Shown here: positions 1 through 64,000 of the stretch, piece after piece
How the letters are laid out: each line of letters opens with the position of its first letter
How positions within the stretch are numbered: the stretch's first letter is position 1
Assembly: GCF_002858865.1 (NCBI RefSeq)
Contig: NZ_PJRR01000019.1
Coordinates: forward strand, 124,001-188,000
Origin: Caulobacter vibrioides
Lineage (GTDB): Bacteria > Pseudomonadota > Alphaproteobacteria > Caulobacterales > Caulobacteraceae
Direction: 5' to 3'
Length of the DNA: 64,000 nucleotides
The notes under the pieces: model-generated
Database searches by the model: none
The model's input: only the letters and a program-made list of their open reading frames with translations
What the model was told of the DNA's origin: nothing
Translations under genes and position numbers: made by a program

Positions 1-891
1 ATTCCCGGTAGCCGCGAGACCGGCGCCGGCGAAGATCCGCTGGTGATCCTGGACGCAGCGCTCGATAGCGACGCCCGCCTGACGGTCGCCACGACGATCA
101 ACGGCGAGGCGGGCTTTCGCTTCGTCGTCGACACCGGCGCCGACAAGACGGTCCTGACGCCTGGTCTGGCCGAACGCCTCAAGCTGCCGCGAGGACCCGA
201 CGTCCTGGTTCACGGCGCCACCGGCGCGGTCACGTGCCAGACCGCGCTGGTGCGCTCCTTGCGGGCCGGCGACACGGGGCTGACCAACAGCATCCTGCCC
301 GTCCTGCCGTATGAACGGGTAGGCGCTGATGGCCTTCTCGGCGTCGACGCCCTGGACGGGCGGAACGTCATCATCGACTTCCGAAAGAACCAGCTGGAGA
401 TCCGCCGCAGCGCGCCAGGCTTCGAGCCGTACGCCAGTTCGCGGGAGGTCACGGTTTCGGCGGATTCGCGGTTTGGGCGGCTCACCCTGGCCCACTCCCG
501 GATCGCCGGTGCAAGGTCATTGGCCTTCATCGACTCCGGCGGCGGGGTCAGCATCGGCAACATGGCGCTGGCTCGATCGATCGCCGCAAAGCGGCGCCGT
601 TCATCCGATCTGGTTCGCCCGATCCGATTGCTCACCGCCAGTGGTGAGATCCAGCTTGGCGAGTTCCGCGTCATTCCCGCCATCACGATGGGAGACCTGC
701 GCCTGACCAATACGCCCATGGCGTTCGCGGATCTGCATGTCTTCAACCACTGGGGGCTGAACGATCGGCCCGCCGCCCTGTTCGGGGTCGATGTGCTCCG
801 ACTCTTCGCGAGGGTGGAGCTGGATTTCGGCGCAGGAAAGGTGCTGTTCCGACTGGGGCAGGGGGGCTTCTCGCCCATCCTGCAGGCGTGA
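1..891 (+). CDS. Aspartyl-protease-like (retropepsin-fold) protein, 5' end outside window
   Basis: The reading frame is open from base 1, so the true start and any signal peptide probably lie upstream; the first in-window start codon is GTG at 43. The product has two copies of the retropepsin-type active-site signature: FVVDTGADKTVL near the N-terminus and FIDSGGGVSIGN about 120 residues later. This is the two-domain aspartyl-protease layout common in Caulobacter predicted periplasmic proteins. Substrate unknown. It ends 12 bp before the convergent enoyl-CoA hydratase gene. The family call rests on the paired DTG/DSG motifs; proteolytic activity is inferred. Confidence 0.75.
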   Translation: MPGSRETGAGEDPLVILDAALDSDARLTVATTINGEAGFRFVVDTGADKTVLTPGLAERLKLPRGPDVLVHGATGAVTCQTALVRSLRAGDTGLTNSILPVLPYERVGADGLLGVDALDGRNVIIDFRKNQLEIRRSAPGFEPYASSREVTVSADSRFGRLTLAHSRIAGARSLAFIDSGGGVSIGNMALARSIAAKRRRSSDLVRPIRLLTASGEIQLGEFRVIPAITMGDLRLTNTPMAFADLHVFNHWGLNDRPAALFGVDVLRLFARVELDFGAGKVLFRLGQGGFSPILQA

Positions 892-903
892 AGACAGCCC
901 GTC

Positions 904-1674
904 CTACTGGCCTCGGCCGCGCTCCATGACTTGGCGTCGCTGCGCCTCGACACGCTCGGGCGTCACCGTGCGATTGTGAGCGCTGGACCGCTCGTGCTCC
1001 AGCGCCAGCCCCTCACCGAACGCCACGGCGTATCCGTCGTCGATCAGGGACTTGTAGAACGACAGGGCTTCCACCGGAATGGACGCCATGTCCTGGGCCA
1101 TACGCAATGCGGTGGGCAACAGCTCGCTCGCTGTCGTCACGCGATTGACCAGCCCCCAGTCAGCGGCGGTGCGGGCGTCGAGGAAGTTGCCGGTGAGGGA
1201 CAACTCCTTGGCCCTGTAGGGCCCGATCAGGCGCGACAGCTTCTGAGACAGCCCCCAGCCCGGCATGATGCCGACCCGCGCATGGGTGTCGGCGAAGCGC
1301 GCGTTCTCGGAAGCCAGGAGCACGTCGCACGCCAGCGCCAGTTCGAAACCGCCAGTGATCGCGACGCCGTTGATCGCCCCGATCACGGGCTTACGGCAGG
1401 TCTCCACCGCTCGCACAGGGTTCGATCGCGCATCCTGATCGTTCGCTGCGCCCATGGCCGCGGGATCGCCGCCAAGCTCCTTGAGATCCAGCCCGGCGGT
1501 GAAGGCTCGATCGCCGGCGCCGGTCAGGATCACGACGCTGACGTCCGGATCCTGGTCGAGTTGGACGATAGCGTCATGGAGGGCCAATCTCAGCGCCTTG
1601 GAGAGAGCGTTCATCGCCTCGGGGCGATTGAGCGTCACAATGGCGATGGCGCCGCGTCGTTCGATGAGCAGCAT
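904..1674 (-). CDS. Enoyl-CoA hydratase/isomerase family protein
   Basis: Crotonase-fold protein of 256 aa, predicted to act on CoA thioesters. It starts with a typical N-terminal strand followed by LNRPEAMNALS, and carries the oxyanion-hole region AGLDLKEL and the AINGVAITGGFELALACD block of the family. The ATG at 1674 is chosen because GGGAGGA lies just upstream; the frame stays open to 1716 but that extension has no ribosome site. Crotonase paralogues are numerous in Caulobacter, so the substrate cannot be named. Transcribed away from eno. Confidence 0.85.
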   Translation of the reverse strand: MLLIERRGAIAIVTLNRPEAMNALSKALRLALHDAIVQLDQDPDVSVVILTGAGDRAFTAGLDLKELGGDPAAMGAANDQDARSNPVRAVETCRKPVIGAINGVAITGGFELALACDVLLASENARFADTHARVGIMPGWGLSQKLSRLIGPYRAKELSLTGNFLDARTAADWGLVNRVTTASELLPTALRMAQDMASIPVEALSFYKSLIDDGYAVAFGEGLALEHERSSAHNRTVTPERVEAQRRQVMERGRGQ

Positions 1675-1754
1675 CGGGTCCTCCCTTGGGTTATCGACGT
1701 TCACGCGGCCTCCCATGGGGAAGTCAAGTTGCGCCTTGGACGCTTGGCGGCTAA

Positions 1755-3068
<1,314 letters not shown>

Positions 3069-3095
3069 ACAGTCTTGGAATAGTCGAGACGACAG

Positions 3096-3127
3096 GAGCG
3101 TGTCCGCGCGAGCGGGCACGCTCTTTT
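3096..3127 (+). terminator. Rho-independent terminator of eno
   Basis: A 12-bp stem (3096-3107 with 3112-3123, one G-T wobble) closes a four-base loop and is followed directly by TTTT at 3124-3127, 28 bp after the enolase stop codon. Confidence 0.9.
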
Positions 3128-3421
3128 CATGTCCGATTCCCGCCGGCGCGCCTTTGCAGGGGGAGGGATGGGCTTCGTCGAACGGCGTTTACCCACAAAT
3201 TTTCTAAAAGCGCGCCGGTCGTTTCAAACGAGACCAGTTTTCCCGTGTTCGCGAGCGCGAAATGGCTTCGGCGGCGCGGTATCTAGATGCGGATGAAACC
3301 ATCTCAGATGAAAGCATCGCTCGCCTGGCGGGCGATCGGCCGATAACCCTGCTCAACGCCCGGATTTAGAAGGCGTTAAGGCCAGTCGGCGATCCTACGA
3401 ATCCCTCTTTGGGACGCTAAG
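3128..3421 (+). promoter_or_regulatory. eno-ftsB intergenic region with GANTC sites
   Basis: About 290 bp without a supported gene between the eno terminator and the ftsB-type start. It must hold the promoter of the division gene. Two GANTC sites, the target of the Caulobacter CcrM methyltransferase, are present: GATTC near 3135 and GAATC at 3399-3403, the latter about 20 bp before the start codon. GcrA/CcrM control is an inference. No clear CtrA box (TTAA-N7-TTAA) was found; TTAG and TTAA occur near 3366-3379 at the wrong spacing. Confidence 0.4.
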
Positions 3422-3724
3422 ATGTTCGCCCGACTGCAACCCTTCCTGCCGACTGCGGCGATCTTCTTCCTGATTTTCTACTTCGCCTTTCACGCTCTGA
3501 CGGGTGATCGGGGTCTGCTTTCCATCTCGCAGCGCAATGCGGACCTCGCAGCAAAAACGAGAGAACTCAGGAAGATACGCGCAGAGAGGATGGACCTTGA
3601 GGCCCGCGCTCGTCTATTACGCAGCGGCAGTCTGTCGGCTGATCTTTTGGAGGAGCGCGCGCGCTCCCTTCTGGGATACGCCGATCCGAGGGACTATGTG
3701 ATCCGGGTCAAGCGTTCGCGCTGA
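3422..3724 (+). CDS. ftsB: FtsB/DivIC-type septum formation initiator
   Basis: Small bitopic protein of 100 aa. One N-terminal membrane segment (about residues 10-28, PTAAIFFLIFYFAFHAL) is followed by a heptad-rich coiled coil (about 38-72, NADLAAKTRELRKIRAERM) and a short tail. This is the FtsB/DivIC plan; family members bridge FtsL and FtsQ in the divisome. Position just downstream of eno agrees with the usual alphaproteobacterial order before pdhA. ATG at 3422; the ribosome site is weak. The precise name rests on architecture and position. Confidence 0.8.
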   Translation: MFARLQPFLPTAAIFFLIFYFAFHALTGDRGLLSISQRNADLAAKTRELRKIRAERMDLEARARLLRSGSLSADLLEERARSLLGYADPRDYVIRVKRSR

Positions 3725-3889
3725 TCTGTCGCTACATCTCGGGAATGACGACGGGTCAGACGGGGATCGCCAGGATCAGCGTTTGATCTGAGTGAACATC
3801 AGGGCGTTACCTTCGCGGAACCGACGAATTTTCGGCGGGAAGCGCTCATCGGATGAAGGCCGCGATGAAGATTGGCCAGGGAGATTTGA

Positions 3890-4921
3890 ATGGCGCGCAC
3901 GCGCAAGGCTGAAGCCTCCGAGGGGAAGGCGCCGGAAACCGGTGTCAACGCCTTCGTCGGCAAGGACGAACTCCTGAAATTCTATCAGGACATGCTGCTC
4001 ATCCGCCGCTTCGAGGAGCGGGCGGGCCAGCTGTACGGCATGGGCCTGATCGGCGGCTTCTGCCACCTGTACATCGGTCAGGAAGCCATCGCGGTCGGCA
4101 TGCAGTCGATCTCGCAGAAGGGCGACCAGATCATCACGGGCTATCGTGACCACGGCCACATGCTGGCCGCCGGCATGGATCCCCGCGAGGTGATGGCCGA
4201 ACTGACCGGCCGGGCCGGCGGTTCGTCCAAGGGCAAGGGCGGGTCGATGCACATGTTCGACATCGCCACCGGCTTCTACGGCGGTCACGGCATCGTCGGC
4301 GCCCAGGTCGCGCTCGGCACCGGTCTGGCCCTGGCCAACAGCTACCGCAACAACGGCAACGTCTCCTACGCCTATATGGGCGATGGCGCGGCCAACCAGG
4401 GTCAGGTCTACGAGAGCTTCAACATGGCCCAGCTGTGGAAGCTGCCGGTCGTGTACGTGATCGAGAACAACCAGTACGCCATGGGCACCGCCGTCGAGCG
4501 CGCCGCCTCGGAAACCGCGTTCCACAAGCGCGGCGTCTCGTTCCGCATCCCGGGCGAGGAAGTCGACGGCATGGACGTCATCGCCGTGCGTGAAGCCGGC
4601 GCTCGCGCCACCGAGCACGCCCGTAGCGGCCAAGGTCCCTACATCCTCGAGATGAAGACCTATCGCTATCGCGGCCACTCGATGTCGGACCCGGCCAAGT
4701 ACCGGACCAAGGAAGAGGTCGACGAGGTCAAGACGACCCGCGATCCCATCGATCACATTAAGGAACGCCTGGCCAAGGCCGGCGTCACCGAAGACGACCT
4801 GAAGGGCGTCGACGCCGAAGTGAAGCGCATTGTCGCCGAGGCCGCCGAATTCGCCCGCACGAGCCCCGAGCCCGATCCCTCGGAACTGTATACCGACGTC
4901 TACCTGGAGGCCGCCGAGTGA
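3890..4921 (+). CDS. pdhA: Pyruvate dehydrogenase E1 component, alpha subunit
   Basis: Thiamine-diphosphate-dependent subunit that decarboxylates pyruvate with PdhB. Full length at 343 aa. The TPP-binding motif begins at [15 protein letters not shown] and ends at [11 protein letters not shown]; the conserved [11 protein letters not shown] phosphorylation-loop-like segment is near residue 262. ATG at 3890 follows GGGAGA. The stop overlaps the GTG start of pdhB by four bases (GTGA), indicating translational coupling. First gene of the pyruvate dehydrogenase cluster; about 165 bp of leader separates it from the ftsB-type gene. Confidence 0.97.
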
Positions 4922-6270
4922 CGGACATCCTGATGCCCGCGCTTTCCCCGACGATGGAGGAAGGCACCCTGGCCAAGTGGCTGGTGAAGGAAGGCGACAC
5001 CATCAAGGCCGGCGACGTGATCGCCGAGATCGAGACCGACAAGGCGACGATGGAAGTCGAAGCCGTGGACGAAGGTGTGATCGAAGCCATCCTGGTTCCG
5101 GCCGGCAGCGAGAACGTCAAGGTCAACACGCTGATCGCCCGCCTGAAAGGCGAGGGTGAAGCCGCCGCTCCGGCTGCTGCTGCTCCCGCCGCTGAGGTCG
5201 CTTCGGCCCCAGTCGCTGCGGCTCCGGCCGCTGGCGGCCCGATTTCGGCCGTTTCGACCTTCGCCGATCCCGAGATCGACGGTAAGCCGCTGAAGAAGAT
5301 CACGGTTCGCGACGCTCTGCGCGACGCGATGGCCGAGGAAATGCGCCGCGATGACCGCGTGTTCCTGATGGGCGAGGAAGTCGCCCAGTATCAGGGCGCC
5401 TACAAGGTCAGCCGTGAGCTGCTGCAGGAGTTCGGCGACCGTCGCGTCATCGACACCCCGATCACCGAGCACGGCTTCGCCGGCATGGGCGTCGGTGCGG
5501 CCATGGCCGGCCTGAAGCCGATCGTCGAGTTCATGACCTGGAACTTCGCCATGCAGGCGATCGACCACATCATCAACTCGGCGGCCAAGACGCTCTACAT
5601 GTCGGGCGGCCAGATCAAGTCGTCGATCGTGTTCCGCGGCCCGAACGGCGCGGCCTCGCGCGTCGGCGCCCAGCACAGCCAGGACTACGCTGCCTGGTAC
5701 GGCAACGTCCCGGGCCTGAAGGTCATCGCGCCCTACGACGCCGCTGACGCCAAGGGCCTGCTTAAGGCCGCCATCCGCGATCCGAACCCGGTCGTCTTCC
5801 TCGAGCACGAGATGATGTACGGCCACGAGTTCGACATCCCGGACGTCGAGGACTGGGTCGTGCCGATCGGCAAGGCCAAGGTCCGTCGCCAAGGCTCGGA
5901 CGTCACGCTGGTGGCTTACAGCCGCATGGTCGGTTTCGCCCTGAAGGCGGCCGAGGAGCTGGAAAAGGAAGGCATCGCCGCCGAGGTCGTCGACCTGCGC
6001 ACGATCCGTCCGATGGACCACGCGACCATCCTGGAAAGCGTCAAGAAGACCAACCGCCTGGTCACGGTCGAGGAAGGCTGGGGCCCGATGGGCGTCGGCG
6101 CCGAGATCGTCGCCCGCATCACCGAGTTCGGCTTCGACTATCTGGACGCCCCGCCGCTGCGGGTCTGCCAGGAAGATGTGCCGCTGCCCTATGCGGCGAA
6201 CCTGGAAGCCCTGAGCCTGCCGTCGGTCGAGAAGATCGTGAAGGCGGCCAAGGCGGTCTGCTACCGCTAA
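4918..6270 (+). CDS. pdhB: Pyruvate dehydrogenase E1 beta subunit with N-terminal lipoyl domain
   Basis: Beta subunit of E1, 450 aa, longer than the usual ~330 aa because residues 1-77 form a complete lipoyl domain (lipoyl lysine in [11 protein letters not shown]). An Ala/Pro-rich linker (about 80-105) joins it to the transketolase pyrimidine and C-terminal domains ([32 protein letters not shown]). A lipoylated E1-beta is a known alphaproteobacterial variant. GTG start overlaps the pdhA stop. A 62-bp stretch encoding the lipoyl site is identical to pdhC. Confidence 0.97.
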
Positions 6271-6276
6271 GAGATC

Positions 6277-6303
6277 GCGGCCCTCGCCCCTGGCGGGGGC
6301 CGC
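6277..6303 (+). other. Intercistronic hairpin between pdhB and pdhC
   Basis: A 12-bp GC-rich stem (6277-6288 with 6292-6303, one wobble) closes a three-base CCT loop, 6 bp after the pdhB stop. It is followed by TGCTCTT rather than a T run, so it is a weak terminator at best. It may attenuate or protect the mRNA and set the E1:E2 ratio (inference). Confidence 0.6.
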
Positions 6304-6411
6304 TGCTCTTGGCCAAGACATTCATCCCGCCCCAAAGCGGGGTATCGTGGACGCCGGCCCTCGCAGACGAAAGGGTTCGCGACCGTCCCGAAGGATTGAG
6401 GAACAAGCTCA

Positions 6412-7698
6412 ATGTCGATCGACATCCTGATGCCCGCCCTGTCGCCCACCATGGAGGAGGGAACCCTCGCCAAGTGGCACGTGAAGGTCGGCGACACCGT
6501 TAAGGCCGGCGACGTGATCGCCGAGATCGAGACCGACAAGGCGACGATGGAAGTCGAAGCCGTCGATGAAGGCGTGGTCGAGGCCATCCTGGTCGAGGCC
6601 GGCACCGAGAACGTCAAGGTCAACGCCCTGATCGCCAAGCTGACGGGCGAGGGCGACAGCCCCGCGCCGGCCCCGAAGGTCGAAGCCCCGAAAGCCGCCG
6701 CCGCTGCGCCGGTTCCGGCCGCCGCCCCGGCTCCGGCCGTGCCCGCGCCGGCCGCTCCGGTCGCCGCTGACGGCTCGCGCGTCCTGGCCTCGCCCCTGGC
6801 CCGCCGTCTGGCTTCGGCCGCCGGTCTCGACTTGAAGGCCCTCAAGGGCACCGGCCCGCACGGCCGCGTCGTGAAGTCGGACGTCGAAGCCGCCAAGTCG
6901 GGCGCGCCGGCCGCTAAGGCCGCTCCGGCCTCGGCGCCCGCCGCCGTCGCTCCGACCGCCGCCGCGCCGCGTCAGATCCAGTCGCTGGAGCAGATGGGCA
7001 TTCCCGCCGGCTCCTACGACCTCGTCCCGCTGGACGGCATGCGCAAGACGATCGCCCGTCGCATGACGGAGAGCTTCCGCGACGTGCCGCACTTCCCGCT
7101 CACGATCGATCTTGAGATCGACGCCCTGCTGGCCGCCCGCGCCAAGATCAACAGCCTGCTGGAAAAGCAGGGCGTGAAGGTCTCGGTGAACGACATCGTC
7201 ATCAAGGCCGCCGCCGTGGCCCTGAAGCAGGTGCCGGAAGCCAACGCCAGCTACACGCCGGAAGGCATCGCCATGCACCACCACGCCGACATCGCCGTCG
7301 CCGTGGCGGTCGATGGCGGCCTGATCACGCCGATCATCCGCAAGGCCGAGACCAAGGGCCTGGCGCAGATCTCCGCCGAGATGAAGGACCTGGCCCAGCG
7401 CGCCAAGGACAAGAAGCTGAAGCCCGAGGAATTCCAGGGCGGCACCTTCTCGATCAGCAACCTCGGCATGTTCGGCATCAAGTCGTTCGCCTCGATCATC
7501 AACGAGCCGCAAGGCGCGATCATGAGCGTCGGCGCCGGCGAGCAGCGTCCGGTCGTCAAGAACGGTGAGATCAAGGTCGCCACGGTCATGACCGTGACCC
7601 TGACCTGCGATCATCGCGTGGTCGACGGCTCGGTCGGCGCCAAGTTCCTGGCGGCGTTCAAGCCGCTGATCGAAGAGCCGCTGACCCTGATCGTCTGA
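6412..7698 (+). CDS. pdhC: Dihydrolipoamide acetyltransferase (E2) of pyruvate dehydrogenase
   Basis: E2 core of the complex, transferring acetyl groups from lipoamide to CoA; 428 aa. Domain order: lipoyl domain 1-77 ([11 protein letters not shown]), Ala/Pro linker, peripheral-subunit-binding domain about 123-160 ([19 protein letters not shown]), second Ala-rich linker, then the CoA acetyltransferase domain ending with the catalytic [16 protein letters not shown] (HxxxD). ATG at 6412 lies 141 bp after pdhB; the space includes a strong hairpin, so expression may be partly separate. Confidence 0.97.
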
Positions 7699-7722
7699 TC
7701 AGGTCGCGGGGAGGAGATGGCC

Positions 7723-8199
7723 ATGTCGGTCTACGACTATTCCGCCAAGACGCTGGACGGCCAGGACGTGAGCCTGGCCGACTATCGCGGCCAGGTGCTG
7801 CTGATCGTGAACACCGCCAGCAAGTGCGGGTTCACGCCTCAGTACGAAGGCCTGGAATTGCTCTACAAGGCGCATAAGGACCGTGGCTTCACGGTCCTGG
7901 CCTTCCCTTGCAATCAGTTCGGCGCTCAGGAGCCGGGCGACGCCGCCGAGATCGCGAACTTCTGTTCGCTGACCTACGACGTGAGCTTCCCGGTCATGAG
8001 CAAGATCGACGTCAACGGCGCCGACGCCCACCCGCTCTACAAGTTCCTCAAGAAGGAGCAGAAGGGCGTTTTGGGCACTGAGGCGATCAAGTGGAACTTC
8101 ACCAAGTTCCTGATCGGCAAGGACGGTCAGGTCGTCGATCGGTTCGCGCCGACCGTGAAGCCCGAAGACCTGAAGGTCGCGGTCGAGGCGCTGCTCTAG
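7723..8199 (+). CDS. Glutathione peroxidase-family thiol peroxidase
   Basis: Cysteine-type peroxidase of 158 aa that should reduce hydroperoxides using thioredoxin or glutathione. The catalytic triad is visible: Cys in TASKCGFT (Cys35), Gln in FGAQEP (Gln69) and Trp in KWNFTKFL (Trp124), plus the family motif FPCNQFG. ATG at 7723 is preferred over the in-frame ATG six bases earlier, which overlaps the ribosome site GGGGAGGAG. It sits between pdhC and lpdA, inside the pyruvate dehydrogenase cluster and on the same strand. Confidence 0.93.
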   Translation: MSVYDYSAKTLDGQDVSLADYRGQVLLIVNTASKCGFTPQYEGLELLYKAHKDRGFTVLAFPCNQFGAQEPGDAAEIANFCSLTYDVSFPVMSKIDVNGADAHPLYKFLKKEQKGVLGTEAIKWNFTKFLIGKDGQVVDRFAPTVKPEDLKVAVEALL

Positions 8200-8282
8200 T
8201 TTCTCCCAGACCGGTTTGCAGACTGGTCGATCGGCGCCGCTGCGCTCCCTCGCGCGGTCGCCAAAGTCAGGGTTAGAAGAAC

Positions 8283-9683
8283 ATGTCCACGGAATTCGAT
8301 GTCGTCGTCATCGGCGCCGGTCCTGGCGGCTATGTGGCCGCGATCCGCGCCAGCCAGCTGGGCCTGAAGACGGCCATCGTCGAGCGTGAGAACCTGGGCG
8401 GCATCTGCCTGAACTGGGGCTGCATCCCGACCAAGGCGCTGCTGAAGTCCGGCGAGGTGTACGAGCAGCTGTCGCATCTGGGCGGTTACGGCCTGTCGGT
8501 CGAGAAGGCCTCGTTCGACTTCGGCAAGATCATCGAGCGCTCGCGCGGCGTGGCCAAGAACATGTCGGGCGGCATCGCCTTCCTGATGAAGAAGCACAAG
8601 ATCGAGGTGATCGAGGGCGAGGCCAAGCTTGAGAAGGGCGCGCCGGCTCCGAAGGTCGTTGTCGCCTTGAAGGCCGGCGGCAGCCGCACGGTGCAGGCCA
8701 AGAACGTGATCCTGGCCAGCGGCGCCCGCGCCCGCGAGATCCCGGCCATCGGCGCGGTCTCGGACGGCGACAAGATCTGGACCTACCGCGACGCCCTGGC
8801 GCCCAAGTCTATGCCCAAGTCGCTGGTCGTGATCGGCTCGGGCGCCATCGGCATCGAGTTCGCCAGCTTCTACCGTGCGCTGGGCGCCGAAGTGACCGTC
8901 GTCGAAGCCATTGACCGCATCATGCCGGTCGAGGACGAGGAAGTTTCCAAGGCCGCCCAGAAGGCGTTCGAGAAGCGCGGTATCAAGTTCCGTGTCGGCG
9001 CGAAGGTCAGCAAGATCGAGAAGACCAAGGACGGCGTCGCCGTCACCGTCGAAGCCGGTGGCAAGATCGAGCAGCTGACCGCCGAGAAGTGCATCGTCGC
9101 CGTCGGCATCGCGCCCAACAATGACGGCCTGGAAGCGCTGGGCGTGAGCCTGGATCGTGGTCACGTCGTGACCGACAAGCACTGCCGCACCAACGTGCCC
9201 GGCCTTTACGCCATCGGCGACATCGCCGGCGCGCCGTGGCTCGCCCACAAGGCCAGCCACGAGGGCATCCACGCGGCCGAGGCGATCGCCGGCTACAAGA
9301 CGCCCAACGTCCATTCGCCGATCCCGGGCTGCACCTACGCCAATCCGCAAGTGGCCTCGGTGGGCTACACCGAAGCCGGCGCCAAGGCGGCGGGCATCGA
9401 GGTCAAGGCCGGCCGCTTCCCGTTCCGCGTCAACGGCAAGGCCGTGGCGGCGGGCGAGACCGAGGGCTTCGTCAAGACCGTGTTCGACGCCAAGACGGGC
9501 GCGCTGATCGGCGCTCACATGATCGGCCACGAAGTGACCGAGATGATCCAGGGCTTCGTCACCGCCATCACCCTGGAAGCCACTGAAGAAGACCTGCACG
9601 GCGTCGTCTACGCCCACCCGACCATGTCGGAAGCGATGCACGAAGCGGCTCTGGACGCCTACGGACGCGTGCTGCACATCTAG
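8283..9683 (+). CDS. lpdA: Dihydrolipoamide dehydrogenase (E3)
   Basis: FAD enzyme reoxidising dihydrolipoamide with NAD; 466 aa, full length. FAD-binding VVIGAGPGGYVAA at the N-terminus, redox-active disulfide GGICLNWGCIPTK, NAD-binding VVIGSGAIGIEFASF and the C-terminal interface motif YAHPTMSEAMHEAA with the active-site His. ATG at 8283 has only a weak ribosome site. Position behind pdhABC indicates it serves pyruvate dehydrogenase, though E3 is often shared with other 2-oxoacid complexes. Confidence 0.97.
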   Translation: MSTEFDVVVIGAGPGGYVAAIRASQLGLKTAIVERENLGGICLNWGCIPTKALLKSGEVYEQLSHLGGYGLSVEKASFDFGKIIERSRGVAKNMSGGIAFLMKKHKIEVIEGEAKLEKGAPAPKVVVALKAGGSRTVQAKNVILASGARAREIPAIGAVSDGDKIWTYRDALAPKSMPKSLVVIGSGAIGIEFASFYRALGAEVTVVEAIDRIMPVEDEEVSKAAQKAFEKRGIKFRVGAKVSKIEKTKDGVAVTVEAGGKIEQLTAEKCIVAVGIAPNNDGLEALGVSLDRGHVVTDKHCRTNVPGLYAIGDIAGAPWLAHKASHEGIHAAEAIAGYKTPNVHSPIPGCTYANPQVASVGYTEAGAKAAGIEVKAGRFPFRVNGKAVAAGETEGFVKTVFDAKTGALIGAHMIGHEVTEMIQGFVTAITLEATEEDLHGVVYAHPTMSEAMHEAALDAYGRVLHI

Positions 9684-9702
9684 GGCAGCTTAGGGAGTCT
9701 GG

Positions 9703-11160
9703 ATGGCGCGCAAGGCCGCCGCGACAGCGGGCGAAAAGCCGAAGGTGCGGAAGGGGTCGAAGACGACCCTTTCCGAAGCCAATCTGGCCGATCTTGGCGC
9801 TGAGCGGCTCGCCGCCATCCTGCTCGACCTGTCCAGTGACAGCCACGTCAAGCGGGTGCTTCGGCTGGAGCTGTTTGCTGAGGCCGGCAGCGAAGGCCTG
9901 ACGCTGGAGATTTCCAAGCGCCTGGCGACGATCGGCAAGTCTTCGTCGCGGATCCACTGGCGCAAGCGTCCGGCGTTCGCCCGGGACCTGGACCTTCATC
10001 GCCGGATGATCGAGCGGCTGGCTCAGGACGATGCGACCGCCGCGCTCGATCTCATGCTCGATCTGCTGGATCTGGCCTCTCCGACCCTGGATCGGCTCAG
10101 CCAGCCCGACGGTCCGATCGGTGATGTGTTCCTGGCGGCCCGTGACGCCATCGGCGCCATCGCCGAGAAGGCCGTGCCCGAGCCGATCGCTCTGGCGGAG
10201 CGAACGGCCAAGATCCTGGCGACTGACTATCACGCCCAGATGGGATCGCTCGCCAGCGCCCTGGCCCCCGCCATGGGACCGCAGGGGCGGGCCCATCTGC
10301 GCGAGGTGCTGGAAACGGTCCTGGCGATGAACGCCAAGCGGCTGCGGGGCGCTGACCCGATGTCGGCGGTCTACAAGGACGCCTTGCGGCGCCTGGCGGA
10401 CGCCAGCGGCGATATCGACGCCTTCGAGGCGACCTTCGCGCCTGAGCTTCGTCGCACGCCGCTGGTCTCAGCCGAGATCGCCAGACGCCTTCTCGCGGCG
10501 GGCCGTGGCGAAGACGCCCTGGCCACCCTGCAGGCCGGTGCGCCCGGTGAAGCACGGGGCCGCCATCCGACGTCCGTCGAGGAGCGCGCCGCCTGGGAAG
10601 AGGTGATGCTGGAGGCGCTGGAGGCCACAGGACATCATCAGGAAGCGCAGAAGCGACGTTGGGCTGAGTTCGAGCGCACGCTCTCCATTCCGCTTCTCCG
10701 GGCCTATCTGAAGAGCCTTCCGGACTTCGACGACGTCGAGGCCGAGGATCAGGCCAAGGCGGTCGTGCGTCGCTTCCCGCGCTTTGACACAGCTCTGGCG
10801 TTCTTCGTGTCGTGGCCCGACTTTCCGGCGGCGTCGCGTCTGATCCTGTCGCGCTCGGGTGAGATCAACGGCGCGGACGACGTCCTGATCACCGAGGCGG
10901 CGCGACGGTTGGAGGGAAGCTATCCGCTTGCGGCGAGCCTCTTGCTGCGCGGCTCCATCCAGCACGTGCTGACCTATGGCGTCGCGACGCGCTACGCTGA
11001 CGCCGCCCGCCAGTTGCTGGAAGCCGAGTCCCTGGCGGCCATGATCGCGGATTTCGGCGAATATCCGGATCACGCGAGCTTCGTCGCCGACCTTCGGGCG
11101 GCGCACATCCGCAAGCAGGGTTTCCGCGCCGAGCTCGAAGCGCTCGGCGCGACATTCTAG
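9703..11160 (+). CDS. Conserved hypothetical protein (DUF6880-like)
   Basis: Mostly helical, soluble protein of 485 aa without signal peptide or membrane segments. It opens with a basic stretch (MARKAAATAGEKPKVRKGS) and continues with repeated helical-pair segments such as AIARRLLAAGRGEDALATLQ, suggesting a TPR/HEAT-like solenoid. It resembles the alphaproteobacterial DUF6880 group, recalled rather than searched. GGGAG precedes ATG at 9703, 19 bp after lpdA, so it may be transcribed with the dehydrogenase cluster. Function unknown. Confidence 0.7.
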   Translation: MARKAAATAGEKPKVRKGSKTTLSEANLADLGAERLAAILLDLSSDSHVKRVLRLELFAEAGSEGLTLEISKRLATIGKSSSRIHWRKRPAFARDLDLHRRMIERLAQDDATAALDLMLDLLDLASPTLDRLSQPDGPIGDVFLAARDAIGAIAEKAVPEPIALAERTAKILATDYHAQMGSLASALAPAMGPQGRAHLREVLETVLAMNAKRLRGADPMSAVYKDALRRLADASGDIDAFEATFAPELRRTPLVSAEIARRLLAAGRGEDALATLQAGAPGEARGRHPTSVEERAAWEEVMLEALEATGHHQEAQKRRWAEFERTLSIPLLRAYLKSLPDFDDVEAEDQAKAVVRRFPRFDTALAFFVSWPDFPAASRLILSRSGEINGADDVLITEAARRLEGSYPLAASLLLRGSIQHVLTYGVATRYADAARQLLEAESLAAMIADFGEYPDHASFVADLRAAHIRKQGFRAELEALGATF

Positions 11161-11192
11161 CCGACGACCGCGAGCAGGCCGCCGGAGCTTAC

Positions 11193-12746
11193 TCAGGCCG
11201 CTTGCGTGTCGGTTTCCGCCATGCGCTGGATCGCGACATAGTCCGTCTTGCCGCTGCCGAGCACGGGCACTTCGGTGACCTTCAGAATCTTGCGCGGGAC
11301 CGCCAGCTCGGGCGCGCCGATCGTCTGGGCATGCGCGACAAGCGGCGCGACGTCAGCGTCGTGGCGATCGGTGACCAGGATGAGCTTCTCGCCCTTCTTC
11401 TTGTCGGGCATCGAGATCACCGCATGGCGACCGTCCGGCCAGACCGCCGAAGCGAGGTCTTCAGCAGCGGTCAGCGAGACCATTTCGCCGCCGATCTTGG
11501 CGAAGCGCTTCACGCGACCCTTGATGGTGATCCACTGGTCGTCGGACATGGTGACCACATCACCGGTGTCATGCCAGCCGCCCTCAGGGGCGTCGACGCC
11601 GCCGTCCTCGCGCAGATAGCCCGCCATGATGTTCGGACCGCGCACGAACAGGCGTCCGCCTTCGGGGATGCCCTCGACGGGTTCGATCCGCACCTCCTGG
11701 CCCGGGAGCAGTCCGCCGACGGTGCCGGGGCGATTGTCGGTCGGCTTGTTCACCGCGATCACGGGCGAGGCCTCGGTCGCGCCGTAGCCCTCGAGCAGCG
11801 GCACGCCGCCGAAGCGCTCCTTGATCAACGTGTGCGTCTCGTCGCGAACCTTCTCGGCGCCGCAGACCACGAACTCCAGGCCCGACAGCTCGTCGGACTC
11901 GGCCGCGCGGGCGTACTGGTTCACGAAGGTGTCGGTCGCCAGCAGGATCGAGGCCTTGGCGTCCTTGATCAGCGGCGGGATCTGCTTGGTGTGCAGGGGT
12001 GAGGGATACTGGAACGCCTTCATGCCGGTCAGGATCGGCAGGATCACACCGCCGGTCAGGCCGAAGCAGTGGAAGACGGGCAGGGGATTGAACATCACCC
12101 AATCCGGGTCGAGCTCGATGTGCGCCGCGACCTGCATGGCGTTCTGGACGAGGTTCTCCTGGGTCAGCACAACGCCGCGCGGGGCGCCGAAGCTGCCAGA
12201 GGTGAAGAGCACCACGCCCTTGTCCGAGGGCTTGGCCGGCGCCCGGAACTGGCGTGGGAACATACCGGCTGCGGCGGCGAACAGCTTGTCCGGAAGGCCG
12301 ATCGTGCCCCGAACGTCTTCCAGATAGGTCACCTGCGCCTGCTCGGCGATCGCATCGACGATGTCGTGCAGCTTGCCCAGCTCGATGAACTTGTGCGCGG
12401 TGAGCACGCGGTTGATCTTGGCCAGCTTGCAAGCGGCCTTGATGTTCCGGATGCCGGCGGTGAAGTTCAGCATCGTCGGCACGCGCCCGAAGGCGTGTAG
12501 CGCGAAGAACGTGACCACCGAGCCCGCGCCCGACGGCAGCAGCACGCCGACATGCTCGCCAGGCTTGGTCATGGCGGCGATCTTGCGGCCGAGCGCAAAG
12601 CTGGCCCGGATCAGATCCGTATAGGTCAGCGGGTTGCGATCCTGGTCCTCCAGGATCGGCTTCTTTGCGCCGAACTTGTCGCGGGCGTCGATGAGGGCGT
12701 CGAAGATGGCCTTTTGGCCGTTCCGCACGTCGTAAGCTACCGGCAT
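11193..12746 (-). CDS. AMP-dependent acyl-CoA/acyl-ACP synthetase
   Basis: Adenylate-forming enzyme of 517 aa. The phosphate loop is present as VLFTSGSFGAPRGVVLT, followed by the fatty-acid-type segments NPLPVFHCFGLTGG and LLEGYGATEASPVIAVN, the ribose-binding WHDTGDVV and IKGRVKRFAKIGGEMVSL. The layout resembles the C-terminal synthetase half of Aas (2-acylglycerophosphoethanolamine acyltransferase/acyl-ACP synthetase) without the acyltransferase half. ATG at 12746 has GGGGAGG about 12 bases upstream. It lies 88 bp downstream of the lipoprotein hydrolase gene on the same strand; both suggest lipid handling. Confidence 0.85.
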   Translation of the reverse strand: MPVAYDVRNGQKAIFDALIDARDKFGAKKPILEDQDRNPLTYTDLIRASFALGRKIAAMTKPGEHVGVLLPSGAGSVVTFFALHAFGRVPTMLNFTAGIRNIKAACKLAKINRVLTAHKFIELGKLHDIVDAIAEQAQVTYLEDVRGTIGLPDKLFAAAAGMFPRQFRAPAKPSDKGVVLFTSGSFGAPRGVVLTQENLVQNAMQVAAHIELDPDWVMFNPLPVFHCFGLTGGVILPILTGMKAFQYPSPLHTKQIPPLIKDAKASILLATDTFVNQYARAAESDELSGLEFVVCGAEKVRDETHTLIKERFGGVPLLEGYGATEASPVIAVNKPTDNRPGTVGGLLPGQEVRIEPVEGIPEGGRLFVRGPNIMAGYLREDGGVDAPEGGWHDTGDVVTMSDDQWITIKGRVKRFAKIGGEMVSLTAAEDLASAVWPDGRHAVISMPDKKKGEKLILVTDRHDADVAPLVAHAQTIGAPELAVPRKILKVTEVPVLGSGKTDYVAIQRMAETDTQAA

Positions 12747-12834
12747 CCCGGCGAAACCTCCCCGATGAGCGGTGGGCGCTCTCGTTCGTTAAACAGCGAG
12801 TCTGCCGAGGAAGGTCCAGCTTTGCAAGGAAGAG

Positions 12835-13911
12835 TCACAATCCGTGACCTTGATCCTTCGTCGGACTGGGTTTTGGCGGCGCATCGGGCGCTGCGAACTT
12901 CGCAACTTCGGTCAGCCAAGGGACTCGAACGGCGTCCGATTCCATGTGCAGGTCGTGTGCGCCTTCGGCGTAGCGGATCTCGCGGCAGGCCTTCATCTCC
13001 CTGCAGAGGCGCGTTTGAGGTTTTGCGGTGACGACGCGGTCACGGCCGGCGTTGAGCATCAGGACGGGGACGGTCGCCTTGCCAATATCGCGCGCGGCGG
13101 CCTCTGACGCGTCGAAGAACGCGGCGAACCATCCCAGGCTCCGCCCGCCCATGCGAAGATCCGGGTTGGCCAGCATCCAGGCGGCCTGAACCTTGCCGCG
13201 GTCGGCGTCGTGGGTGAGGCCCGCAGCCTTGCCGTCCGGACCGTCTCGACGCCAGCCCCTCTGGTCCGAAGAGCGGACCCAGCCCAGTCGGAGGGTTCTC
13301 AGCGCCGGCGTAAATCTGGCGAAATCGGAGCGGGGCCGGGGTAGGGCGCTCAGGCCGAACGCCGGGGATGAGAGCACAAGGGCGTCCATGGGCAGACCTG
13401 TCTGCGCCGCTCGCAGCGCGACCAAGCCGCCTTCACCATGTCCCAGCACAACGAAGCGCGCCCCGCCCTTGGGGCGGATCACTGTATTGACCAGCGCTTT
13501 GACGACCGCCACGTCAGGATCGAAGTTGTCGATGTGGCCAAGGTCACGCCACGGCGTCAGTCGTTCAGACCCGCCCTGTCCCTGACGTTCTAGGACCCAG
13601 ACGGTAAAGCCGCGCCGCGTGAGGTCCGACACGGTTTCGAACCACTTTTCAGCTGTTTCGCCATAACCGGTGAGGATCAGGATCGTCCCTCGGGGCGACA
13701 CCGGCGGCGCGGTGACGCCGTAGCGCTGCACTGGACCGTCGCCGGACTGGATGTATCCCCAGGCCCATCCCTGTGACGGATAGAAGCGGGCGGTCAGGGC
13801 CGGCGGCGTTCGACTCTCTGCAAACGGCGCGCGGGAGGCCCCGTCACCGCAGGCGGAGACGACCAGGCTGAGCGCGATAGCCGGGACGGCTGCGAGGAGA
13901 CGGCGACGCAT
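12835..13911 (-). CDS. Lipoprotein alpha/beta-hydrolase homologue lacking the nucleophile serine
   Basis: Serine-aminopeptidase-S33/lysophospholipase-like protein of 358 aa. The N-terminus has a lipobox (SLVVSAC, Cys21), so it is probably membrane anchored. [14 protein letters not shown] and the acid and histidine of the triad ([18 protein letters not shown]) are present. The nucleophile elbow, normally GHSxGG, reads GHGEGG: residue 159 is Gly (codon GGT, plus-strand 13435-13437), one base from AGT serine. It may be a non-catalytic binder or use another residue. Divergent from lipA, 82 bp apart. Confidence 0.85.
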
Positions 13912-13993
13912 ACAGCTCAGTCATTTCGCGCCTTGCGGGCTTACGCAAGATCAAGCGCTTGATCCGGAGGGCAAGAAGGCCGATTTAGGCGCC

Positions 13994-14971
13994 ATGGCCA
14001 CGGTGATCGACACCCTCAAGGCTCGCGGCTCGGAAGACCGGGCGGCGCGCCACCCCGAAAAGCAGAACCGCCCGGACACGCCGGTGCTCCGCAAACCGGA
14101 GTGGCTGCGCGTGCGCGCGCCCGGATCGGGGCAGTACAACGAGACCAAGGGCATTGTGCGCGAGCACAAGCTGCACACGGTCTGCGAAGAGGCCGCCTGC
14201 CCGAACATCGGTGAGTGCTGGAGCCAGAAGCACGCCACCATGATGATCATGGGCGAGATCTGCACCCGCGCCTGCGCCTTCTGCAACGTCACGACAGGGC
14301 TGCCGACCCAGCTGGATCCCGACGAGCCGCGCCGGGTCGCCGAGGCCGTGGCCAAGATGGGCCTCAAGCATGTGGTCATCACCTCGGTGGACCGCGATGA
14401 TCTGCTGGATGGCGGCGCGCGCCACTTCGCCGAGGTCGTCACGTCCATCCGGGCCGCCGCCCCGGGCACGACGATCGAGATCCTGACGCCGGACTTCCTG
14501 CGCAAGGAGGGGGCCGAGAATGTGGTGATCGACTCCAAGCCGGACGTCTTCAACCACAATCTCGAAACCGTGCCGCGGCTCTATCTGAAAATCCGGCCTG
14601 GCGCGCGGTACTACAATTCACTTCGCCTGCTGGATCGGGTGAAACAGCGTGACCCTTCGCAGTTCACCAAGTCGGGCCTGATGGTCGGTCTTGGTGAAAC
14701 CAAGGAAGAGGTCATGCAGGTGATGGACGACATGCGCTCGGCCGGCGTCGACTTCATCACCATTGGCCAGTACCTGCAGCCGACCCGCAAGCACGCGGCG
14801 ATCGACCGTTTCGTGACGCCTGAGGAGTTCAAGGCCTATGAGGCGATCGCCCGCGCCAAGGGCTTCCTGATGGTGTCGTCCAGTCCGCTGACCCGCTCGT
14901 CGCACCACGCCGGCGAGGATTTCGCCAAGTTGCAGGCCGCGCGGCGCGCCCTCGACGCTCGTACCGCCTAA
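13994..14971 (+). CDS. lipA: Lipoyl synthase
   Basis: Radical-SAM enzyme inserting two sulfurs into protein-bound octanoyl groups, here needed for the lipoyl domains of PdhB and PdhC. It is 325 aa. The auxiliary cluster motif [12 protein letters not shown] and the radical-SAM CTRACAFC triad are intact, as is the C-terminal [15 protein letters not shown] segment. ATG at 13994. The next gene starts 3 bp after its stop, so the two are probably co-transcribed. Confidence 0.97.
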
Positions 14972-14974
14972 GCC

Positions 14975-15421
14975 TTGCACCGTCACGTCGTTACGAAGGT
15001 GCTGCCCTATACGCCCGACCAGCTGTTCGAGCTGGTCGGAGACGTCGAGGCGTATCCGAAGTTCGTGCCCTGGATCACGGGCATGCGCACCTGGAATGGT
15101 CGCGTCGATGGGCCCGTGAGCACCGTCGACGCTGAAGCCCAGGTGGGCTTCTCGTTTCTGCGCGAGAAGTTCGCGACCCGCGTTCGTCGTGACAAAGACG
15201 CCCGATCGATCGATGTCAGCCTGCTCTACGGCCCGTTCAAGCGCCTCAGCAATGGCTGGCGCTTTATGCCCGAGGGCGATGCGACCCGTGTCGAATTCGT
15301 CATCGAGTTTGCGTTCAAGTCCGCGCTGCTAGACGCCATGCTGGCCGCGAACGTGGACCGCGCGGCGGGCAAGCTGATCGCCTGCTTCGAAGCACGCGCC
15401 CAGCAACTGCACGGCGCCTAG
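14975..15421 (+). CDS. COQ10/RatA-family START-domain protein (ubiquinone-binding type)
   Basis: Single START/polyketide-cyclase-like domain of 148 aa with the family opening VLPYTPDQLFELVGDVEAYP and the core SLLYGPFKRLSNGWRF. Homologues bind ubiquinone and assist respiration, although the enterobacterial relative was first described as RatA. The start is TTG at 14975, 3 bp after the lipA stop with no ribosome site, suggesting translational coupling. Its stop overlaps the convergent CinA-domain stop on the shared CTAG at 15418-15421. Confidence 0.88.
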   Translation: MHRHVVTKVLPYTPDQLFELVGDVEAYPKFVPWITGMRTWNGRVDGPVSTVDAEAQVGFSFLREKFATRVRRDKDARSIDVSLLYGPFKRLSNGWRFMPEGDATRVEFVIEFAFKSALLDAMLAANVDRAAGKLIACFEARAQQLHGA

Positions 15422-15909
15422 GCAACGGCTTCGCGAAGCATCTCCAGCGCGGTAAGGACGGCGGCCAGTTGCACGGCCTCGCGCGTCTGGCCATCGAAAC
15501 GCTCGTGGCGGTGGGCCACCGAGCGGTTGGCCCGCGCCACGGCGAAATGGACGGTCCCGACGGGCTTCATCGGTGTGCCGCCGCCCGGACCGGCGACGCC
15601 AGTGATCGCGACCGCCACATGGCCGTTGCTCTCCCGCAAGGCGCCTTCCGCCATCGCCCGCGCCACGGGTTCCGAAACCGCGCCATAGTCGGCGAGGAGA
15701 TCCCCCGCGACGCCCAGCATCTCGGACTTCGCCCGGTTGGTGTAGGTCACGAAGCCGCGCTCAAAGACGTCCGAGGCGCCGGAGATCGAACAGATCGCGC
15801 CCGCGACCAGCCCGCCTGTGCAGCTTTCCGCTGTCACCAGTCGGAGGGACCGCGCGCGGGCCTCGTCGATCAGCAGGCGTGACAGGGTCTGGATTTCGAG
15901 GGGGAACAT
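15418..15909 (-). CDS. CinA C-terminal domain protein (nicotinamide-nucleotide amidase)
   Basis: Stand-alone CinA C-terminal/PncC domain of 163 aa, predicted to deamidate nicotinamide mononucleotide in NAD salvage. Family motifs LVTAESCTGGLVAGA, FVTYTNRAKSEMLGV and AITGVAGPGGGTPMKPVGTV are intact. The N-terminal MoaB-like domain of full CinA is absent, as in many alphaproteobacteria. It lies 38 bp downstream of ispDF on the same strand and is likely co-transcribed. Confidence 0.92.
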   Translation of the reverse strand: MFPLEIQTLSRLLIDEARARSLRLVTAESCTGGLVAGAICSISGASDVFERGFVTYTNRAKSEMLGVAGDLLADYGAVSEPVARAMAEGALRESNGHVAVAITGVAGPGGGTPMKPVGTVHFAVARANRSVAHRHERFDGQTREAVQLAAVLTALEMLREAVA

Positions 15910-15947
15910 GAGAGCCTCCGGTCTCGCGGGCGTTCAGCCTAACCCAA

Positions 15948-17096
15948 TCAGGCCGGCGTCTCGACCGCGACGACGGCCGAGGCGGCGAGGCCTTCGCCGC
16001 GGCCGGTGAAGCCCATCTTCTCGGTAGTGGTCGCCTTGACGCTGACGCGGTCGACCGGGATCGAGAGAATCTCGGCCAGTCGCTCGCGCATGGCCTGGCG
16101 GTGCGGCTTGATCTTGGGGCGCTCGCAGATCAGCGTCACGTCGACATTGACCAGCGCGCCGCCCTTGGCGGTCACCAGATCGACCGCGTGCTTCAGAAAC
16201 TGGTCGGAGGCGGCGCCCTTCCACTTGGGGTCCGTGGGCGGGAAGTGGTCGCCGATGTCGCCTTCGCCGATCGCGCCGAGGATGGCGTCGGTCAGCGCGT
16301 GCAGGCCGGCGTCGGCATCCGAGTGCCCCACCAGGGTCTCGTCGTGCTTGATCGCAACGCCGCAGAGCCAGACCTCCTCGCCAGGGCCCCAGCGATGCGC
16401 ATCGAAGCCTTGGCCGACACGGGTGACGCGCGCGACGCCGGCGAGATGTTCGGCCATGGCGAAATCCTCTGGATAGGTCAGTTTCGTGAGAAGCGGGTCA
16501 CCCGCGGTCAAAGCGATGCGCCCGCCAGCGGCCTCGACGACCTGGGCGTCGTCGGTGGGTTCTCCATGGGTCCAGGCGGCGTAGGCGGCGATGAGCGTAT
16601 CGCGACGCGCCGCTTGCGGTGTCTGCGCGCGCCACAGGTGCTCGCGCGAGACGGTCTGAGCCGCTTCGCCGGTCGGCTGTCGCTTCAAGGTGTCGGCGAC
16701 GGCGAGGGCGGGCAGGGCGAGGTCGGCGTCGGCCAGCGCCCCGAGCAAGGCGAGGATCACGTTGCGCGACACGAAGGGGCGAGCCGCATCGTGGATCATC
16801 ACCGGCTCAGCGCCCGGGCGCTCGGACAGGGCGGCAAGGCCTGCCTGGACAGATAGCGCCCGAGTCGCGCCGCCCAGAGTCGAGCGCCAGCCCTGGAGGC
16901 CCTCCAGGATGCGCGGGAGGAAGGCTTCGCCGTCCGCCGTGGTGACGATCACGACCTCGCCCGCGCCCGCCGCCAGAAACGCTTCCACCGACCAGCGCAG
17001 GACGGGCTTACCGGCCAGAACGCGCCATTGCTTGGCTTGGCCTGGCCCGGCCCGGGTTCCGGAGCCTGCGGCGACGATGACGACGGAGAAGGTCAT
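15948..17096 (-). CDS. ispDF: Bifunctional IspD/IspF isoprenoid enzyme
   Basis: Fusion of two non-mevalonate pathway enzymes, 382 aa. Residues about 1-225 are the CTP-dependent cytidylyltransferase IspD (VAAGSGTRAGPGQAKQW, HDAARPFV). Residues about 226-382 are the cyclodiphosphate synthase IspF (RVGQGFDAHRW, GHSDADAGLHALTDAILGA, FPPTDPKWKGA). The IspF metal ligands Asp/His of FDAH are present. The fusion is the normal form in Caulobacter and other alphaproteobacteria. Divergent from dusB with 99 bp between. Confidence 0.97.
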   Translation of the reverse strand: MTFSVVIVAAGSGTRAGPGQAKQWRVLAGKPVLRWSVEAFLAAGAGEVVIVTTADGEAFLPRILEGLQGWRSTLGGATRALSVQAGLAALSERPGAEPVMIHDAARPFVSRNVILALLGALADADLALPALAVADTLKRQPTGEAAQTVSREHLWRAQTPQAARRDTLIAAYAAWTHGEPTDDAQVVEAAGGRIALTAGDPLLTKLTYPEDFAMAEHLAGVARVTRVGQGFDAHRWGPGEEVWLCGVAIKHDETLVGHSDADAGLHALTDAILGAIGEGDIGDHFPPTDPKWKGAASDQFLKHAVDLVTAKGGALVNVDVTLICERPKIKPHRQAMRERLAEILSIPVDRVSVKATTTEKMGFTGRGEGLAASAVVAVETPA

Positions 17097-17195
17097 GGCG
17101 GCTGTTTAGTCTGGCCGCGCCGCTTGTCCAGTCGATCCGGGCTTTACTGCGCCGCACAATATGCCTAAAAACGTAGCTGTGGGGATGATTACAAA

Positions 17196-18203
17196 ATGAG
17201 CAAAGCGCTCGATATCGGTGGCGTCGAGGTTCCGGGCCGGGTGTGGATAGCGCCCATGACCGGCGTGTCGGATCTGCCCTTCAGAGAGACGGCCTCGGCG
17301 CTTGGCGCGCCCTATGTGGCCACCGAAATGGTTGCGAGCGCCGAGTTCGCCAAAGGGCGTCCTGACGTCGTGCGCCGCGCCGCCGTCGGCGAGGGCTTGC
17401 CGCTCACGGTGATCCAGTTGGTGGGGCGCGACGTCGACTTCATGGCGCAGGGTGCGCGCATGGCCCAGGAGGCCGGCGCGGAGATCATCGACCTGAACTT
17501 TGGTTGCCCGGCCAAGGAAGTCGCCGCAGGCGCGGCCTGCGGCTCGGCTCTGATGCGTGAGCCTGACCTCGCCGAAGCCCTCGTCGCGGCGGCCGTAGAG
17601 GCCGTGGATGTTCCGGTGACGGTCAAGATGCGGCTGGGCTGGGATATCGATTGCCTGAACGCCCCTGACATCGCGCGGCGCGCTGAAGCCGCTGGCGCCA
17701 AGGCCGTCACGGTGCATGGGCGCACGCGCAACCAGTTCTACAAGGGCGTCGCGGATTGGACGGCGGTGGCGGCGGTCAAGCAAGCTGTCTCTGTGCCGGT
17801 CCTTGTGAACGGCGATATCGTCGACGGCGAAACCGCGCGTCAGGCGCTGGAGCAGTCCGGCGCCGACGGCGTGATGATCGGCCGTGGTGTCTATGGGCGG
17901 CCCTGGATCGCGGGCGCGATCGAGGCGGCGCTGGAGGGGCGCGGCTTCCAGGAGCCGGAGGCGGAAGAGCGTCTGGCCATCGCCATCACCCACTTCCGAC
18001 GGAGCCTGTCGTTCTATGGCGAGCGGCTGGGCTTGAAGATGTTCCGCAAGCATCTTGCGTCGTACATCGAGGCTGCGCCTTGGCCAGAAACCGCCGAAGC
18101 GCGAAGGGCCGCGCGCGCCAGTCTCTGTCGCCTTGAAGATCCTGTCGCTGTGGAAAGCGCTCTCCGTACGCTTTGGCTAGCCGAGGGGAGGCAAGCCGCA
18201 TGA
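17196..18203 (+). CDS. dusB: tRNA-dihydrouridine synthase (NifR3/DusB type)
   Basis: FMN enzyme reducing uridines in the tRNA D-loop; 335 aa. Motifs: APMTGVSDLPFR, DLNFGCPAKEV with the catalytic Cys, KMRLGWD, VHGRTRNQFYKG and the FMN-phosphate segment GVMIGRGVYGRPW. The stop overlaps the ntrB ATG (ATGA at 18200-18203). The link of nifR3/dusB with ntrBC is a classic alphaproteobacterial arrangement. Confidence 0.95.
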   Translation: MSKALDIGGVEVPGRVWIAPMTGVSDLPFRETASALGAPYVATEMVASAEFAKGRPDVVRRAAVGEGLPLTVIQLVGRDVDFMAQGARMAQEAGAEIIDLNFGCPAKEVAAGAACGSALMREPDLAEALVAAAVEAVDVPVTVKMRLGWDIDCLNAPDIARRAEAAGAKAVTVHGRTRNQFYKGVADWTAVAAVKQAVSVPVLVNGDIVDGETARQALEQSGADGVMIGRGVYGRPWIAGAIEAALEGRGFQEPEAEERLAIAITHFRRSLSFYGERLGLKMFRKHLASYIEAAPWPETAEARRAARASLCRLEDPVAVESALRTLWLAEGRQAA

Positions 18204-19321
18204 CCGATCGCGCCCGCGTTCTGGGTGGTGTGGCCACCGAAGCTCTGAAAGCTGCAGCTTTCGACTTGAGCCCCGAGCCTGCATTGGTCGTTGATCACGA
18301 CGGCGGTCTTGTCGCCGTGAACGAGGCCGCAGAGGCTCTGTTCGGCCACGGTCTGTCGCTTCTGGCGCGCGGGCGGTTCCGTGCAGCGCTGCCGCCCGGG
18401 TCGGTGCTGGTGTCACTGCTGGATCGCGCCGTGTTCGAGGGTTGCCTCGTTCGCGAGCACGGGGTCGAGGTCAATCTCTTCGGTCAGCCGCCCTTCGAGG
18501 CGGACGGCGCGGCCGTGCCACTGGGAGATGGCTCGGTTCTTCTGACCCTGCACGTGAAGGGCGTCCTGGGCGTGGACCGCAGCGCCGATGCGGCCGGACT
18601 TCGCTCCGTCGTCGGCCTCGGCAAGATGCTGGCCCACGAGATCAAGAACCCCTTGGCCGGCATTCGCGGCGCCGCGCAACTGTTGAAGACGGGCGCCAGC
18701 GCCGTCGACCAGCCCCTGGCGCAACTCATTGTCGACGAAACCGATCGGATCCGCCGTCTCGTGGATCGCATGGAGGCGTTTTCGGAGCAGGCTCCGACCA
18801 TGCGTGAGCCCGTCAATATCCACCAGGTGCTGGATCGGGTGCGCGCGCTGGTGGCCAATGGCGTCGCAGACGGCCTGACGCTGAAGGAAAGCTACGATCC
18901 TTCGCTGCCGCCTGTCTGGGGGGATGAGGATCACCTGATCCAGATCTTCCTGAACCTGATGAAGAACGCCGCCGAGGCCGCCCATATGCGTGGCGACGAC
19001 CGTGGTGTGCTGTCGATCCACACGGCCTGGCGGCCCGGCGTCCGTGTCCGTGGGGCTGATGGGAAAGCCACGAGCGGCGCGCCGATCGAGGTGCGTGTGA
19101 TCGATAACGGACCGGGCGTGCCCGCCACGCTGCGCGATCATCTCTTCCAGCCGTTTGTCACCACCAAGTCGAACGGCACGGGGCTGGGTTTGGCTTTGGT
19201 CACAAAATTAGTCACCGCCCATGGCGGTCTGATCGATTTTGAATCGGAGCCCGGCCGAACGGTCTTCCGCGTCTTGTTGCCTGTTGCCCCTGAAGCCGCT
19301 TCCGGAGACGTCCGAGCATGA
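18200..19321 (+). CDS. ntrB: Nitrogen regulation sensor kinase NtrB
   Basis: Soluble PAS-histidine kinase of 373 aa that responds to nitrogen status through PII protein and controls NtrC. A PAS-like region (about 15-120) precedes the HisKA box [19 protein letters not shown] (phospho-His146) and the ATPase motifs [19 protein letters not shown] and GTGLGLALV. The ATG at 18200 overlaps the dusB stop; a longer frame to 18173 has no support. The stop overlaps the ntrC start (ATGA). Confidence 0.96.
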
Positions 19322-20739
19322 ACGCCGCGAGCAAGAAAATCCTGATCGCCGACGACGACAGCTCTATCCGTCTCGTCCTCAGTCAAGCCTTCACCCGCCT
19401 GGGCTACCAGGTCCGCGCCACGGGTAACGCCACGACATTGTTGAAGTGGGTGACCGACGGCGAGGGCGATCTCGTCGTGACCGATGTGATGATGCCTGAC
19501 GAGAACGTCTTCGACGTTCTGCCCAGGATCCGGAAGGAGCGGCCCAAGCTTCCGATCATCGTCATGAGCGCGCAGAACACCCTTCTGACGGCCGTCAACG
19601 CCGCCGACGCGGGCGCGTTCGAATACGTCTCCAAGCCGTTCGACCTTGATGACGTTACGGCTGCGGCGCGGCGCGCCTTGTCGCGGCCAGCGGACACTGA
19701 GGCCTCCAAGGCCCAGGCGCGGGCCATGCGCGACGAGCGCCTCCCACTCATCGGGCGTTCGGCGCCGATGCAGGAGGTCTACCGCACCATCGCGCGCCTG
19801 GTTGGAGCGGATCTGACGGTTCTGATCCTCGGCGAAAGCGGCACCGGCAAGGAACTGGTGGCGCGCGCCCTGCACGAGCTTGGCCGTCGTCGCGACGGAA
19901 AGTTCGTGGTCATCAACCTGGCGGCCGTGCCGCGTGAGCGGGTCGAGGCCGAGCTGTTCGGACGCGGGGAAGGGGACAACGGCCGGCTGGTCGAGGCCGA
20001 CGGCGGCACGCTGTTCCTCGACGAGATTGGCGACATGCCCCTGGACGCCCAGACGCGTCTGCTTCGCGTGATCGATGGCACCGAGCCGGTGATCAACCCG
20101 AAGACCGGCCGTCGGCCGAACGTGCGCATCATCGCCGCGACCAATCGCGACCTGCGCGGCCTGATCCAGCAGGGCCTGTTCCGCGAGGATCTCTTCTTCC
20201 GCTTGAACGTCGCGCCCGTCCGCTTGCCGCCGCTACGCGATCGCGCCGAAGACATTCCCGATCTGGCGCGCACCTTCCTGCTTCGAGCCGCGCGGGAGGG
20301 CCTGCCGGCCAAGACCATCGACCAAGGCGCCCTGGACCGTCTGAAGAGTCATCCCTGGCCGGGGAACGTGCGCGAACTCGAAAACCTGATGCGTCGGATG
20401 TGCGCGCTCTATGCCGAAGAGCTGATCACCTACCGCATCGTGGACCGGGAGCTGCAGGATCACGCGCCTGCGGTACGGGCCGAAGAAGGGCCTGTGACGC
20501 TTTCGACTCTGGTGGAGCGCCATCTGGCGTCGCACTTCGCCGATCAGCCTGACGGCGTCCCGGCGCCGGGGCTCTACGATCGGATTCTGGAGGAGGTGGA
20601 GAGGCCGCTGATCCAGCTGACCCTGTCGGCGACGCGCGGCAACCAGGTGCGCGCTGCGGAGATTTTGGGCCTCAACCGCAACACGCTGCGCAAGAAGATC
20701 CAGGACCTTGGCGTGGAGATGACCCGCGGTCGTCGCTGA
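19318..20739 (+). CDS. ntrC: Nitrogen response regulator NtrC lacking GAFTGA
   Basis: Response regulator of 473 aa: receiver (phospho-Asp56 in [11 protein letters not shown]), AAA+ domain with Walker [10 protein letters not shown] and Walker [12 protein letters not shown], and a Fis-type helix-turn-helix ([20 protein letters not shown]). The GAFTGA loop that contacts sigma-54 is missing: from ELFG (212-215) to ADGG there are 11 residues where a classical NtrC has about 19. It therefore probably regulates sigma-70-type promoters or represses. Start overlaps the ntrB stop. Confidence 0.95.
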
Positions 20740-20803
20740 CGGCTGCAGCTTTCGCGGCACATAACTGTTGAATTTGAGCCACACGCTCCTAAACTCGTGA
20801 GCG

Positions 20804-23047
20804 ATGTCTTCAGTGGCTTACGCGACGGGATCCGATAGCCCGCCGACCCGGTTTAGCCGGGCCTGGTGGCGGGGGGTGTTGCGGTCGCGCTATCTGATGG
20901 GCGGCGGATACGCGCTGGCGGTGATCTTGACCGTAACAGGCGTCGCCCTGGCGTCTTCACCACCGCGCACGGACTCGATCGGCGCCGCCAGCACCGTCAT
21001 CCTGGTGGTGCTCGGCTTCAATCTCGTGCTCATTCTGGGCGTCGCGACCATCGTCGGCCTGCGGCTGTATGAGCTGATCGACGCACGGGCCAGCGACGCA
21101 GGCGCTCGCCTGCACCTGCGCTTTGTAGGTCTGTTTTCGCTGGCGGCCGTAGCGCCTGCCGTCATCGTCGCCCTGTTCTTCGGCGTGCTGGTCAACCGCG
21201 GCGTCGATGGCTGGTTCAGTGAGCGGGTCCAGACCGTGGTCGGCAACTCGGCCAAGGTCGCCAATTCCTACGTCGAACAGCAGAAGAACTATATTTCCGA
21301 GCATATCGGCCCGATGGCGGCCAGCCTGAACCAGGCCGCTCCGGCGCTGGCGCAGTCGCCAGTCGCTTTCGGTCATTTTCTGGCCGGCCTGACGCAGGAC
21401 AACGGATTTTCGGCCGCCTATGTGCTCGATCGCGACGGTCGGATTCTGGCCCGCACCGAGGCGGAAGGCGCGCCGCCCTTCCTGGCGCCGCCGCCCGCAA
21501 GTTTCGATTGGGCGGATGGCGGCGAGGCGAGCGCTCAGCGCTTTGTATCGACGGATCTGTTCCGCACGCTCTACAAGCTCAAGGGGTTCGACGACGGCTA
21601 TCTCTACGTCGTTCGACCGATCGAGAAGGGCATTCTCAACCACCTCATCGAAACTCAGGACGCCCTGGTCTCCTATCGCGACGCCGAGCGCAGTCGCGGC
21701 CGCATCCAGGCGATCTTCGGGTTGAGCTATCTGGAGACGGCCCTGCTTGTGCTGGTGGCCGCCATCTGGGTGGGCATTGCGGCGGCGAACTCCATCGCCG
21801 GGCCTGTCGCAGGCTTGGTCGAGGCGGCCGGCCGCGTCTCAGGCGGCGATCTCGACGCACGTGTGGAAGTCGAGCGGGGGCCAGAGGAAATCCGAGCGCT
21901 GTCCAACGCTTTCAACATGATGACCAGCGAGCTCCAGCTCCAGCAGGCCGCGCTAAAGGCCGCCAGCCTGGACGCCGAAAGCCGCCGTCAGTTCATCGAG
22001 ACAGTGCTTTCGGGCGTCAGCGCGGGCGTGGTCAGCCTTGATGATCGCGGCAAGATCTCGGCGGTCAACCGGCGCGCTGTGGCGCTCTTGGGCTTGCCCG
22101 ATGACGCGCTCGGCGTGGATCTCATCGCGCTGGCGCCAGAGTTCGAAACGGTCATGACCTCGCTCTCGGAAAGCCGGCCCGATACGGACGTCGAGGTCGA
22201 CATCATGCGCGAGGGCGAGACGCGTCGGCTCCGCGTGCGGGCGGCCGGCCATTTCGCAGAAGGGCTCGTTCTGACCTTCGATGATATCACCCGTCTGGTA
22301 GCGGCCCAGCGAAATGCAGCCTGGAAGGACGTCGCCCGCCGGATCGCCCATGAGATCAAGAACCCGCTGACGCCGATCCAGCTCTCCGCAGAACGTCTTC
22401 GCCGGAAGTACCGCAAGGAGATCGCGAGCGATCTGGAGACTTTCGATCGTTGCACCGACACCATCATCCGGCAGGTTGGCGACATCGGGCGCATGGTCGA
22501 CGAGTTCTCAGCGTTCGCTCGCATGCCCGCGCCGCGCTTCGAGCCGTCGAACCTCACGGAGATGCTGCGACAGGCTGTCTTCGCCCAACGGTTCCAGGAC
22601 GCCGAGATTGAGGTCAGACTGGAGGAGCCGGGCGATGGCGACGTCTGGATCACCAGCGATGAACGCATGGTCGGCCAGGCGCTGACCAACATCCTGAAGA
22701 ACGCCGGCGAGGCGGTCGGCGCGCGCCGCGCCAACGAGCCTGAGCTCCAAGGGCGCATCACCGCGACCCTCGTCTGTGAAGGCGACGAGCTGTGCGTGAC
22801 GGTCGAGGACAATGGTGTGGGTCTGCCCGCCAAGGACCGCGACCGCCTGACCGAACCCTATGTGACCACCCGCGAGAAGGGCACAGGCCTTGGCCTGGCC
22901 ATCGTCAAGCGGATCATGGAGGACCACGGCGGCAGCCTGGCCCTCGTCGATGCGCGCGAGCCGCCTGGCGCGCGCGTCGTGATGAAGTTTCCAACGACCG
23001 CGCGTCTGCCCGTCGCGGCCCAGAGTGGCGTTGAGGAGATGATATGA
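20804..23047 (+). CDS. ntrY: Membrane sensor kinase NtrY
   Basis: Histidine kinase of 747 aa, partner of NtrX. Three hydrophobic segments lie near residues 35-51, 62-87 and 105-130. A periplasmic region of about 170 residues, a fourth segment near 307-330, and a HAMP domain (AGRVSGGDLDARVEVERG) follow. Then come a PAS domain, HisKA box [20 protein letters not shown] (phospho-His516), and ATPase motifs ILKNAGEAVG, VEDNGVGLP and GTGLGLAIV. It begins 64 bp after ntrC; its stop overlaps the ntrX start. Confidence 0.95.
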   Translation: MSSVAYATGSDSPPTRFSRAWWRGVLRSRYLMGGGYALAVILTVTGVALASSPPRTDSIGAASTVILVVLGFNLVLILGVATIVGLRLYELIDARASDAGARLHLRFVGLFSLAAVAPAVIVALFFGVLVNRGVDGWFSERVQTVVGNSAKVANSYVEQQKNYISEHIGPMAASLNQAAPALAQSPVAFGHFLAGLTQDNGFSAAYVLDRDGRILARTEAEGAPPFLAPPPASFDWADGGEASAQRFVSTDLFRTLYKLKGFDDGYLYVVRPIEKGILNHLIETQDALVSYRDAERSRGRIQAIFGLSYLETALLVLVAAIWVGIAAANSIAGPVAGLVEAAGRVSGGDLDARVEVERGPEEIRALSNAFNMMTSELQLQQAALKAASLDAESRRQFIETVLSGVSAGVVSLDDRGKISAVNRRAVALLGLPDDALGVDLIALAPEFETVMTSLSESRPDTDVEVDIMREGETRRLRVRAAGHFAEGLVLTFDDITRLVAAQRNAAWKDVARRIAHEIKNPLTPIQLSAERLRRKYRKEIASDLETFDRCTDTIIRQVGDIGRMVDEFSAFARMPAPRFEPSNLTEMLRQAVFAQRFQDAEIEVRLEEPGDGDVWITSDERMVGQALTNILKNAGEAVGARRANEPELQGRITATLVCEGDELCVTVEDNGVGLPAKDRDRLTEPYVTTREKGTGLGLAIVKRIMEDHGGSLALVDAREPPGARVVMKFPTTARLPVAAQSGVEEMI

Positions 23048-24432
23048 GCGCCGACGTTCTTGTGGTGGATGACGAGGCCGACATTCGGGATCTCGTCGCC
23101 GGCATCCTGGAGGATGAAGGCTATGCTGTGCGCACGGCCGCCGACTCCGACCAGGCCCTGGCCGCGATACGGGCGCGCAAGCCCGCTTTGCTGGTGCTGG
23201 ATATCTGGATGCAGGGCGGCGGCATGGACGGGCTTGAGCTGCTCGACATGGTCAAGGCCTTGGACGCCGACCTGCCGGTCATCATGATCTCGGGCCACGG
23301 CAACATCGAGACGGCCGTCAGCGCCATCAAGCGCGGCGCGTACGAGTTCCTCGAAAAGCCGTTCAAGTCGGACCGGCTTTTGCTGATCGTCGAGCGCGCC
23401 CTTGAGGCGGCGGGGCTTCGCCGGGAGAACCGTCGGCTTCGTGCGCAGACCCTGTCTCCGGACGGCCTGATCGGCAAATCGGCCCCGGCCCAGGCTCTGC
23501 GGCAGCTGATCCTGAAGGTCGCGCCCGCCAACAGCCGCGTTCTGGTCTCCGGTCCGCCGGGCGCGGGCAAGGAACTCGTCGCGCGCCTGATCCATGGGGC
23601 GAGCACGCGCGCCCGTCAGGAGTTTGTCGCGGTCAGCGCCGCCGGCATGGCGCCCGAACGACTGGACGTCGAGTTGTTTGGCGAGGAAGGCGAGGGCGGC
23701 CGGCCCCGCAAGATCGGCGTGTTCGAGCGGGCTCACGGCGGGACGTTGTATCTCGACGAGGTCGCCGACATGCCGCGCGAGACCCAGGGCCGTATCTTGC
23801 GGGTTCTGGTGGAGCAGCGCTTCCGCCGGGTGGGCGGCGACAATGACGTCCAGGTGGATGTGCGCGTCATTTCGTCCAGTTCGCGTGACTTGCGTGACGA
23901 GATCGCCGCCGGGCGGTTCCGTGAGGATCTCTTCCACCGGCTGAACGTCGTGCCTGTGCGCGTTCCGGGGCTGGCCGAGCGGCGTGAGGACATTCCGGAA
24001 CTGATCAACTACTTCGTCGAGCGCATCAGCGAGGCGACGGGTCTGGCGCGCCGGCGCCTCGGTGAGGATGCTCTGGCGACGCTTCAGGTCCAGGCATGGC
24101 CGGGCAATGTTCGCCAGCTTCGCAACAACGTCGAGCGCATGCTGATCCTGGCGTCGGGCGAGCCCGGCGACGTGATCACGGCCGAAATGCTGTCGGGCGC
24201 CGAGCAGCCCAGCGCGGGCAACGCCGGCGCGATCGGGGCGGAGCGGATCATCGCCCTGCCGCTGCGCGAGGCGCGCGAGCTGTTCGAGCGCGAGTACCTC
24301 AACGCCCAGATCCTGAGGTTCGGCGGCAATATCTCGCGGACGGCCAACTTCATCGGCATGGAGCGGTCCGCCCTGCACCGTAAGCTGAAGTCCCTGGGCG
24401 TTTCCGGCGCTCGGGGTGATGAGGAAGAGTAG
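23044..24432 (+). CDS. ntrX: Response regulator NtrX lacking GAFTGA
   Basis: NtrC-family regulator of 462 aa: receiver with phospho-Asp53 (LLVLDIWMQGG), AAA+ domain with Walker A SGPPGAGKE and Walker B GGTLYLDEVAD, and a C-terminal Fis-type helix-turn-helix (GGNISRTANFIGMERSALHR). After ELFG at 210-213 the loop reads EEGEGGRPRKIGVF, so GAFTGA is absent, as seen in other alphaproteobacterial NtrX proteins. In the family it links nitrogen, redox and envelope control. ATG overlaps the ntrY stop; the aminotransferase gene follows with no gap. Confidence 0.95.
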   Translation: MSADVLVVDDEADIRDLVAGILEDEGYAVRTAADSDQALAAIRARKPALLVLDIWMQGGGMDGLELLDMVKALDADLPVIMISGHGNIETAVSAIKRGAYEFLEKPFKSDRLLLIVERALEAAGLRRENRRLRAQTLSPDGLIGKSAPAQALRQLILKVAPANSRVLVSGPPGAGKELVARLIHGASTRARQEFVAVSAAGMAPERLDVELFGEEGEGGRPRKIGVFERAHGGTLYLDEVADMPRETQGRILRVLVEQRFRRVGGDNDVQVDVRVISSSSRDLRDEIAAGRFREDLFHRLNVVPVRVPGLAERREDIPELINYFVERISEATGLARRRLGEDALATLQVQAWPGNVRQLRNNVERMLILASGEPGDVITAEMLSGAEQPSAGNAGAIGAERIIALPLREARELFEREYLNAQILRFGGNISRTANFIGMERSALHRKLKSLGVSGARGDEEE

Positions 24433-25296
24433 ATGTCGCGTTTCGCCTATGTGAATGGCCGGTTTGTTCGCCACGGCGAGGCGGCGGTGCATATCGAGGA
24501 TCGCGGCTATCAGCTAGCCGACGGCGTGTACGAGGTCTGGGCGGTGTTCGACGGCAAGCTGGCGGACGCCGAAGGGCACTTCGCCCGCCTGTGGCGCAGT
24601 CTTGATGAGCTGCGCATCGCCCATCCGATGAGCGAGGCCGCCCTGACGATGGTCCTGCGCGAGGCGGTGCGGCGCAACAAGGTGCGTGAAGGGCTTTGCT
24701 ATCTGCAGGTGACGCGGGGCGTCGCGCGGCGAGATCACGCCTTCCCGAACCCGGCGGTCCTTCCGTCAGTGGTGGTGACCGCGCGGTCGCTGGACCGTGC
24801 GGCCAGCGAGACCAAGGCGGCTCAGGGCGCTTCGGTGATCTCGGTTCAGGAAAACCGCTGGGGCCGCTGCGACATCAAGTCGATCGGCCTGCTGCCCAAC
24901 GCCCTGGCCAAGCAAGCCGCCCGTGAGCGCGGCGCGATCGAGGCGTGGTTTGTCGACGACATGGGCCTGGTCACCGAGGGCGCGTCGTCGAACGCCTGGA
25001 TCGTCGATGCCGAGGGGGCTCTGCGGACCCGCGACACCAACGCCAACATCCTGCGCGGCGTGACCCGCTATACGCTGTTGGACGTGATCCGCGAGAGCGG
25101 CATGGTGATCAACGAAAAGCCCTTCACCATCGCCGAGGCGCAGGCCGCCCGTGAGGCTTTCATCACCGGCGCGGGCTCTCTGGTGACCCCGATCGTTCAG
25201 GTGGACGGCGTGAAGCTGGGCGACGGAAAGCCGGGCCCGGTGGCGAAACGGCTGCGGGCTCTCTATATCGAGCGGGCGCGCCAGAAAGCCGTCTGA
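24433..25296 (+). CDS. D-amino-acid aminotransferase family (PLP fold type IV)
   Basis: Class IV aminotransferase of 287 aa. The PLP lysine is in CDIKSIGLLPNALAKQ (Lys149), with the family motifs GVYEVWAVFDGKL near the N-terminus and VTEGASSNAWIV. It most resembles D-alanine aminotransferases, which make D-glutamate/D-alanine for peptidoglycan; branched-chain or aminodeoxychorismate activity cannot be excluded. The ATG follows the ntrX TAG directly, so it is part of the same operon. Confidence 0.88.
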   Translation: MSRFAYVNGRFVRHGEAAVHIEDRGYQLADGVYEVWAVFDGKLADAEGHFARLWRSLDELRIAHPMSEAALTMVLREAVRRNKVREGLCYLQVTRGVARRDHAFPNPAVLPSVVVTARSLDRAASETKAAQGASVISVQENRWGRCDIKSIGLLPNALAKQAARERGAIEAWFVDDMGLVTEGASSNAWIVDAEGALRTRDTNANILRGVTRYTLLDVIRESGMVINEKPFTIAEAQAAREAFITGAGSLVTPIVQVDGVKLGDGKPGPVAKRLRALYIERARQKAV

Positions 25297-25347
25297 CATC
25301 GGAACAATCTCCGGGGTTGGCGGCTTTCGGTCGCAAGGCTGGATGGA

Positions 25348-25384
25348 ATTTTTCGCTGCGAGCGTGTCGCTTTCGGCGAAAAAT
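25348..25384 (+). promoter_or_regulatory. Inverted repeat upstream of hfq
   Basis: ATTTTTCGC at 25348-25356 and its exact complement GCGAAAAAT at 25376-25384 are separated by 19 nt, about 70 bp before hfq. It could be a regulator site or a transcript hairpin. There is no direct evidence for either. Confidence 0.35.
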
Positions 25385-25453
25385 CCTCTAGCATGACCTT
25401 GTTTGTGTGGGGGGCGTGTGGCCCTCCGAGAACAATGAGAGGGGAACCCCCGT

Positions 25454-25702
25454 ATGTCCGCCGAAAAGAAGCAAAATCTTCAGGACACCTTCCTGAACAG
25501 CGTTCGCAAGTCGAAGACGCCGCTCACCATCTTCCTCGTCAATGGCGTCAAGCTGCAGGGCGTGGTCAGCTGGTTCGACAATTTCTGCGTCCTGCTGCGT
25601 CGCGACGGCCAGTCGCAACTGGTCTACAAGCACGCCATTTCCACCATCATGCCGGCTCAACCCGTTCAGCTCTATGAGCCGAGCGCCGACGCCGACGACT
25701 GA
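25454..25702 (+). CDS. hfq: RNA chaperone Hfq
   Basis: Sm-like hexameric RNA chaperone of 82 aa that pairs small RNAs with mRNAs. Sm1 ([18 protein letters not shown]) and Sm2 with the RNA-binding YKHAISTI motif are intact. ATG at 25454 has GAGGGGAA upstream. The gene is followed 12 bp later by hflX, the conserved hfq-hflX pair. A 157-bp leader separates it from the aminotransferase, room for its own promoter. Confidence 0.98.
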
Positions 25703-25714
25703 CCCTAGAGCCGT

Positions 25715-27061
25715 TTGTCCAAATCCAGTTCCAAGTCGATTGACCACGCCGCGCCGATCCTGAAGGCGCTCGTGATCCATCCCGCACGCCCTTTGCGGGG
25801 CCAGGCCGCCCTCGAAGCCCGGGATCCCAACGCCCGGCTCGAGGAGGCCGTCGGCCTTGCGGTGGCGCTTGATCTCAACGTCGTGGAGGCGCTGGTCGCG
25901 CCTCTGCGCGTCGTCACGCCCGCCACCTTGTTCGGCAAGGGCAAGGTCGAGGAGTTCGCCGCGATCTGCGAGGTCGAGCATATCGATGTCGCGGTCTTCG
26001 ACGACCAGCTCACGCCCATCCAGCAGCGTAATCTCGAGAAGGCCTTGAAGGTGAAGGTCGTCGACCGCACCGGCCTGATCCTCGAAATCTTCGCTCGCCG
26101 GGCCCGGACCCGCGAGGGCCGTCTGCAGGTCGAGCTGGCCAGGCTCGACTATGAGCGCTCGCGCCTCGTGCGGACCTGGACCCACCTGGAACGTCAGCGC
26201 GGCGGCACCGGCTCGACCGGCGGCCCCGGCGAAACCCAGATTGAAATCGACCGCCGCCTGATCGCCGGCACGATCCTCAAGCTCAAGAAGGAGCTGGAGG
26301 AGGTTCGGCGGACACGCACGCTTCACCGCAGCGCTCGCAAGAAGGTTCCGTACCCGACCGTCGCCCTGGTCGGCTATACGAACGCCGGCAAGTCCACGCT
26401 GTTCAATCGGCTGACCGAGGCCGAGGTGCTGGCCAAGGACATGCTGTTCGCCACGCTGGACCCGACGCTTCGCACCGTGAAGCTGCCCGACGGTCGCCCT
26501 GCGATCATGTCCGATACGGTGGGCTTCATCTCCGACCTGCCCCACGAGCTGGTCGAGGCCTTCCGCGCCACCCTCGAGGAGGTGCAGGAGGCTGACGTCG
26601 TGCTGCACGTCCGCGATGTGGCCAATCCCGACAGCGAGGCGCAAGCCCGTGACGTCGAGACGGTGCTCTCCGAACTGGGCGTCACCTTCGACGAGGGCAA
26701 GACTGTCGTCGAGGTCTGGAACAAGGTCGACCTGCTGTCGGAAGATGATCGCGAGATCGTCGAGGGACAGGCCCGGCGCAACGACGCCTCGGCGGTTTCG
26801 GCGGTCACGGGCGAGGGGTGCGAGGCGCTGCTGCGGCGCATCGCGGGCCTCATCGATGACTCGCCCCCGGTGGAGGTGAGCCTCGCCGCACAGGACGGAC
26901 AGGCCCTGGCCTGGATCTATCGCAACGGCCGCGTGCTCAGCCGCTATGACGGCCCAGGCGGCGAGGTGACGCTGGTCGCCCGCCTCGATGCTCAGGCCCT
27001 GGGGCGGTTCGAGCGCCAGTTCCCCGGCGCACAGGTCAGCGCCGCTGTTCAGTCGTCGTAA
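25715..27061 (+). CDS. hflX: Ribosome-associated GTPase HflX
   Basis: Translation-factor GTPase of 448 aa that splits stalled ribosomes under stress. N-terminal HflX domain with GKGKVEEFAAICE and the GGTGSTGGPGETQIEIDRR linker, then the G domain with G1 GYTNAGKSTLFNRL, G3 DTVGFISDLP and G4 NKVD. The start is TTG at 25715, 12 bp after the hfq stop, without a clear ribosome site, suggesting coupling to hfq. The 3' end overlaps convergent rpiB by 26 bp. Confidence 0.95.
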   Translation: MSKSSSKSIDHAAPILKALVIHPARPLRGQAALEARDPNARLEEAVGLAVALDLNVVEALVAPLRVVTPATLFGKGKVEEFAAICEVEHIDVAVFDDQLTPIQQRNLEKALKVKVVDRTGLILEIFARRARTREGRLQVELARLDYERSRLVRTWTHLERQRGGTGSTGGPGETQIEIDRRLIAGTILKLKKELEEVRRTRTLHRSARKKVPYPTVALVGYTNAGKSTLFNRLTEAEVLAKDMLFATLDPTLRTVKLPDGRPAIMSDTVGFISDLPHELVEAFRATLEEVQEADVVLHVRDVANPDSEAQARDVETVLSELGVTFDEGKTVVEVWNKVDLLSEDDREIVEGQARRNDASAVSAVTGEGCEALLRRIAGLIDDSPPVEVSLAAQDGQALAWIYRNGRVLSRYDGPGGEVTLVARLDAQALGRFERQFPGAQVSAAVQSS

Positions 27062-27500
27062 GGCCAGGCGGAGCTCCGAGTTTCTCGACCCTGAGGACAT
27101 GACGACCACGCGCGAAATCGGTGGTCAGGAATGCTTGTACGCAAGCCTTTGCCGTATCGACTTCCACGAGGCGCGCGCCCAGCGCGATGACGTTGGCGTC
27201 GTTGTGCTCGCGGCTCAGGCGCGCGGCGACAGGCTCGCTGACCAAGGCGCATCGGCATCCAGGATGGCGGTTGACGGCGATTGAGATGCCGATGCCTGAC
27301 CCGCAAATGGCGATGCCGTATTGGGATTGGCCAAGGGCGATATGTTCCGCCAGATCATATCCGTAGTCCGAGTAGTCAACGCGTTCGCCCGTGCTGGGCC
27401 CCAGGTCCGTCACCTCGTGGCCGCCAGCCTCGAGCCATGTCGTCAGCTCAGTCTTCAGCTGAAAGCCGGCATGGTCAGAGGCGATGGCGATCCGCGCCAT
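27036..27500 (-). CDS. rpiB: Ribose-5-phosphate isomerase B (RpiB/LacA/LacB family)
   Basis: Sugar-phosphate isomerase of 154 aa. ASDHAGFQLK at the N-terminus, active-site Cys in GIAICGSGIGISIAVNR, and the segment HNDANVIALGAR identify the family. ATG at 27500 shares one base with the upstream mazG stop (TGATG), so mazG and rpiB are translationally coupled. The 3' end overlaps the hflX coding region. Confidence 0.93.
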   Translation of the reverse strand: MARIAIASDHAGFQLKTELTTWLEAGGHEVTDLGPSTGERVDYSDYGYDLAEHIALGQSQYGIAICGSGIGISIAVNRHPGCRCALVSEPVAARLSREHNDANVIALGARLVEVDTAKACVQAFLTTDFARGRHVLRVEKLGAPPGLTTTEQRR

Positions 27501-28327
27501 CAGCCCTTCTTCTCCGCAGCTTTGGCGTTGTTCCAGAGCCCGTCCATTTCGGCGAGATCGGACTGATCAGGCGTCTTGCCGCGCTTGGCCAGTTCGGTCT
27601 CGACGAAGCCGAAACGGCGCGTGAACTTGGCGTTGGTGGCGCGCAGAGCGTCTTCGGGATCGACGTCCAGCTTGCGGGCGAGGTTGGCGCAGACGAACAG
27701 GATGTCGCCCAGCTCTTCGCGCGCCTTGGCCAGATCGCCGGCCGCGATCTCGACCGCGATCTCGTCGGTCTCTTCGCGCAGCTTGTCGAGCACCTCGTTG
27801 GCCGTCGGCCAGTCGAAGCCGACGCGGGCGGCGCGCTTGGTCAGCTTCACGGCGCGGGTGAGGGCGGGCAGGCCGGTCGGCACGTCGTCCAGCACGCCCG
27901 TCTTGGCCTTGGCCTGGCGCTCCTGGGCCTTCAGTTGCTCCCAGCCGGCCACCTGAGCGGAGAGGTCTTCGTAGGCGTGATCGCCGAACACGTGGGGATG
28001 TCGGCGGATCATCTTGTCGGAGATGGCGCGCGCGACGTCCGCAATGTCGAAGGCCCCTTGCTCCTGCGCCATGCGCGAATGGAACACGACTTGCAGCAGG
28101 AGGTCGCCCAGCTCTTCCTTTAGGTCCGACAGGTCGCCGCGCTCGATGGCGTCGGCGACCTCATAGGCTTCCTCGACCGTATAGGGCGCGATCGTCGCGA
28201 AGGTCTGCTCCAGGTCCCAGGGGCAGCCGCCGTTCGGATCACGCAGCTTCGCCATGATCTCGATCAGGGCGAACAGCGGGTGCTGGTCGTCACTCGGCGG
28301 GGCCAAGGGCGGCGTTTGAGGGGACAT
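27500..28327 (-). CDS. mazG: Nucleoside triphosphate pyrophosphohydrolase MazG
   Basis: Hydrolyses NTPs to monophosphates, cleaning non-canonical nucleotides and modulating ppGpp responses in the family. It has 275 aa with two MazG repeats: first around residues 22-140 (GGCPWDLEQTFATIAPYTVE, EELGDLLLQVVFHSR), second in the C-terminal half (EREELGDILFV-like segment AREELGDILFVCANLARKL). ATG at 28327 is chosen because the homologous region begins shortly after it. The start lies inside the last 38 bp of the upstream MFS gene. Confidence 0.95.
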   Translation of the reverse strand: MSPQTPPLAPPSDDQHPLFALIEIMAKLRDPNGGCPWDLEQTFATIAPYTVEEAYEVADAIERGDLSDLKEELGDLLLQVVFHSRMAQEQGAFDIADVARAISDKMIRRHPHVFGDHAYEDLSAQVAGWEQLKAQERQAKAKTGVLDDVPTGLPALTRAVKLTKRAARVGFDWPTANEVLDKLREETDEIAVEIAAGDLAKAREELGDILFVCANLARKLDVDPEDALRATNAKFTRRFGFVETELAKRGKTPDQSDLAEMDGLWNNAKAAEKKG

Positions 28328-29702
28328 GCGAATCCGACGGGGCTGAGGACTTGGAGGCGTCCGCCGCCGCCGCGTCCCGCGCCGCAAGCTGGCGCTGGAT
28401 CTCGGCGAGACGGGTCGCGTCCAGCGGATAGCGCATCATGATCGCGGCGACCACCAGTCCCAGCGCGGCCGGCGCGATCGCGTACATGCCGATCAGGGCC
28501 GCGTCGCCTTCGGGCGTGGAGACCTTGGGATCAAAACCCATCCAACCGAGCGCGATGAACACCGCCACCGCCAGAGCGTAGCCCAGTTTCACCGTGCCGG
28601 TGACGATGGCGTAGAGCAGGCCCGTCTTGTCGACGCCGCTTTCCAGGCGCTCCTCATCGCCGATGTCGGCCATCATCGAGCGCACCAGCACCGGCGCGGC
28701 CGAGTAGGGCAGGCCGGCCAGCACCAGCAGCAACATACCCATCACCGAGCTGCCTGCGGGCATGAACACCGCGCCGACCTGGACGAAGGCGTAGACGACT
28801 GCGGCGACGACGAGCGCTTTGTGCTTGCCGAGTTTCTTGGCCAGCATGGGCCACAGCGGCGCGCCGGCCAGGGCGGCCAGGAAGTAGACCAGCAGCAGCA
28901 CGCCCGCCTGGGTCTTGTCGAAGCCCTTGATCCGCTCGAAGAAGAACAGGAACAGCGTGCCGGCGATGCCGGGAGCCAGGCCCATCAGAAGGTCCGCGAA
29001 CAGCAGGCGCTGCACCGACGGGCGCATCAGCAGTCGCCAGTATTGCTTCAGGCCCGTCTTGCCGTGCTGGGGCGGGGCCGCCGGCTCCTTCACGGTCATG
29101 ACGGCGAGCAGCACCGTGATCGGCAGCAGGATGACGATAAACCAGCCCATCGCCCGGACGCTGTCGATATGGTCGCCCTTGAGCACGCCGGTGATGAACG
29201 GCGGCAGGCACAGCACCAGGATCATCCCGACGACATTGGCGCCCTGCCACCAGCCATAGATGCGCGAGCGCTGCTGATAGTCGCTGGAGAGCACCGCGCC
29301 CCAGGCGGTCTGGGAGAGCACGACGATCGAGTAGCCGGCGTACAGCACCGACAGCCAGAACCAGAGATACAGCGACCCCACGCCAGGCTTGGCCATGAAC
29401 AACGCATAGCAGCCTACGGTCAGAATCGGCGCGCCGATCAGCATCCACGGACGGAAGCGGCCCATCCGCATGCGGGTCCGATCCAGCAGACCGCCGAACA
29501 GCGGATCGAACAGGATGTCGATCAGCTTGACGATCAGGAACGCCGAACCCACCACGGTCAGCGAGAGGCCCAGGGAATTGATGTAGTATTCGGGGAGATA
29601 CACCACGAGCGGCAGGCCCATGGCCGCCACTGGAATGCAGGGCGCCGCGAATGCGGCCAGCGTCCACGATGACGCCTTCTGAGGAGACTGGGCCTCGGAC
29701 AT
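28290..29702 (-). CDS. MFS transporter, glycoside-pentoside-hexuronide:cation symporter type
   Basis: Polytopic inner-membrane permease of 470 aa with about 12 hydrophobic segments. The MelB/GPH family motif between the first helices is visible (DILFDPLFGGLLDR, GRFRPWMLIGAP), and SQTAWGAVLSSDY resembles the family's second conserved loop. It probably takes up a sugar or glycoside with Na+ or H+; substrate unknown. ATG at 29702 follows GGGGAGAAG; the frame continues upstream to 30143 but that part is low-complexity and basic. The C-terminus overlaps mazG. Confidence 0.88.
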   Translation of the reverse strand: MSEAQSPQKASSWTLAAFAAPCIPVAAMGLPLVVYLPEYYINSLGLSLTVVGSAFLIVKLIDILFDPLFGGLLDRTRMRMGRFRPWMLIGAPILTVGCYALFMAKPGVGSLYLWFWLSVLYAGYSIVVLSQTAWGAVLSSDYQQRSRIYGWWQGANVVGMILVLCLPPFITGVLKGDHIDSVRAMGWFIVILLPITVLLAVMTVKEPAAPPQHGKTGLKQYWRLLMRPSVQRLLFADLLMGLAPGIAGTLFLFFFERIKGFDKTQAGVLLLVYFLAALAGAPLWPMLAKKLGKHKALVVAAVVYAFVQVGAVFMPAGSSVMGMLLLVLAGLPYSAAPVLVRSMMADIGDEERLESGVDKTGLLYAIVTGTVKLGYALAVAVFIALGWMGFDPKVSTPEGDAALIGMYAIAPAALGLVVAAIMMRYPLDATRLAEIQRQLAARDAAAADASKSSAPSDSHVPSNAALGPAE

Positions 29703-30395
29703 ACTCTTACTTCTCCCCGCGCCGTTGATCGCGCTTTCAAACGAGTGTGCGAGGAATATCCGGCCAGCGCTAGCCTGTTCCTCGATATGAGCACGACGCC
29801 GCTGCTTCACGCGGCCTGCCGCTGAAGGGATGGAAAGGGACGCGGAGCGCCGGACGTTCGTCCGGATTGCGAGATAAGAATACCGTTTCGACGAAGCCGA
29901 ACGCTCCGCGCAGCCGTTATCCGCCAGCCTCCCGGGAAGGTGGCCCTGTTCGGGCCTTACCGGGACCCGGGCGCTTCCGTTTCCGGCAGCGCCCGGCGAT
30001 CGAAGAGGGACGAACCCTTTCCCGCGACCACGCCGACGGCGGGCGGGTCTGGCCAGCAACCAGATCCCCGGACCGTCCGAGTACCCCCCTCGAACCTGTC
30101 CCCGCTCGACCGCCCCCCGCCGCCGCAAATGGTCGCTGGCCATGCGCCCTTTCCTCGCGACGAGGTGGAATCATTGTGCAGGTGGTTTGGTGGGTGAGGC
30201 GTCGATTTTGGATAGGCCCGTCGCTCGGCGGGCTAAGGCGTTGATTGGGTTAGGACCTCGGCGCGGAAATCCTCGTGCGATGACGGGGATTGGGGTGCTC
30301 GGAAGACACCGTTCGATCGTCAATCCAGCAAGCGGACATCACCAAGGTCGGTGAGGGGTGGATTGCAGACATCGGCTCGCGCTACGCTCGATGCC
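29703..30395. other. Gene-poor region upstream of the MFS gene
   Basis: Nearly 700 bp without a supported gene. Short frames on both strands are Arg/Pro/Gly-rich shadows. One perfect 7-bp inverted repeat separated by TT lies at 29850-29865 (CCGGACG...CGTCCGG), about 150 bp upstream of the MFS start. The region should hold the divergent promoters of the MFS gene and the hypothetical at 30396. Confidence 0.4.
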
Positions 30396-30911
30396 ATGTT
30401 CAGGCGTGGAACCGGTGAGGCATCAGAAGTGCGGGTGGACGGGATGATCGCCCGCGCCCGTGAACTGTTCATCCGAGCCGCTGAAAAGCATGCTCTAGCC
30501 CTCGAATGGGACGAAGATGCGCCAGTTGAACTGGCCGCGAATATCCCTAAGCAGCCAGGGCTGGATTGGTCGTTGTGGTTGAACCTCCAGAACAACGACG
30601 AAATCGGAATTCAGCATGAGTTCTTTTCGATTGAGTGGTTTCCCGCCCATAATCCCGACCGAGAAGCCGAATTCGCAAGGGCGCTAGATGGTCTTCTCTC
30701 GGGCACCGTCCGGCTCTTCTGCAAGTTTGGGTCTCGCGGAAAACGACCGTATGCAGTGACGCTTGAGGAGGAGACCGACACAGGCTGGCAGCAGGTTTCG
30801 GGCTATGCACGTGGCCTCCATCTCGGGACGGCCAAAGGGGTCATGATCCTACGCAATGGCCATGCCCCATCCCTCGAAGGACGAGCTTTAGAGGTTTCGC
30901 TCCCGACATAG
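30396..30911 (+). CDS. Hypothetical protein
   Basis: No family recognised. From ATG 30396 the product is 171 aa, acidic, soluble, with no signal peptide. It shows a helix (MIARARELFIRAAEKHALAL), a mixed region with aromatic strands (DWSLWLNLQNNDEIGIQHEF, FFSIEWFPAH) and a basic turn (KFGSRGKRPYAVTLEEE). The start is uncertain: GTG 30351 and ATG 30444 (better ribosome site GGTGGACGG) are alternatives. Codon use is less GC-biased than in neighbours. It converges on the orphan gene at 30956. Confidence 0.55.
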   Translation: MFRRGTGEASEVRVDGMIARARELFIRAAEKHALALEWDEDAPVELAANIPKQPGLDWSLWLNLQNNDEIGIQHEFFSIEWFPAHNPDREAEFARALDGLLSGTVRLFCKFGSRGKRPYAVTLEEETDTGWQQVSGYARGLHLGTAKGVMILRNGHAPSLEGRALEVSLPT

Positions 30912-30955
30912 GGCCAATGTCCGCTCAAGGTGGAGTTCGGGCGCAGGGGCATCCG

Positions 30956-31264
30956 TCAGAGTATGATGCCCTGACGGTACGCTACCTTCGCGGGGCCGTG
31001 TGCGCGGGTGCCGCGCTTTGTAGCGATGAGAAAAATAGGCCTTTCAATTCGACACCACAGGTGTCCTTTGCACTCGTCCAGCTTCAGGCCGGGTGCCGTG
31101 CTCGTTTCGATATGCAGGTCGAGCCGGTCAGGGTCGGTTCCAAAATTGCGAACCACTGTGTCGGCACCTAATACGCGCTCGACCGTCTCCCTAATAAACG
31201 TAGCCTCGGCGTCCGACAGGGGCCAAGGGGCAATCGGTTGAAGCGGCGGCTCTGCGGCAGGCAT
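30956..31264 (-). CDS. Small hypothetical protein
   Basis: No family recognised. The 102-aa product has a natural-looking composition: a Pro-rich start, a helix (SDAEATFIRETVERVLG), then strands around RLDLHIETSTAPGLKLDECK and GHLWCRIERPIFLIATKRG. Two Cys occur (KLDEC, LWC). No signal peptide or membrane segment. It converges on the hypothetical ending at 30911, leaving 44 bp. Both lie between core genes and may be an accessory insertion. Confidence 0.55.
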   Translation of the reverse strand: MPAAEPPLQPIAPWPLSDAEATFIRETVERVLGADTVVRNFGTDPDRLDLHIETSTAPGLKLDECKGHLWCRIERPIFLIATKRGTRAHGPAKVAYRQGIIL

Positions 31265-31344
31265 GGCCTAAGCATATGTAACTAACGATACACGCGCCAA
31301 GGTCCGCCCAGGGTCGAAAGCAGTCCCGAGCATACTTCCAGAAA

Positions 31345-31477
31345 CCCGACCTCCCCGGCGAATGCCGGGGTCCAGATCGAACCCGCTCACGCTTATCCTT
31401 TCAGCCCGGAGCGAGGGCGCGTCATCCCCAGCCGTTCCGGCTGAATCTGGGCCCCGGCATTCGCCGGGGAGGTCGGG
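31345..31477. repeat. Long inverted repeat 1 (33-bp arms)
   Basis: Arms at 31345-31377 and 31445-31477 are 33 bp each, complementary at all but one position, separated by 67 bp. Each arm also contains its own hairpin (CCCCGGCGAATGCCGGGG). The look is that of a dispersed intergenic REP-like element of Caulobacter; genome copy number cannot be seen from this window. Confidence 0.8.
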
Positions 31478-31488
31478 CTTCTACCGCA

Positions 31489-31596
31489 CTGCGTCCTTCG
31501 AGGCTCGCCTACGGCTCGCACCTCAGGATGAGGAAACCCGTTGCTGAACACCTCATCCTGAGGTGCGTGCTCCTGAGCGCGCCTCGGAGGACGCAG
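31489..31596. repeat. Long inverted repeat 2 (about 45-bp arms)
   Basis: Arms at 31489-31533 and 31551-31596 are imperfect complements with a 17-bp spacer. The sequence CCTCATCCTGAGGTGCG and the GGACGCAG edge resemble a repeat family frequent in intergenic DNA of Caulobacter and related alphaproteobacteria (recalled). It stands between the hypothetical genes and the cobalamin riboswitch and could fold into a large transcript hairpin. Confidence 0.75.
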
Positions 31597-31711
31597 GGAG
31601 CCAAGGTCAGCCCAGGGTCGTGAACCGAAACAAGGCTCGGGCCCGAAGCCCGACATCCCGTCACCCAAGCGCCACATTGACCGTGTGCGGTGCAGCATGT
31701 AGCTCTGGCTT

Positions 31712-31880
31712 CGCGTCAGGTTCCTCGAAAGAGGATGAAAAGGGAACGAGGTTGAAGACCTCGGCTGCCCCCGCAACTGTAAGCGGCGAGCTTCGCGTCA
31801 CATGCCACTGGGCCCCCAAGGCCTGGGAAGGCGACGCCTAGAAGCATTGACCCGTGAGCCAGGAGACCTGCCCGGCGCAG
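31712..31880 (+). ncRNA. Cobalamin (AdoCbl) riboswitch
   Basis: Leader RNA upstream of the BtuB-like receptor. Visible consensus elements in order: AGGTTCC, ATGAAAAGGGAAC, GCTGCCCCCGCAACTGTAAG, CCACTGG...GGGAAGG and the B12 box AGCCAGGAGACCTGCC at 31857-31872. Just downstream, CGGCGCA (31873-31879) can pair with TGCGCCG (31902-31908), and TCGTTC with GAACGA, forming a candidate expression platform 115 bp before the start codon. Cobalamin binding should reduce expression of the receptor. Confidence 0.95.
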
Positions 31881-32025
31881 TCGTTCATCGCTCGGCCGGG
31901 GTGCGCCGAACGAACGGGATCTCCCGAGAAACGACAGTCAACAGGCCGCGCGGCGGCCTGAGCGTCCGCGTCTTCGCGGGCGTTCGAGACGTCGCGTGGG
32001 TCGTTCATAACGGGAAGACTGTATT

Positions 32026-33978
32026 ATGATCCGAGCCCTCTTGAGCTCCACCGCCCTGGCCACCGCGCTGCTTGCCGCGCCCGCGCTAGCCGATGACCAG
32101 AAGGCCCCTGAGGCTGATGTGGCCGGCGCCACCGGCGCCAACGGCGTCGCCGAGCTGGTGGTCACCGCCACCCGCACCGTGCAACCGATCGAGAAGGTCG
32201 GCGCCGCGGTGACCGTCCTGACCCAGCCCGCGATCGAGGCCAGCCAGGCGATCTCGGTCACCGAACTGCTGGCCCAGACGCCCAGCGTGACCTTCGCCCG
32301 CAACGGCGGCGTCGGCACGGCGACCAGCCTTTATATCCGCGGCGCCGAGAGCCATCACACCGTCGTGCTGATCGACGGCGTCAAGCTGAACGATCCGTCG
32401 TCCATCCAGGGCGGCTTCAACAGCGGCAACCTGCTGGTCGGCGACATATCGCGCATTGAAGTGCTGCGCGGCGCGCAATCCACCCTGTGGGGCAGCCAGG
32501 CGGTCGGCGGCGTCGTCAACATTGTCACCGCCGAACCGACCACGCCGTTCACCAGCTCGCTGTCGGCCGAGGCCGGCGCGCGCAAGACCGGCTATCTGCG
32601 CGGCGCCGTCGGCGGCGCTTCGGACAAGGTCACCTGGCGTGTCGCGGGCGGCTACTACACCACCGACGGTTTCTCCGCCCACAAGACGGGCAAGGAGGCG
32701 GACGGCTATCAGAACGCCGGCGCCTCGGGTCGCCTGCGGGTGAAACTGACCGATACGGTCTCGGTCGAGACCCGGGCGGTCTATTCGCGCGGCAAGAACG
32801 ACTTCGACGGCTTCAACGCCGATAGCCCCGAGTTTGGGCGCACCAAGGAGCTGGTGGTCTATCAAGGCCTGAACGCCGCCCTGCTGGACGGTCGCTGGAA
32901 CAACCGCGTCGGCTTTGCCTATACCGACACCGACCGCGAGAACTACAACCCCGCCCGCGCGGCCGTGCCGATGACGTTCGACGCGGCCGGCAAGAACAAG
33001 CGCTGGGAATATCAGGGCGTGTTCGCGATCACCGAGACCTGGACCGCGACCTTCGGCGCCGAGAGCGAACGCTCGCGCATGCGCACCCGCTCGCCGTCGG
33101 TCGCCAATCCGAACGTGGCGTTCCGCACCGGCAAGACCAGCGCCGACAGCCTTTACGGCCAACTGCAGGCCGAGATCGCGCCCGGCCTGACGGTGACCGG
33201 CGGTCTGCGCTACGAAGACCACGACGCCTACGGAACCCACACCCTGGGTCAGGTTGGGGCGGCCTGGGCGCTGAACGACGGGGCCACCGTGCTGCGCGCC
33301 GGTTACAGCCAGGGCTTCCGCGCGCCGGGCCTCTACGAGCTGTTCAGCGAATACGGTAACGCCGCGCTCTCGCCAGAAGAGTTCGACAGCTGGGAAGCCG
33401 GCGTCGAGCAGCGCTTCCTCGATGGTAAGGTCCGCGCCTCGGCGACGGTCTTCCATCGCGAGGCCGATAACGAGATCCGCTTCTTCTCGTGTTCGTTCGG
33501 CGCGACCGACGCGATGTGCGCGCCGGGCGGGGTCTTCCGCTTCGGCTACTACCGCAATCTGCAGAAAACCAAGGCGCAAGGGCTGGAGCTGATCGCCGAG
33601 GCGCGTCCGATCGAGGGTCTGACGATCACCGGCAACTACACCTATACCGAGGCCGAACTGGCGGCGGGCGCCAACACCGGCAAGCAGCTGTCGCGTCGCC
33701 CGAAGGACCTCGCCAACCTGTCGGCGACCTATCGCTGGCCGGTGGGGCTCTCGACCACGGTGGCGGTGCGCTATGTGGGCAAGACCTACAATAACGAGGC
33801 CAACACCGTACCGGTGTCGGGCTATGCGACGGTGGATCTGCGGGCGTCCTATCCGATCAGCGAGACCCTGGAGGTCTATGGCCGGGTCGAGAACGCCTTG
33901 GACAAGGACTATCAGACCATCCTGAACTACGGCACGCCGGGCCGGGGCGCGTTCCTGGGTCTGCGGGCGCGCTTCTAG
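32026..33978 (+). CDS. btuB: TonB-dependent cobalamin receptor BtuB-like
   Basis: Outer-membrane receptor of 650 aa. Signal peptide (cleavage about ALA-DD, residue 22), TonB box ELVVTATR, plug domain with [20 protein letters not shown] and [19 protein letters not shown]-type motif, then a beta-barrel ending in Phe (FLGLRARF). The upstream cobalamin riboswitch and the downstream cobyric acid synthase point to cobalamin or cobinamide uptake. ATG at 32026. Confidence 0.93.
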
Positions 33979-33986
33979 GGATGGGA

Positions 33987-34013
33987 GGGGCGGGGGACGG
34001 TGTCCCTCGCCCC
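33987..34013 (+). other. Intercistronic hairpin between btuB and cobQ
   Basis: A 12-bp GC-rich stem (33987-33998 with 34002-34013, one wobble) with a three-base GGT loop, 8 bp after the btuB stop and 13 bp before the cobQ ribosome site. No T run follows, so full termination is unlikely. The geometry matches the pdhB-pdhC hairpin. Confidence 0.55.
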
Positions 34014-34043
34014 CGGCCACCTTGTCTTGGAGGAAAGCAGCGC

Positions 34044-35498
34044 ATGGCCGCCTTGATGATCCAGGGCTGCGGCTCGGATGTCGGAAAGTCGGTGCTGGTC
34101 GCCGGCCTGTGCCGGGTGTTCGCCAATCGCGGCTTCGCGGTGCGGCCCTTCAAGCCTCAGAACATGTCGAACAACGCCGCCGTCACCGCAGACGGCGGCG
34201 AGATCGGCCGCGCCCAGGCCCTGCAGGCGATCGCCTGTCGGACGGCGCCGACGGTCGACATGAACCCCGTGCTGCTCAAGCCGCAGAGCGATATCGGCGC
34301 GCAGGTGGTGGTGCGCGGTCGGATGGCCGGCGCGTGGGCTGCGCGCGGCTATCAGGACCACAAGGCCAGCCTGCTGCCGACCGTGGTGGAGAGCTTTCGC
34401 ACACTGGAACGCCAGAGCGATCTCGTCATCGTTGAAGGGGCCGGCAGCCCGGCCGAGATCAACCTTCGGGCCGGCGACATCGCCAATATGGGCTTCGCCC
34501 GCGCCGCCGATGTGCCGGTCGTCCTGGTCGGCGATATCGACCGGGGCCATGTGATCGCCGCCCTGGTGGGGGCGCACGCCGTGCTCGATCCGGAAGATCG
34601 GGCGATGATCAAGGGCTTCCTGATCAACAAGTTTCGCGGCGATCCGGCCCTGTTCGACGACGGTCGGCGGGCGATCGTAGAGCGCACCGGCTGGGCCGAC
34701 CTTGGCATGGCGCCGTGGCTGGCGGCGGCGCGCCGGCTCCCGGCCGAGGACGCGGTCGTGCTGGACGTGCGTTCGGCCGGGCGTGGCGGCAGGGTCCGTA
34801 TTGTAGTTCCGATGCTGTCCCGCATCGCCAATTTCGACGAGTTCGACGCGCTGCGCGCCGAGCCTGGGGTCGAGTTCGCCTTCGTGCCGCCGGGCTCGGC
34901 GCTGCCGGGCGACGCCGACCTGGTGATCCTGCCCGGCACGAAGGCCACGCGGGAGGATCTCGACTTTGTTCGCGCCCAGGGCTGGGACATCGACCTGCGT
35001 GCCCATCTGCGGCGCGGCGGCCGCGTGCTGGGGATCTGCGGCGGCTATCAGATGCTGGGCCGGCGCGTGGCCGATCCCGACGGCGTCGAGGGCGCGCCGG
35101 GGACTTCGGAAGGCCTTGGCCTGCTCGACGTCGAAACCGTGATGACCGGTGAGAAGACGCTACGGCCGGTCACGGGCCGCCTGGACGGTGGCGCGCGCTT
35201 CGAGGGCTATGAGATGCATGTCGGCCGCACCACAGGCGTGGCCCGGCCGATGCTGACGTTCGACACGGGTGAGACGGACGGCGCCGTCTCGGCGGACGGT
35301 CGGGTCAGCGGTTGCTACGTCCACGGCCTGTTCGATCGCGGTGAGGCCCGCGCGGCGCTTCTGGCGGAGCTGGGCGCGGCGTCCGACGCCGTCGATCAAG
35401 CCACACGCGTGGATCTGGCCCTCGACGAGATCGCGGCTGTCCTGGAGCAATCGTTCGACATTCCGGCCCTGGCCAGACTGGCCGGATTGTCGCTCTAG
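34044..35498 (+). CDS. cobQ: Cobyric acid synthase
   Basis: ATP- and glutamine-dependent amidation of adenosylcobyrinic acid diamide; 484 aa. N-terminal P-loop-like [18 protein letters not shown], then [14 protein letters not shown] and [14 protein letters not shown] of the synthetase domain. The C-terminal class I glutamine amidotransferase domain has Cys in [14 protein letters not shown] and His in [12 protein letters not shown] at 34044 follows TTGGAGGAAAG. It is 66 bp after btuB and presumably under the same riboswitch. The stop overlaps the convergent DUF2939 stop. Confidence 0.95.
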
Positions 35499-36070
35499 GT
35501 CGCGGGCGCGAGGTCGATCCGCACCAGTTTCCAACGGAACAGGCCTTGCCGCTCCAGCGTGAGGCCAAATGCGGGCTCTTCCGGCTTGGCTTTGTCGCGA
35601 TAGGTCGCCTTGAAGTGGTCGAGGTCCTGGAAGCCGTAGCGGATCTCGGTGTCGGACTTTGCGCGCGGCTTGGCGGTCTCGACGTGCGGCCCATGATCCG
35701 AGGGCGAGATCTTCGACGGCGCGCGGCTGGTCGCCACCATCTGCGCGATGGCGTCCGGCGTGGCGTAGGCATCGACCGCCTTGTCGACGACGCCGACCAT
35801 CAGGAGCTGACCGAACGCGGCGAACGGGTTGTCGCGCAGCTCGGGGTCCTGCTCGAACGCCCGGGTCATCGCCGCCTTGAGCTGGGACTTCAGGCTTTCC
35901 CGAACAGCGGGGAAGTCGACGAGACGCTCCAGCTTGGCCCGATCGCCGGTCTTGGCCGCCTCGGTCAGGCTGTGCAGGGCCAGCACCGGCGAGCCGAAAT
36001 AGGCCGCGACAAGGGCGACCACGACAAGGCCGATGGCCCCTCCGGTCAGGATACGCTTGGCGCGAGTCAT
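35495..36070 (-). CDS. DUF2939 family protein with N-terminal membrane anchor
   Basis: Protein of 191 aa with one N-terminal hydrophobic segment (about residues 9-27, [18 protein letters not shown]) and a soluble, probably periplasmic domain. The [20 protein letters not shown] and [15 protein letters not shown] segments are typical of DUF2939. Function unknown. It converges on cobQ, sharing CTAG at 35495-35498. Confidence 0.8.
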
Positions 36071-36220
36071 GGCTACCTCCTGCCTCTGATTGGCTCAGAG
36101 CCGGGAACAGCGGTCAACCAAGGGCGGGTCTCTGTCGGTCCGTGCGCGTCATGACGTTGAGCCGCTTGTGTTGCTTTGCTTTCCTGACCATCTTCCCGGC
36201 GCTCGAAGGGGGAGCTCCAT

Positions 36221-37267
36221 TTGACCACCAAAAGACCTACGATCGACGATGTCGCCCGCCTGTCGGGTGTGGCGCGCGTCACGGTCTCGCGGGTGCTGAA
36301 CGGTGGTCCGAATGTCCGCGACGAGGTCCGCGCGCGGGTGATGCAGGCGGTCGAGACGCTGGCGTACAAGGTCAATCCGCAGGCGCGCAGCCTCGCGGGC
36401 GGGGCCAGCCGGCTGTTGGCCTTCGTCTTCGCGTCAGATCCCGAGAACGAGCCGAACTCGTACTACGAATCCGCGCTGGAGCTGGGTGCGCTGCGCGCCT
36501 GTCTGGCGCTGGGCTACCAGGTGCTGGTCCAGAACGTTCCGCAACAGACGCCCGATCACCAGAAGCGGATCCTGGACCTGATCACCACCCAACGCTGCGA
36601 GGGCCTGATCCTGTCGCCGCCCTACAGCGACGACGTCGCGCTGATCGAGGCGGCGCTGGCGCAGGGCTGCAAGGTCGTGACCGTCTCGCCTGGCGGTCCG
36701 GGACGCGGCAAGGCCGACGGGGTCGGCGTCGACGACGAGGCCGGCGGCTATGACATGACCCGCGAGCTCCTGCGTCTGGGTCACCGACGATTCGGCTTCA
36801 TCGCCGGCCTGGAAGGGCACCTTTCGGCCGACCGACGTCTGCAGGGCTTCCGCAGAGCGCTCGCCGAGCAGGGGCTGGGGGAGGGCGACTGTGTCGTGCT
36901 CCGGGGGGACTTCACCTTCCGGTCGGGCACCCGCCTAGCGCCGGAGCTTCTGGATCATCCGCTCAAGCCGACCGCGCTGGTCTGCGCCAACGACGACATG
37001 GCCGCCGGCGTCCTGTCCGCCGCCCATGCGCGGGGGCTCAGTATCCCGCAGGACCTGTCGATCACAGGTTTCGACGATGCGCCTGTGGCCGGCATCGTCT
37101 GGCCGCCGCTCACCACGGTGCACCAGCCGGTCAAGGTCCTGGGCCAGCGCGCCGTCGAGCTGCTGGTCGCGCGCCTGACGGGCGTCAACGTCTCCGACGC
37201 GGCGATTTTCGACGAGCTCGAGCATGCCGTCGTGACACGGCAAACTACCACCGCGCCCCACCTCTAG
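36221..37267 (+). CDS. LacI-family transcriptional regulator of the beta-glucoside locus
   Basis: Repressor of 348 aa. N-terminal LacI helix-turn-helix (TIDDVARLSGVARVTVSRVL) and hinge (NPQARSLAGG), then a periplasmic-binding-protein-like sugar domain with the C-terminal FDDAPVAGIVWPPLTTVHQP motif. The start is TTG at 36221 with GAAGGGGGA upstream. It lies 134 bp before the TonB receptor gene. The palindrome at 37307-37320 in the receptor promoter is the likely operator. Confidence 0.93.
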   Translation: MTTKRPTIDDVARLSGVARVTVSRVLNGGPNVRDEVRARVMQAVETLAYKVNPQARSLAGGASRLLAFVFASDPENEPNSYYESALELGALRACLALGYQVLVQNVPQQTPDHQKRILDLITTQRCEGLILSPPYSDDVALIEAALAQGCKVVTVSPGGPGRGKADGVGVDDEAGGYDMTRELLRLGHRRFGFIAGLEGHLSADRRLQGFRRALAEQGLGEGDCVVLRGDFTFRSGTRLAPELLDHPLKPTALVCANDDMAAGVLSAAHARGLSIPQDLSITGFDDAPVAGIVWPPLTTVHQPVKVLGQRAVELLVARLTGVNVSDAAIFDELEHAVVTRQTTTAPHL

Positions 37268-37278
37268 ACCGCCTGAGC

Positions 37279-37320
37279 TTGACAACGTTGTCGCCTTGAG
37301 TGCAATTGGAAGCGCTTCCA
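37279..37320 (+). promoter_or_regulatory. Receptor promoter with two palindromic operator candidates
   Basis: TTGACA at 37279-37284, 16 bp, then TGCAAT at 37301-37306 form a plausible -35/-10 pair. GACAACGTTGTC (37281-37292) is a perfect 12-bp palindrome over the -35. TGGAAGCGCTTCCA (37307-37320) is a perfect 14-bp palindrome with the central CG of LacI-family operators, placed at the expected transcription start. Binding by the adjacent LacI regulator is inferred. Confidence 0.75.
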
Positions 37321-37401
37321 TGGAGGCGCATTCACGGCTACTGGCCTGACAACAAGAACGATATCTCGCCGCAGCAGGGCGAATTAGAAGGGGGAGAGCT
37401 T

Positions 37402-40263
37402 ATGCGAAACCGCACGAACGGCGGCGCGCGTCCGTCCAACAAGCGATTCTACGGCACGGCCTCGGCCGCCGCGATCACCCTGGCCCTGGCCGGGTCCGGC
37501 GCCGCCTGGGCGCAGTCGGCTCCCCAGACGCCCAAGGCCGAGGACGACACCGTCGAGGCCATCGTGGTGACCGGCATCAAGGCCGGCATTCAGAACGCGA
37601 TTAACATCAAGAAGAACGAGACCTCATTCGTCGAGGCCGTGTCGGCGGAAGACATCGGCAAGCTGCCTGACGTCTCGATCGGCGAGTCGATCGCGCGTCT
37701 GCCGGGTCTGGCCGCCCAGCGCGTCAACGGCCGCGCCCAGGTGATCTCGATCCGGGGTCTCGCGCCAGACTTCACCACCACGCTGCTCAACGGCCGCCAG
37801 CAGGCCAGCTCCGGCGACAACCGCGCCGTCGAGTTCGACCAGTATCCGTCAGAACTGCTGTCCAGCGTCGTGATCTACAAGACCCCCGACGCCCAGGTCT
37901 CGGGCATGGGCCTGTCGGGCACGGCTGACCTGCGCACCGTGCGGCCGCTCGAGTTCGGCAAGCGCGCCGTTGCGGTGAACATCCGCGGCGAGAAGACCGC
38001 CGGCAAGAAGCTGAACGACGATGTCAGCAACTGGGGCGGCCGCTACAGCGCCAGCTACATCAACCAGTTCGCCGACGGCACGTTCGGCGTGGCTCTGGGT
38101 TACGCCCACCTGGATTCACCCTCGCAGGTGAAGCACTACAAGGCCTATGGCTATGAGGCCTTCGGCTTCGCCGTCACGCCCGACAGCGCCGACAACGCCC
38201 TGATCCTCAACGGCCAGGAGCTGTTCGCGACCTCGCGCCTCAACAAGCGCGACGCGGTCATCGGCATCTTCGAGTACCAGCCGAACGACCAGATCCACTC
38301 GACCCTGGACCTCTACTATTCGACGTTCCGGCAGGAGGAGACCACGCGCGGGGCGCAATGGTTCTCGAACGGCTGGGCGGACAACGCCACCTTCACCAAC
38401 ATCAAGACCGAAGACCTGGGCGGTTCGCAGTTCGCGCGCAGCGGTCTGCTCAACAACGCGGTCCCCCAGCTGCGGAATGACTACAACACCCGTATGGACC
38501 AGCTGTTTTCGGCCGGTCTGAACAACGAGTTCCAGCTTTCGGACCGCACCAAGCTGGTCGCCGATCTGTCCTATTCCTCCAACAAGCGGAAGGAACAGAT
38601 CATGGAGACGTACGCCGGCTATGGCCGCGGCGTCGGTGGCGTGACGCCGGCCACGCCTAACATCGGCCGCGTCTTAGACAAGATCGGCTTCCAGGTCGCT
38701 GACAACGGCTTCTCGCAGTACGACGAAGGCTTCAACTACGCCGACGCCGGCAAGGTGACGCTGGGCGATCGCGCGCCTTGGGGCGGCTGGGGCCACGACG
38801 GTGCCATTCGCTTCCCGCAGGTGAAGGAGGACGTGACCACGATCGACGTCCACCTCGAGCACGAGCTGGACGGCTTCATCACCCAGGTCAGCGCGGGCGT
38901 GAACCACACCAAGCGCGACAAGGGCAAGACCGTCTCGGACAACGACCTGTTCCTGAAGAACGGTCGCCAGCAGGTCTATGTCGACGCGGCCGACCTCGTG
39001 GACCCGACGCAGCTCGGCTTCGCCGGCTTCGGCGGCGTGCTGAGCGTCAACATCGGCGACGCCTGGCGCAAGTACTACAACTGGGCGCCGATCCTGGACG
39101 CCAACTACTACGACAAGACCTGGGAGATTACCGAGAAGGTCACGACCTTCTTCGCCCGCGCCAACTTCCAGGCCGGCGACCTGCGCGGCAACCTCGGCGT
39201 TCAGGTGGTCAAGCAGGAGCAGGCCTCTTCGGGCGTCGTGATCAACGGCACCGAACCGGGCAAGCCGATCACGCCCACCAAGATCAACGTCAAGGACGAC
39301 TACACTGACGTCCTGCCCAGCATGAACCTGATCTATGACCTGGGCGGCGGCCACCGCCTGCGCTTCGCCTTGTCCAAGACCATGGCCCGTCCGCGCATGG
39401 ACGACATGCGCGCCAACGTCACGCCGGGCTTCAACTCGCTGGTCTGTTCGGGCCAGCCCTGCGCACCGGGCACGACGGTCAATCCGTGGTCGGCGAGCGG
39501 CGGCAACCCGAACCTGAAGCCCTGGATGGCCAAGGCGGCCGACCTTGCCTACGAGTGGTACGTCAGCCCCGCGACCTATGTGTCGGTGGCCGGCTTCTAC
39601 AAGAAGCTCGACACCTACATCTATTCGCAGACCGGCAAGTTCGACTTCACCGGCATCCCGCTGCCCACGACGGCCACGGCCATCCCGCCGGGCATCACCA
39701 TCAGCCCGATCGGCCAGATCACCCTGCCGGCCAACGGCAACGGCGGCGTGGTCAAGGGCCTGGAATTCAGCGGCGCCGTCGATCTTGGCCAGTTCGCCGA
39801 CCTGCTGAAGGGCTTCGGCATGCAGGGCAGCCTGTCGCTGACCAAGTCGAACCTGAACCCGACCACCAGCACCGACCCCAAGCAGAAGGTCCGTATCCCC
39901 GGCCTGTCGGGCACGGTCTACAACGTCACCGGCTACTATGAGCGAGGCGGCTTCCAGGCGCGGATCAGCCAGCGCTATCGTTCGGCGTTCAAGGGCGAGG
40001 TGGTGCAGCTGTTCGCCACGCGCGGCTTCACCGAGATCCTGGCTGACAAACAGGTCGACGCCCAGATCGGCTACACCTTCCAGGACGGGCCGATGGAGAA
40101 CCTGGGGCTGTTGGTCCAGGTCAACAACCTGACCAATACGGCGTACCGCACCCGTCTGGGCCTGGACGGCGGCGGGACCAAGACCAGCGGCGGCGGCGCC
40201 TTGCCCGAAACCTACGAAAAGTACGGCCGTCAGATTCTGTTCGGCGTGAACTATCGGTTCTAA
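37402..40263 (+). CDS. TonB-dependent receptor (Xanthomonas/Caulobacter type)
   Basis: Outer-membrane receptor of 953 aa. Signal peptide ending AAWA-QS (about residue 36), TonB box EAIVVTGIK, plug domain with LPDVSIGESIARLPGL and ISIRGLAPDFTTTLLNGRQ, and a large barrel ending in FGVNYRF. The plug wording is that of the Xanthomonas/Caulobacter subfamily that imports oligosaccharides. ATG at 37402 follows GGGGAGAG; the open frame to 37300 crosses the operator and is not coding. Downstream glycosidases suggest a beta-glucoside ligand. Confidence 0.93.
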   Translation: MRNRTNGGARPSNKRFYGTASAAAITLALAGSGAAWAQSAPQTPKAEDDTVEAIVVTGIKAGIQNAINIKKNETSFVEAVSAEDIGKLPDVSIGESIARLPGLAAQRVNGRAQVISIRGLAPDFTTTLLNGRQQASSGDNRAVEFDQYPSELLSSVVIYKTPDAQVSGMGLSGTADLRTVRPLEFGKRAVAVNIRGEKTAGKKLNDDVSNWGGRYSASYINQFADGTFGVALGYAHLDSPSQVKHYKAYGYEAFGFAVTPDSADNALILNGQELFATSRLNKRDAVIGIFEYQPNDQIHSTLDLYYSTFRQEETTRGAQWFSNGWADNATFTNIKTEDLGGSQFARSGLLNNAVPQLRNDYNTRMDQLFSAGLNNEFQLSDRTKLVADLSYSSNKRKEQIMETYAGYGRGVGGVTPATPNIGRVLDKIGFQVADNGFSQYDEGFNYADAGKVTLGDRAPWGGWGHDGAIRFPQVKEDVTTIDVHLEHELDGFITQVSAGVNHTKRDKGKTVSDNDLFLKNGRQQVYVDAADLVDPTQLGFAGFGGVLSVNIGDAWRKYYNWAPILDANYYDKTWEITEKVTTFFARANFQAGDLRGNLGVQVVKQEQASSGVVINGTEPGKPITPTKINVKDDYTDVLPSMNLIYDLGGGHRLRFALSKTMARPRMDDMRANVTPGFNSLVCSGQPCAPGTTVNPWSASGGNPNLKPWMAKAADLAYEWYVSPATYVSVAGFYKKLDTYIYSQTGKFDFTGIPLPTTATAIPPGITISPIGQITLPANGNGGVVKGLEFSGAVDLGQFADLLKGFGMQGSLSLTKSNLNPTTSTDPKQKVRIPGLSGTVYNVTGYYERGGFQARISQRYRSAFKGEVVQLFATRGFTEILADKQVDAQIGYTFQDGPMENLGLLVQVNNLTNTAYRTRLGLDGGGTKTSGGGALPETYEKYGRQILFGVNYRF

Positions 40264-40377
40264 GCCGGGGGCTGAACGGGTCGCTCTCCCCAGCGGCTCT
40301 GTTCGCCAGGCAAGAACCAATCGGGGCGGGGTCGTCGAAAGGCGGCCCCGACCTACGACCTAACGGGAGGCGGGTGG

Positions 40378-41901
40378 TTGCAACCGCTCAAAAAGATTCT
40401 GATCGCTGGCGGCGGCTCCGCCGGATGGATGACGGCCGCGCTCTGCTCGCGCCTGTTCCAGGGGCTCTACGAGATCGTCCTCGTCGAGTCCGAGGAGATC
40501 GGCACGGTCGGGGTGGGGGAGGCGACCATCCCCGCCATCAAGAAATTCAACGAACTGCTCGGGCTGGAGGAGGACGACTTCCTGCGCAAGACGCAGGGCT
40601 CGTTCAAGCTGGGCATCCAGTTCAAGAACTGGTGGCGCCAGGGCGAGAGCTATCTCCACGGCTTTGGCGTCATCGGCCAGGACCTGGGCTGGCTGCGCTG
40701 CCATCAGTACTGGCTGCGCATGCGGGACCTGGGCCGAGCGGGCGAATTCGACAACCTGTCGATCAACAACGCCATGGCGCTGAGCAACAAGTTCATGCGC
40801 GCCCGGCCCGATATGGCGGAGTCGCCGATCGGCCATATCGCTCACGCCTTCCATTTCGATGCGGGCCTCTACGCCAAGCACCTGTCGACCTTCGCCCAGG
40901 CCCGCGGCGTCACGCGTCGCGAGGGCAAGATCGTCGATGTCACCCTGCGCGCCGAAGACGGCTTTGTGCAGTCGGTGACCATGGACGACGGCGAGGTGCT
41001 CACGGCCGACCTCTTCGTCGATTGCTCGGGTTTCCGGGGCCTGATCATCGAGCAGGCGCTGAAGACCGGCTACGAGGACTGGACGCACTGGCTGCCCTGC
41101 GACCGCGCCGTCGCCGTGCCGTGCGATCGCTCGGAGCACTTCACGCCCTACACGCGCTCCACCGCGCATACGGCGGGATGGCAGTGGCGCATCCCGCTGC
41201 AGCACCGCACGGGCAATGGCCACGTCTATTCCAGCCAGTACATCGACGACGACGAGGCCGAGCGCGTCCTGCTCTCGAACCTCGACGGCGCACCGCGCGC
41301 CGACCCGCTGCGCATCCGCTTCAAGACCGGCAAGCGCAAGAAGATCTGGAACAAGAACTGCGTCGCGATCGGCCTGGCCAGCGGCTTCCTGGAGCCTCTG
41401 GAGTCGACCAGCCTGCACCTGATCCAGTCTGCGGTGATCCGCATGGTGCGGCTGCTGCCGGACGCCGGCTTCGATCAGGCGACGATCGATGAGTTCAACC
41501 GCCAGACCGATTTCGAATACGAGCGGATCCGCGACTTCATCATCCTGCACTACAAGGCCACCGAGCGCGACGACAGCCCATTCTGGCGCTACTGCCGCGA
41601 CATGGAGATCCCCGCCACGCTGCAGCGGAAAATGGATCTCTTCCGCGCCAACGGCCGGGTGTTCCGCGAAGACGACGAGCTGTTCACCGAGGAGAGCTGG
41701 ATCCAGGTCTTCCTCGGCCAGGGCGTCATTCCGCGCGCCTACGACCCGCTCGTGCATGTCCAGTCCGACGACGAGATCGCCCGGTTCCTCGGCAATATCG
41801 AGACGGTCATCGGCAAGTGCCTGAACGTGATGCCCTCCCATGCCGAGTTCGTCGCGCACGCCTGTCCGGCGCCGCCGCTCGCGCCTGTTCCCACCTCATA
41901 G
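40378..41901 (+). CDS. Tryptophan-halogenase-family flavoprotein
   Basis: FAD-dependent halogenase-like protein of 507 aa. FAD site GGGSAGW (11-17), Lys77 in SFKLGI at the position of the PrnA catalytic lysine, halogenase signature GWQWRIP (267-273) and the LEPLEST segment (Glu342). The start is TTG at 40378 with GGGAGG upstream, 114 bp after the receptor gene. Such genes are common beside Caulobacter TonB receptors, but the substrate and any halogenation are unproven; there is no flavin reductase here. Confidence 0.9.
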   Translation: MQPLKKILIAGGGSAGWMTAALCSRLFQGLYEIVLVESEEIGTVGVGEATIPAIKKFNELLGLEEDDFLRKTQGSFKLGIQFKNWWRQGESYLHGFGVIGQDLGWLRCHQYWLRMRDLGRAGEFDNLSINNAMALSNKFMRARPDMAESPIGHIAHAFHFDAGLYAKHLSTFAQARGVTRREGKIVDVTLRAEDGFVQSVTMDDGEVLTADLFVDCSGFRGLIIEQALKTGYEDWTHWLPCDRAVAVPCDRSEHFTPYTRSTAHTAGWQWRIPLQHRTGNGHVYSSQYIDDDEAERVLLSNLDGAPRADPLRIRFKTGKRKKIWNKNCVAIGLASGFLEPLESTSLHLIQSAVIRMVRLLPDAGFDQATIDEFNRQTDFEYERIRDFIILHYKATERDDSPFWRYCRDMEIPATLQRKMDLFRANGRVFREDDELFTEESWIQVFLGQGVIPRAYDPLVHVQSDDEIARFLGNIETVIGKCLNVMPSHAEFVAHACPAPPLAPVPTS

Positions 41902-41924
41902 CCAAGCTTATCCGGAGTACCGCC

Positions 41925-44213
41925 ATGACGACCGCCGCCCAGCCATCATCCGCCTTGCGGATCCTGTGCCGGACCACCGCCGCCGTGGCGTTGCTCGCGT
42001 TCCTGCCGATGTCGGGCGCGGTCGCGCAGGTCATGCCGACCAAGGACAGCGCGCCCCTGACCGCTCGCCCTAGCGATCCGGCCTGGGTGCGGGCCGACGC
42101 GCTCGTCAAACAGATGACGCTCGATGAGAAGATCACCTATCTGCACGGCTTGTTCCCGCCGATGGCCAAGCCGGCGCCGACGGACATGATCCCGTCAGCC
42201 GGCTATGTGCCGGGCGTGCCGCGCCTGAACATCCCGACCCTGCGCGAAAGCGACGCCAGCCTGGGCGTCGCCAACCAGGTGGAGCAGCGCAAGGGCGATG
42301 TGGCCACGGCCCTGCCGTCCAGCCTGGCTCTAGCGTCCACCTTCGAGCCGAAGCTGGCCTTTGACGGCGGCGCGATGATCGGGGCCGAGGCCCGCGCCAA
42401 GACCTTCAACGTCCTGCTGGCCGGCGGCGTGAACCTGACCCGCGACCCGTGGGCGGGCCGAAACTTCGAGTATCTGGGCGAAGACCCGCTGCTGGCCGGC
42501 GAGATGGTCGCCGAACAGATCAAGGGCGTGCAGTCCAACAAGATCGTCTCGACGATCAAGCACTTCGCGCTGAACGCCCAGGAGACCGGGCGCCACGTGA
42601 TGGACGCCCAGATCGACGAGGCGGATCTGCGCGAGAGCGACCTCCTGGCCTTCCAGATCGCGATCGAGAAGAGCAACCCCGCCTCGGTCATGTGCGCCTA
42701 CAACAAGGTCAATGGCGACTGGGCCTGCGAGAACGACTTCCTGCTCAACAAGGTGCTCAAGCGCGACTGGAACTATCCGGGCTGGGTGATGTCGGACTGG
42801 GGCGCGGTGCACAGTACGGTCAAGGCGGCGCTGGCGGGGCTGGACCAGCAGTCGGGCCAGGAGCTCGACGCCCAGATCTTCTTTGGCGAAGACCTCAAGG
42901 CGGCCGTGGCCAAGGGCGAGGTCAGCCAGGCCCGCGTCGATGACATGGTCCGGCGTATCCTGCACGGGGTGATCTCCTCGGGCCTGATGGACAATCCGAC
43001 CCCGACGAGCGCCCAGCCGATCGACTACGACGCCCACGCCAAGGTCGCCCAGACCGTGGCCGAGCGTGGTTCGGTGCTGCTGAAGAACGATCGCGGACTG
43101 CTGCCGCTGGCCAAGAGCGCCAAGAAGATCGTTCTGATCGGCGCCCACGCCGACGTGGGCGTGATCTCGGGCGGCGGCTCCTCGCAGGTCCGCTCGGTGG
43201 GCGGCGCGCCGGTCGAGATCCCGCTGAACGGCGGCGAGGCGGCTTCGTTCGTACGGGTCACCTGGCATGCGTCTTCACCGCTGCAGGCGATCAAGGCCGC
43301 GAACCCCAACGCCGAGGTCTCCTATATCGACGGCAAGGACCCCGTCGCCGCAGCCGCGGCCGCCAAGGACGCCGACGTCGCCATCGTGTTCGCCTGGCAC
43401 TGGCAGACCGAGGCCCAGGACGCCCCGTCGATCGCGCTGCCCGAGAACCAGGACGCGCTGATCGAGGCGGTGTCGGCGGCCAACAAGAACGCGGTCGTCG
43501 TGCTCGAGACCGGCGGTCCGGTGCTGATGCCCTGGCTCGATAAGGTCGGGGTGGTGCTGCAGGCTTGGTATCCGGGCCAGCGGGGCGGTCAGGCGATTGC
43601 GCGCCTGCTGTTTGGCGAGGTCAATCCGTCGGGCCGTCTGGCCATGACCTTCCCCAAGAGCGAGGACCAAGCGCCGCGCGCCAGCGCGCCGGGCTTCGCC
43701 GAGCAGGCGGCGATCGATGACGCCCGCCGCGCCGGCCAGAAGGCGGGACCGATCAAGGGCTTCCCGGTTCGCTACGTTGAAGGCGCGGCGGTCGGCTACC
43801 GCTGGTTCGCCCAGGAAAAGCGCCGGCCCCTCTATCCGTTCGGCTATGGCCTTTCGTACACGAGCTTCGGCTACAAGAACCTCAAGGTCGAGGACGGCGA
43901 TGGCCTGAAGGTCAGCTTCGACGTCACCAACACCGGCAAGGTCGCCGGCGCCGACACGCCTCAGCTCTATGTCACCTCGGGCCAGCGTAAAGCCATGCTA
44001 CGTCTGGCCGGCTTCCAGAAGGTCGATCTGGCGCCCGGCGAGACCAAGCGGGTGACCCTCACCGTCGAGCCGCGTATCCTGGCGGACTACGACACCGCCA
44101 AGCCGGGCTGGACCATCGCGGCGGGGACCTATCCGCTCTATGTGGGCCGCAACGCCGGCGAGCCCGTCTTGACCGGCAGCGCCAAGCTGAAGTCCTGGTC
44201 GAGGAAGCCCTGA
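41925..44213 (+). CDS. Glycoside hydrolase family 3 beta-glucosidase, secreted
   Basis: Predicted periplasmic enzyme of 762 aa. A signal peptide (about residues 1-35, ending GAVAQ) precedes the GH3 N-terminal barrel with nucleophile Asp291 in VMSDWGAVHS and the KHFALNAQE motif. The C-terminal sandwich (VLIGAHADVGVISGGGSSQV) and a fibronectin-III-like domain (PFGYGLSYTSFGY) follow. It should release glucose from beta-glucosides. ATG at 41925, 24 bp after the halogenase gene; its stop shares one base with the GH30 start. Confidence 0.94.
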   Translation: MTTAAQPSSALRILCRTTAAVALLAFLPMSGAVAQVMPTKDSAPLTARPSDPAWVRADALVKQMTLDEKITYLHGLFPPMAKPAPTDMIPSAGYVPGVPRLNIPTLRESDASLGVANQVEQRKGDVATALPSSLALASTFEPKLAFDGGAMIGAEARAKTFNVLLAGGVNLTRDPWAGRNFEYLGEDPLLAGEMVAEQIKGVQSNKIVSTIKHFALNAQETGRHVMDAQIDEADLRESDLLAFQIAIEKSNPASVMCAYNKVNGDWACENDFLLNKVLKRDWNYPGWVMSDWGAVHSTVKAALAGLDQQSGQELDAQIFFGEDLKAAVAKGEVSQARVDDMVRRILHGVISSGLMDNPTPTSAQPIDYDAHAKVAQTVAERGSVLLKNDRGLLPLAKSAKKIVLIGAHADVGVISGGGSSQVRSVGGAPVEIPLNGGEAASFVRVTWHASSPLQAIKAANPNAEVSYIDGKDPVAAAAAAKDADVAIVFAWHWQTEAQDAPSIALPENQDALIEAVSAANKNAVVVLETGGPVLMPWLDKVGVVLQAWYPGQRGGQAIARLLFGEVNPSGRLAMTFPKSEDQAPRASAPGFAEQAAIDDARRAGQKAGPIKGFPVRYVEGAAVGYRWFAQEKRRPLYPFGYGLSYTSFGYKNLKVEDGDGLKVSFDVTNTGKVAGADTPQLYVTSGQRKAMLRLAGFQKVDLAPGETKRVTLTVEPRILADYDTAKPGWTIAAGTYPLYVGRNAGEPVLTGSAKLKSWSRKP

Positions 44214-45622
44214 TGCGCCTTCGCCTTTTGTCCATCACGGTCGCGGCGCTGGCCGCGACCTCGCCGGTCCTGGCCGCGCCCAAGCTCCGCGCCTGGGTGA
44301 CGACCGGCGACAAGAGCCAGCTCCTGGCCGCGCAGGCGCCAGTGGCGGCCTCGTCCGCCGAGGCGCTGGCCGGACTGCCGGTGATCGCGGTCGACGCCCA
44401 GGAGCGTCATCAGTCGATTGTCGGCTTCGGCGCGTCGATCACCGACGCCTCGGCCTGGCTGATCCAGAACAAGCTCAAGCCCGCCGACCGTGACGCGCTG
44501 CTGCGCGAACTGTTCGGACGCGGGGAGGGCGGTCTGGGCTTCAGCTTCACCCGCGTGACCATCGGCGCGTCCGACTTTTCGCTGGACCACTACAGCCTCA
44601 ATGACACGCCGGACGGCGCGCCGGATCCGGAGCTGAAGCACTTCTCGCTGGCGCGGCCCAAGCAGCACGTGTTTCCCACCGTCCGGGCGGCCTTGAAGAT
44701 CAATCCCGAGCTGAAGGTCATGGCCTCGCCCTGGAGCGCGCCGGCCTGGATGAAGACCACGGGCTCGCTGCTCAAAGGCCAGCTCAAGGCCGAGGCCTAC
44801 CCCGTCTACGCCACGTTCTTCGCCCGCTACGTTCAGGAAGCCGCCAAGGTCGGCGTGCCCACCGACTATCTCAGCGTCCAGAACGAGCCTGACTTCGAGC
44901 CCGAGAACTATCCGGGCATGCGGTGGCTGCCGCAGGATCGCGCGCGGTTCTTCGGCGAGCACCTGGCCCCGGTGTTCAAGCGCGAGAAGATCAAGACCCG
45001 CGTGCTCGACTGGGACCACAACTGGGACCAGCCCCAGCAGCCACTGACGGTCCTGGCCGACCCGAAGGCCCGCGCGTTCCTGACGGGCGTGGCCTGGCAC
45101 TGCTACGCGGGCGAGGTCTCGGCGCAGGACAAGGTGCGCGCGGCCTATCCCGACAAGGAGGTGTTCTTCACCGAGTGTTCGGGCGGGGAATGGGCGCCCA
45201 AGTTCGATGACAGCTTCGCCTGGATGGTCGAGCAGCTGATCATCGGCTCCACGCGCGGCGACGCGCGCGGCGTGCTGATGTGGAACCTGGCGCTTGACGA
45301 AAAGTTCGGCCCCCACGCGGGCGGCTGCGGTGACTGTCGCGGGGTGGTTTCGATCGATAGCCAGACCGGCGCGGTCACCCGCACGCAGGAATACTACGCC
45401 TTTGGCCACGCCAGCCGTTTCGTGAAGCCCGGCGCGGTGCGGATCGGCTCGCCGGCCAAGATCGAGGGACTTCGGACCGTTGCGTTTCAGAACCCCGATG
45501 GTCAGCGCGTGCTGATCGTGCTGAACGTGTCGACCGCTGCGGTCGACTTCGCAATAGCGTCGGCCGGAGCGCGCTTCAAGGCGTCCTTGCCCGCCAGATC
45601 GGCGGGCACCTTCGTCTGGTAG
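44213..45622 (+). CDS. Glycoside hydrolase family 30 glucosylceramidase/beta-glucanase, secreted
   Basis: GH30 enzyme of 469 aa with a signal peptide (cleavage near LAA-PK, residue 22). VGFGASITDASAWL is the family's N-terminal motif. Acid/base Glu225 lies in VQNEPDFEPENYPG and nucleophile Glu321 in FFTECSGGEW. A C-terminal beta domain follows. Likely substrates are beta-1,6- or beta-1,3-glucans or glucosylceramide-like glycosides; the exact one is open. ATG overlaps the GH3 stop by one base (TGATG), so the two are coupled. Confidence 0.92.
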   Translation: MRLRLLSITVAALAATSPVLAAPKLRAWVTTGDKSQLLAAQAPVAASSAEALAGLPVIAVDAQERHQSIVGFGASITDASAWLIQNKLKPADRDALLRELFGRGEGGLGFSFTRVTIGASDFSLDHYSLNDTPDGAPDPELKHFSLARPKQHVFPTVRAALKINPELKVMASPWSAPAWMKTTGSLLKGQLKAEAYPVYATFFARYVQEAAKVGVPTDYLSVQNEPDFEPENYPGMRWLPQDRARFFGEHLAPVFKREKIKTRVLDWDHNWDQPQQPLTVLADPKARAFLTGVAWHCYAGEVSAQDKVRAAYPDKEVFFTECSGGEWAPKFDDSFAWMVEQLIIGSTRGDARGVLMWNLALDEKFGPHAGGCGDCRGVVSIDSQTGAVTRTQEYYAFGHASRFVKPGAVRIGSPAKIEGLRTVAFQNPDGQRVLIVLNVSTAAVDFAIASAGARFKASLPARSAGTFVW

Positions 45623-45699
45623 GAGCCGGCCGTCGCGCTTCGGTGCGATCACGCCGGTTGTCCTGGCGGATCGCCCCGCCTCCCTCTTGTCGGCGGTTA

Positions 45700-45725
45700 A
45701 ACCGGCCAAGCGACCAAGGCCGGTT
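45700..45725 (-). terminator. Hairpin between GH30 and ABC permease genes
   Basis: AACCGGCC (45700-45707) pairs with GGCCGGTT (45718-45725). Read on the minus strand the hairpin is followed by TTTAA, so it could terminate the ABC permease transcript. Confidence 0.45.
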
Positions 45726-45736
45726 CTGCGGAGCCG

Positions 45737-48259
45737 CTAGTCCCCCCGCAGAACCGGCGCTGGCCTTTGCGCCAGGGCGAGGCTCGCGGCGATCAGGCCG
45801 CCCAGGGTCGCCAGGCCCGTCGCGCCCGCCAGCAGGGCCAGCACACCGCTCCAGTCGACGCTCCACGTGGCCTCGAAAACCTTGACCACCACCGGCCATG
45901 CGGCGGCAAAGCCGAACAGCACGCCGGCCGCCCCGGCGATCAGACCGACCGCGCCGTACTCGATCACATAGGCCAGGAGGATCTGACCCCGCGTGGCGCC
46001 CAGCACCTTCAGGGTCGCGGCTTCCCGGGCCCGCGCCCGGGCGCCGGCCGCGATGGCGCCGGCCAGCACCAGGAGGCCCGCCAGCCCGGCCACCGCCGCC
46101 GCGCCTCGTACGGCCAGGGCCAGACGGTCGAAGAGGGCGGCGGCCGACTCCAACTGCTCGCGCACGCTGATTACGTTGACGGTCGGCAGGGTCTGGCCAA
46201 GTTTGCGGGTGAGGGCGGCTTCCTGGGCCTTGTCCATACGCGCGATCGCCACGCTGCGAAGCTCGGCCCCTTCCAGCGTCGCCGGATTGAGGATCAGGTT
46301 GAAGTTGGGTCCAAAACCGCCGAACTCGATGGTCCGTAGCACCGTGATCCGCGCCTGGATCTCCTGACCCAGAACCAGCAGGGTGACCGTGTCGCCCAGC
46401 TTGAGGCCGGCGGCTTCGGCGATCTCGGCGCTCATGGCCAGCTTGGGCGGACCGGTGTCGTTTTCCGCCCACCAACGCCCGGCGACGACGCCGGCGTTCT
46501 TCGGCTCCTTGCCCAGGGTCGACAGGCTGATGTCGTTGTCGAACGCCCATCGCGCCGAGGGCTTGACGCTCTTCGGATCGATCGGCTTGCCCTTCACCGC
46601 GATGATGCGACCCGTGACGAACGGCATGCGCAGATAGGTGTCCTCGGTCAGCGGTCCCATGACCGAGGCTGCCGTCGCCTCGAAGGTCGCGGCCTGGTCG
46701 GCCGGAATCTCGGTGAACACCATGGCCGGCGCGGTGCGGGGAGCCACGTCGCTGACCTGGGCCAGCAGCGCCGACTGGATCAGCACCACGCACGCCAGGA
46801 GCGCAACGCCCAGACCGATCGCCGGGCTGGCCGTTCGCGCCGCCGAGCGAGGCCCTGCGAGGTTGGCGAGGCCCAGCTTGGCGGGGCCTCGGGTGAGGCC
46901 CCGCGCCTTGCCGGCCGCCCAGGCCGCGGACCGGCCCAGCGCGGCGAGGAGGCCAAACGACACCGCCACGCCGGCGATCATGATCGCGGCGGCCATCGGC
47001 GTCGGCGCCGTGGCGACCGCCAGCGCGGCAAGGCCCAGGCCGGCCAGCGCCGCGCCGACCGTCTCGACGCCGAACGGAAGCCGACCTTTGGGGGCGCGCC
47101 GGAACAGGGCCGACGGCGGCGTTGTCCGCGCTCGCGCCAGGGGCAGCAACGAGAACGCCGCCGCAGCCAGCAGGCCAAAGAGCGCGGCCTTGGCCAGGGG
47201 CAGGGGATAGACCTTGAACAGCGCCGGCACCGGCAGACTGGAGCCCGCGAGCTGCCCCAGGATCAGAGGCGCTGCGCCGCCGACGACAAGGCCGATCGCG
47301 ATCCCCAGCAGGGCCAGGACCGCGATCTGGATCAGGTGCAGATCGCGGATCAGGCCGCTCTGCGCGCCCAGCGCCTTCAGCACGGCGATCGCCGGCTCTC
47401 GCGCGGACAGATAGGCCGAAACCGCGCCCGCCACGCCGAGGCCGCCGGCGACCAGCGACGCCAGGCCGATGAAGCCCAGAAAATACTCCAGCTGGTCGAT
47501 CAGCCGGCGCGCGCCCGGCGCAGCGTCCAGACGGTCGCGCACCCGCATCCGCGAGTCCGGAAGCGAGGCCTGCACAGCCTTGCCGACCGCGCGGGGATCC
47601 TGGTTGGGCGAAAGCGCCACGCGCACCGTCCGACTGGTCAGGCCGCCGGGCGCCAGGAGGCCGGATCGCTCCAGCACCTCGCCCCGGACAAGGACCCGTG
47701 GCGCGATGGCGAAGCCGCGTGACAGACCGTCGGGCTCACCGGTCAACCGCGCGCCCACCACCAGCGTCATCGGGCCGGCCTCGAACCGGTCGCCGATCTT
47801 CAGGTTCAGGCGATCCATGAGCGCCGGCTCCACCGCCGCGCCGGGGACCCCGTTCCGGTCCGCCAGGGCGCCTTGCAGGTTCGGTGCGCCTTCCAGCGTC
47901 ACGGCGCCGGCGAGCGGAAACTGTCCGTCCACGCCGCGCAGATTGACCAGCCGCCGCTCGCCGCTGGGAGCCTGGGCCATGGCGCGGGCCGTGGCGGCGT
48001 AGGTGGTCACACCCAGCTTGTCGAAGGTCTGGCGCTCCTTGGGCGTAAAATCGCGGTTCTCGACGGAGAACGCCAGATCGCCGCCAAGGATCTCGCGCGC
48101 CTGGCTGGCTAGGCCCTGGCGGAAGGCTTCGGCCGTCGAGCCGGCCGCCGCGATCGCCGCGACGCCCAGCGCCAGACAGGCCAGAAAGATGCGGAAACCG
48201 CGCACGCCCGAGCGAAGTTCGCGGGCGGCGAGGCGGAAGGCGAGGGGCGTGCGGCTCAC
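45737..48259 (-). CDS. ABC transporter permease, YbbP/FtsX-like
   Basis: Large inner-membrane permease of 840 aa with two FtsX-like units. A first transmembrane helix (FRIFLACLALGVAAIAAAG) is followed by a periplasmic MacB-like region, a central helix bundle and a final FtsX domain (LLAYVIEYGAVGLIAGAAGV). It matches E. coli YbbP in size and context. The start is GTG at 48259, overlapping the stop of the upstream ATPase gene (GTGA). It probably extracts or relocates an envelope lipid or lipoprotein; substrate unknown. Confidence 0.92.
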   Translation of the reverse strand: MSRTPLAFRLAARELRSGVRGFRIFLACLALGVAAIAAAGSTAEAFRQGLASQAREILGGDLAFSVENRDFTPKERQTFDKLGVTTYAATARAMAQAPSGERRLVNLRGVDGQFPLAGAVTLEGAPNLQGALADRNGVPGAAVEPALMDRLNLKIGDRFEAGPMTLVVGARLTGEPDGLSRGFAIAPRVLVRGEVLERSGLLAPGGLTSRTVRVALSPNQDPRAVGKAVQASLPDSRMRVRDRLDAAPGARRLIDQLEYFLGFIGLASLVAGGLGVAGAVSAYLSAREPAIAVLKALGAQSGLIRDLHLIQIAVLALLGIAIGLVVGGAAPLILGQLAGSSLPVPALFKVYPLPLAKAALFGLLAAAAFSLLPLARARTTPPSALFRRAPKGRLPFGVETVGAALAGLGLAALAVATAPTPMAAAIMIAGVAVSFGLLAALGRSAAWAAGKARGLTRGPAKLGLANLAGPRSAARTASPAIGLGVALLACVVLIQSALLAQVSDVAPRTAPAMVFTEIPADQAATFEATAASVMGPLTEDTYLRMPFVTGRIIAVKGKPIDPKSVKPSARWAFDNDISLSTLGKEPKNAGVVAGRWWAENDTGPPKLAMSAEIAEAAGLKLGDTVTLLVLGQEIQARITVLRTIEFGGFGPNFNLILNPATLEGAELRSVAIARMDKAQEAALTRKLGQTLPTVNVISVREQLESAAALFDRLALAVRGAAAVAGLAGLLVLAGAIAAGARARAREAATLKVLGATRGQILLAYVIEYGAVGLIAGAAGVLFGFAAAWPVVVKVFEATWSVDWSGVLALLAGATGLATLGGLIAASLALAQRPAPVLRGD

Positions 48260-48942
48260 GAGACGATCCGTCCATCGGCCATCCGCACGATCCGGTCGGC
48301 CCGGGTGGCCAGCACGGGGTCGTGGGTCACCATCACCATCGCCGCGCCGACCTCGGTCACCAGGTTGAACATCAGGTCCGCCACCGAGGTCGCCGTAGCC
48401 CCGTCGAGATTGCCGGTGGGCTCATCGGCGAACAGCAGGGCGGGCCGGGCGGCCAGAGCGCGGGCGAGGGCCACGCGCTGCTGCTCACCGCCCGAGAGCT
48501 GGTGGGGGTAGTGGGTGAGACGCCCCGACAAGCCAACCCGGCCCAGCCAGTCGCGGGCCGTCGTCATGGCGTCGCGCGCGCCGTCGATCTCGAGCGGCGT
48601 CGCGACGTTCTCCTCGGCCGTCATGTTCGGCAGCAGGTGGAACGACTGGAACACCAGGGCCGCGCGACCGCGTCGCAGGCGAGCGCGGCCGTCCTCGTTC
48701 AGCTTGGCCAGATCCTGACCAAACAAACGCACCTGACCCGACGTGGGTTCTTCCAGGCCCGCGCCGACCGCAATCAGCGACGACTTGCCCGAGCCCGAGG
48801 GACCGATGATCGCTACCCGCTCGCCGGGGTTCACCACGAGGTCGACGCCGCGCAGGATGTTTACGGGACCGGCGGAGGAGGGCAGGGTCAGGGCGACGGC
48901 GTCGAGGACCAGGGGCGCGGCGGGCGTAACGTCGTCGGACAT
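48256..48942 (-). CDS. ABC transporter ATP-binding protein, YbbA/LolD-like
   Basis: ATPase of 228 aa: Walker A GPSGSGKSSL, signature LSGGEQQRVALARAL, Walker B LLFADEPTGNLDG and switch His in VMVTHD. These are the motifs of the LolD/MacB/YbbA class that pairs with FtsX-type permeases. ATG at 48942 follows CAGGAAAA; the frame continues to 49017 but overlaps the divergent esterase start. It forms a two-gene operon with the permease. Confidence 0.94.
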   Translation of the reverse strand: MSDDVTPAAPLVLDAVALTLPSSAGPVNILRGVDLVVNPGERVAIIGPSGSGKSSLIAVGAGLEEPTSGQVRLFGQDLAKLNEDGRARLRRGRAALVFQSFHLLPNMTAEENVATPLEIDGARDAMTTARDWLGRVGLSGRLTHYPHQLSGGEQQRVALARALAARPALLFADEPTGNLDGATATSVADLMFNLVTEVGAAMVMVTHDPVLATRADRIVRMADGRIVS

Positions 48943-48999
48943 GGGTTTTCCTGCGAGGCCGGTCCTTGTTTGGCCGGCAGCTAGACTACATAGGAAAGC

Positions 49000-49632
49000 A
49001 TGAGCCAGACCGCACACCGTTTTCCCAACCGCCGACGTTTTTTGCTGGGGATCGGCCTGCTGAGCCAGATCGGTGCCGCGCCGAAGCCGGTGGTGATCAC
49101 CGTGCTCGGCGACTCCATCACCGCCGGGCTCGGCTTGCCCGCGCGCGAGGCCATGCCCGCGCAGTTACAGTCAGCGCTGGGGCGACGTGGGATCTCAGCG
49201 GTCGTAAGACCCGCCGGCGTCTCGGGCGACACAAGCGGCGGCGGCTTGGCCCGGCTTGGCTTCAGTGTCTCGAAGGACACACAGCTCTGCGTGGTGGCGC
49301 TCGGCGGCAACGATCTGCTGCAGGGCGTCGATCCGGCTCAGACCAAGGCGAACCTTCGCGGCGTGCTGCAGAAGCTCAAGGCCCGGAACGTCCGTGCGGT
49401 GCTGGTCGGCGTGGCCGCGCCAGCCAGGATCGGCGCCAGCTACGCGCGTGACTTCAACGCCATTTATCCGAGCCTGGCCAAGGAGTTCGGCGTGCCGCTT
49501 TATGCGAATATCCTCGCGGGCGTCGTCGGCAATCCGGCGTTGATGCAGCGCGACGGAATTCATCCGAACGCTCAGGGCGCCAAGAAGATCGGCGAGGCGC
49601 TGGCCGCTGTCGTCGCCAAGGCGGTGAGTTAG
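49000..49632 (+). CDS. SGNH-family arylesterase/thioesterase (TesA-like)
   Basis: Secreted GDSL/SGNH hydrolase of 210 aa. A basic N-terminus with RRRFLLGIGLL resembles a twin-arginine signal. Block I GDSITAGLG carries the nucleophile Ser, block III GGND the oxyanion Asn, and block V DGIHPN the Asp-His pair. Divergent from the YbbA/YbbP-type genes by 57 bp, the same arrangement as tesA-ybbAP in E. coli, which suggests a shared lipid-related job. Substrate not determinable. Confidence 0.92.
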   Translation: MSQTAHRFPNRRRFLLGIGLLSQIGAAPKPVVITVLGDSITAGLGLPAREAMPAQLQSALGRRGISAVVRPAGVSGDTSGGGLARLGFSVSKDTQLCVVALGGNDLLQGVDPAQTKANLRGVLQKLKARNVRAVLVGVAAPARIGASYARDFNAIYPSLAKEFGVPLYANILAGVVGNPALMQRDGIHPNAQGAKKIGEALAAVVAKAVS

Positions 49633-50397
49633 GGGGCCGCGGCCACTCGACGCATCTGCGCCGTTGCAGATCCATAGTTCGTCTAAGATATATTATCAGA
49701 AGCGATCGCATGTTCGCTGGTGTTGCACATCACCTGTCACGGGTCATATTTGATGGCCCCGTTAGTCGTTGTCCGAAAAACCTCAGAGTTGATGGCCTCT
49801 GAGCGTCAAAGTTTCTGTCGTGAGGACGCTAGCTGGTCGCGCGATGGCGCGAACCTCGCCAAACCGAAGTCTAAAAATTCGGCCTGACTGTTATTGTCGG
49901 CACCGCTCAGATCGCCATGCTGAATTCCGCAATCAGCTGACGAATGCCTCGCCAAATCGTAGCCGTGGAAGCCCTGCTAGGAATTGAGGGTTTACGACAA
50001 ACATTGCGCCAAATGACACCCGCTTCAAATATCGGTTGGTTCCGGAGGCGACGCTGCGGAGGCGTATTCGGTCGACTGGGCATTCGCTCCCCTAAGCGGC
50101 AACCGAAGCTGCGCCGTCATGCGCTCGAACGAGCTCCCCTCCCCCCATCTCTGCACAGACTGACGGCAGCTTCCACGGCAGTGCAAGCCAACGGCGGTCG
50201 TCATTGAGATCGACCGCATGGGCCCGGACAAAAAGGTTGTCGTGGCGCTTGCGGACGTGTCGGTCGCTCCCGAACCGGGTGATCCCGACGATCATATCGT
50301 CCGCACCAAGCTAACCGAGGCTCAGCTGGCCGCCCCTGCCGGACCGGAAGGACTAGCTTAAGCTCAGAAGCGCCTGGCGTGATGGCCGGACGCTTCG
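49633..50397. other. Gene-poor region with lower GC
   Basis: About 765 bp without a confident gene between tesA and the ScfR-type regulator. It is visibly AT-richer around 49670-49960. A 7-bp hairpin (CTCAGAG...CTCTGAG, 49782-49803) is present. A short frame at 50218-50361 is listed separately. The ORFs on either strand here are otherwise Arg/Pro-rich shadows. Confidence 0.4.
50218..50361 (+). CDS. Possible small ORF or gene remnant
   Basis: ATG at 50218 opens a 47-aa frame (MGPDKKVVVALADVSVAP...) with ordinary protein composition. The frame is open upstream to 50164 without a good start, reading TAVVIEIDRM just before the ATG. It may be the tail of a decayed gene. No ribosome site, no recognised family. 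Confidence 0.25.
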   Translation: MGPDKKVVVALADVSVAPEPGDPDDHIVRTKLTEAQLAAPAGPEGLA

Positions 50398-51840
50398 CTA
50401 CCGGACGAACGGGAAAGGTGACAGCGCCTTGCTGCTTTCCTCGACCATCAGGGTCCGGTTGATGGGCGCCGCCGCCCGCTGCGGACAGGCCGGGCGCTCG
50501 CAGATCCGGCAAGAGGGGCCGATCTCCACCGCGATGGGATTGGCGATGTCGAGGCCCCGCGCATGGACGAGCTTGCTGGCGTATTTCAACTCGCAACCGA
50601 GACCGACCACGAGCTCGTCCTCGAGCCCGGCCTGCAGGCCCGAGGTCCGCCGTACCGTACGCGACAGGGTGAAATAGCGCTCGCCGTCAGGCGTCTCGAT
50701 CACCTGGGTGACGATCCGGCCGGGGGTCTTGAAGCTGTCGTGGACGTTCCAGCGCGGACAGGCGCCGCCGAAGCGCGAGAACGGGAAGGGACCGGCGGCG
50801 AAGCGTTTGGAGATGTTGCCCGCCGCGTCCAGCCGCATCATGAAGAACGGCACGCCGCGCGAGCCTGCGCGCCCCAGAGTGGTCAACCGCTGGGCCGCCT
50901 GCTCGTAGCTGATCCCAAAGCGCGACCGCACGCGTTCGATGTCATAACCGGTGCTTTCCATGGCCGCGAGAAACGGCTCGTAGGGCATCATGATCGCCGC
51001 GGCGAGATAGCCGTCCAGGAACACCTTGAGCAGCTGACGCGTGGCGCGATCGGGCGCCTTGAAGCGGTCGGTCAGCTCGGTCAGCACCTCCCCGCCTTCC
51101 ATGAGACCCAGCTGGTAGCACATACCGAAGGTGCGGCTGGCGTGCGCCAGGGTCTCGGACAGCATCAGCCGCTTGCGGTGATGGTCGTAGCGACGCAACG
51201 AGCCGGTCATGACCTCCAGGGGCATGATCCGGGTCTGGACGCCGAACCGGCTCTGCAGACGCTCGCGCACCGCCGGCCCCAGGTCCTGCGGGTCGGCCTT
51301 TAACTGCCGCACGATCGACTCGGCCAGGGCCTCCAGCTCGGCGAAGTGGTTGCGCTGCGCGCCGACCAGATCGCGCACCCAGTCGGTCGGCGACGACAGA
51401 TCCGAGGCCGGTCCCGCGCCGTCCGGACGTTCAAACGCCCCAAGATCGATCAGGCGGCCGCGATCCAGATAGGCGCGATAGAGCCGGGACATCGCCTCGG
51501 CGATCCCGGGCGACAGTTCGGCGACCTCGGCCGCCTCGTGTCGGGACACGGCCAGGTCCGCGAACATCCGGTCCGCTAAGACCTCCTCCAGCCCGGCGCC
51601 GCCGCCAGGATCGTCGGCTGACAGGCTCCGGAGGTCGAGATCGTAGGCGTCGGCCAGGCGCAGCAGGATCTGCGCCGTCACCGGTCGCTGATTGCGCTCG
51701 AGCAGGTTCAGATAGCTGGCGGAGACGCCCAGCTCCTCGGCCATACGCGCCTGCGTCACGCCTAAGTCGCGGCGCAGCCGTTTCAGCCGTCCGCCCAGGA
51801 ACAGCTTCTTGTCGTTCTGCTTCTTTTCGAGCGTAGCCAT
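50398..51840 (-). CDS. XRE-family regulator of the ScfR/RamB type
   Basis: Regulator of 480 aa. N-terminal helix-turn-helix (VTQARMAEELGVSASYLNLL, about residues 28-47), a central IrrE/ImmA-like region, then a C-terminal DUF2083-type domain ending in the Cys-rich IGPSCRICERPACPQRA. RamB/ScfR homologues control glyoxylate bypass and short-chain acyl-CoA genes. Divergent from aceA, with an inverted-repeat-rich AT-rich promoter between, so it most likely controls aceA and itself. ATG at 51840. Confidence 0.92.
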   Translation of the reverse strand: MATLEKKQNDKKLFLGGRLKRLRRDLGVTQARMAEELGVSASYLNLLERNQRPVTAQILLRLADAYDLDLRSLSADDPGGGAGLEEVLADRMFADLAVSRHEAAEVAELSPGIAEAMSRLYRAYLDRGRLIDLGAFERPDGAGPASDLSSPTDWVRDLVGAQRNHFAELEALAESIVRQLKADPQDLGPAVRERLQSRFGVQTRIMPLEVMTGSLRRYDHHRKRLMLSETLAHASRTFGMCYQLGLMEGGEVLTELTDRFKAPDRATRQLLKVFLDGYLAAAIMMPYEPFLAAMESTGYDIERVRSRFGISYEQAAQRLTTLGRAGSRGVPFFMMRLDAAGNISKRFAAGPFPFSRFGGACPRWNVHDSFKTPGRIVTQVIETPDGERYFTLSRTVRRTSGLQAGLEDELVVGLGCELKYASKLVHARGLDIANPIAVEIGPSCRICERPACPQRAAAPINRTLMVEESSKALSPFPFVR

Positions 51841-51845
51841 TCCGT

Positions 51846-51897
51846 CAATTTGTCACAACTTTACATAAATTACAAAGTCGATCTTTGACAATTTGCC
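51846..51897. promoter_or_regulatory. AT-rich inverted-repeat region between scfR-type gene and aceA
   Basis: Within a GC-rich neighbourhood this stretch is mostly A/T. AACTTTAC (51857-51864) faces TTACAAAGT (51870-51878), sharing ACTTT/AAAGT arms. TTGTCA (51850-51855) faces TGACAA (51886-51891) outside them. RamB-type regulators are recalled to bind AACTTTG-like half-sites. It abuts the regulator start codon, fitting autoregulation. Confidence 0.5.
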
Positions 51898-52005
51898 TTC
51901 AATAGGTTCGACCGATCCCGCAGCGCAGCGCTAGCTCTCCATCACGAGTTTTCCTGGGCCCGCAAGGCTTCACCGCCTCGGCCACTGTAGTGGGATCGAA
52001 CGACC

Positions 52006-53625
52006 ATGACGCAGCGCAAGACCTATGCCGAACACCGCGACGCCCTGCTGGCGCGCTACCCGCAAGGCGTCACGCCGGGCGGCGTCGATGTCGACGACAT
52101 CATCCAGCTGAAGCTGCAAAACACCTTCAACACCCACCTGGATATCGCCCGCGCCATGGCCCCGGTGATGCGCGCCGACATGGCCGAGTACGATCGCGAC
52201 AGCTCCAAATTCACCCAGTCGCTGGGCTGCTGGTCAGGCTTTCACGCCCAGCAGATGATCAAGGCGGTCAAACGCCTGCGCGGCACGACCAAGGGCGCCT
52301 ACGTCTATCTGTCGGGCTGGATGGTCGCGGGCCTTCGCAACCGCTTCGGCCACCTGCCCGACCAGTCGATGCACGAGAAGACCTCGGTCGTCGACCTGAT
52401 CGAAGAGATCTACGTCTCGCTGCGCCAGGCCGACGAAGTGGCGATCAACGACCTCTTCAAGGCGCTGAGCGCCGCCCGCAAGGCCGGCGACCAGATCGCC
52501 GAGCAGGCCGCGATCAAGGCGATCGACAATTTCGAGACCCACGTGGTGCCGATCATCGCCGACATCGACGCCGGCTTCGGCAACGAGCACGCGACCTATC
52601 TGTTGGCCAAGGAGATGATCAAGGCCGGCGCCTGCTGCCTGCAGATCGAGAACCAGGTCAGCGACGCCAAGCAATGCGGCCACCAGGACGGCAAGGTCAC
52701 CGTGCCGCGCGAGGATTTCATCGAGAAGCTGCGCGCCTGCCGCCTGGCCTTCGAGGAACTGGGCGTGGACGACGGCGTCATCGTCGCCCGCACCGACAGC
52801 CTGGGCGCAGGCCTGACCCAGAAGATCCCGGTCAGCCAGGAGCCTGGCGATCTGGCCAGCGACTATATTAAGTGGCTGAAGACCGAGCCCGTCACCCCGG
52901 AAAACCCGCTGAAGGACGGCGAGCTGGCGATCATGAAGGACGGCGCGTTCGTTAAGCCCGTGCGCATGCCCAACGGCCTCTTCGCGTTCCAGGACGGCAC
53001 TGGCCGCCAGCGCGTCATTGAGGACTGCATCGCCAACCTGACCCAGGGCGGCGCCGACCTGCTGTGGATCGAAACCGACACCCCCAATGTCGATGAGATC
53101 GCTTCGATGGTGGCCGAGGTCCGCAGGGTCGTGCCGAACGCCAAGCTGACCTACAACAACTCGCCGTCGTTCAACTGGACGCTCAATCTGCGCAAGCAGG
53201 TGCGTGACCAGTGGATCGCCGAGGGCAAGATCCATAAGGACAGCTACCCGGACGGCAATGCGCTGATGTCAGCCGAGTACGACAAGAGCGACCTGGGCCG
53301 CGAGGCCGATGAGCGTCTGGCGCGCTTCCAGGTCGACATCGCCGCCCGCGCCGGGGTGTTCCACAACCTGATCACCCTGCCGACCTTCCACCTGACCGCC
53401 AAGAGCGTGGACGAGCTGTCGCGCGGTTACTTCGGCGAAGATCGCATGCAGGCCTACGTCAACACGGTGCAGCGCGAGGAGATCCGCCGCGGCGTCTCCG
53501 CCGTGAAACACCAGCACGAGGTCGGCTCGGATCTCGGCGACACCTTCAAGGAGATGGTCGCCGGCGAACGCGCCCTGAAGGCTGGCGGCCACGCCAACAC
53601 CATGAACCAGTTCGCGGCCGAATAG
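52006..53625 (+). CDS. aceA: Isocitrate lyase (long, Pseudomonas-type)
   Basis: Cleaves isocitrate to glyoxylate and succinate, first step of the glyoxylate bypass. At 539 aa it is longer than the 434-aa E. coli enzyme. The catalytic loop reads KQCGH (222-226) with Cys224, instead of KKCGH, as in the Pseudomonas aeruginosa subfamily; IENQVSDAKQCGHQDGKV and the downstream TYNNSPSFNW substrate loop are intact. Weak ribosome site before ATG 52006. It starts the aceA-small protein-aceB unit. Confidence 0.95.
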   Translation: MTQRKTYAEHRDALLARYPQGVTPGGVDVDDIIQLKLQNTFNTHLDIARAMAPVMRADMAEYDRDSSKFTQSLGCWSGFHAQQMIKAVKRLRGTTKGAYVYLSGWMVAGLRNRFGHLPDQSMHEKTSVVDLIEEIYVSLRQADEVAINDLFKALSAARKAGDQIAEQAAIKAIDNFETHVVPIIADIDAGFGNEHATYLLAKEMIKAGACCLQIENQVSDAKQCGHQDGKVTVPREDFIEKLRACRLAFEELGVDDGVIVARTDSLGAGLTQKIPVSQEPGDLASDYIKWLKTEPVTPENPLKDGELAIMKDGAFVKPVRMPNGLFAFQDGTGRQRVIEDCIANLTQGGADLLWIETDTPNVDEIASMVAEVRRVVPNAKLTYNNSPSFNWTLNLRKQVRDQWIAEGKIHKDSYPDGNALMSAEYDKSDLGREADERLARFQVDIAARAGVFHNLITLPTFHLTAKSVDELSRGYFGEDRMQAYVNTVQREEIRRGVSAVKHQHEVGSDLGDTFKEMVAGERALKAGGHANTMNQFAAE

Positions 53626-53658
53626 GCCCGACACTTAAGCCCCCAAAGGAGCAGAGCC

Positions 53659-53886
53659 ATGACCGCATTCTCTCCCGCCACCATGCCCGCGACGGACGAC
53701 GACAAGCGCGCCGTCGAACGGCTCGCCGAGGCCTCCCACCGCCTGAACGACGCCGTGCGTCGCGCCATCGCCGCCGGCTATTCGGTGGAGCTGGTGCGCA
53801 CCTCGCGCCATCATGACGGCGCGGGCAACTGGGGCGATCAGATCGTCCCGACCGTTCGTGAAAAAGGCGCCGAAAAGAGCGCCTAG
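53659..53886 (+). CDS. Small hypothetical protein between aceA and aceB
   Basis: Protein of 75 aa with a clear AAAGGAG ribosome site before ATG 53659, 33 bp after aceA. A helical middle (DKRAVERLAEASHRLNDAVR) is followed by YSVELVRTSRHHDGAGNWGD with two adjacent His. No membrane segment or known family. Location suggests a role with, or regulation of, the glyoxylate enzymes (inference). Confidence 0.75.
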   Translation: MTAFSPATMPATDDDKRAVERLAEASHRLNDAVRRAIAAGYSVELVRTSRHHDGAGNWGDQIVPTVREKGAEKSA

Positions 53887-53916
53887 CCATCAAGAACCGA
53901 CCAGAGTCCCGATGAC

Positions 53917-53940
53917 GGCTCCCCGGATATCCGGGGAGCC
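53917..53940 (+). other. Perfect 24-bp palindrome before aceB
   Basis: Bases 53917-53940 form a perfect self-complementary palindrome (half-site GGCTCCCCGGAT), 26 bp before the aceB start. As RNA it would make a strong hairpin without a T run. Could protect or separate the aceA and aceB messages. Confidence 0.6.
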
Positions 53941-53966
53941 GATCCCACCGCCACGGAAAGCTTCCC

Positions 53967-55544
53967 ATGCCGCTCGACATCGCCGCCAACATCCAGGTCA
54001 CCGCTCCCGTTGAAGGCCGAGCTGCGGAAGTACTCACCCCCGAAGCCCTGGCTTTCGTGGCCGACCTGCACCGTCGTTTCGACGCGCGTCGCCGCCAGTT
54101 GCTGGAAGCCCGTCAGGCGCGCCAGGCGCGCTTTGACGCCGGCGAACTGCCCGACTTCCTGGAAGAGACCGCATCGATCCGCAGCGCCGACTGGACCATC
54201 GCAGCCATTCCCGACGACCTGCTCGACCGCCGCGTCGAAATCACCGGGCCGGTCGACCGCAAGATGATCATCAACGCCTTGAACTGCGGGGCCAAGGTGT
54301 TCATGGCCGACTTCGAGGACGCCACGGCCCCGACCTGGGCCAACGTCGTCGAAGGCCAGATCAATCTGAAAGACCGCTGGCAAGGCGAGCTGACCCACGT
54401 CGACGCAAAGTCGGGCAAGGCCTACGCCATGGGGCCAACCCCCGCCGTGCTGAAAATCCGCCCGCGCGGCTGGCACCTGATGGAGCGCCACCTAGAGGTC
54501 GATGGCCAGGCCGTGGCCGGGGCCCTGTTCGACTTTGGCCTCTACGCGTTCCACAACGCCAAGGCCGCCATCGCCAAAGGCTCAGGGCCTTACTTCTACC
54601 TGCCCAAGCTCGAGAGCCACCTGGAAGCACGCCTGTGGAATGACGTCTTCCTCCGCGCCCAGGAGGTGCTCGGCCTGCCGGTGGGAACGATCAAGGCCAC
54701 GGTGCTGATCGAGACCATCCCCGCCGCCTTCGAGATGGACGAGATCCTGTTCGAGCTGAAGGACCATATCGTCGGCCTAAACTGCGGCCGCTGGGACTAC
54801 ATCTTCTCGTTCATCAAGCGCCTGGGCCGTCGCGAAGCGTTCCTGACGCCGGACCGCTCGGCCATGGTGATGGGCAAGGCCTTCCTGGGCGCCTATTCGC
54901 TGAAGCTGATCCAGACCTGTCACCGCCGTGGCGCGTTCGCGATGGGCGGCATGGCGGCCCAGATCCCGGTCAAGGGCGACGAGGCCGCCAACCACGCGGC
55001 CTTCGCCAAGGTCCGGGCAGACAAGGAGCGGGAAGCCGGAGCCGGCCACGATGGCACCTGGGTGGCGCACCCCGACCTCGTTCCGGTGGCCATGGAGGTG
55101 TTCAACCGCCTGATGCCGACGCCGAACCAGCTCGACCGCAAGCTCGACGATCTCTCGATCACCCAGGCCCAGATGCTGGAGTTGCACGAGGGTTCGCGCA
55201 CCGAGGCTGGCGTCCGCGAAAACATTCGGGTGGGCGTCCGCTACACCCAGGCCTGGATCGAAGGTCGCGGCGCGGTGCCGCTCTACAACCTGATGGAGGA
55301 CGCGGCGACCGCAGAGATCTGCCGCACCCAGCTCTGGCAGTGGGTGCGCCTCGGCGCCGCACTCGACGACGGCCGCGTGCTGAGCTCAGAACTGTTCGTC
55401 AGCCTGTTCAGCCAGGAGATGAGCGACCTGCGCCGCGAGTTCGCCTCCCCTCGCCTGGAGGAAGCCGCGCACATCTTCACCAGGATGGTGCTCTCGGACG
55501 ATCTGGAGGAGTTCCTGACGATTCCTGCGTACGAGTTGCTCTAG
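53967..55544 (+). CDS. aceB: Malate synthase A
   Basis: Condenses glyoxylate with acetyl-CoA to malate; 525 aa, the size of the A isoform. Landmarks: FMADFEDATAPTWANVVEGQ, the active-site arginine-containing RPRGWHLMERHL region, ATVLIETIPAAFEMDEILFE, LNCGRWDYIFSF and MGGMAAQIPVKGDE. ATG at 53967 follows a weak ACGGAAAG. With aceA it completes the bypass for growth on acetate and fatty acids. Confidence 0.96.
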   Translation: MPLDIAANIQVTAPVEGRAAEVLTPEALAFVADLHRRFDARRRQLLEARQARQARFDAGELPDFLEETASIRSADWTIAAIPDDLLDRRVEITGPVDRKMIINALNCGAKVFMADFEDATAPTWANVVEGQINLKDRWQGELTHVDAKSGKAYAMGPTPAVLKIRPRGWHLMERHLEVDGQAVAGALFDFGLYAFHNAKAAIAKGSGPYFYLPKLESHLEARLWNDVFLRAQEVLGLPVGTIKATVLIETIPAAFEMDEILFELKDHIVGLNCGRWDYIFSFIKRLGRREAFLTPDRSAMVMGKAFLGAYSLKLIQTCHRRGAFAMGGMAAQIPVKGDEAANHAAFAKVRADKEREAGAGHDGTWVAHPDLVPVAMEVFNRLMPTPNQLDRKLDDLSITQAQMLELHEGSRTEAGVRENIRVGVRYTQAWIEGRGAVPLYNLMEDAATAEICRTQLWQWVRLGAALDDGRVLSSELFVSLFSQEMSDLRREFASPRLEEAAHIFTRMVLSDDLEEFLTIPAYELL

Positions 55545-55551
55545 CTTCGCC

Positions 55552-55585
55552 GCATCGTGATCGGTGAGTTCGCCGATCACGATGC
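55552..55585 (+). terminator. Hairpin after aceB
   Basis: A perfect 13-bp stem (55552-55564 with 55573-55585) with an 8-nt loop, 8 bp after the aceB stop. No T run follows, so it may be a processing or stability hairpin rather than a full intrinsic terminator. Confidence 0.5.
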
Positions 55586-55811
55586 CGGCGCCAGACACAT
55601 CCGCCATGAGCGGCCGTTGACTCACTGCCCAGAACCGGACGTTGAGCACTCGGTGCTGCCCCGGAAACACAATCCTCAGCCGAGCGCTCCAGCCGCAAGC
55701 CCAGCACCGTCCAGTCTTGCGCGAGAAGTATGCCGCCCAGCCAAGGGGGGGCTGCGACACCAAGGCCAAGGATGTCGACCGGCCCACAATCACACTGTGG
55801 AACCGTCGACC

Positions 55812-56969
55812 TCAGCCCTGTCGATAGTCTTTGGGCGTCTGTCCTGTGCGCGCCCAAAAGGCCTTGTAGAACGTCGAGCGCGAGTTGAATCCGGCGGCGA
55901 TAGCGATGTCGAGAACCGACATGTCGGTCTCCTTAAGCCATCCCTTGGCGGTTTCGATGCGCTGGTCATTGACGTAGTCGAAGAAGGTTCGCTCCAAGGT
56001 GTCGTTGAGCGTCTGAGATACGTGGTTTGGCGCGGCGCCGACACTCCGGGCCAATTTGGCTAGGGAAAGGTTCGGATCGAGATGCAGGCTTTTTTCGCTC
56101 ATGGTGCGGCGGATGCGTTCAGCGAGCCGTTGGGCATGGTCCTGGGTCAGGGCAGACCGCGCGTACTTGCGTGGACCGGACGTCTCCAGGTCTGAGTCTC
56201 CGACAGATTCAGCGTCGATCAGTTCGACGACCGAGCTTCTTAGCGAGAAGCAGATCAATAGCAGCAGCAGAGCGCCCGTCATAAGCAGCATAATCTCGCC
56301 GGGACGCGCGGTCGCCGAGGATAGATTGTCGGTCAGAAGGGCGGCCGTAGCGGAAACCCAGAGGACAACGACCAGGCCCATGAAGCCCTCTACCCAACGC
56401 ATCTCAAGTTGGTCGATGTTGGAGAACCGATCCTTGAGCCTAGCGCGATGGCGCGTCAGCAACCGCATGATGGCGACGACGTAGGCGCCCGAAGCGACCG
56501 GCCATGCGAGAACGAGCGCGAAAGTCGCCAAGGCCAGGGTCGCTGGCGCCGCGCCCGGCGGCAGATGGCCTTCTACGAGCATGATGCTCCGCTGGGCGCC
56601 CGGGAGAGCCATGTAGCCAATCGCGGTCAGCATCCCGAGAACAGGCAGGATCAGACGCCGGAGGCGGCTCGGCCTGCCTGCGGTCTGATCGCCAACACGA
56701 GCCTGGACGAACGCATGAAACGTCGCGGGCGCGGCCATTAGGACAGGCAAGAGCCAGGGCAGAAGAACCGGGAAGAGCGATCGTGCGAAGAACGCGAGCG
56801 GGGCTGGCGTCGCAAGCAGCGTCAGCACGATGAAAACCGCCGTCAGCGGAATGCGCCCGGCCTTGATCGGCCCGGAGAGCGCGACGGCCACGCCGGCGCC
56901 GCCGAGGCCGATGACCCAGGCGGCGAGAGCGATCATGGTCACAGACGACGTTGAACCGACTTCACCCAT
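55812..56969 (-). CDS. Membrane-embedded AraC-family regulator
   Basis: 385 aa. Residues about 1-250 contain roughly seven hydrophobic segments (for example FIVLTLLATPAPLAFFA, LALATFALVLAWPVASG, IMLLMTGALLLLLICFSL). Residues about 285-385 are an AraC-type DNA-binding domain (LSLAKLARSVGAAPNHVSQT, VLDIAIAAGFNSRSTFYKAF). This couples membrane sensing directly to DNA binding. ATG at 56969; Met12 is an alternative. Divergent (144 bp) from two tandem membrane-protein genes it probably controls. Confidence 0.88.
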   Translation of the reverse strand: MGEVGSTSSVTMIALAAWVIGLGGAGVAVALSGPIKAGRIPLTAVFIVLTLLATPAPLAFFARSLFPVLLPWLLPVLMAAPATFHAFVQARVGDQTAGRPSRLRRLILPVLGMLTAIGYMALPGAQRSIMLVEGHLPPGAAPATLALATFALVLAWPVASGAYVVAIMRLLTRHRARLKDRFSNIDQLEMRWVEGFMGLVVVLWVSATAALLTDNLSSATARPGEIMLLMTGALLLLLICFSLRSSVVELIDAESVGDSDLETSGPRKYARSALTQDHAQRLAERIRRTMSEKSLHLDPNLSLAKLARSVGAAPNHVSQTLNDTLERTFFDYVNDQRIETAKGWLKETDMSVLDIAIAAGFNSRSTFYKAFWARTGQTPKDYRQG

Positions 56970-57113
56970 CCGTGCGCCGCCCCCCTTGCGCGCCCAGAAC
57001 AGGACATCGGCGCAGGCTGCGCAAGCGGCGGAGCTGTCCGTCCCTTCACGATCAGACGACAGGCCCCGACTTCTTCGTCAGAGCAATGGCTCCGAACAGG
57101 AACGGAGCCGATC

Positions 57114-57794
57114 GTGCAGACAGAAATCATCATGGCCACGCATGTGGTCCCCGGCGTGCTCGCCGTGGCCGCCGGAGCGACAGCTCTGGCCGCGCCGAAG
57201 GGACGGTCCTTGCATATCCAAGCGGGCCGCATCTTCGTGGTCACCATGGGCCTGGCGTCCGCCGTCGGTGCTGCACTTGGTCTTGTTCGGGCCGAGACGT
57301 TCTACATCACCTTCCATGCGGGGGTGCTGGCCCTATGCCTTTTGGCAAGCGGATGGATGGCGGCGCGGGCTCAGCCAGGCGCTCTGGGGTTGGGCTCGCG
57401 CATCGTCGGGGCCTTGAACCTAGTCAACGCTGTCTCGCTCGTCTCCATCGGGGTGTTTGCCGCCCACTCCGGACAGGCCTTCCTGGGCTTCCCAGCGGAG
57501 AACTACCTGCTACTCGGCGGCATGGGCTTCGTGGCGGCGGTGGGTGACGCCAACCTGTTTTGGCGCCCGCACGCCAGCGAACGGCGACGCATTGCCCGGC
57601 ACTTGTGGCGCATGTGCCTGGGGTTCTTCCTTGCGGCCGGATCGGCGTTCGGCGGCCCAGGCGCCGCAGCCTTTCCCGAGGCGGTTCGCCGATCGGGCGT
57701 TCTGGCCCTGCCCGAACTGGTGATCCTGCTCCTGATGATCTTCTGGCTGGCCCGGACGCTTCTCACTCCATCGCGTCTGGAGCCGAGGCCATGA
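57114..57794 (+). CDS. Polytopic membrane protein, DUF2306-like (first of tandem pair)
   Basis: 226 aa with about six hydrophobic segments. It carries H10, then APKGR (27-31), H34 and AGRIF (37-41), a pattern repeated at nearly the same positions in the next gene. The pattern recalls DUF2306-type membrane proteins. The start is GTG at 57114 with GGAACGGAG upstream; ATG at 57132 is possible. The stop overlaps the next start (ATGA). Function unknown; the conserved His could bind haem or a metal (speculation). Confidence 0.75.
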   Translation: MQTEIIMATHVVPGVLAVAAGATALAAPKGRSLHIQAGRIFVVTMGLASAVGAALGLVRAETFYITFHAGVLALCLLASGWMAARAQPGALGLGSRIVGALNLVNAVSLVSIGVFAAHSGQAFLGFPAENYLLLGGMGFVAAVGDANLFWRPHASERRRIARHLWRMCLGFFLAAGSAFGGPGAAAFPEAVRRSGVLALPELVILLLMIFWLARTLLTPSRLEPRP

Positions 57795-58450
57795 GCGAGC
57801 CCCCGCTGGTGGCCCAAGCGCACTTCCTCGTCGGCTGCGCCAGCATCATCGCAGGCTTCCTCGCGTTCGCGGCGCCCAAGGGACGCCGGGTTCACCGCGC
57901 AGCAGGCCTCATTTTCCTCGGGAGCATGCTCTTCCTATGCGCAAGCGGCCTTTGGATGAGCCTCGCGCGGCAAATCCCCTTCACCGTCCTTCTGTCCTGG
58001 GTCGCGGCCCATGCGGTGATTTCCGGTTGGGCTGCGGCGAACCCTGGCGCTGTCGCTCGGGCGATCACGCGCTTTGCGCCCCTCTCCTCCTTAGCGCTTG
58101 TCCTGAGCGCGTTGACGGTTGGGGTCATGGCGGGCGGCGCTTCGGGCGGAGCGCTTAACGGCTTGCCCCCAATGGCCTTCGTCGGCCTTGCGGCCTTCGC
58201 CCTGCTCCTGGCCATTTTCGATCTGGCTTTCTCCAGAGCGACGGTCACCTGCAACGCTCGCCGCCGTGGTCGGCACGCCGGCCGCATGGGTCTGTCGATG
58301 TTTGTCGCGACCGGAATCTTTTTCTTCGGCAACAACAACGTGCTGCCTGAAGCTATGCGGACGCCCCCAGTGCTCTTAGCGCCGGTTCTGTTAGTCGTGG
58401 CGTTGACGATTGCTCATGTGGCCCGCACGTTCATGGCGCGGAGGCGATAA
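57791..58450 (+). CDS. Polytopic membrane protein, DUF2306-like (second of tandem pair)
   Basis: 219 aa with six or so hydrophobic segments. It is a diverged paralogue of the preceding protein: H11, APKGR (28-32), H35 and AG-x-IF (38-42), and similar C-termini (PEAMRTPPVLL here, PEAVRRSGVLAL there; ARTFMARRR here, ARTLLTPSR there). ATG at 57791 overlaps the upstream stop, so equal synthesis and a heterodimer are plausible. It converges on the DUF4345 gene 34 bp away. Confidence 0.75.
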   Translation: MSEPPLVAQAHFLVGCASIIAGFLAFAAPKGRRVHRAAGLIFLGSMLFLCASGLWMSLARQIPFTVLLSWVAAHAVISGWAAANPGAVARAITRFAPLSSLALVLSALTVGVMAGGASGGALNGLPPMAFVGLAAFALLLAIFDLAFSRATVTCNARRRGRHAGRMGLSMFVATGIFFFGNNNVLPEAMRTPPVLLAPVLLVVALTIAHVARTFMARRR

Positions 58451-58484
58451 GGGGGCTAATGCGGCTCTCCGCCCGTCCCCGGCT

Positions 58485-58895
58485 TCACCCCTGAGCAGAC
58501 GCTCTCGACCTGGAGGGCGCAGCGGCCGCCACGAAACAGGCCGTGCCCATCACCAGTTCCAAGGCCGTAATCCAGACGAGTGCGGGGTTGGGTACCCCGT
58601 CCACAAGAAAGCTGAAGAGCCTAGCAAGGCCATAGCCGGAATAGACCACTGCGCAGGCGGTCAAGGCTACAGTTCGCAGCGCGACGGTGAACACCCCGAT
58701 CAGCGCCAGAAGACCCACAGCCAAGATTGCGCCGCCTGCGGCGCGCATCTCGTTCAGCAAGCCTGCTTCGGCGCTGAGGCGCACGCCGCCGGCCGCGTGG
58801 AATCCGACCGGGTCAGCCAGGATCGCGACGCCGATCACAAGGGCGATGCTTCCGGCGGCCAGCAGAAGGGCGGGGCGAAAAGGAAACGGGGACAT
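58485..58895 (-). CDS. DUF4345 family membrane protein
   Basis: 136 aa, four hydrophobic segments. NEMRAAGGAILAVGLLALIG in the middle is the DUF4345 hallmark (family recalled). ATG at 58895 with AAGGATCC upstream is preferred to the TTG at 58913. Downstream of the DUF1772 gene on the same strand (68 bp), probably one operon read from the divergent promoter near 59740. Function unknown. Confidence 0.82.
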   Translation of the reverse strand: MSPFPFRPALLLAAGSIALVIGVAILADPVGFHAAGGVRLSAEAGLLNEMRAAGGAILAVGLLALIGVFTVALRTVALTACAVVYSGYGLARLFSFLVDGVPNPALVWITALELVMGTACFVAAAAPSRSRASAQG

Positions 58896-58963
58896 CGAAA
58901 AGGATCCTTGCAAAGGGAAGGCCGGAACGGGGCGCGTGAGAACAGCTCCCGGCTGGCCAGTGA

Positions 58964-59452
58964 TCAGCTCAGCGTCAGGACGGCCATCAACATACAGGCG
59001 GCGGAAATCGCCGAGGCGACCCAGCGGATCGTGTTCCAGAAGGTCCAGCCCGGCACGTAGCGGCGCCAGTAGGCGTCCGCGATGGCGCCCTGGGGATCCA
59101 TCCGGTGCAGGCGCTCGTTCATCGGCACGTTGAAGACGAGCGACACGATGAACACGCCGACGATGTAAGAGGAGCCCGCCGCGAGGATCCAGGGTCCCGC
59201 TGGTCCCGCCCCCTGCCAGAGGACCCAGCCGACCAGGAGGGGCGATACAACCGCCATGCCGATCAGTAAGACCATGAACAGGGTGGGAAACACCTTTCGA
59301 TTGATGATCTGCATCGACTGGATCGCGCCTGTCGGACTGGACGCCGCCAGCGACGGCATCACGACTCCCGAGAAAGCGAGAAAGACGCCCGATACGAGCG
59401 CATAGGCGATGACTGAGAAGGCGCCGGCGATCAGGATTGTCTGGGAATTCAT
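58964..59452 (-). CDS. DUF1772 family membrane protein (anthrone-oxygenase-like)
   Basis: 162 aa with four hydrophobic segments. IINRKVFPTLFMVLL and FNVPMNERLHRMDPQG with the closing WRRYVPGWTFWNTIRW are typical of DUF1772, which includes fungal anthrone oxygenases, though most bacterial members have no known role. ATG at 59452. It follows a decayed SDR gene on the same strand by 11 bp. Confidence 0.85.
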   Translation of the reverse strand: MNSQTILIAGAFSVIAYALVSGVFLAFSGVVMPSLAASSPTGAIQSMQIINRKVFPTLFMVLLIGMAVVSPLLVGWVLWQGAGPAGPWILAAGSSYIVGVFIVSLVFNVPMNERLHRMDPQGAIADAYWRRYVPGWTFWNTIRWVASAISAACMLMAVLTLS

Positions 59453-59463
59453 GCCGTTCTCCA

Positions 59464-59715
59464 TCAATTGCTCAGCCAGGCGGCCCGGCGCAGATAGGTG
59501 TCGTCCGTCAGCTGGCGGAGCAGGAAGTCCGCCACATCCGGGCGACAGCATCAGGGTCCGAGATGTCTCCCGGCACGACGATCAAACGGTCCTTGGGGAG
59601 GCCCGATTTTTGGGGGCGACCGCGCGAGCGCCGTGACCTGCAGACCCTGCTCCAGAGCCTGTGGCGCCAGGCTGCGCCCAACGCTCCCGGTCGCTCCAAA
59701 CACGACAATGCGCAT
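59464..59715 (-). pseudogene. Decayed NAD(P)-binding SDR (atypical, NmrA-like)
   Basis: ATG at 59715 opens MRIVVFGATGSVGRSLAPQA, a typical atypical-SDR N-terminus with GxxGxxG. Translation then passes a C5A5 run into a frame ending at an internal stop. The +1 frame continues naturally as SGLPKDRLIVVPGDISDPDA. After that the original frame resumes with PDVADFLLRQLTDDTYLRRA, a typical SDR C-terminus, and stops at 59464. So one frameshift plus loss of roughly 100 internal codons. It heads the DUF1772-DUF4345 operon. Confidence 0.8.
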
Positions 59716-59728
59716 AGCGCCCCTTCAC

Positions 59729-59785
59729 TTGACACAGTGTCAATTGACATGGCGTCAAATGCTCGGCTACTAGACACCATGTCAA
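59729..59785. promoter_or_regulatory. Three operator-like palindromes at the tetR divergent promoter
   Basis: TTGACACAGTGTCAA (59729-59743) is a perfect 15-bp palindrome with a central A. TTGACATGGCGTCAA (59744-59758) abuts it, and TAGACACCATGTCAA (59771-59785) lies over the tetR start codon. All fit TTGACA-N3-TGTCAA. They sit between the TetR gene and the SDR/DUF1772/DUF4345 operon, so TetR probably represses both directions. Confidence 0.85.
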
Positions 59786-60393
59786 GTGAAAATTCGGAGA
59801 CCCGCCGCCGCATCCTGCAGGCGACAACGGACTTGCTGCAGGAAGGCCACGGCGCAGACGTGCGCATGTCGGACATTGCCCGGCGCGCCGGCATTACCCG
59901 GCAGGCGGTCTATCTGCACTTCGCAAACCGGGCGGAGCTGCTGATCGCGATGACGTTCCATGTCGACGAGATCAAGCGCTCCAACGACCGTCTCGCGCCG
60001 AGCCGGGCGGCGAGAACGGGTACAGAGCGCCTTGATGCCTATGTCGAGGCCTGGGCTGCCTACATCCCGGAAATCTACCCCTTCGCGAAGCCGCTGATGC
60101 TGATGGGGCCGACGGACGAAGCCGCTCGTGGCGCCTGGGCCCGGCGCATGCAGGACATGCGCGAGGGCTGCGAAGCCGCGATCCAGGCCCTCGAGCGAGA
60201 TCGGATGCTGTCAGCCGAACACACGGTCGATGCGGCGACAGATCTCCTGTGGACCATGATGCAGGTCGAAAACTGGGAACACCTCACCCAGGCTTGCGGC
60301 TGGTCTCAGGCAAAGTACGTGGAAAACCTGAAGCACATGGCCCGCAGGCTGTTTGTAGTAGATGGCTCGGTCAGATCCGCTCGAGAAGCCTGA
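59779..60393 (+). CDS. TetR-family transcriptional regulator
   Basis: 204 aa. N-terminal helix-turn-helix (MSDIARRAGITRQAVYLHFA, about residues 34-53) and a helical ligand domain with many Met/Trp residues. The ATG at 59779 has no ribosome site and lies inside an operator-like palindrome, which fits a leaderless transcript; ATG 59749 is a weaker alternative. Divergent from the SDR pseudogene operon. Ligand unknown. Confidence 0.9.
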   Translation: MSSENSETRRRILQATTDLLQEGHGADVRMSDIARRAGITRQAVYLHFANRAELLIAMTFHVDEIKRSNDRLAPSRAARTGTERLDAYVEAWAAYIPEIYPFAKPLMLMGPTDEAARGAWARRMQDMREGCEAAIQALERDRMLSAEHTVDAATDLLWTMMQVENWEHLTQACGWSQAKYVENLKHMARRLFVVDGSVRSAREA

Positions 60394-61093
60394 GCCAATC
60401 TTCTGCCATGCGGTCCAAAACACGCAGCGAGCGCGCCGGCGAACTTCATGGACGGTTGCCTTTTGGATCAAGCCTGCGCCAGTAGCGTAATCGGGCCCTT
60501 CCACAAGCGGACGTTACGTAGGTCCGCGATGAGTCAGGAACCGAAGTCGGCCGCGGTGCGAATTTTATCCACAGGCAAAATCTATGGCGCTCCGGCCCAC
60601 CCAATCTTCTGCGCATGAACGGTAGTTCCGCCGGGCGCATGTGCAACGGTAAGGTTTCGGCCAAATGCAACGCCACGAATGCCGATACTTCGAAAATAGT
60701 ATTTTTTATCAGTATGTTGTGCTGAGCAACACCAAGCGCACATGCGCAGTTTCGGAAGACGGCGCATTTTCGCCCATGTGATCTTGGCTACCGCCGCCAA
60801 AGGCCTGTGAACCGCGGCAGGCGTCGGCGTTACAGCGCATGGATCTCTCGACGATGGGTGTCTGATGACTCTCCGCGCGCCTGATTTCGATCGTGCCTTC
60901 CACCAGCGCCACCTAACCGGCTTCGAGCGTCTGGTCGACGCCGTTCCCGAGGCTGAGCGGCGGATCTCGAGGCCATGACGCGTGAGCTCCCGTGGCTCCA
61001 GCAGCACCAAGGCCCCCTACTCCTGAACGTCGCGCCCCGATCGACGCGCCAAGCTGCAGCCAACAATAGCGCTCTCCTCTCAACGGAAACTCT
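60394..61093. other. Gene-poor region with an AT-rich islet
   Basis: About 700 bp without a firm gene. Bases 60685-60716 are strikingly AT-rich for this genome and contain the perfect palindrome AAAATAGTATTTT (60693-60705). A 37-codon frame at 60865-60978 is listed separately. The promoter of the acyl-CoA dehydrogenase gene must be here. Minus-strand frames here look like shadows. Confidence 0.4.
60865..60978 (+). CDS. Possible 37-aa ORF or gene remnant
   Basis: ATG at 60865 encodes MTLRAPDFDRAFHQRHLTGF followed by ERLVDAVPEAERRISRP. Composition and codon use look coding, but there is no clear ribosome site and no family recognised. It may be a fragment of a lost gene upstream of the acyl-CoA dehydrogenase. 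Confidence 0.3.
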   Translation: MTLRAPDFDRAFHQRHLTGFERLVDAVPEAERRISRP

Positions 61094-62239
61094 ATGACAG
61101 ATCCACATACGCTCAGCGCCCTCATCGATGTCATCCAACGCTTCGTCGCCGAGCGCCTTCGTCCCATCGAAGGGCTCGTCTCCGAAACGGACGAGGTGCC
61201 CGGATCCATCATCGAAGAGATGAAGCAGCTTGGTCTCTTTGGGTTATCGATCCCCGAAAGCTATGGCGGCCTGGGGCTAAGCCTTGAGGAAGAAGCTCGC
61301 GTCATGGTAGCGTTCTGCCACGCGGCCCCCGCTTTCCGCTCGACCTTCGGCACCAATGTCGGCATCGGCAGCCAGGGTCTGGTGATGTTCGGCGACGAAG
61401 CTCAGAAGGCGCGCTGGCTGCCGTCAATCGCCTCCGGTGAGACCATCACCGCCTTCGCCTTGACCGAAGCCGAAGCCGGATCGGACAGCGCCTCGGTGCA
61501 GACCCGCGCTGTGCGCGACGGTGACCACTATGTTCTGAACGGGGTGAAGCGCTACATCACCAACGCCGGCCGGGCCAACCTGTTCACGGTGATGGCGCGC
61601 ACCGACCTGAACACCAAGGGCGGCGCCGGCGTGTCGGCCTTCCTGGTTCCCGCCGACCTTCCGGGCCTTAGCGTCGGCAAGCCGGAAAAGAAGATGGGCC
61701 AGCAAGGCGCCCACATTCACGACGTCGTTTTCGAGGATGTCCGCGTGCCGGTCGAGAACCGCCTGGGCGCCGAAGGCGAGGGCTTTACAGTGGCCATGCG
61801 TGTGCTGGATCGCGGCCGGGTTCACATCTCGGCGGTCTGCGTGGGCGTGGCCGAGCGGCTGATCGCCGACTGCGTGGCCTATGCCAGCGAGCGCAAGCAG
61901 TTCGGCCAGCCGATCGCCAACTTCCAGCTGATCCAAGCCATGATCGCCGACAGCAAGACCGAGGCGCTGGCGGCCAAGGCCCTGGTCTTTGATACGGCCC
62001 GCAAGCGCGACGCCGGGGCCAATGTCACGCTGGAGGCCGCCGCCACCAAGCTGTTCGCCTCAGAGATGGTCGGCCGGGTCGCTGACCGGGCGGTGCAGGT
62101 GTTCGGCGGCGCGGGCTATGTCGCCGACTACGGGATCGAGCGCCTGTATCGTGACGTTCGCATCTTCCGGATCTACGAAGGCGCCAGCCAGATCCAGCAG
62201 CTGATCATCGCGCGCGAGACCCTCAAGCGCGGTGGCTAG
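61094..62239 (+). CDS. Acyl-CoA dehydrogenase
   Basis: FAD enzyme of 381 aa oxidising acyl-CoA to enoyl-CoA. Helical N-domain (ALIDVIQRFVAERLRPIEG), FAD/substrate signature FALTEAEAGSDSASV, middle beta-domain, then helical C-domain with QVFGGAGYVADYGIERLYRD. The catalytic base is Glu362 in RIYEGASQIQQL, the short/medium-chain position. Chain length cannot be decided. The convergent monooxygenase shares the downstream terminator; they may serve one catabolic route (inference). Confidence 0.94.
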   Translation: MTDPHTLSALIDVIQRFVAERLRPIEGLVSETDEVPGSIIEEMKQLGLFGLSIPESYGGLGLSLEEEARVMVAFCHAAPAFRSTFGTNVGIGSQGLVMFGDEAQKARWLPSIASGETITAFALTEAEAGSDSASVQTRAVRDGDHYVLNGVKRYITNAGRANLFTVMARTDLNTKGGAGVSAFLVPADLPGLSVGKPEKKMGQQGAHIHDVVFEDVRVPVENRLGAEGEGFTVAMRVLDRGRVHISAVCVGVAERLIADCVAYASERKQFGQPIANFQLIQAMIADSKTEALAAKALVFDTARKRDAGANVTLEAAATKLFASEMVGRVADRAVQVFGGAGYVADYGIERLYRDVRIFRIYEGASQIQQLIIARETLKRGG

Positions 62240-62246
62240 AACGAAA

Positions 62247-62280
62247 AAGGGCGGCGCTGCTGATCCGCGGCGCCGCCCTT
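62247..62280 (-). terminator. Intrinsic terminator between convergent genes
   Basis: An 11-bp stem (62247-62257 with 62270-62280) with a 12-nt loop. On the minus strand it is followed by TTTTTCGTT, a good terminator for the monooxygenase gene; on the plus strand it lacks a T run but lies 8 bp after the acyl-CoA dehydrogenase stop. Confidence 0.85.
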
Positions 62281-62304
62281 CCCTATCTCGACTTGTCTAA
62301 GGCG

Positions 62305-63975
62305 CTATCCGACCAGCGCCGGGCTTTTTGCGGCCGATTTCGCGGCGACCGTCTCAAACACGAAGTCCTTGTAGCCGTTCTCAGCAGCCAGGCGACACGC
62401 CTCGGTATAACGCTGGAACCCGCCGGTATACATGCTCAAGCCGCGCGGCTTGCCGCTGATATTGCCGCCCACGTACCAGGTGTTGGCCTTGGAAACGAGC
62501 GTCAGCTCAGCCAGAGCGTAGACCGTGTTCATCCAGGCCTCTTCGGCCGCTTCGGTTGGCTCGATCGTCGCCAGACCTTCCGTGCGCATGTGGGTGATCG
62601 CGTCGGCGATCCAGTCGACGTTCTGCTGGTCCAGGGTGATGATATTGGCCAGGGCGGCCGGGCCATTGGGGCCGCAGACCAGGAACAGGTTCGGGAACGA
62701 GGCGATCATCAGGCCCAGATGCGACTTGGCCCCGTCGCGCCACTTGTCGCGCAGTTGGAGACCGCCGCGTCCCACCACGTCGAAGTTCAGCAGCGCCCCG
62801 GTCAGGCCGTCATAGCCGGTGGCGAAGATCAGCACATCCAGCTCGACCTCGCCCGTTTCGGTCAGCAGGCCCGCCGGGGTGATCTTGACGATCGGGCTTT
62901 CCAGGCAGTCATGCAGCTTGACGTGCGGCAGGTTGAAGGTCTCGTAGTAGTGCGTGTCCAGGCACGGACGGCGGGCGAAGATCGGGTAGCCGCGCGGCTT
63001 CAGCTTCTCGGCGGTCACGGGATCGGTGACGACCTCACTGATCTTGCCGCGCACGAACTCGGCGACCTGTTCATTGGCCTCGGGATTGACCAGAAGATCC
63101 GAGAAGGTGCCCAGGAACGACAGACCGCCCCTCGCCCAGGAGTCCTCCATCAAGGCGCGGCGCTGCTCGGGCGTGACGCTGAAGAAAGGCCGGGTCGATT
63201 GCGGCCGCACGCCGCCCAGCGGGCTGTTGCGCGCCACCTGACGAATGCCGGCGTAGTTGCGCTTCAGCTCGGCGACATAGTCCGGCTCCAGCGTGACGTT
63301 GCGCATCGGCAGGGTGAAGCTGGGGGTGCGCTGGAACACCGTCAGGGCCCCGGCGGTCTTGGCGACCTCCGGCACGATCTGGATACCGGTCGAACCGGTG
63401 CCGACTAGGCCGACGCGCTTGCCCTCAAAGCTGACCGGCGTATGGGGCCACTTGGCCGCCAAGAGGATCTCGCCCTTGAAGTCGTCGGCGCCGTCGAACG
63501 GCACGCCCTTGGGGATCGACAGCGGCCCCGAGGCCATCACACAGTAGGTCGCCTCGAACACCCGGCCATCGTCGACCGTGACGCGCCAGACATTGGCCGC
63601 CTCGTCATAGGCCGCGCCCGTGACCCAGGTCTCGAACAGGAAATGCCGTCGCAGATCAAGGCGGTCGGCGACAAAGTTGGCATAGGCCAGGATGTCGCTC
63701 TGGGCGGCGAACTGCTCGCTCCAGGTCCATTCCTGCTCGATCTCCGGCGAGAACGAATAGCAGTAGTCCAGGCTCATCAGGTCGCAACGCGCGCCCGGAT
63801 AGCGGTTCCAGTACCAGACCCCGCCTACGTCGCCGCCGGCCTCGAAGCCCTGGACGCTCAGGCCCATGCCGCTCAGCTTGTGAACGGCGTACATGCCGCC
63901 GAAGCCGGCGCCGATCACGAGGGCGTCGATGCGGGTCGGTTGTTGGCTTGCAGTCGGTTGCTGCGACGCGGTCAT
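62305..63975 (-). CDS. Baeyer-Villiger-type flavin monooxygenase with altered fingerprint
   Basis: FAD/NADPH monooxygenase of 556 aa. First Rossmann motif VIGAGFGGMYAVHKL (GxGxxG, 22-27), GVWYWNRYPGARCDLMS, second Rossmann GTGSTGIQIVPEV (192-197) and the C-terminal ATGYDGLTGALLNFD. The BVMO fingerprint FxGxxxHxxxWP reads FKGEILLAAKWP (166-177), so Leu172 replaces the conserved His. ATG at 63975 has AGGGAGA upstream. Probably acts on cyclic or steroid-like ketones, or does N/S-oxidation if the His change alters function. Confidence 0.9.
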   Translation of the reverse strand: MTASQQPTASQQPTRIDALVIGAGFGGMYAVHKLSGMGLSVQGFEAGGDVGGVWYWNRYPGARCDLMSLDYCYSFSPEIEQEWTWSEQFAAQSDILAYANFVADRLDLRRHFLFETWVTGAAYDEAANVWRVTVDDGRVFEATYCVMASGPLSIPKGVPFDGADDFKGEILLAAKWPHTPVSFEGKRVGLVGTGSTGIQIVPEVAKTAGALTVFQRTPSFTLPMRNVTLEPDYVAELKRNYAGIRQVARNSPLGGVRPQSTRPFFSVTPEQRRALMEDSWARGGLSFLGTFSDLLVNPEANEQVAEFVRGKISEVVTDPVTAEKLKPRGYPIFARRPCLDTHYYETFNLPHVKLHDCLESPIVKITPAGLLTETGEVELDVLIFATGYDGLTGALLNFDVVGRGGLQLRDKWRDGAKSHLGLMIASFPNLFLVCGPNGPAALANIITLDQQNVDWIADAITHMRTEGLATIEPTEAAEEAWMNTVYALAELTLVSKANTWYVGGNISGKPRGLSMYTGGFQRYTEACRLAAENGYKDFVFETVAAKSAAKSPALVG

Positions 63976-64000
63976 GGCGATCTCCCTGAGGAACGAAGCC

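Follow-up and report, generated by a model that had tools for sequence, protein, structure and literature searches.

Bacterial seven-transmembrane (7TM) sensory domains joined to intracellular outputs are exemplified by 7TMR-DISM and 7TMR-HD. Membrane-bound regulators of the AraC type are also already known as a class: in Saccharophagus degradans, 16 of the 31 AraC regulators are membrane-bound, and one with 6-7 TM segments lies beside its target gene, a cellulase (PMC2386152). Transmembrane transcription regulators (TTRs) in general are widespread, and most of those known are single-pass proteins (56%; PMC10269533). On GPCR-like or membrane-bound AraC regulators our literature search, outside which most subscription papers lay, returned class-level papers only.

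Here we describe a locus of Caulobacter vibrioides in which the gene for a 7TM regulator with an AraC-type DNA-binding domain is divergent from a tandem pair of genes for two membrane proteins, A and B. It lies within a stretch of 64,000 nucleotides that was analysed as a whole, hereafter the window (contig NZ_PJRR01000019.1, positions 124,001 to 188,000). Like the described membrane-bound AraC and transmembrane regulators, the protein carries membrane and DNA-binding domains in one chain and has adjacent putative targets. It differs from them in its predicted GPCR-like 7TM fold, in a defined predicted operator and in a dedicated DUF2306-like operon. From 7TMR-DISM and 7TMR-HD these regulators differ in having no listed Pfam match to the 7TMR families and no extracellular domain.

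Table 1. Features of the regulator-operator-client locus, in window coordinates.
Feature	Position	Strand	Description
7TM-AraC one-component regulator	55812..56969	-	385 aa; HTH_18 match, hydrophobic segments, model
N-terminal 7TM domain of regulator, residues 6-246	56232..56954	-	N-out/C-in; predicted GPCR-like fold
AraC-type DNA-binding domain of regulator (HTH_18, residues 306-384)	55818..56054	-	Profile and fold matches
Predicted operator TGTCCGTCCCTTCACGATCAGACGACA	57035..57061	+	52 bp before A start codon; conserved across loci
Membrane protein A	57114..57794	+	226 aa; GTG start; divergent DUF2306-like
Membrane protein B	57791..58450	+	219 aa; paralogous to A; H74 as fourth membrane His

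The original prediction of an AraC regulator with about seven membrane segments, divergent from tandem paralogous membrane protein genes, is borne out by the HTH_18 match, by the seven segments and by the paralogy of A and B (33% identity over 128 aa, E 3e-9). It had missed the operator between the genes and a third conserved His (H163 in A, H162 in B). An alternative ATG start at 56942 would give a regulator of 376 aa. The A and B reading frames share 4 bp (ATGA), and conservation in the closest relative, locus L123, speaks for the GTG start of A. A perfect inverted repeat over the ribosome-binding site of A (57088-57109, GGCTCCG-AACAGGAA-CGGAGCC) is absent in L123, and this hairpin was rejected as a conserved element. 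Directly after B, at 58485-60393, small membrane genes of DUF4345 and anthrone-oxygenase-like type on the minus strand are divergent from a TetR-like regulator gene on the plus strand, in what looks like a separate module. The DUF4345, anthrone-oxygenase-like, TetR, isocitrate lyase and malate synthase neighbours were not recurrent module partners in the fetched loci.

The HTH_18 match of the regulator has an E value of 1.3e-19, above the cut-off, showing that the AraC/XylS double helix-turn-helix (HTH) is present, and Foldseek matches the fold of this C-terminal domain to the DNA-binding domains of YesN, AraC, MarA and SoxS. By this highly significant match and fold the protein resembles the AraC/XylS family, but it is unlike those members that have a soluble sensor such as PF12625, as its sensor is the 7TM domain and its predicted site is a 27-bp near-palindrome. 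Seven hydrophobic segments in the sequence are matched by seven membrane helices in the structure model (pLDDT 87.6), and the positive charge of loops 1, 3 and 5 indicates an N-out/C-in topology. With its membrane segments and a cytoplasmic HTH in one chain, the regulator is a TTR.

Comparison of regulator residues 1-246 with GPCRs gave VIA Z-scores of 15.8-17.4 over 213-241 aligned residues (rmsd 3.5-4.3), where the warning level for helical bundles stands at a Z of about 13-14. GPCRs, nearly all of them class A, made up all 50 of the PDB matches displayed for the 7TM domain. Foldseek gave a probability of 1.00 for the regulator against GPCRs, with a target TM of about 0.50-0.56 in the better matches even though the HTH domain was included. 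As an internal control, the likewise modelled protein A, which is also 7TM and comes from this locus, did not exceed Z 6.6 against any of the listed GPCRs. Our prediction for the 7TM domain of the regulator is a GPCR helix arrangement, by which we mean a likeness of fold and not homology. Class A GPCRs and the regulator would share this arrangement, the N-out/C-in topology and long cytoplasmic ends of TM5 and TM6; unlike GPCRs, the regulator shows no significant sequence homology to them, and its output is a fused DNA-binding domain. Between TM5 and TM6 lies a charged, conserved hinge, FSN-E-R-L-W.

At the sequence level, sub-threshold Pfam echoes of GPCR families are seen in 6-9 of 40 regulator members (7tm_1 4.5e-4, STE3 5.8e-4, 7tm_7 0.015), which are weak and come from related proteins that are hence not independent; the A family gave no such echoes. 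When 12 genomes were scanned with 7tm_1, nothing exceeded the cut-off and control genomes gave matches as well; the top four matches, all weak and below the cut-off, were 7TM-AraC genes of a clade whose clients are DUF4386 proteins. These data bear on a different explanation, namely that the 7TM domain is a generic seven-helix anchor, that its likeness to GPCRs stems from their abundance in the PDB, and that sensing takes place elsewhere. Z-scores for helical bundles are indeed inflated, a profile of the 7TM domain retrieved no GPCR from the PDB chain sequences, and the GPCR signatures are not conserved (DRY in 2/40 regulators, CWxP in 0/40, NPxxY in 6/40). We nevertheless find a mere anchor somewhat doubtful, because the Z-scores and aligned lengths given above, together with the N-out/C-in topology, contrast with the low maximum of protein A, because conservation of the domain extends from Alpha- to Gammaproteobacteria, and because the regulator is without any other sensor domain.

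Proteins A and B had been predicted to share H, APKGR, H and AG-x-IF at the same positions, and these motifs are real (H10, 27-31, H34 and 37-41 in A; H11, 28-32, H35 and 38-42 in B). A comparison of 114 non-redundant relatives found both His, as well as KG, G and F, to be near-invariant but the P and R of APKGR to be variable. In A numbering, the residues that almost never change are H10, K29, G30, H34, G38, F41, M45, R162, H163, R166 and M167, the last four forming an additional near-invariant motif of the RHLWRM type (R162-H163 to R166-M167). The family extends over Alpha-, Beta- and Gammaproteobacteria, Acidobacteriota and further groups. Against Pfam DUF2306 (PF10067), A scores 18.5 bits and B 27.9 bits, below the cut-off of 31.6, in a weak match that covers the first membrane helices; all 42 aligned A-family members match the same profile with E values of no more than 1, the best being 2.1e-9. 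Bona fide DUF2306 genes (cluster c8) adjoin A-like genes at several loci. On profile scores, A and B are divergent relatives of DUF2306 that are not filed as members. They have the invariant His and weak scores in common with that family, PraC included, and differ from it in falling below the cut-off, in the seven helices of the A model and in their paired organisation.

The view that no function has been assigned to these proteins is slightly dated, as the fungal DUF2306 membrane protein PraC is required in vivo for pramanicin-A epoxidation (PMC12895699). PraC is a distant relative of A and B, and the sole functional precedent that we found for them. The model of A (pLDDT 92) has seven membrane helices, and from the loop charges K29, H34, R159, R162 and H163 would cluster on the cytoplasmic side. 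Foldseek returned nothing credible for protein A in the PDB, and a sequence profile of A gave no match among PDB chains at E up to 10. The closest fold match of A among b-type cytochromes was the six-helix cytochrome b561 (4o7g_B), at Z 7.3 over 150 residues with an rmsd of 4.5, which is within the noise for helical bundles. Both are helical membrane bundles with several membrane His, of which most B-clade proteins have four, but helix count and His placement differ, and A has only three that are conserved. Because of the PraC precedent and the His pattern, our first guess, a tentative one, is that A and B have a membrane redox or lipophile-modifying role. The same switch might instead control non-enzymes, with A and B forming a transporter, permeability or membrane-protection pair that is induced against a membrane-active compound. 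This would suit 7TM proteins that are wholly embedded in the membrane and contain no known catalytic domain, and the regulator family's other clients likewise belong to the membrane or envelope (DUF4386, and MipA together with a CPBP-type gene); acidobacterial A-like genes, moreover, come after ABC-transporter genes. We consider it unlikely, as the invariant His/Arg/Lys cluster at the predicted cytoplasmic membrane face looks catalytic or cofactor-binding, and the one DUF2306 precedent is an oxidation.

The first genes of the tandem pairs fall into one supported clade of the A-family tree (19 rows, 100/99), the exceptions being L144 and the unrelated pair L186, and the second genes fall into another (18 rows, 100/96), with L144 inside and L186 outside. 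The duplication is therefore old, and the gene order has been kept. An overlap of exactly 4 bp is found in 11 of the 14 tandem pairs (WIN, the window locus, and L065, L066, L067, L069, L123, L127, L133, L135, L137 and L141). A fourth membrane His is present in 16 of 20 B-clade proteins where the others have Tyr, and in this clade Ile always replaces Ser at the position of A S177. In place of A, the partner of B at some loci is a DUF4386-like protein (L096, L098, L101, L151, L154 and L089), and of these partners the L089 copy alone passes the DUF4386 cut-off. Given two clades in fixed order and the 4-bp overlap, the heterodimeric effector that had been suggested is plausible.

A 7TM-AraC gene adjoins 12 of the 14 tandem pairs, counting L141, where the regulator is cut by the contig end. 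The two exceptions are L128, whose contig starts 1.35 kb upstream, and L186, which lies beside a soluble AraC. The gene pair might have turned out to occur widely without the regulator; what we see is the proposed co-occurrence of the three genes. In the whole set of 114 non-redundant A-family genes, 36 have a 7TM-AraC gene within two genes, 19 are close to a soluble AraC whose N-terminal domain is PF12625, two lie near another AraC and 57 have no AraC neighbour in the fetched stretch. These proportions are not population frequencies, because the loci had been selected for resembling A or the regulator. The 57 genes of the last group indicate that the activity of the protein does not need this regulator. 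Regulator and client are co-inherited: the 7TM-AraC label changes 3 times on the A-family tree, vs 16.1 when shuffled, with 0 of 500 shuffles as low. On the regulator tree, A/B-linked regulators form one dedicated clade (25 of 26 rows, SH-aLRT 95), beside a DUF4386-linked clade (support 98) and a weaker, MipA-linked third (73), and the client labels change 4 times, vs 14.2 when shuffled.

Several further arrangements were observed. The same genome has a second 7TM-AraC gene (L107, G000:C8:208824-209843), with a MipA/OmpV-type and a CPBP-like membrane gene after it. It also has a third A-like gene (G000:C6:126132-126767; L002, L076), divergent from a soluble AraC in which PF12625 is found at E 4.3e-44; this arrangement, the one counted 19 times above, is an instance of the same family being paired with AraC independently. 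In Sphingomonadaceae (L140, L142, L143, L145, L148, L149, L165 and L196) the A-like gene has no AraC neighbour and directly adjoins a gene of 1461-1472 aa, which in L143 reads as an RNA polymerase beta subunit. In Acidobacteriota (L152, L162, L192, L193 and L199) it is again without an AraC neighbour and comes after two genes, whose L152 copies look like those for an ABC-transporter ATPase and membrane protein. At L118, four paralogous genes stand in tandem after a DUF4386-linked 7TM-AraC gene, and the one that was read looks like flagellin.

The divergent gaps share the motif TGTCC[G]nnCC-N10-[G]GAC[GACA], in which the spacing from TGTCC to GAC is a constant 15 bp. The window carries it as TGTCCGnnCC-N10-GACGACA, a near-palindrome of 27 bp, and homologous loci in Alpha- and Gammaproteobacteria carry it too. 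Within the 3.97-Mb genome the window site is the sole exact match, one-mismatch matches are absent, and two-mismatch matches number 24 vs 12 for a reversed-pattern control, or about twice as many. Exact matches occur in 7 of 150 genomes of the order, five of them at 7TM-AraC/A loci; the reversed pattern gave one exact match across these 150 genomes. When each site was left out in turn, it outscored every one of the 2.09 million background positions in 18 of 23 loci, the window locus among them, and ranked first within its own locus in 19; in the remaining four the top-ranking position was apparently the same palindromic site on the opposite strand, shifted by 3 bp. The weakest sites are those of AT-rich Pseudoalteromonas.

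The GACGACA end points to the client in 22 of the 23 sites. At L127 and at the MipA-client loci orthologous to L107 (L105, L108, L109 and L110), where regulator and client are co-directional, the TGTCC-N15-GAC motif stands just before the client and not before the regulator. As the site thus precedes the client when gene order changes, it belongs to the client promoter. L107 itself has no scoring site, and no such site was found upstream of the regulator gene for the DUF4386-client regulators. The 27-bp site is predicted from its conservation and genome-wide uniqueness to be the operator through which the regulator controls A-B. Together with the conserved regulator-operator-client unit and a regulator tree sorted by client, it lends good support to the original prediction of a self-contained membrane-sensing module. 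That A and B are co-sensors binding and modulating the regulator (cf. ToxS for ToxR), with a mainly autoregulatory operator, would fit the tight linkage and co-inheritance of regulator and client, all of them membrane proteins, but is highly unlikely given that the operator follows the client promoter at the co-directional loci, that related regulators have unrelated clients and that A-like genes also occur with the soluble AraC type or with none.

Two observations concern the neighbourhood of the site. Upstream of the operator (57035), the element AACAGGACAT, which holds the TGTCC half-site on the other strand, is conserved between the window and L123 (4880-4900 region), and it may serve the regulator's own promoter. 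At L065, L105, L108, L134 and L144, a weaker second copy of the motif lies about 30-31 bp from the first; this distance of three helical turns suggests tandem binding.

Overall, we think it probable that the locus encodes a one-component transmembrane switch with a dedicated target operon, in which the predicted operator is used to activate A-B. The regulator would stay in the inner membrane, with its N-terminus outside and its AraC DNA-binding domain inside. Its GPCR-like seven-helix domain would probably bind a small lipophilic or periplasmic ligand, from outside or from the membrane, and the TM5-TM6 hinge would relay the change to the HTH, perhaps through dimerisation. Once stimulated, the regulator would bind the 27-bp site, which lies 52 bp upstream of A, and activate, rather than repress, A-B transcription, as most AraC proteins do. 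A and B, as two specialised, non-interchangeable DUF2306-like 7TM proteins, would probably act together in the membrane, and we guess that they modify (oxidise or reduce) or clear the lipophilic compound that is sensed.

Features that appear to be new in the searchable literature are the GPCR-like architecture, the A/B operon, and an operator that is conserved and comes with a client code. A broader reading, which we put forward as a real but minority possibility, is that Proteobacteria use GPCR-fold membrane receptors fused directly to an AraC DNA-binding domain, so that a single protein would make up the signalling chain from receptor to DNA. These receptors would share an operator code, would serve varied client operons, namely DUF2306-like pairs, MipA and perhaps DUF4386 (where we found no site), and might have a remote origin in common with eukaryotic GPCRs. 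If the fold is true, bacteria have small GPCR-shaped receptors with transcription itself as the output, which could be tested in common laboratory strains and could serve as biosensors for membrane ligands. With the predicted operator, the DNA target of the regulator is open to direct testing, and the operon tied to it would be an inducible, genetically tractable bacterial model for the DUF2306 superfamily, for which we found one functional assignment.
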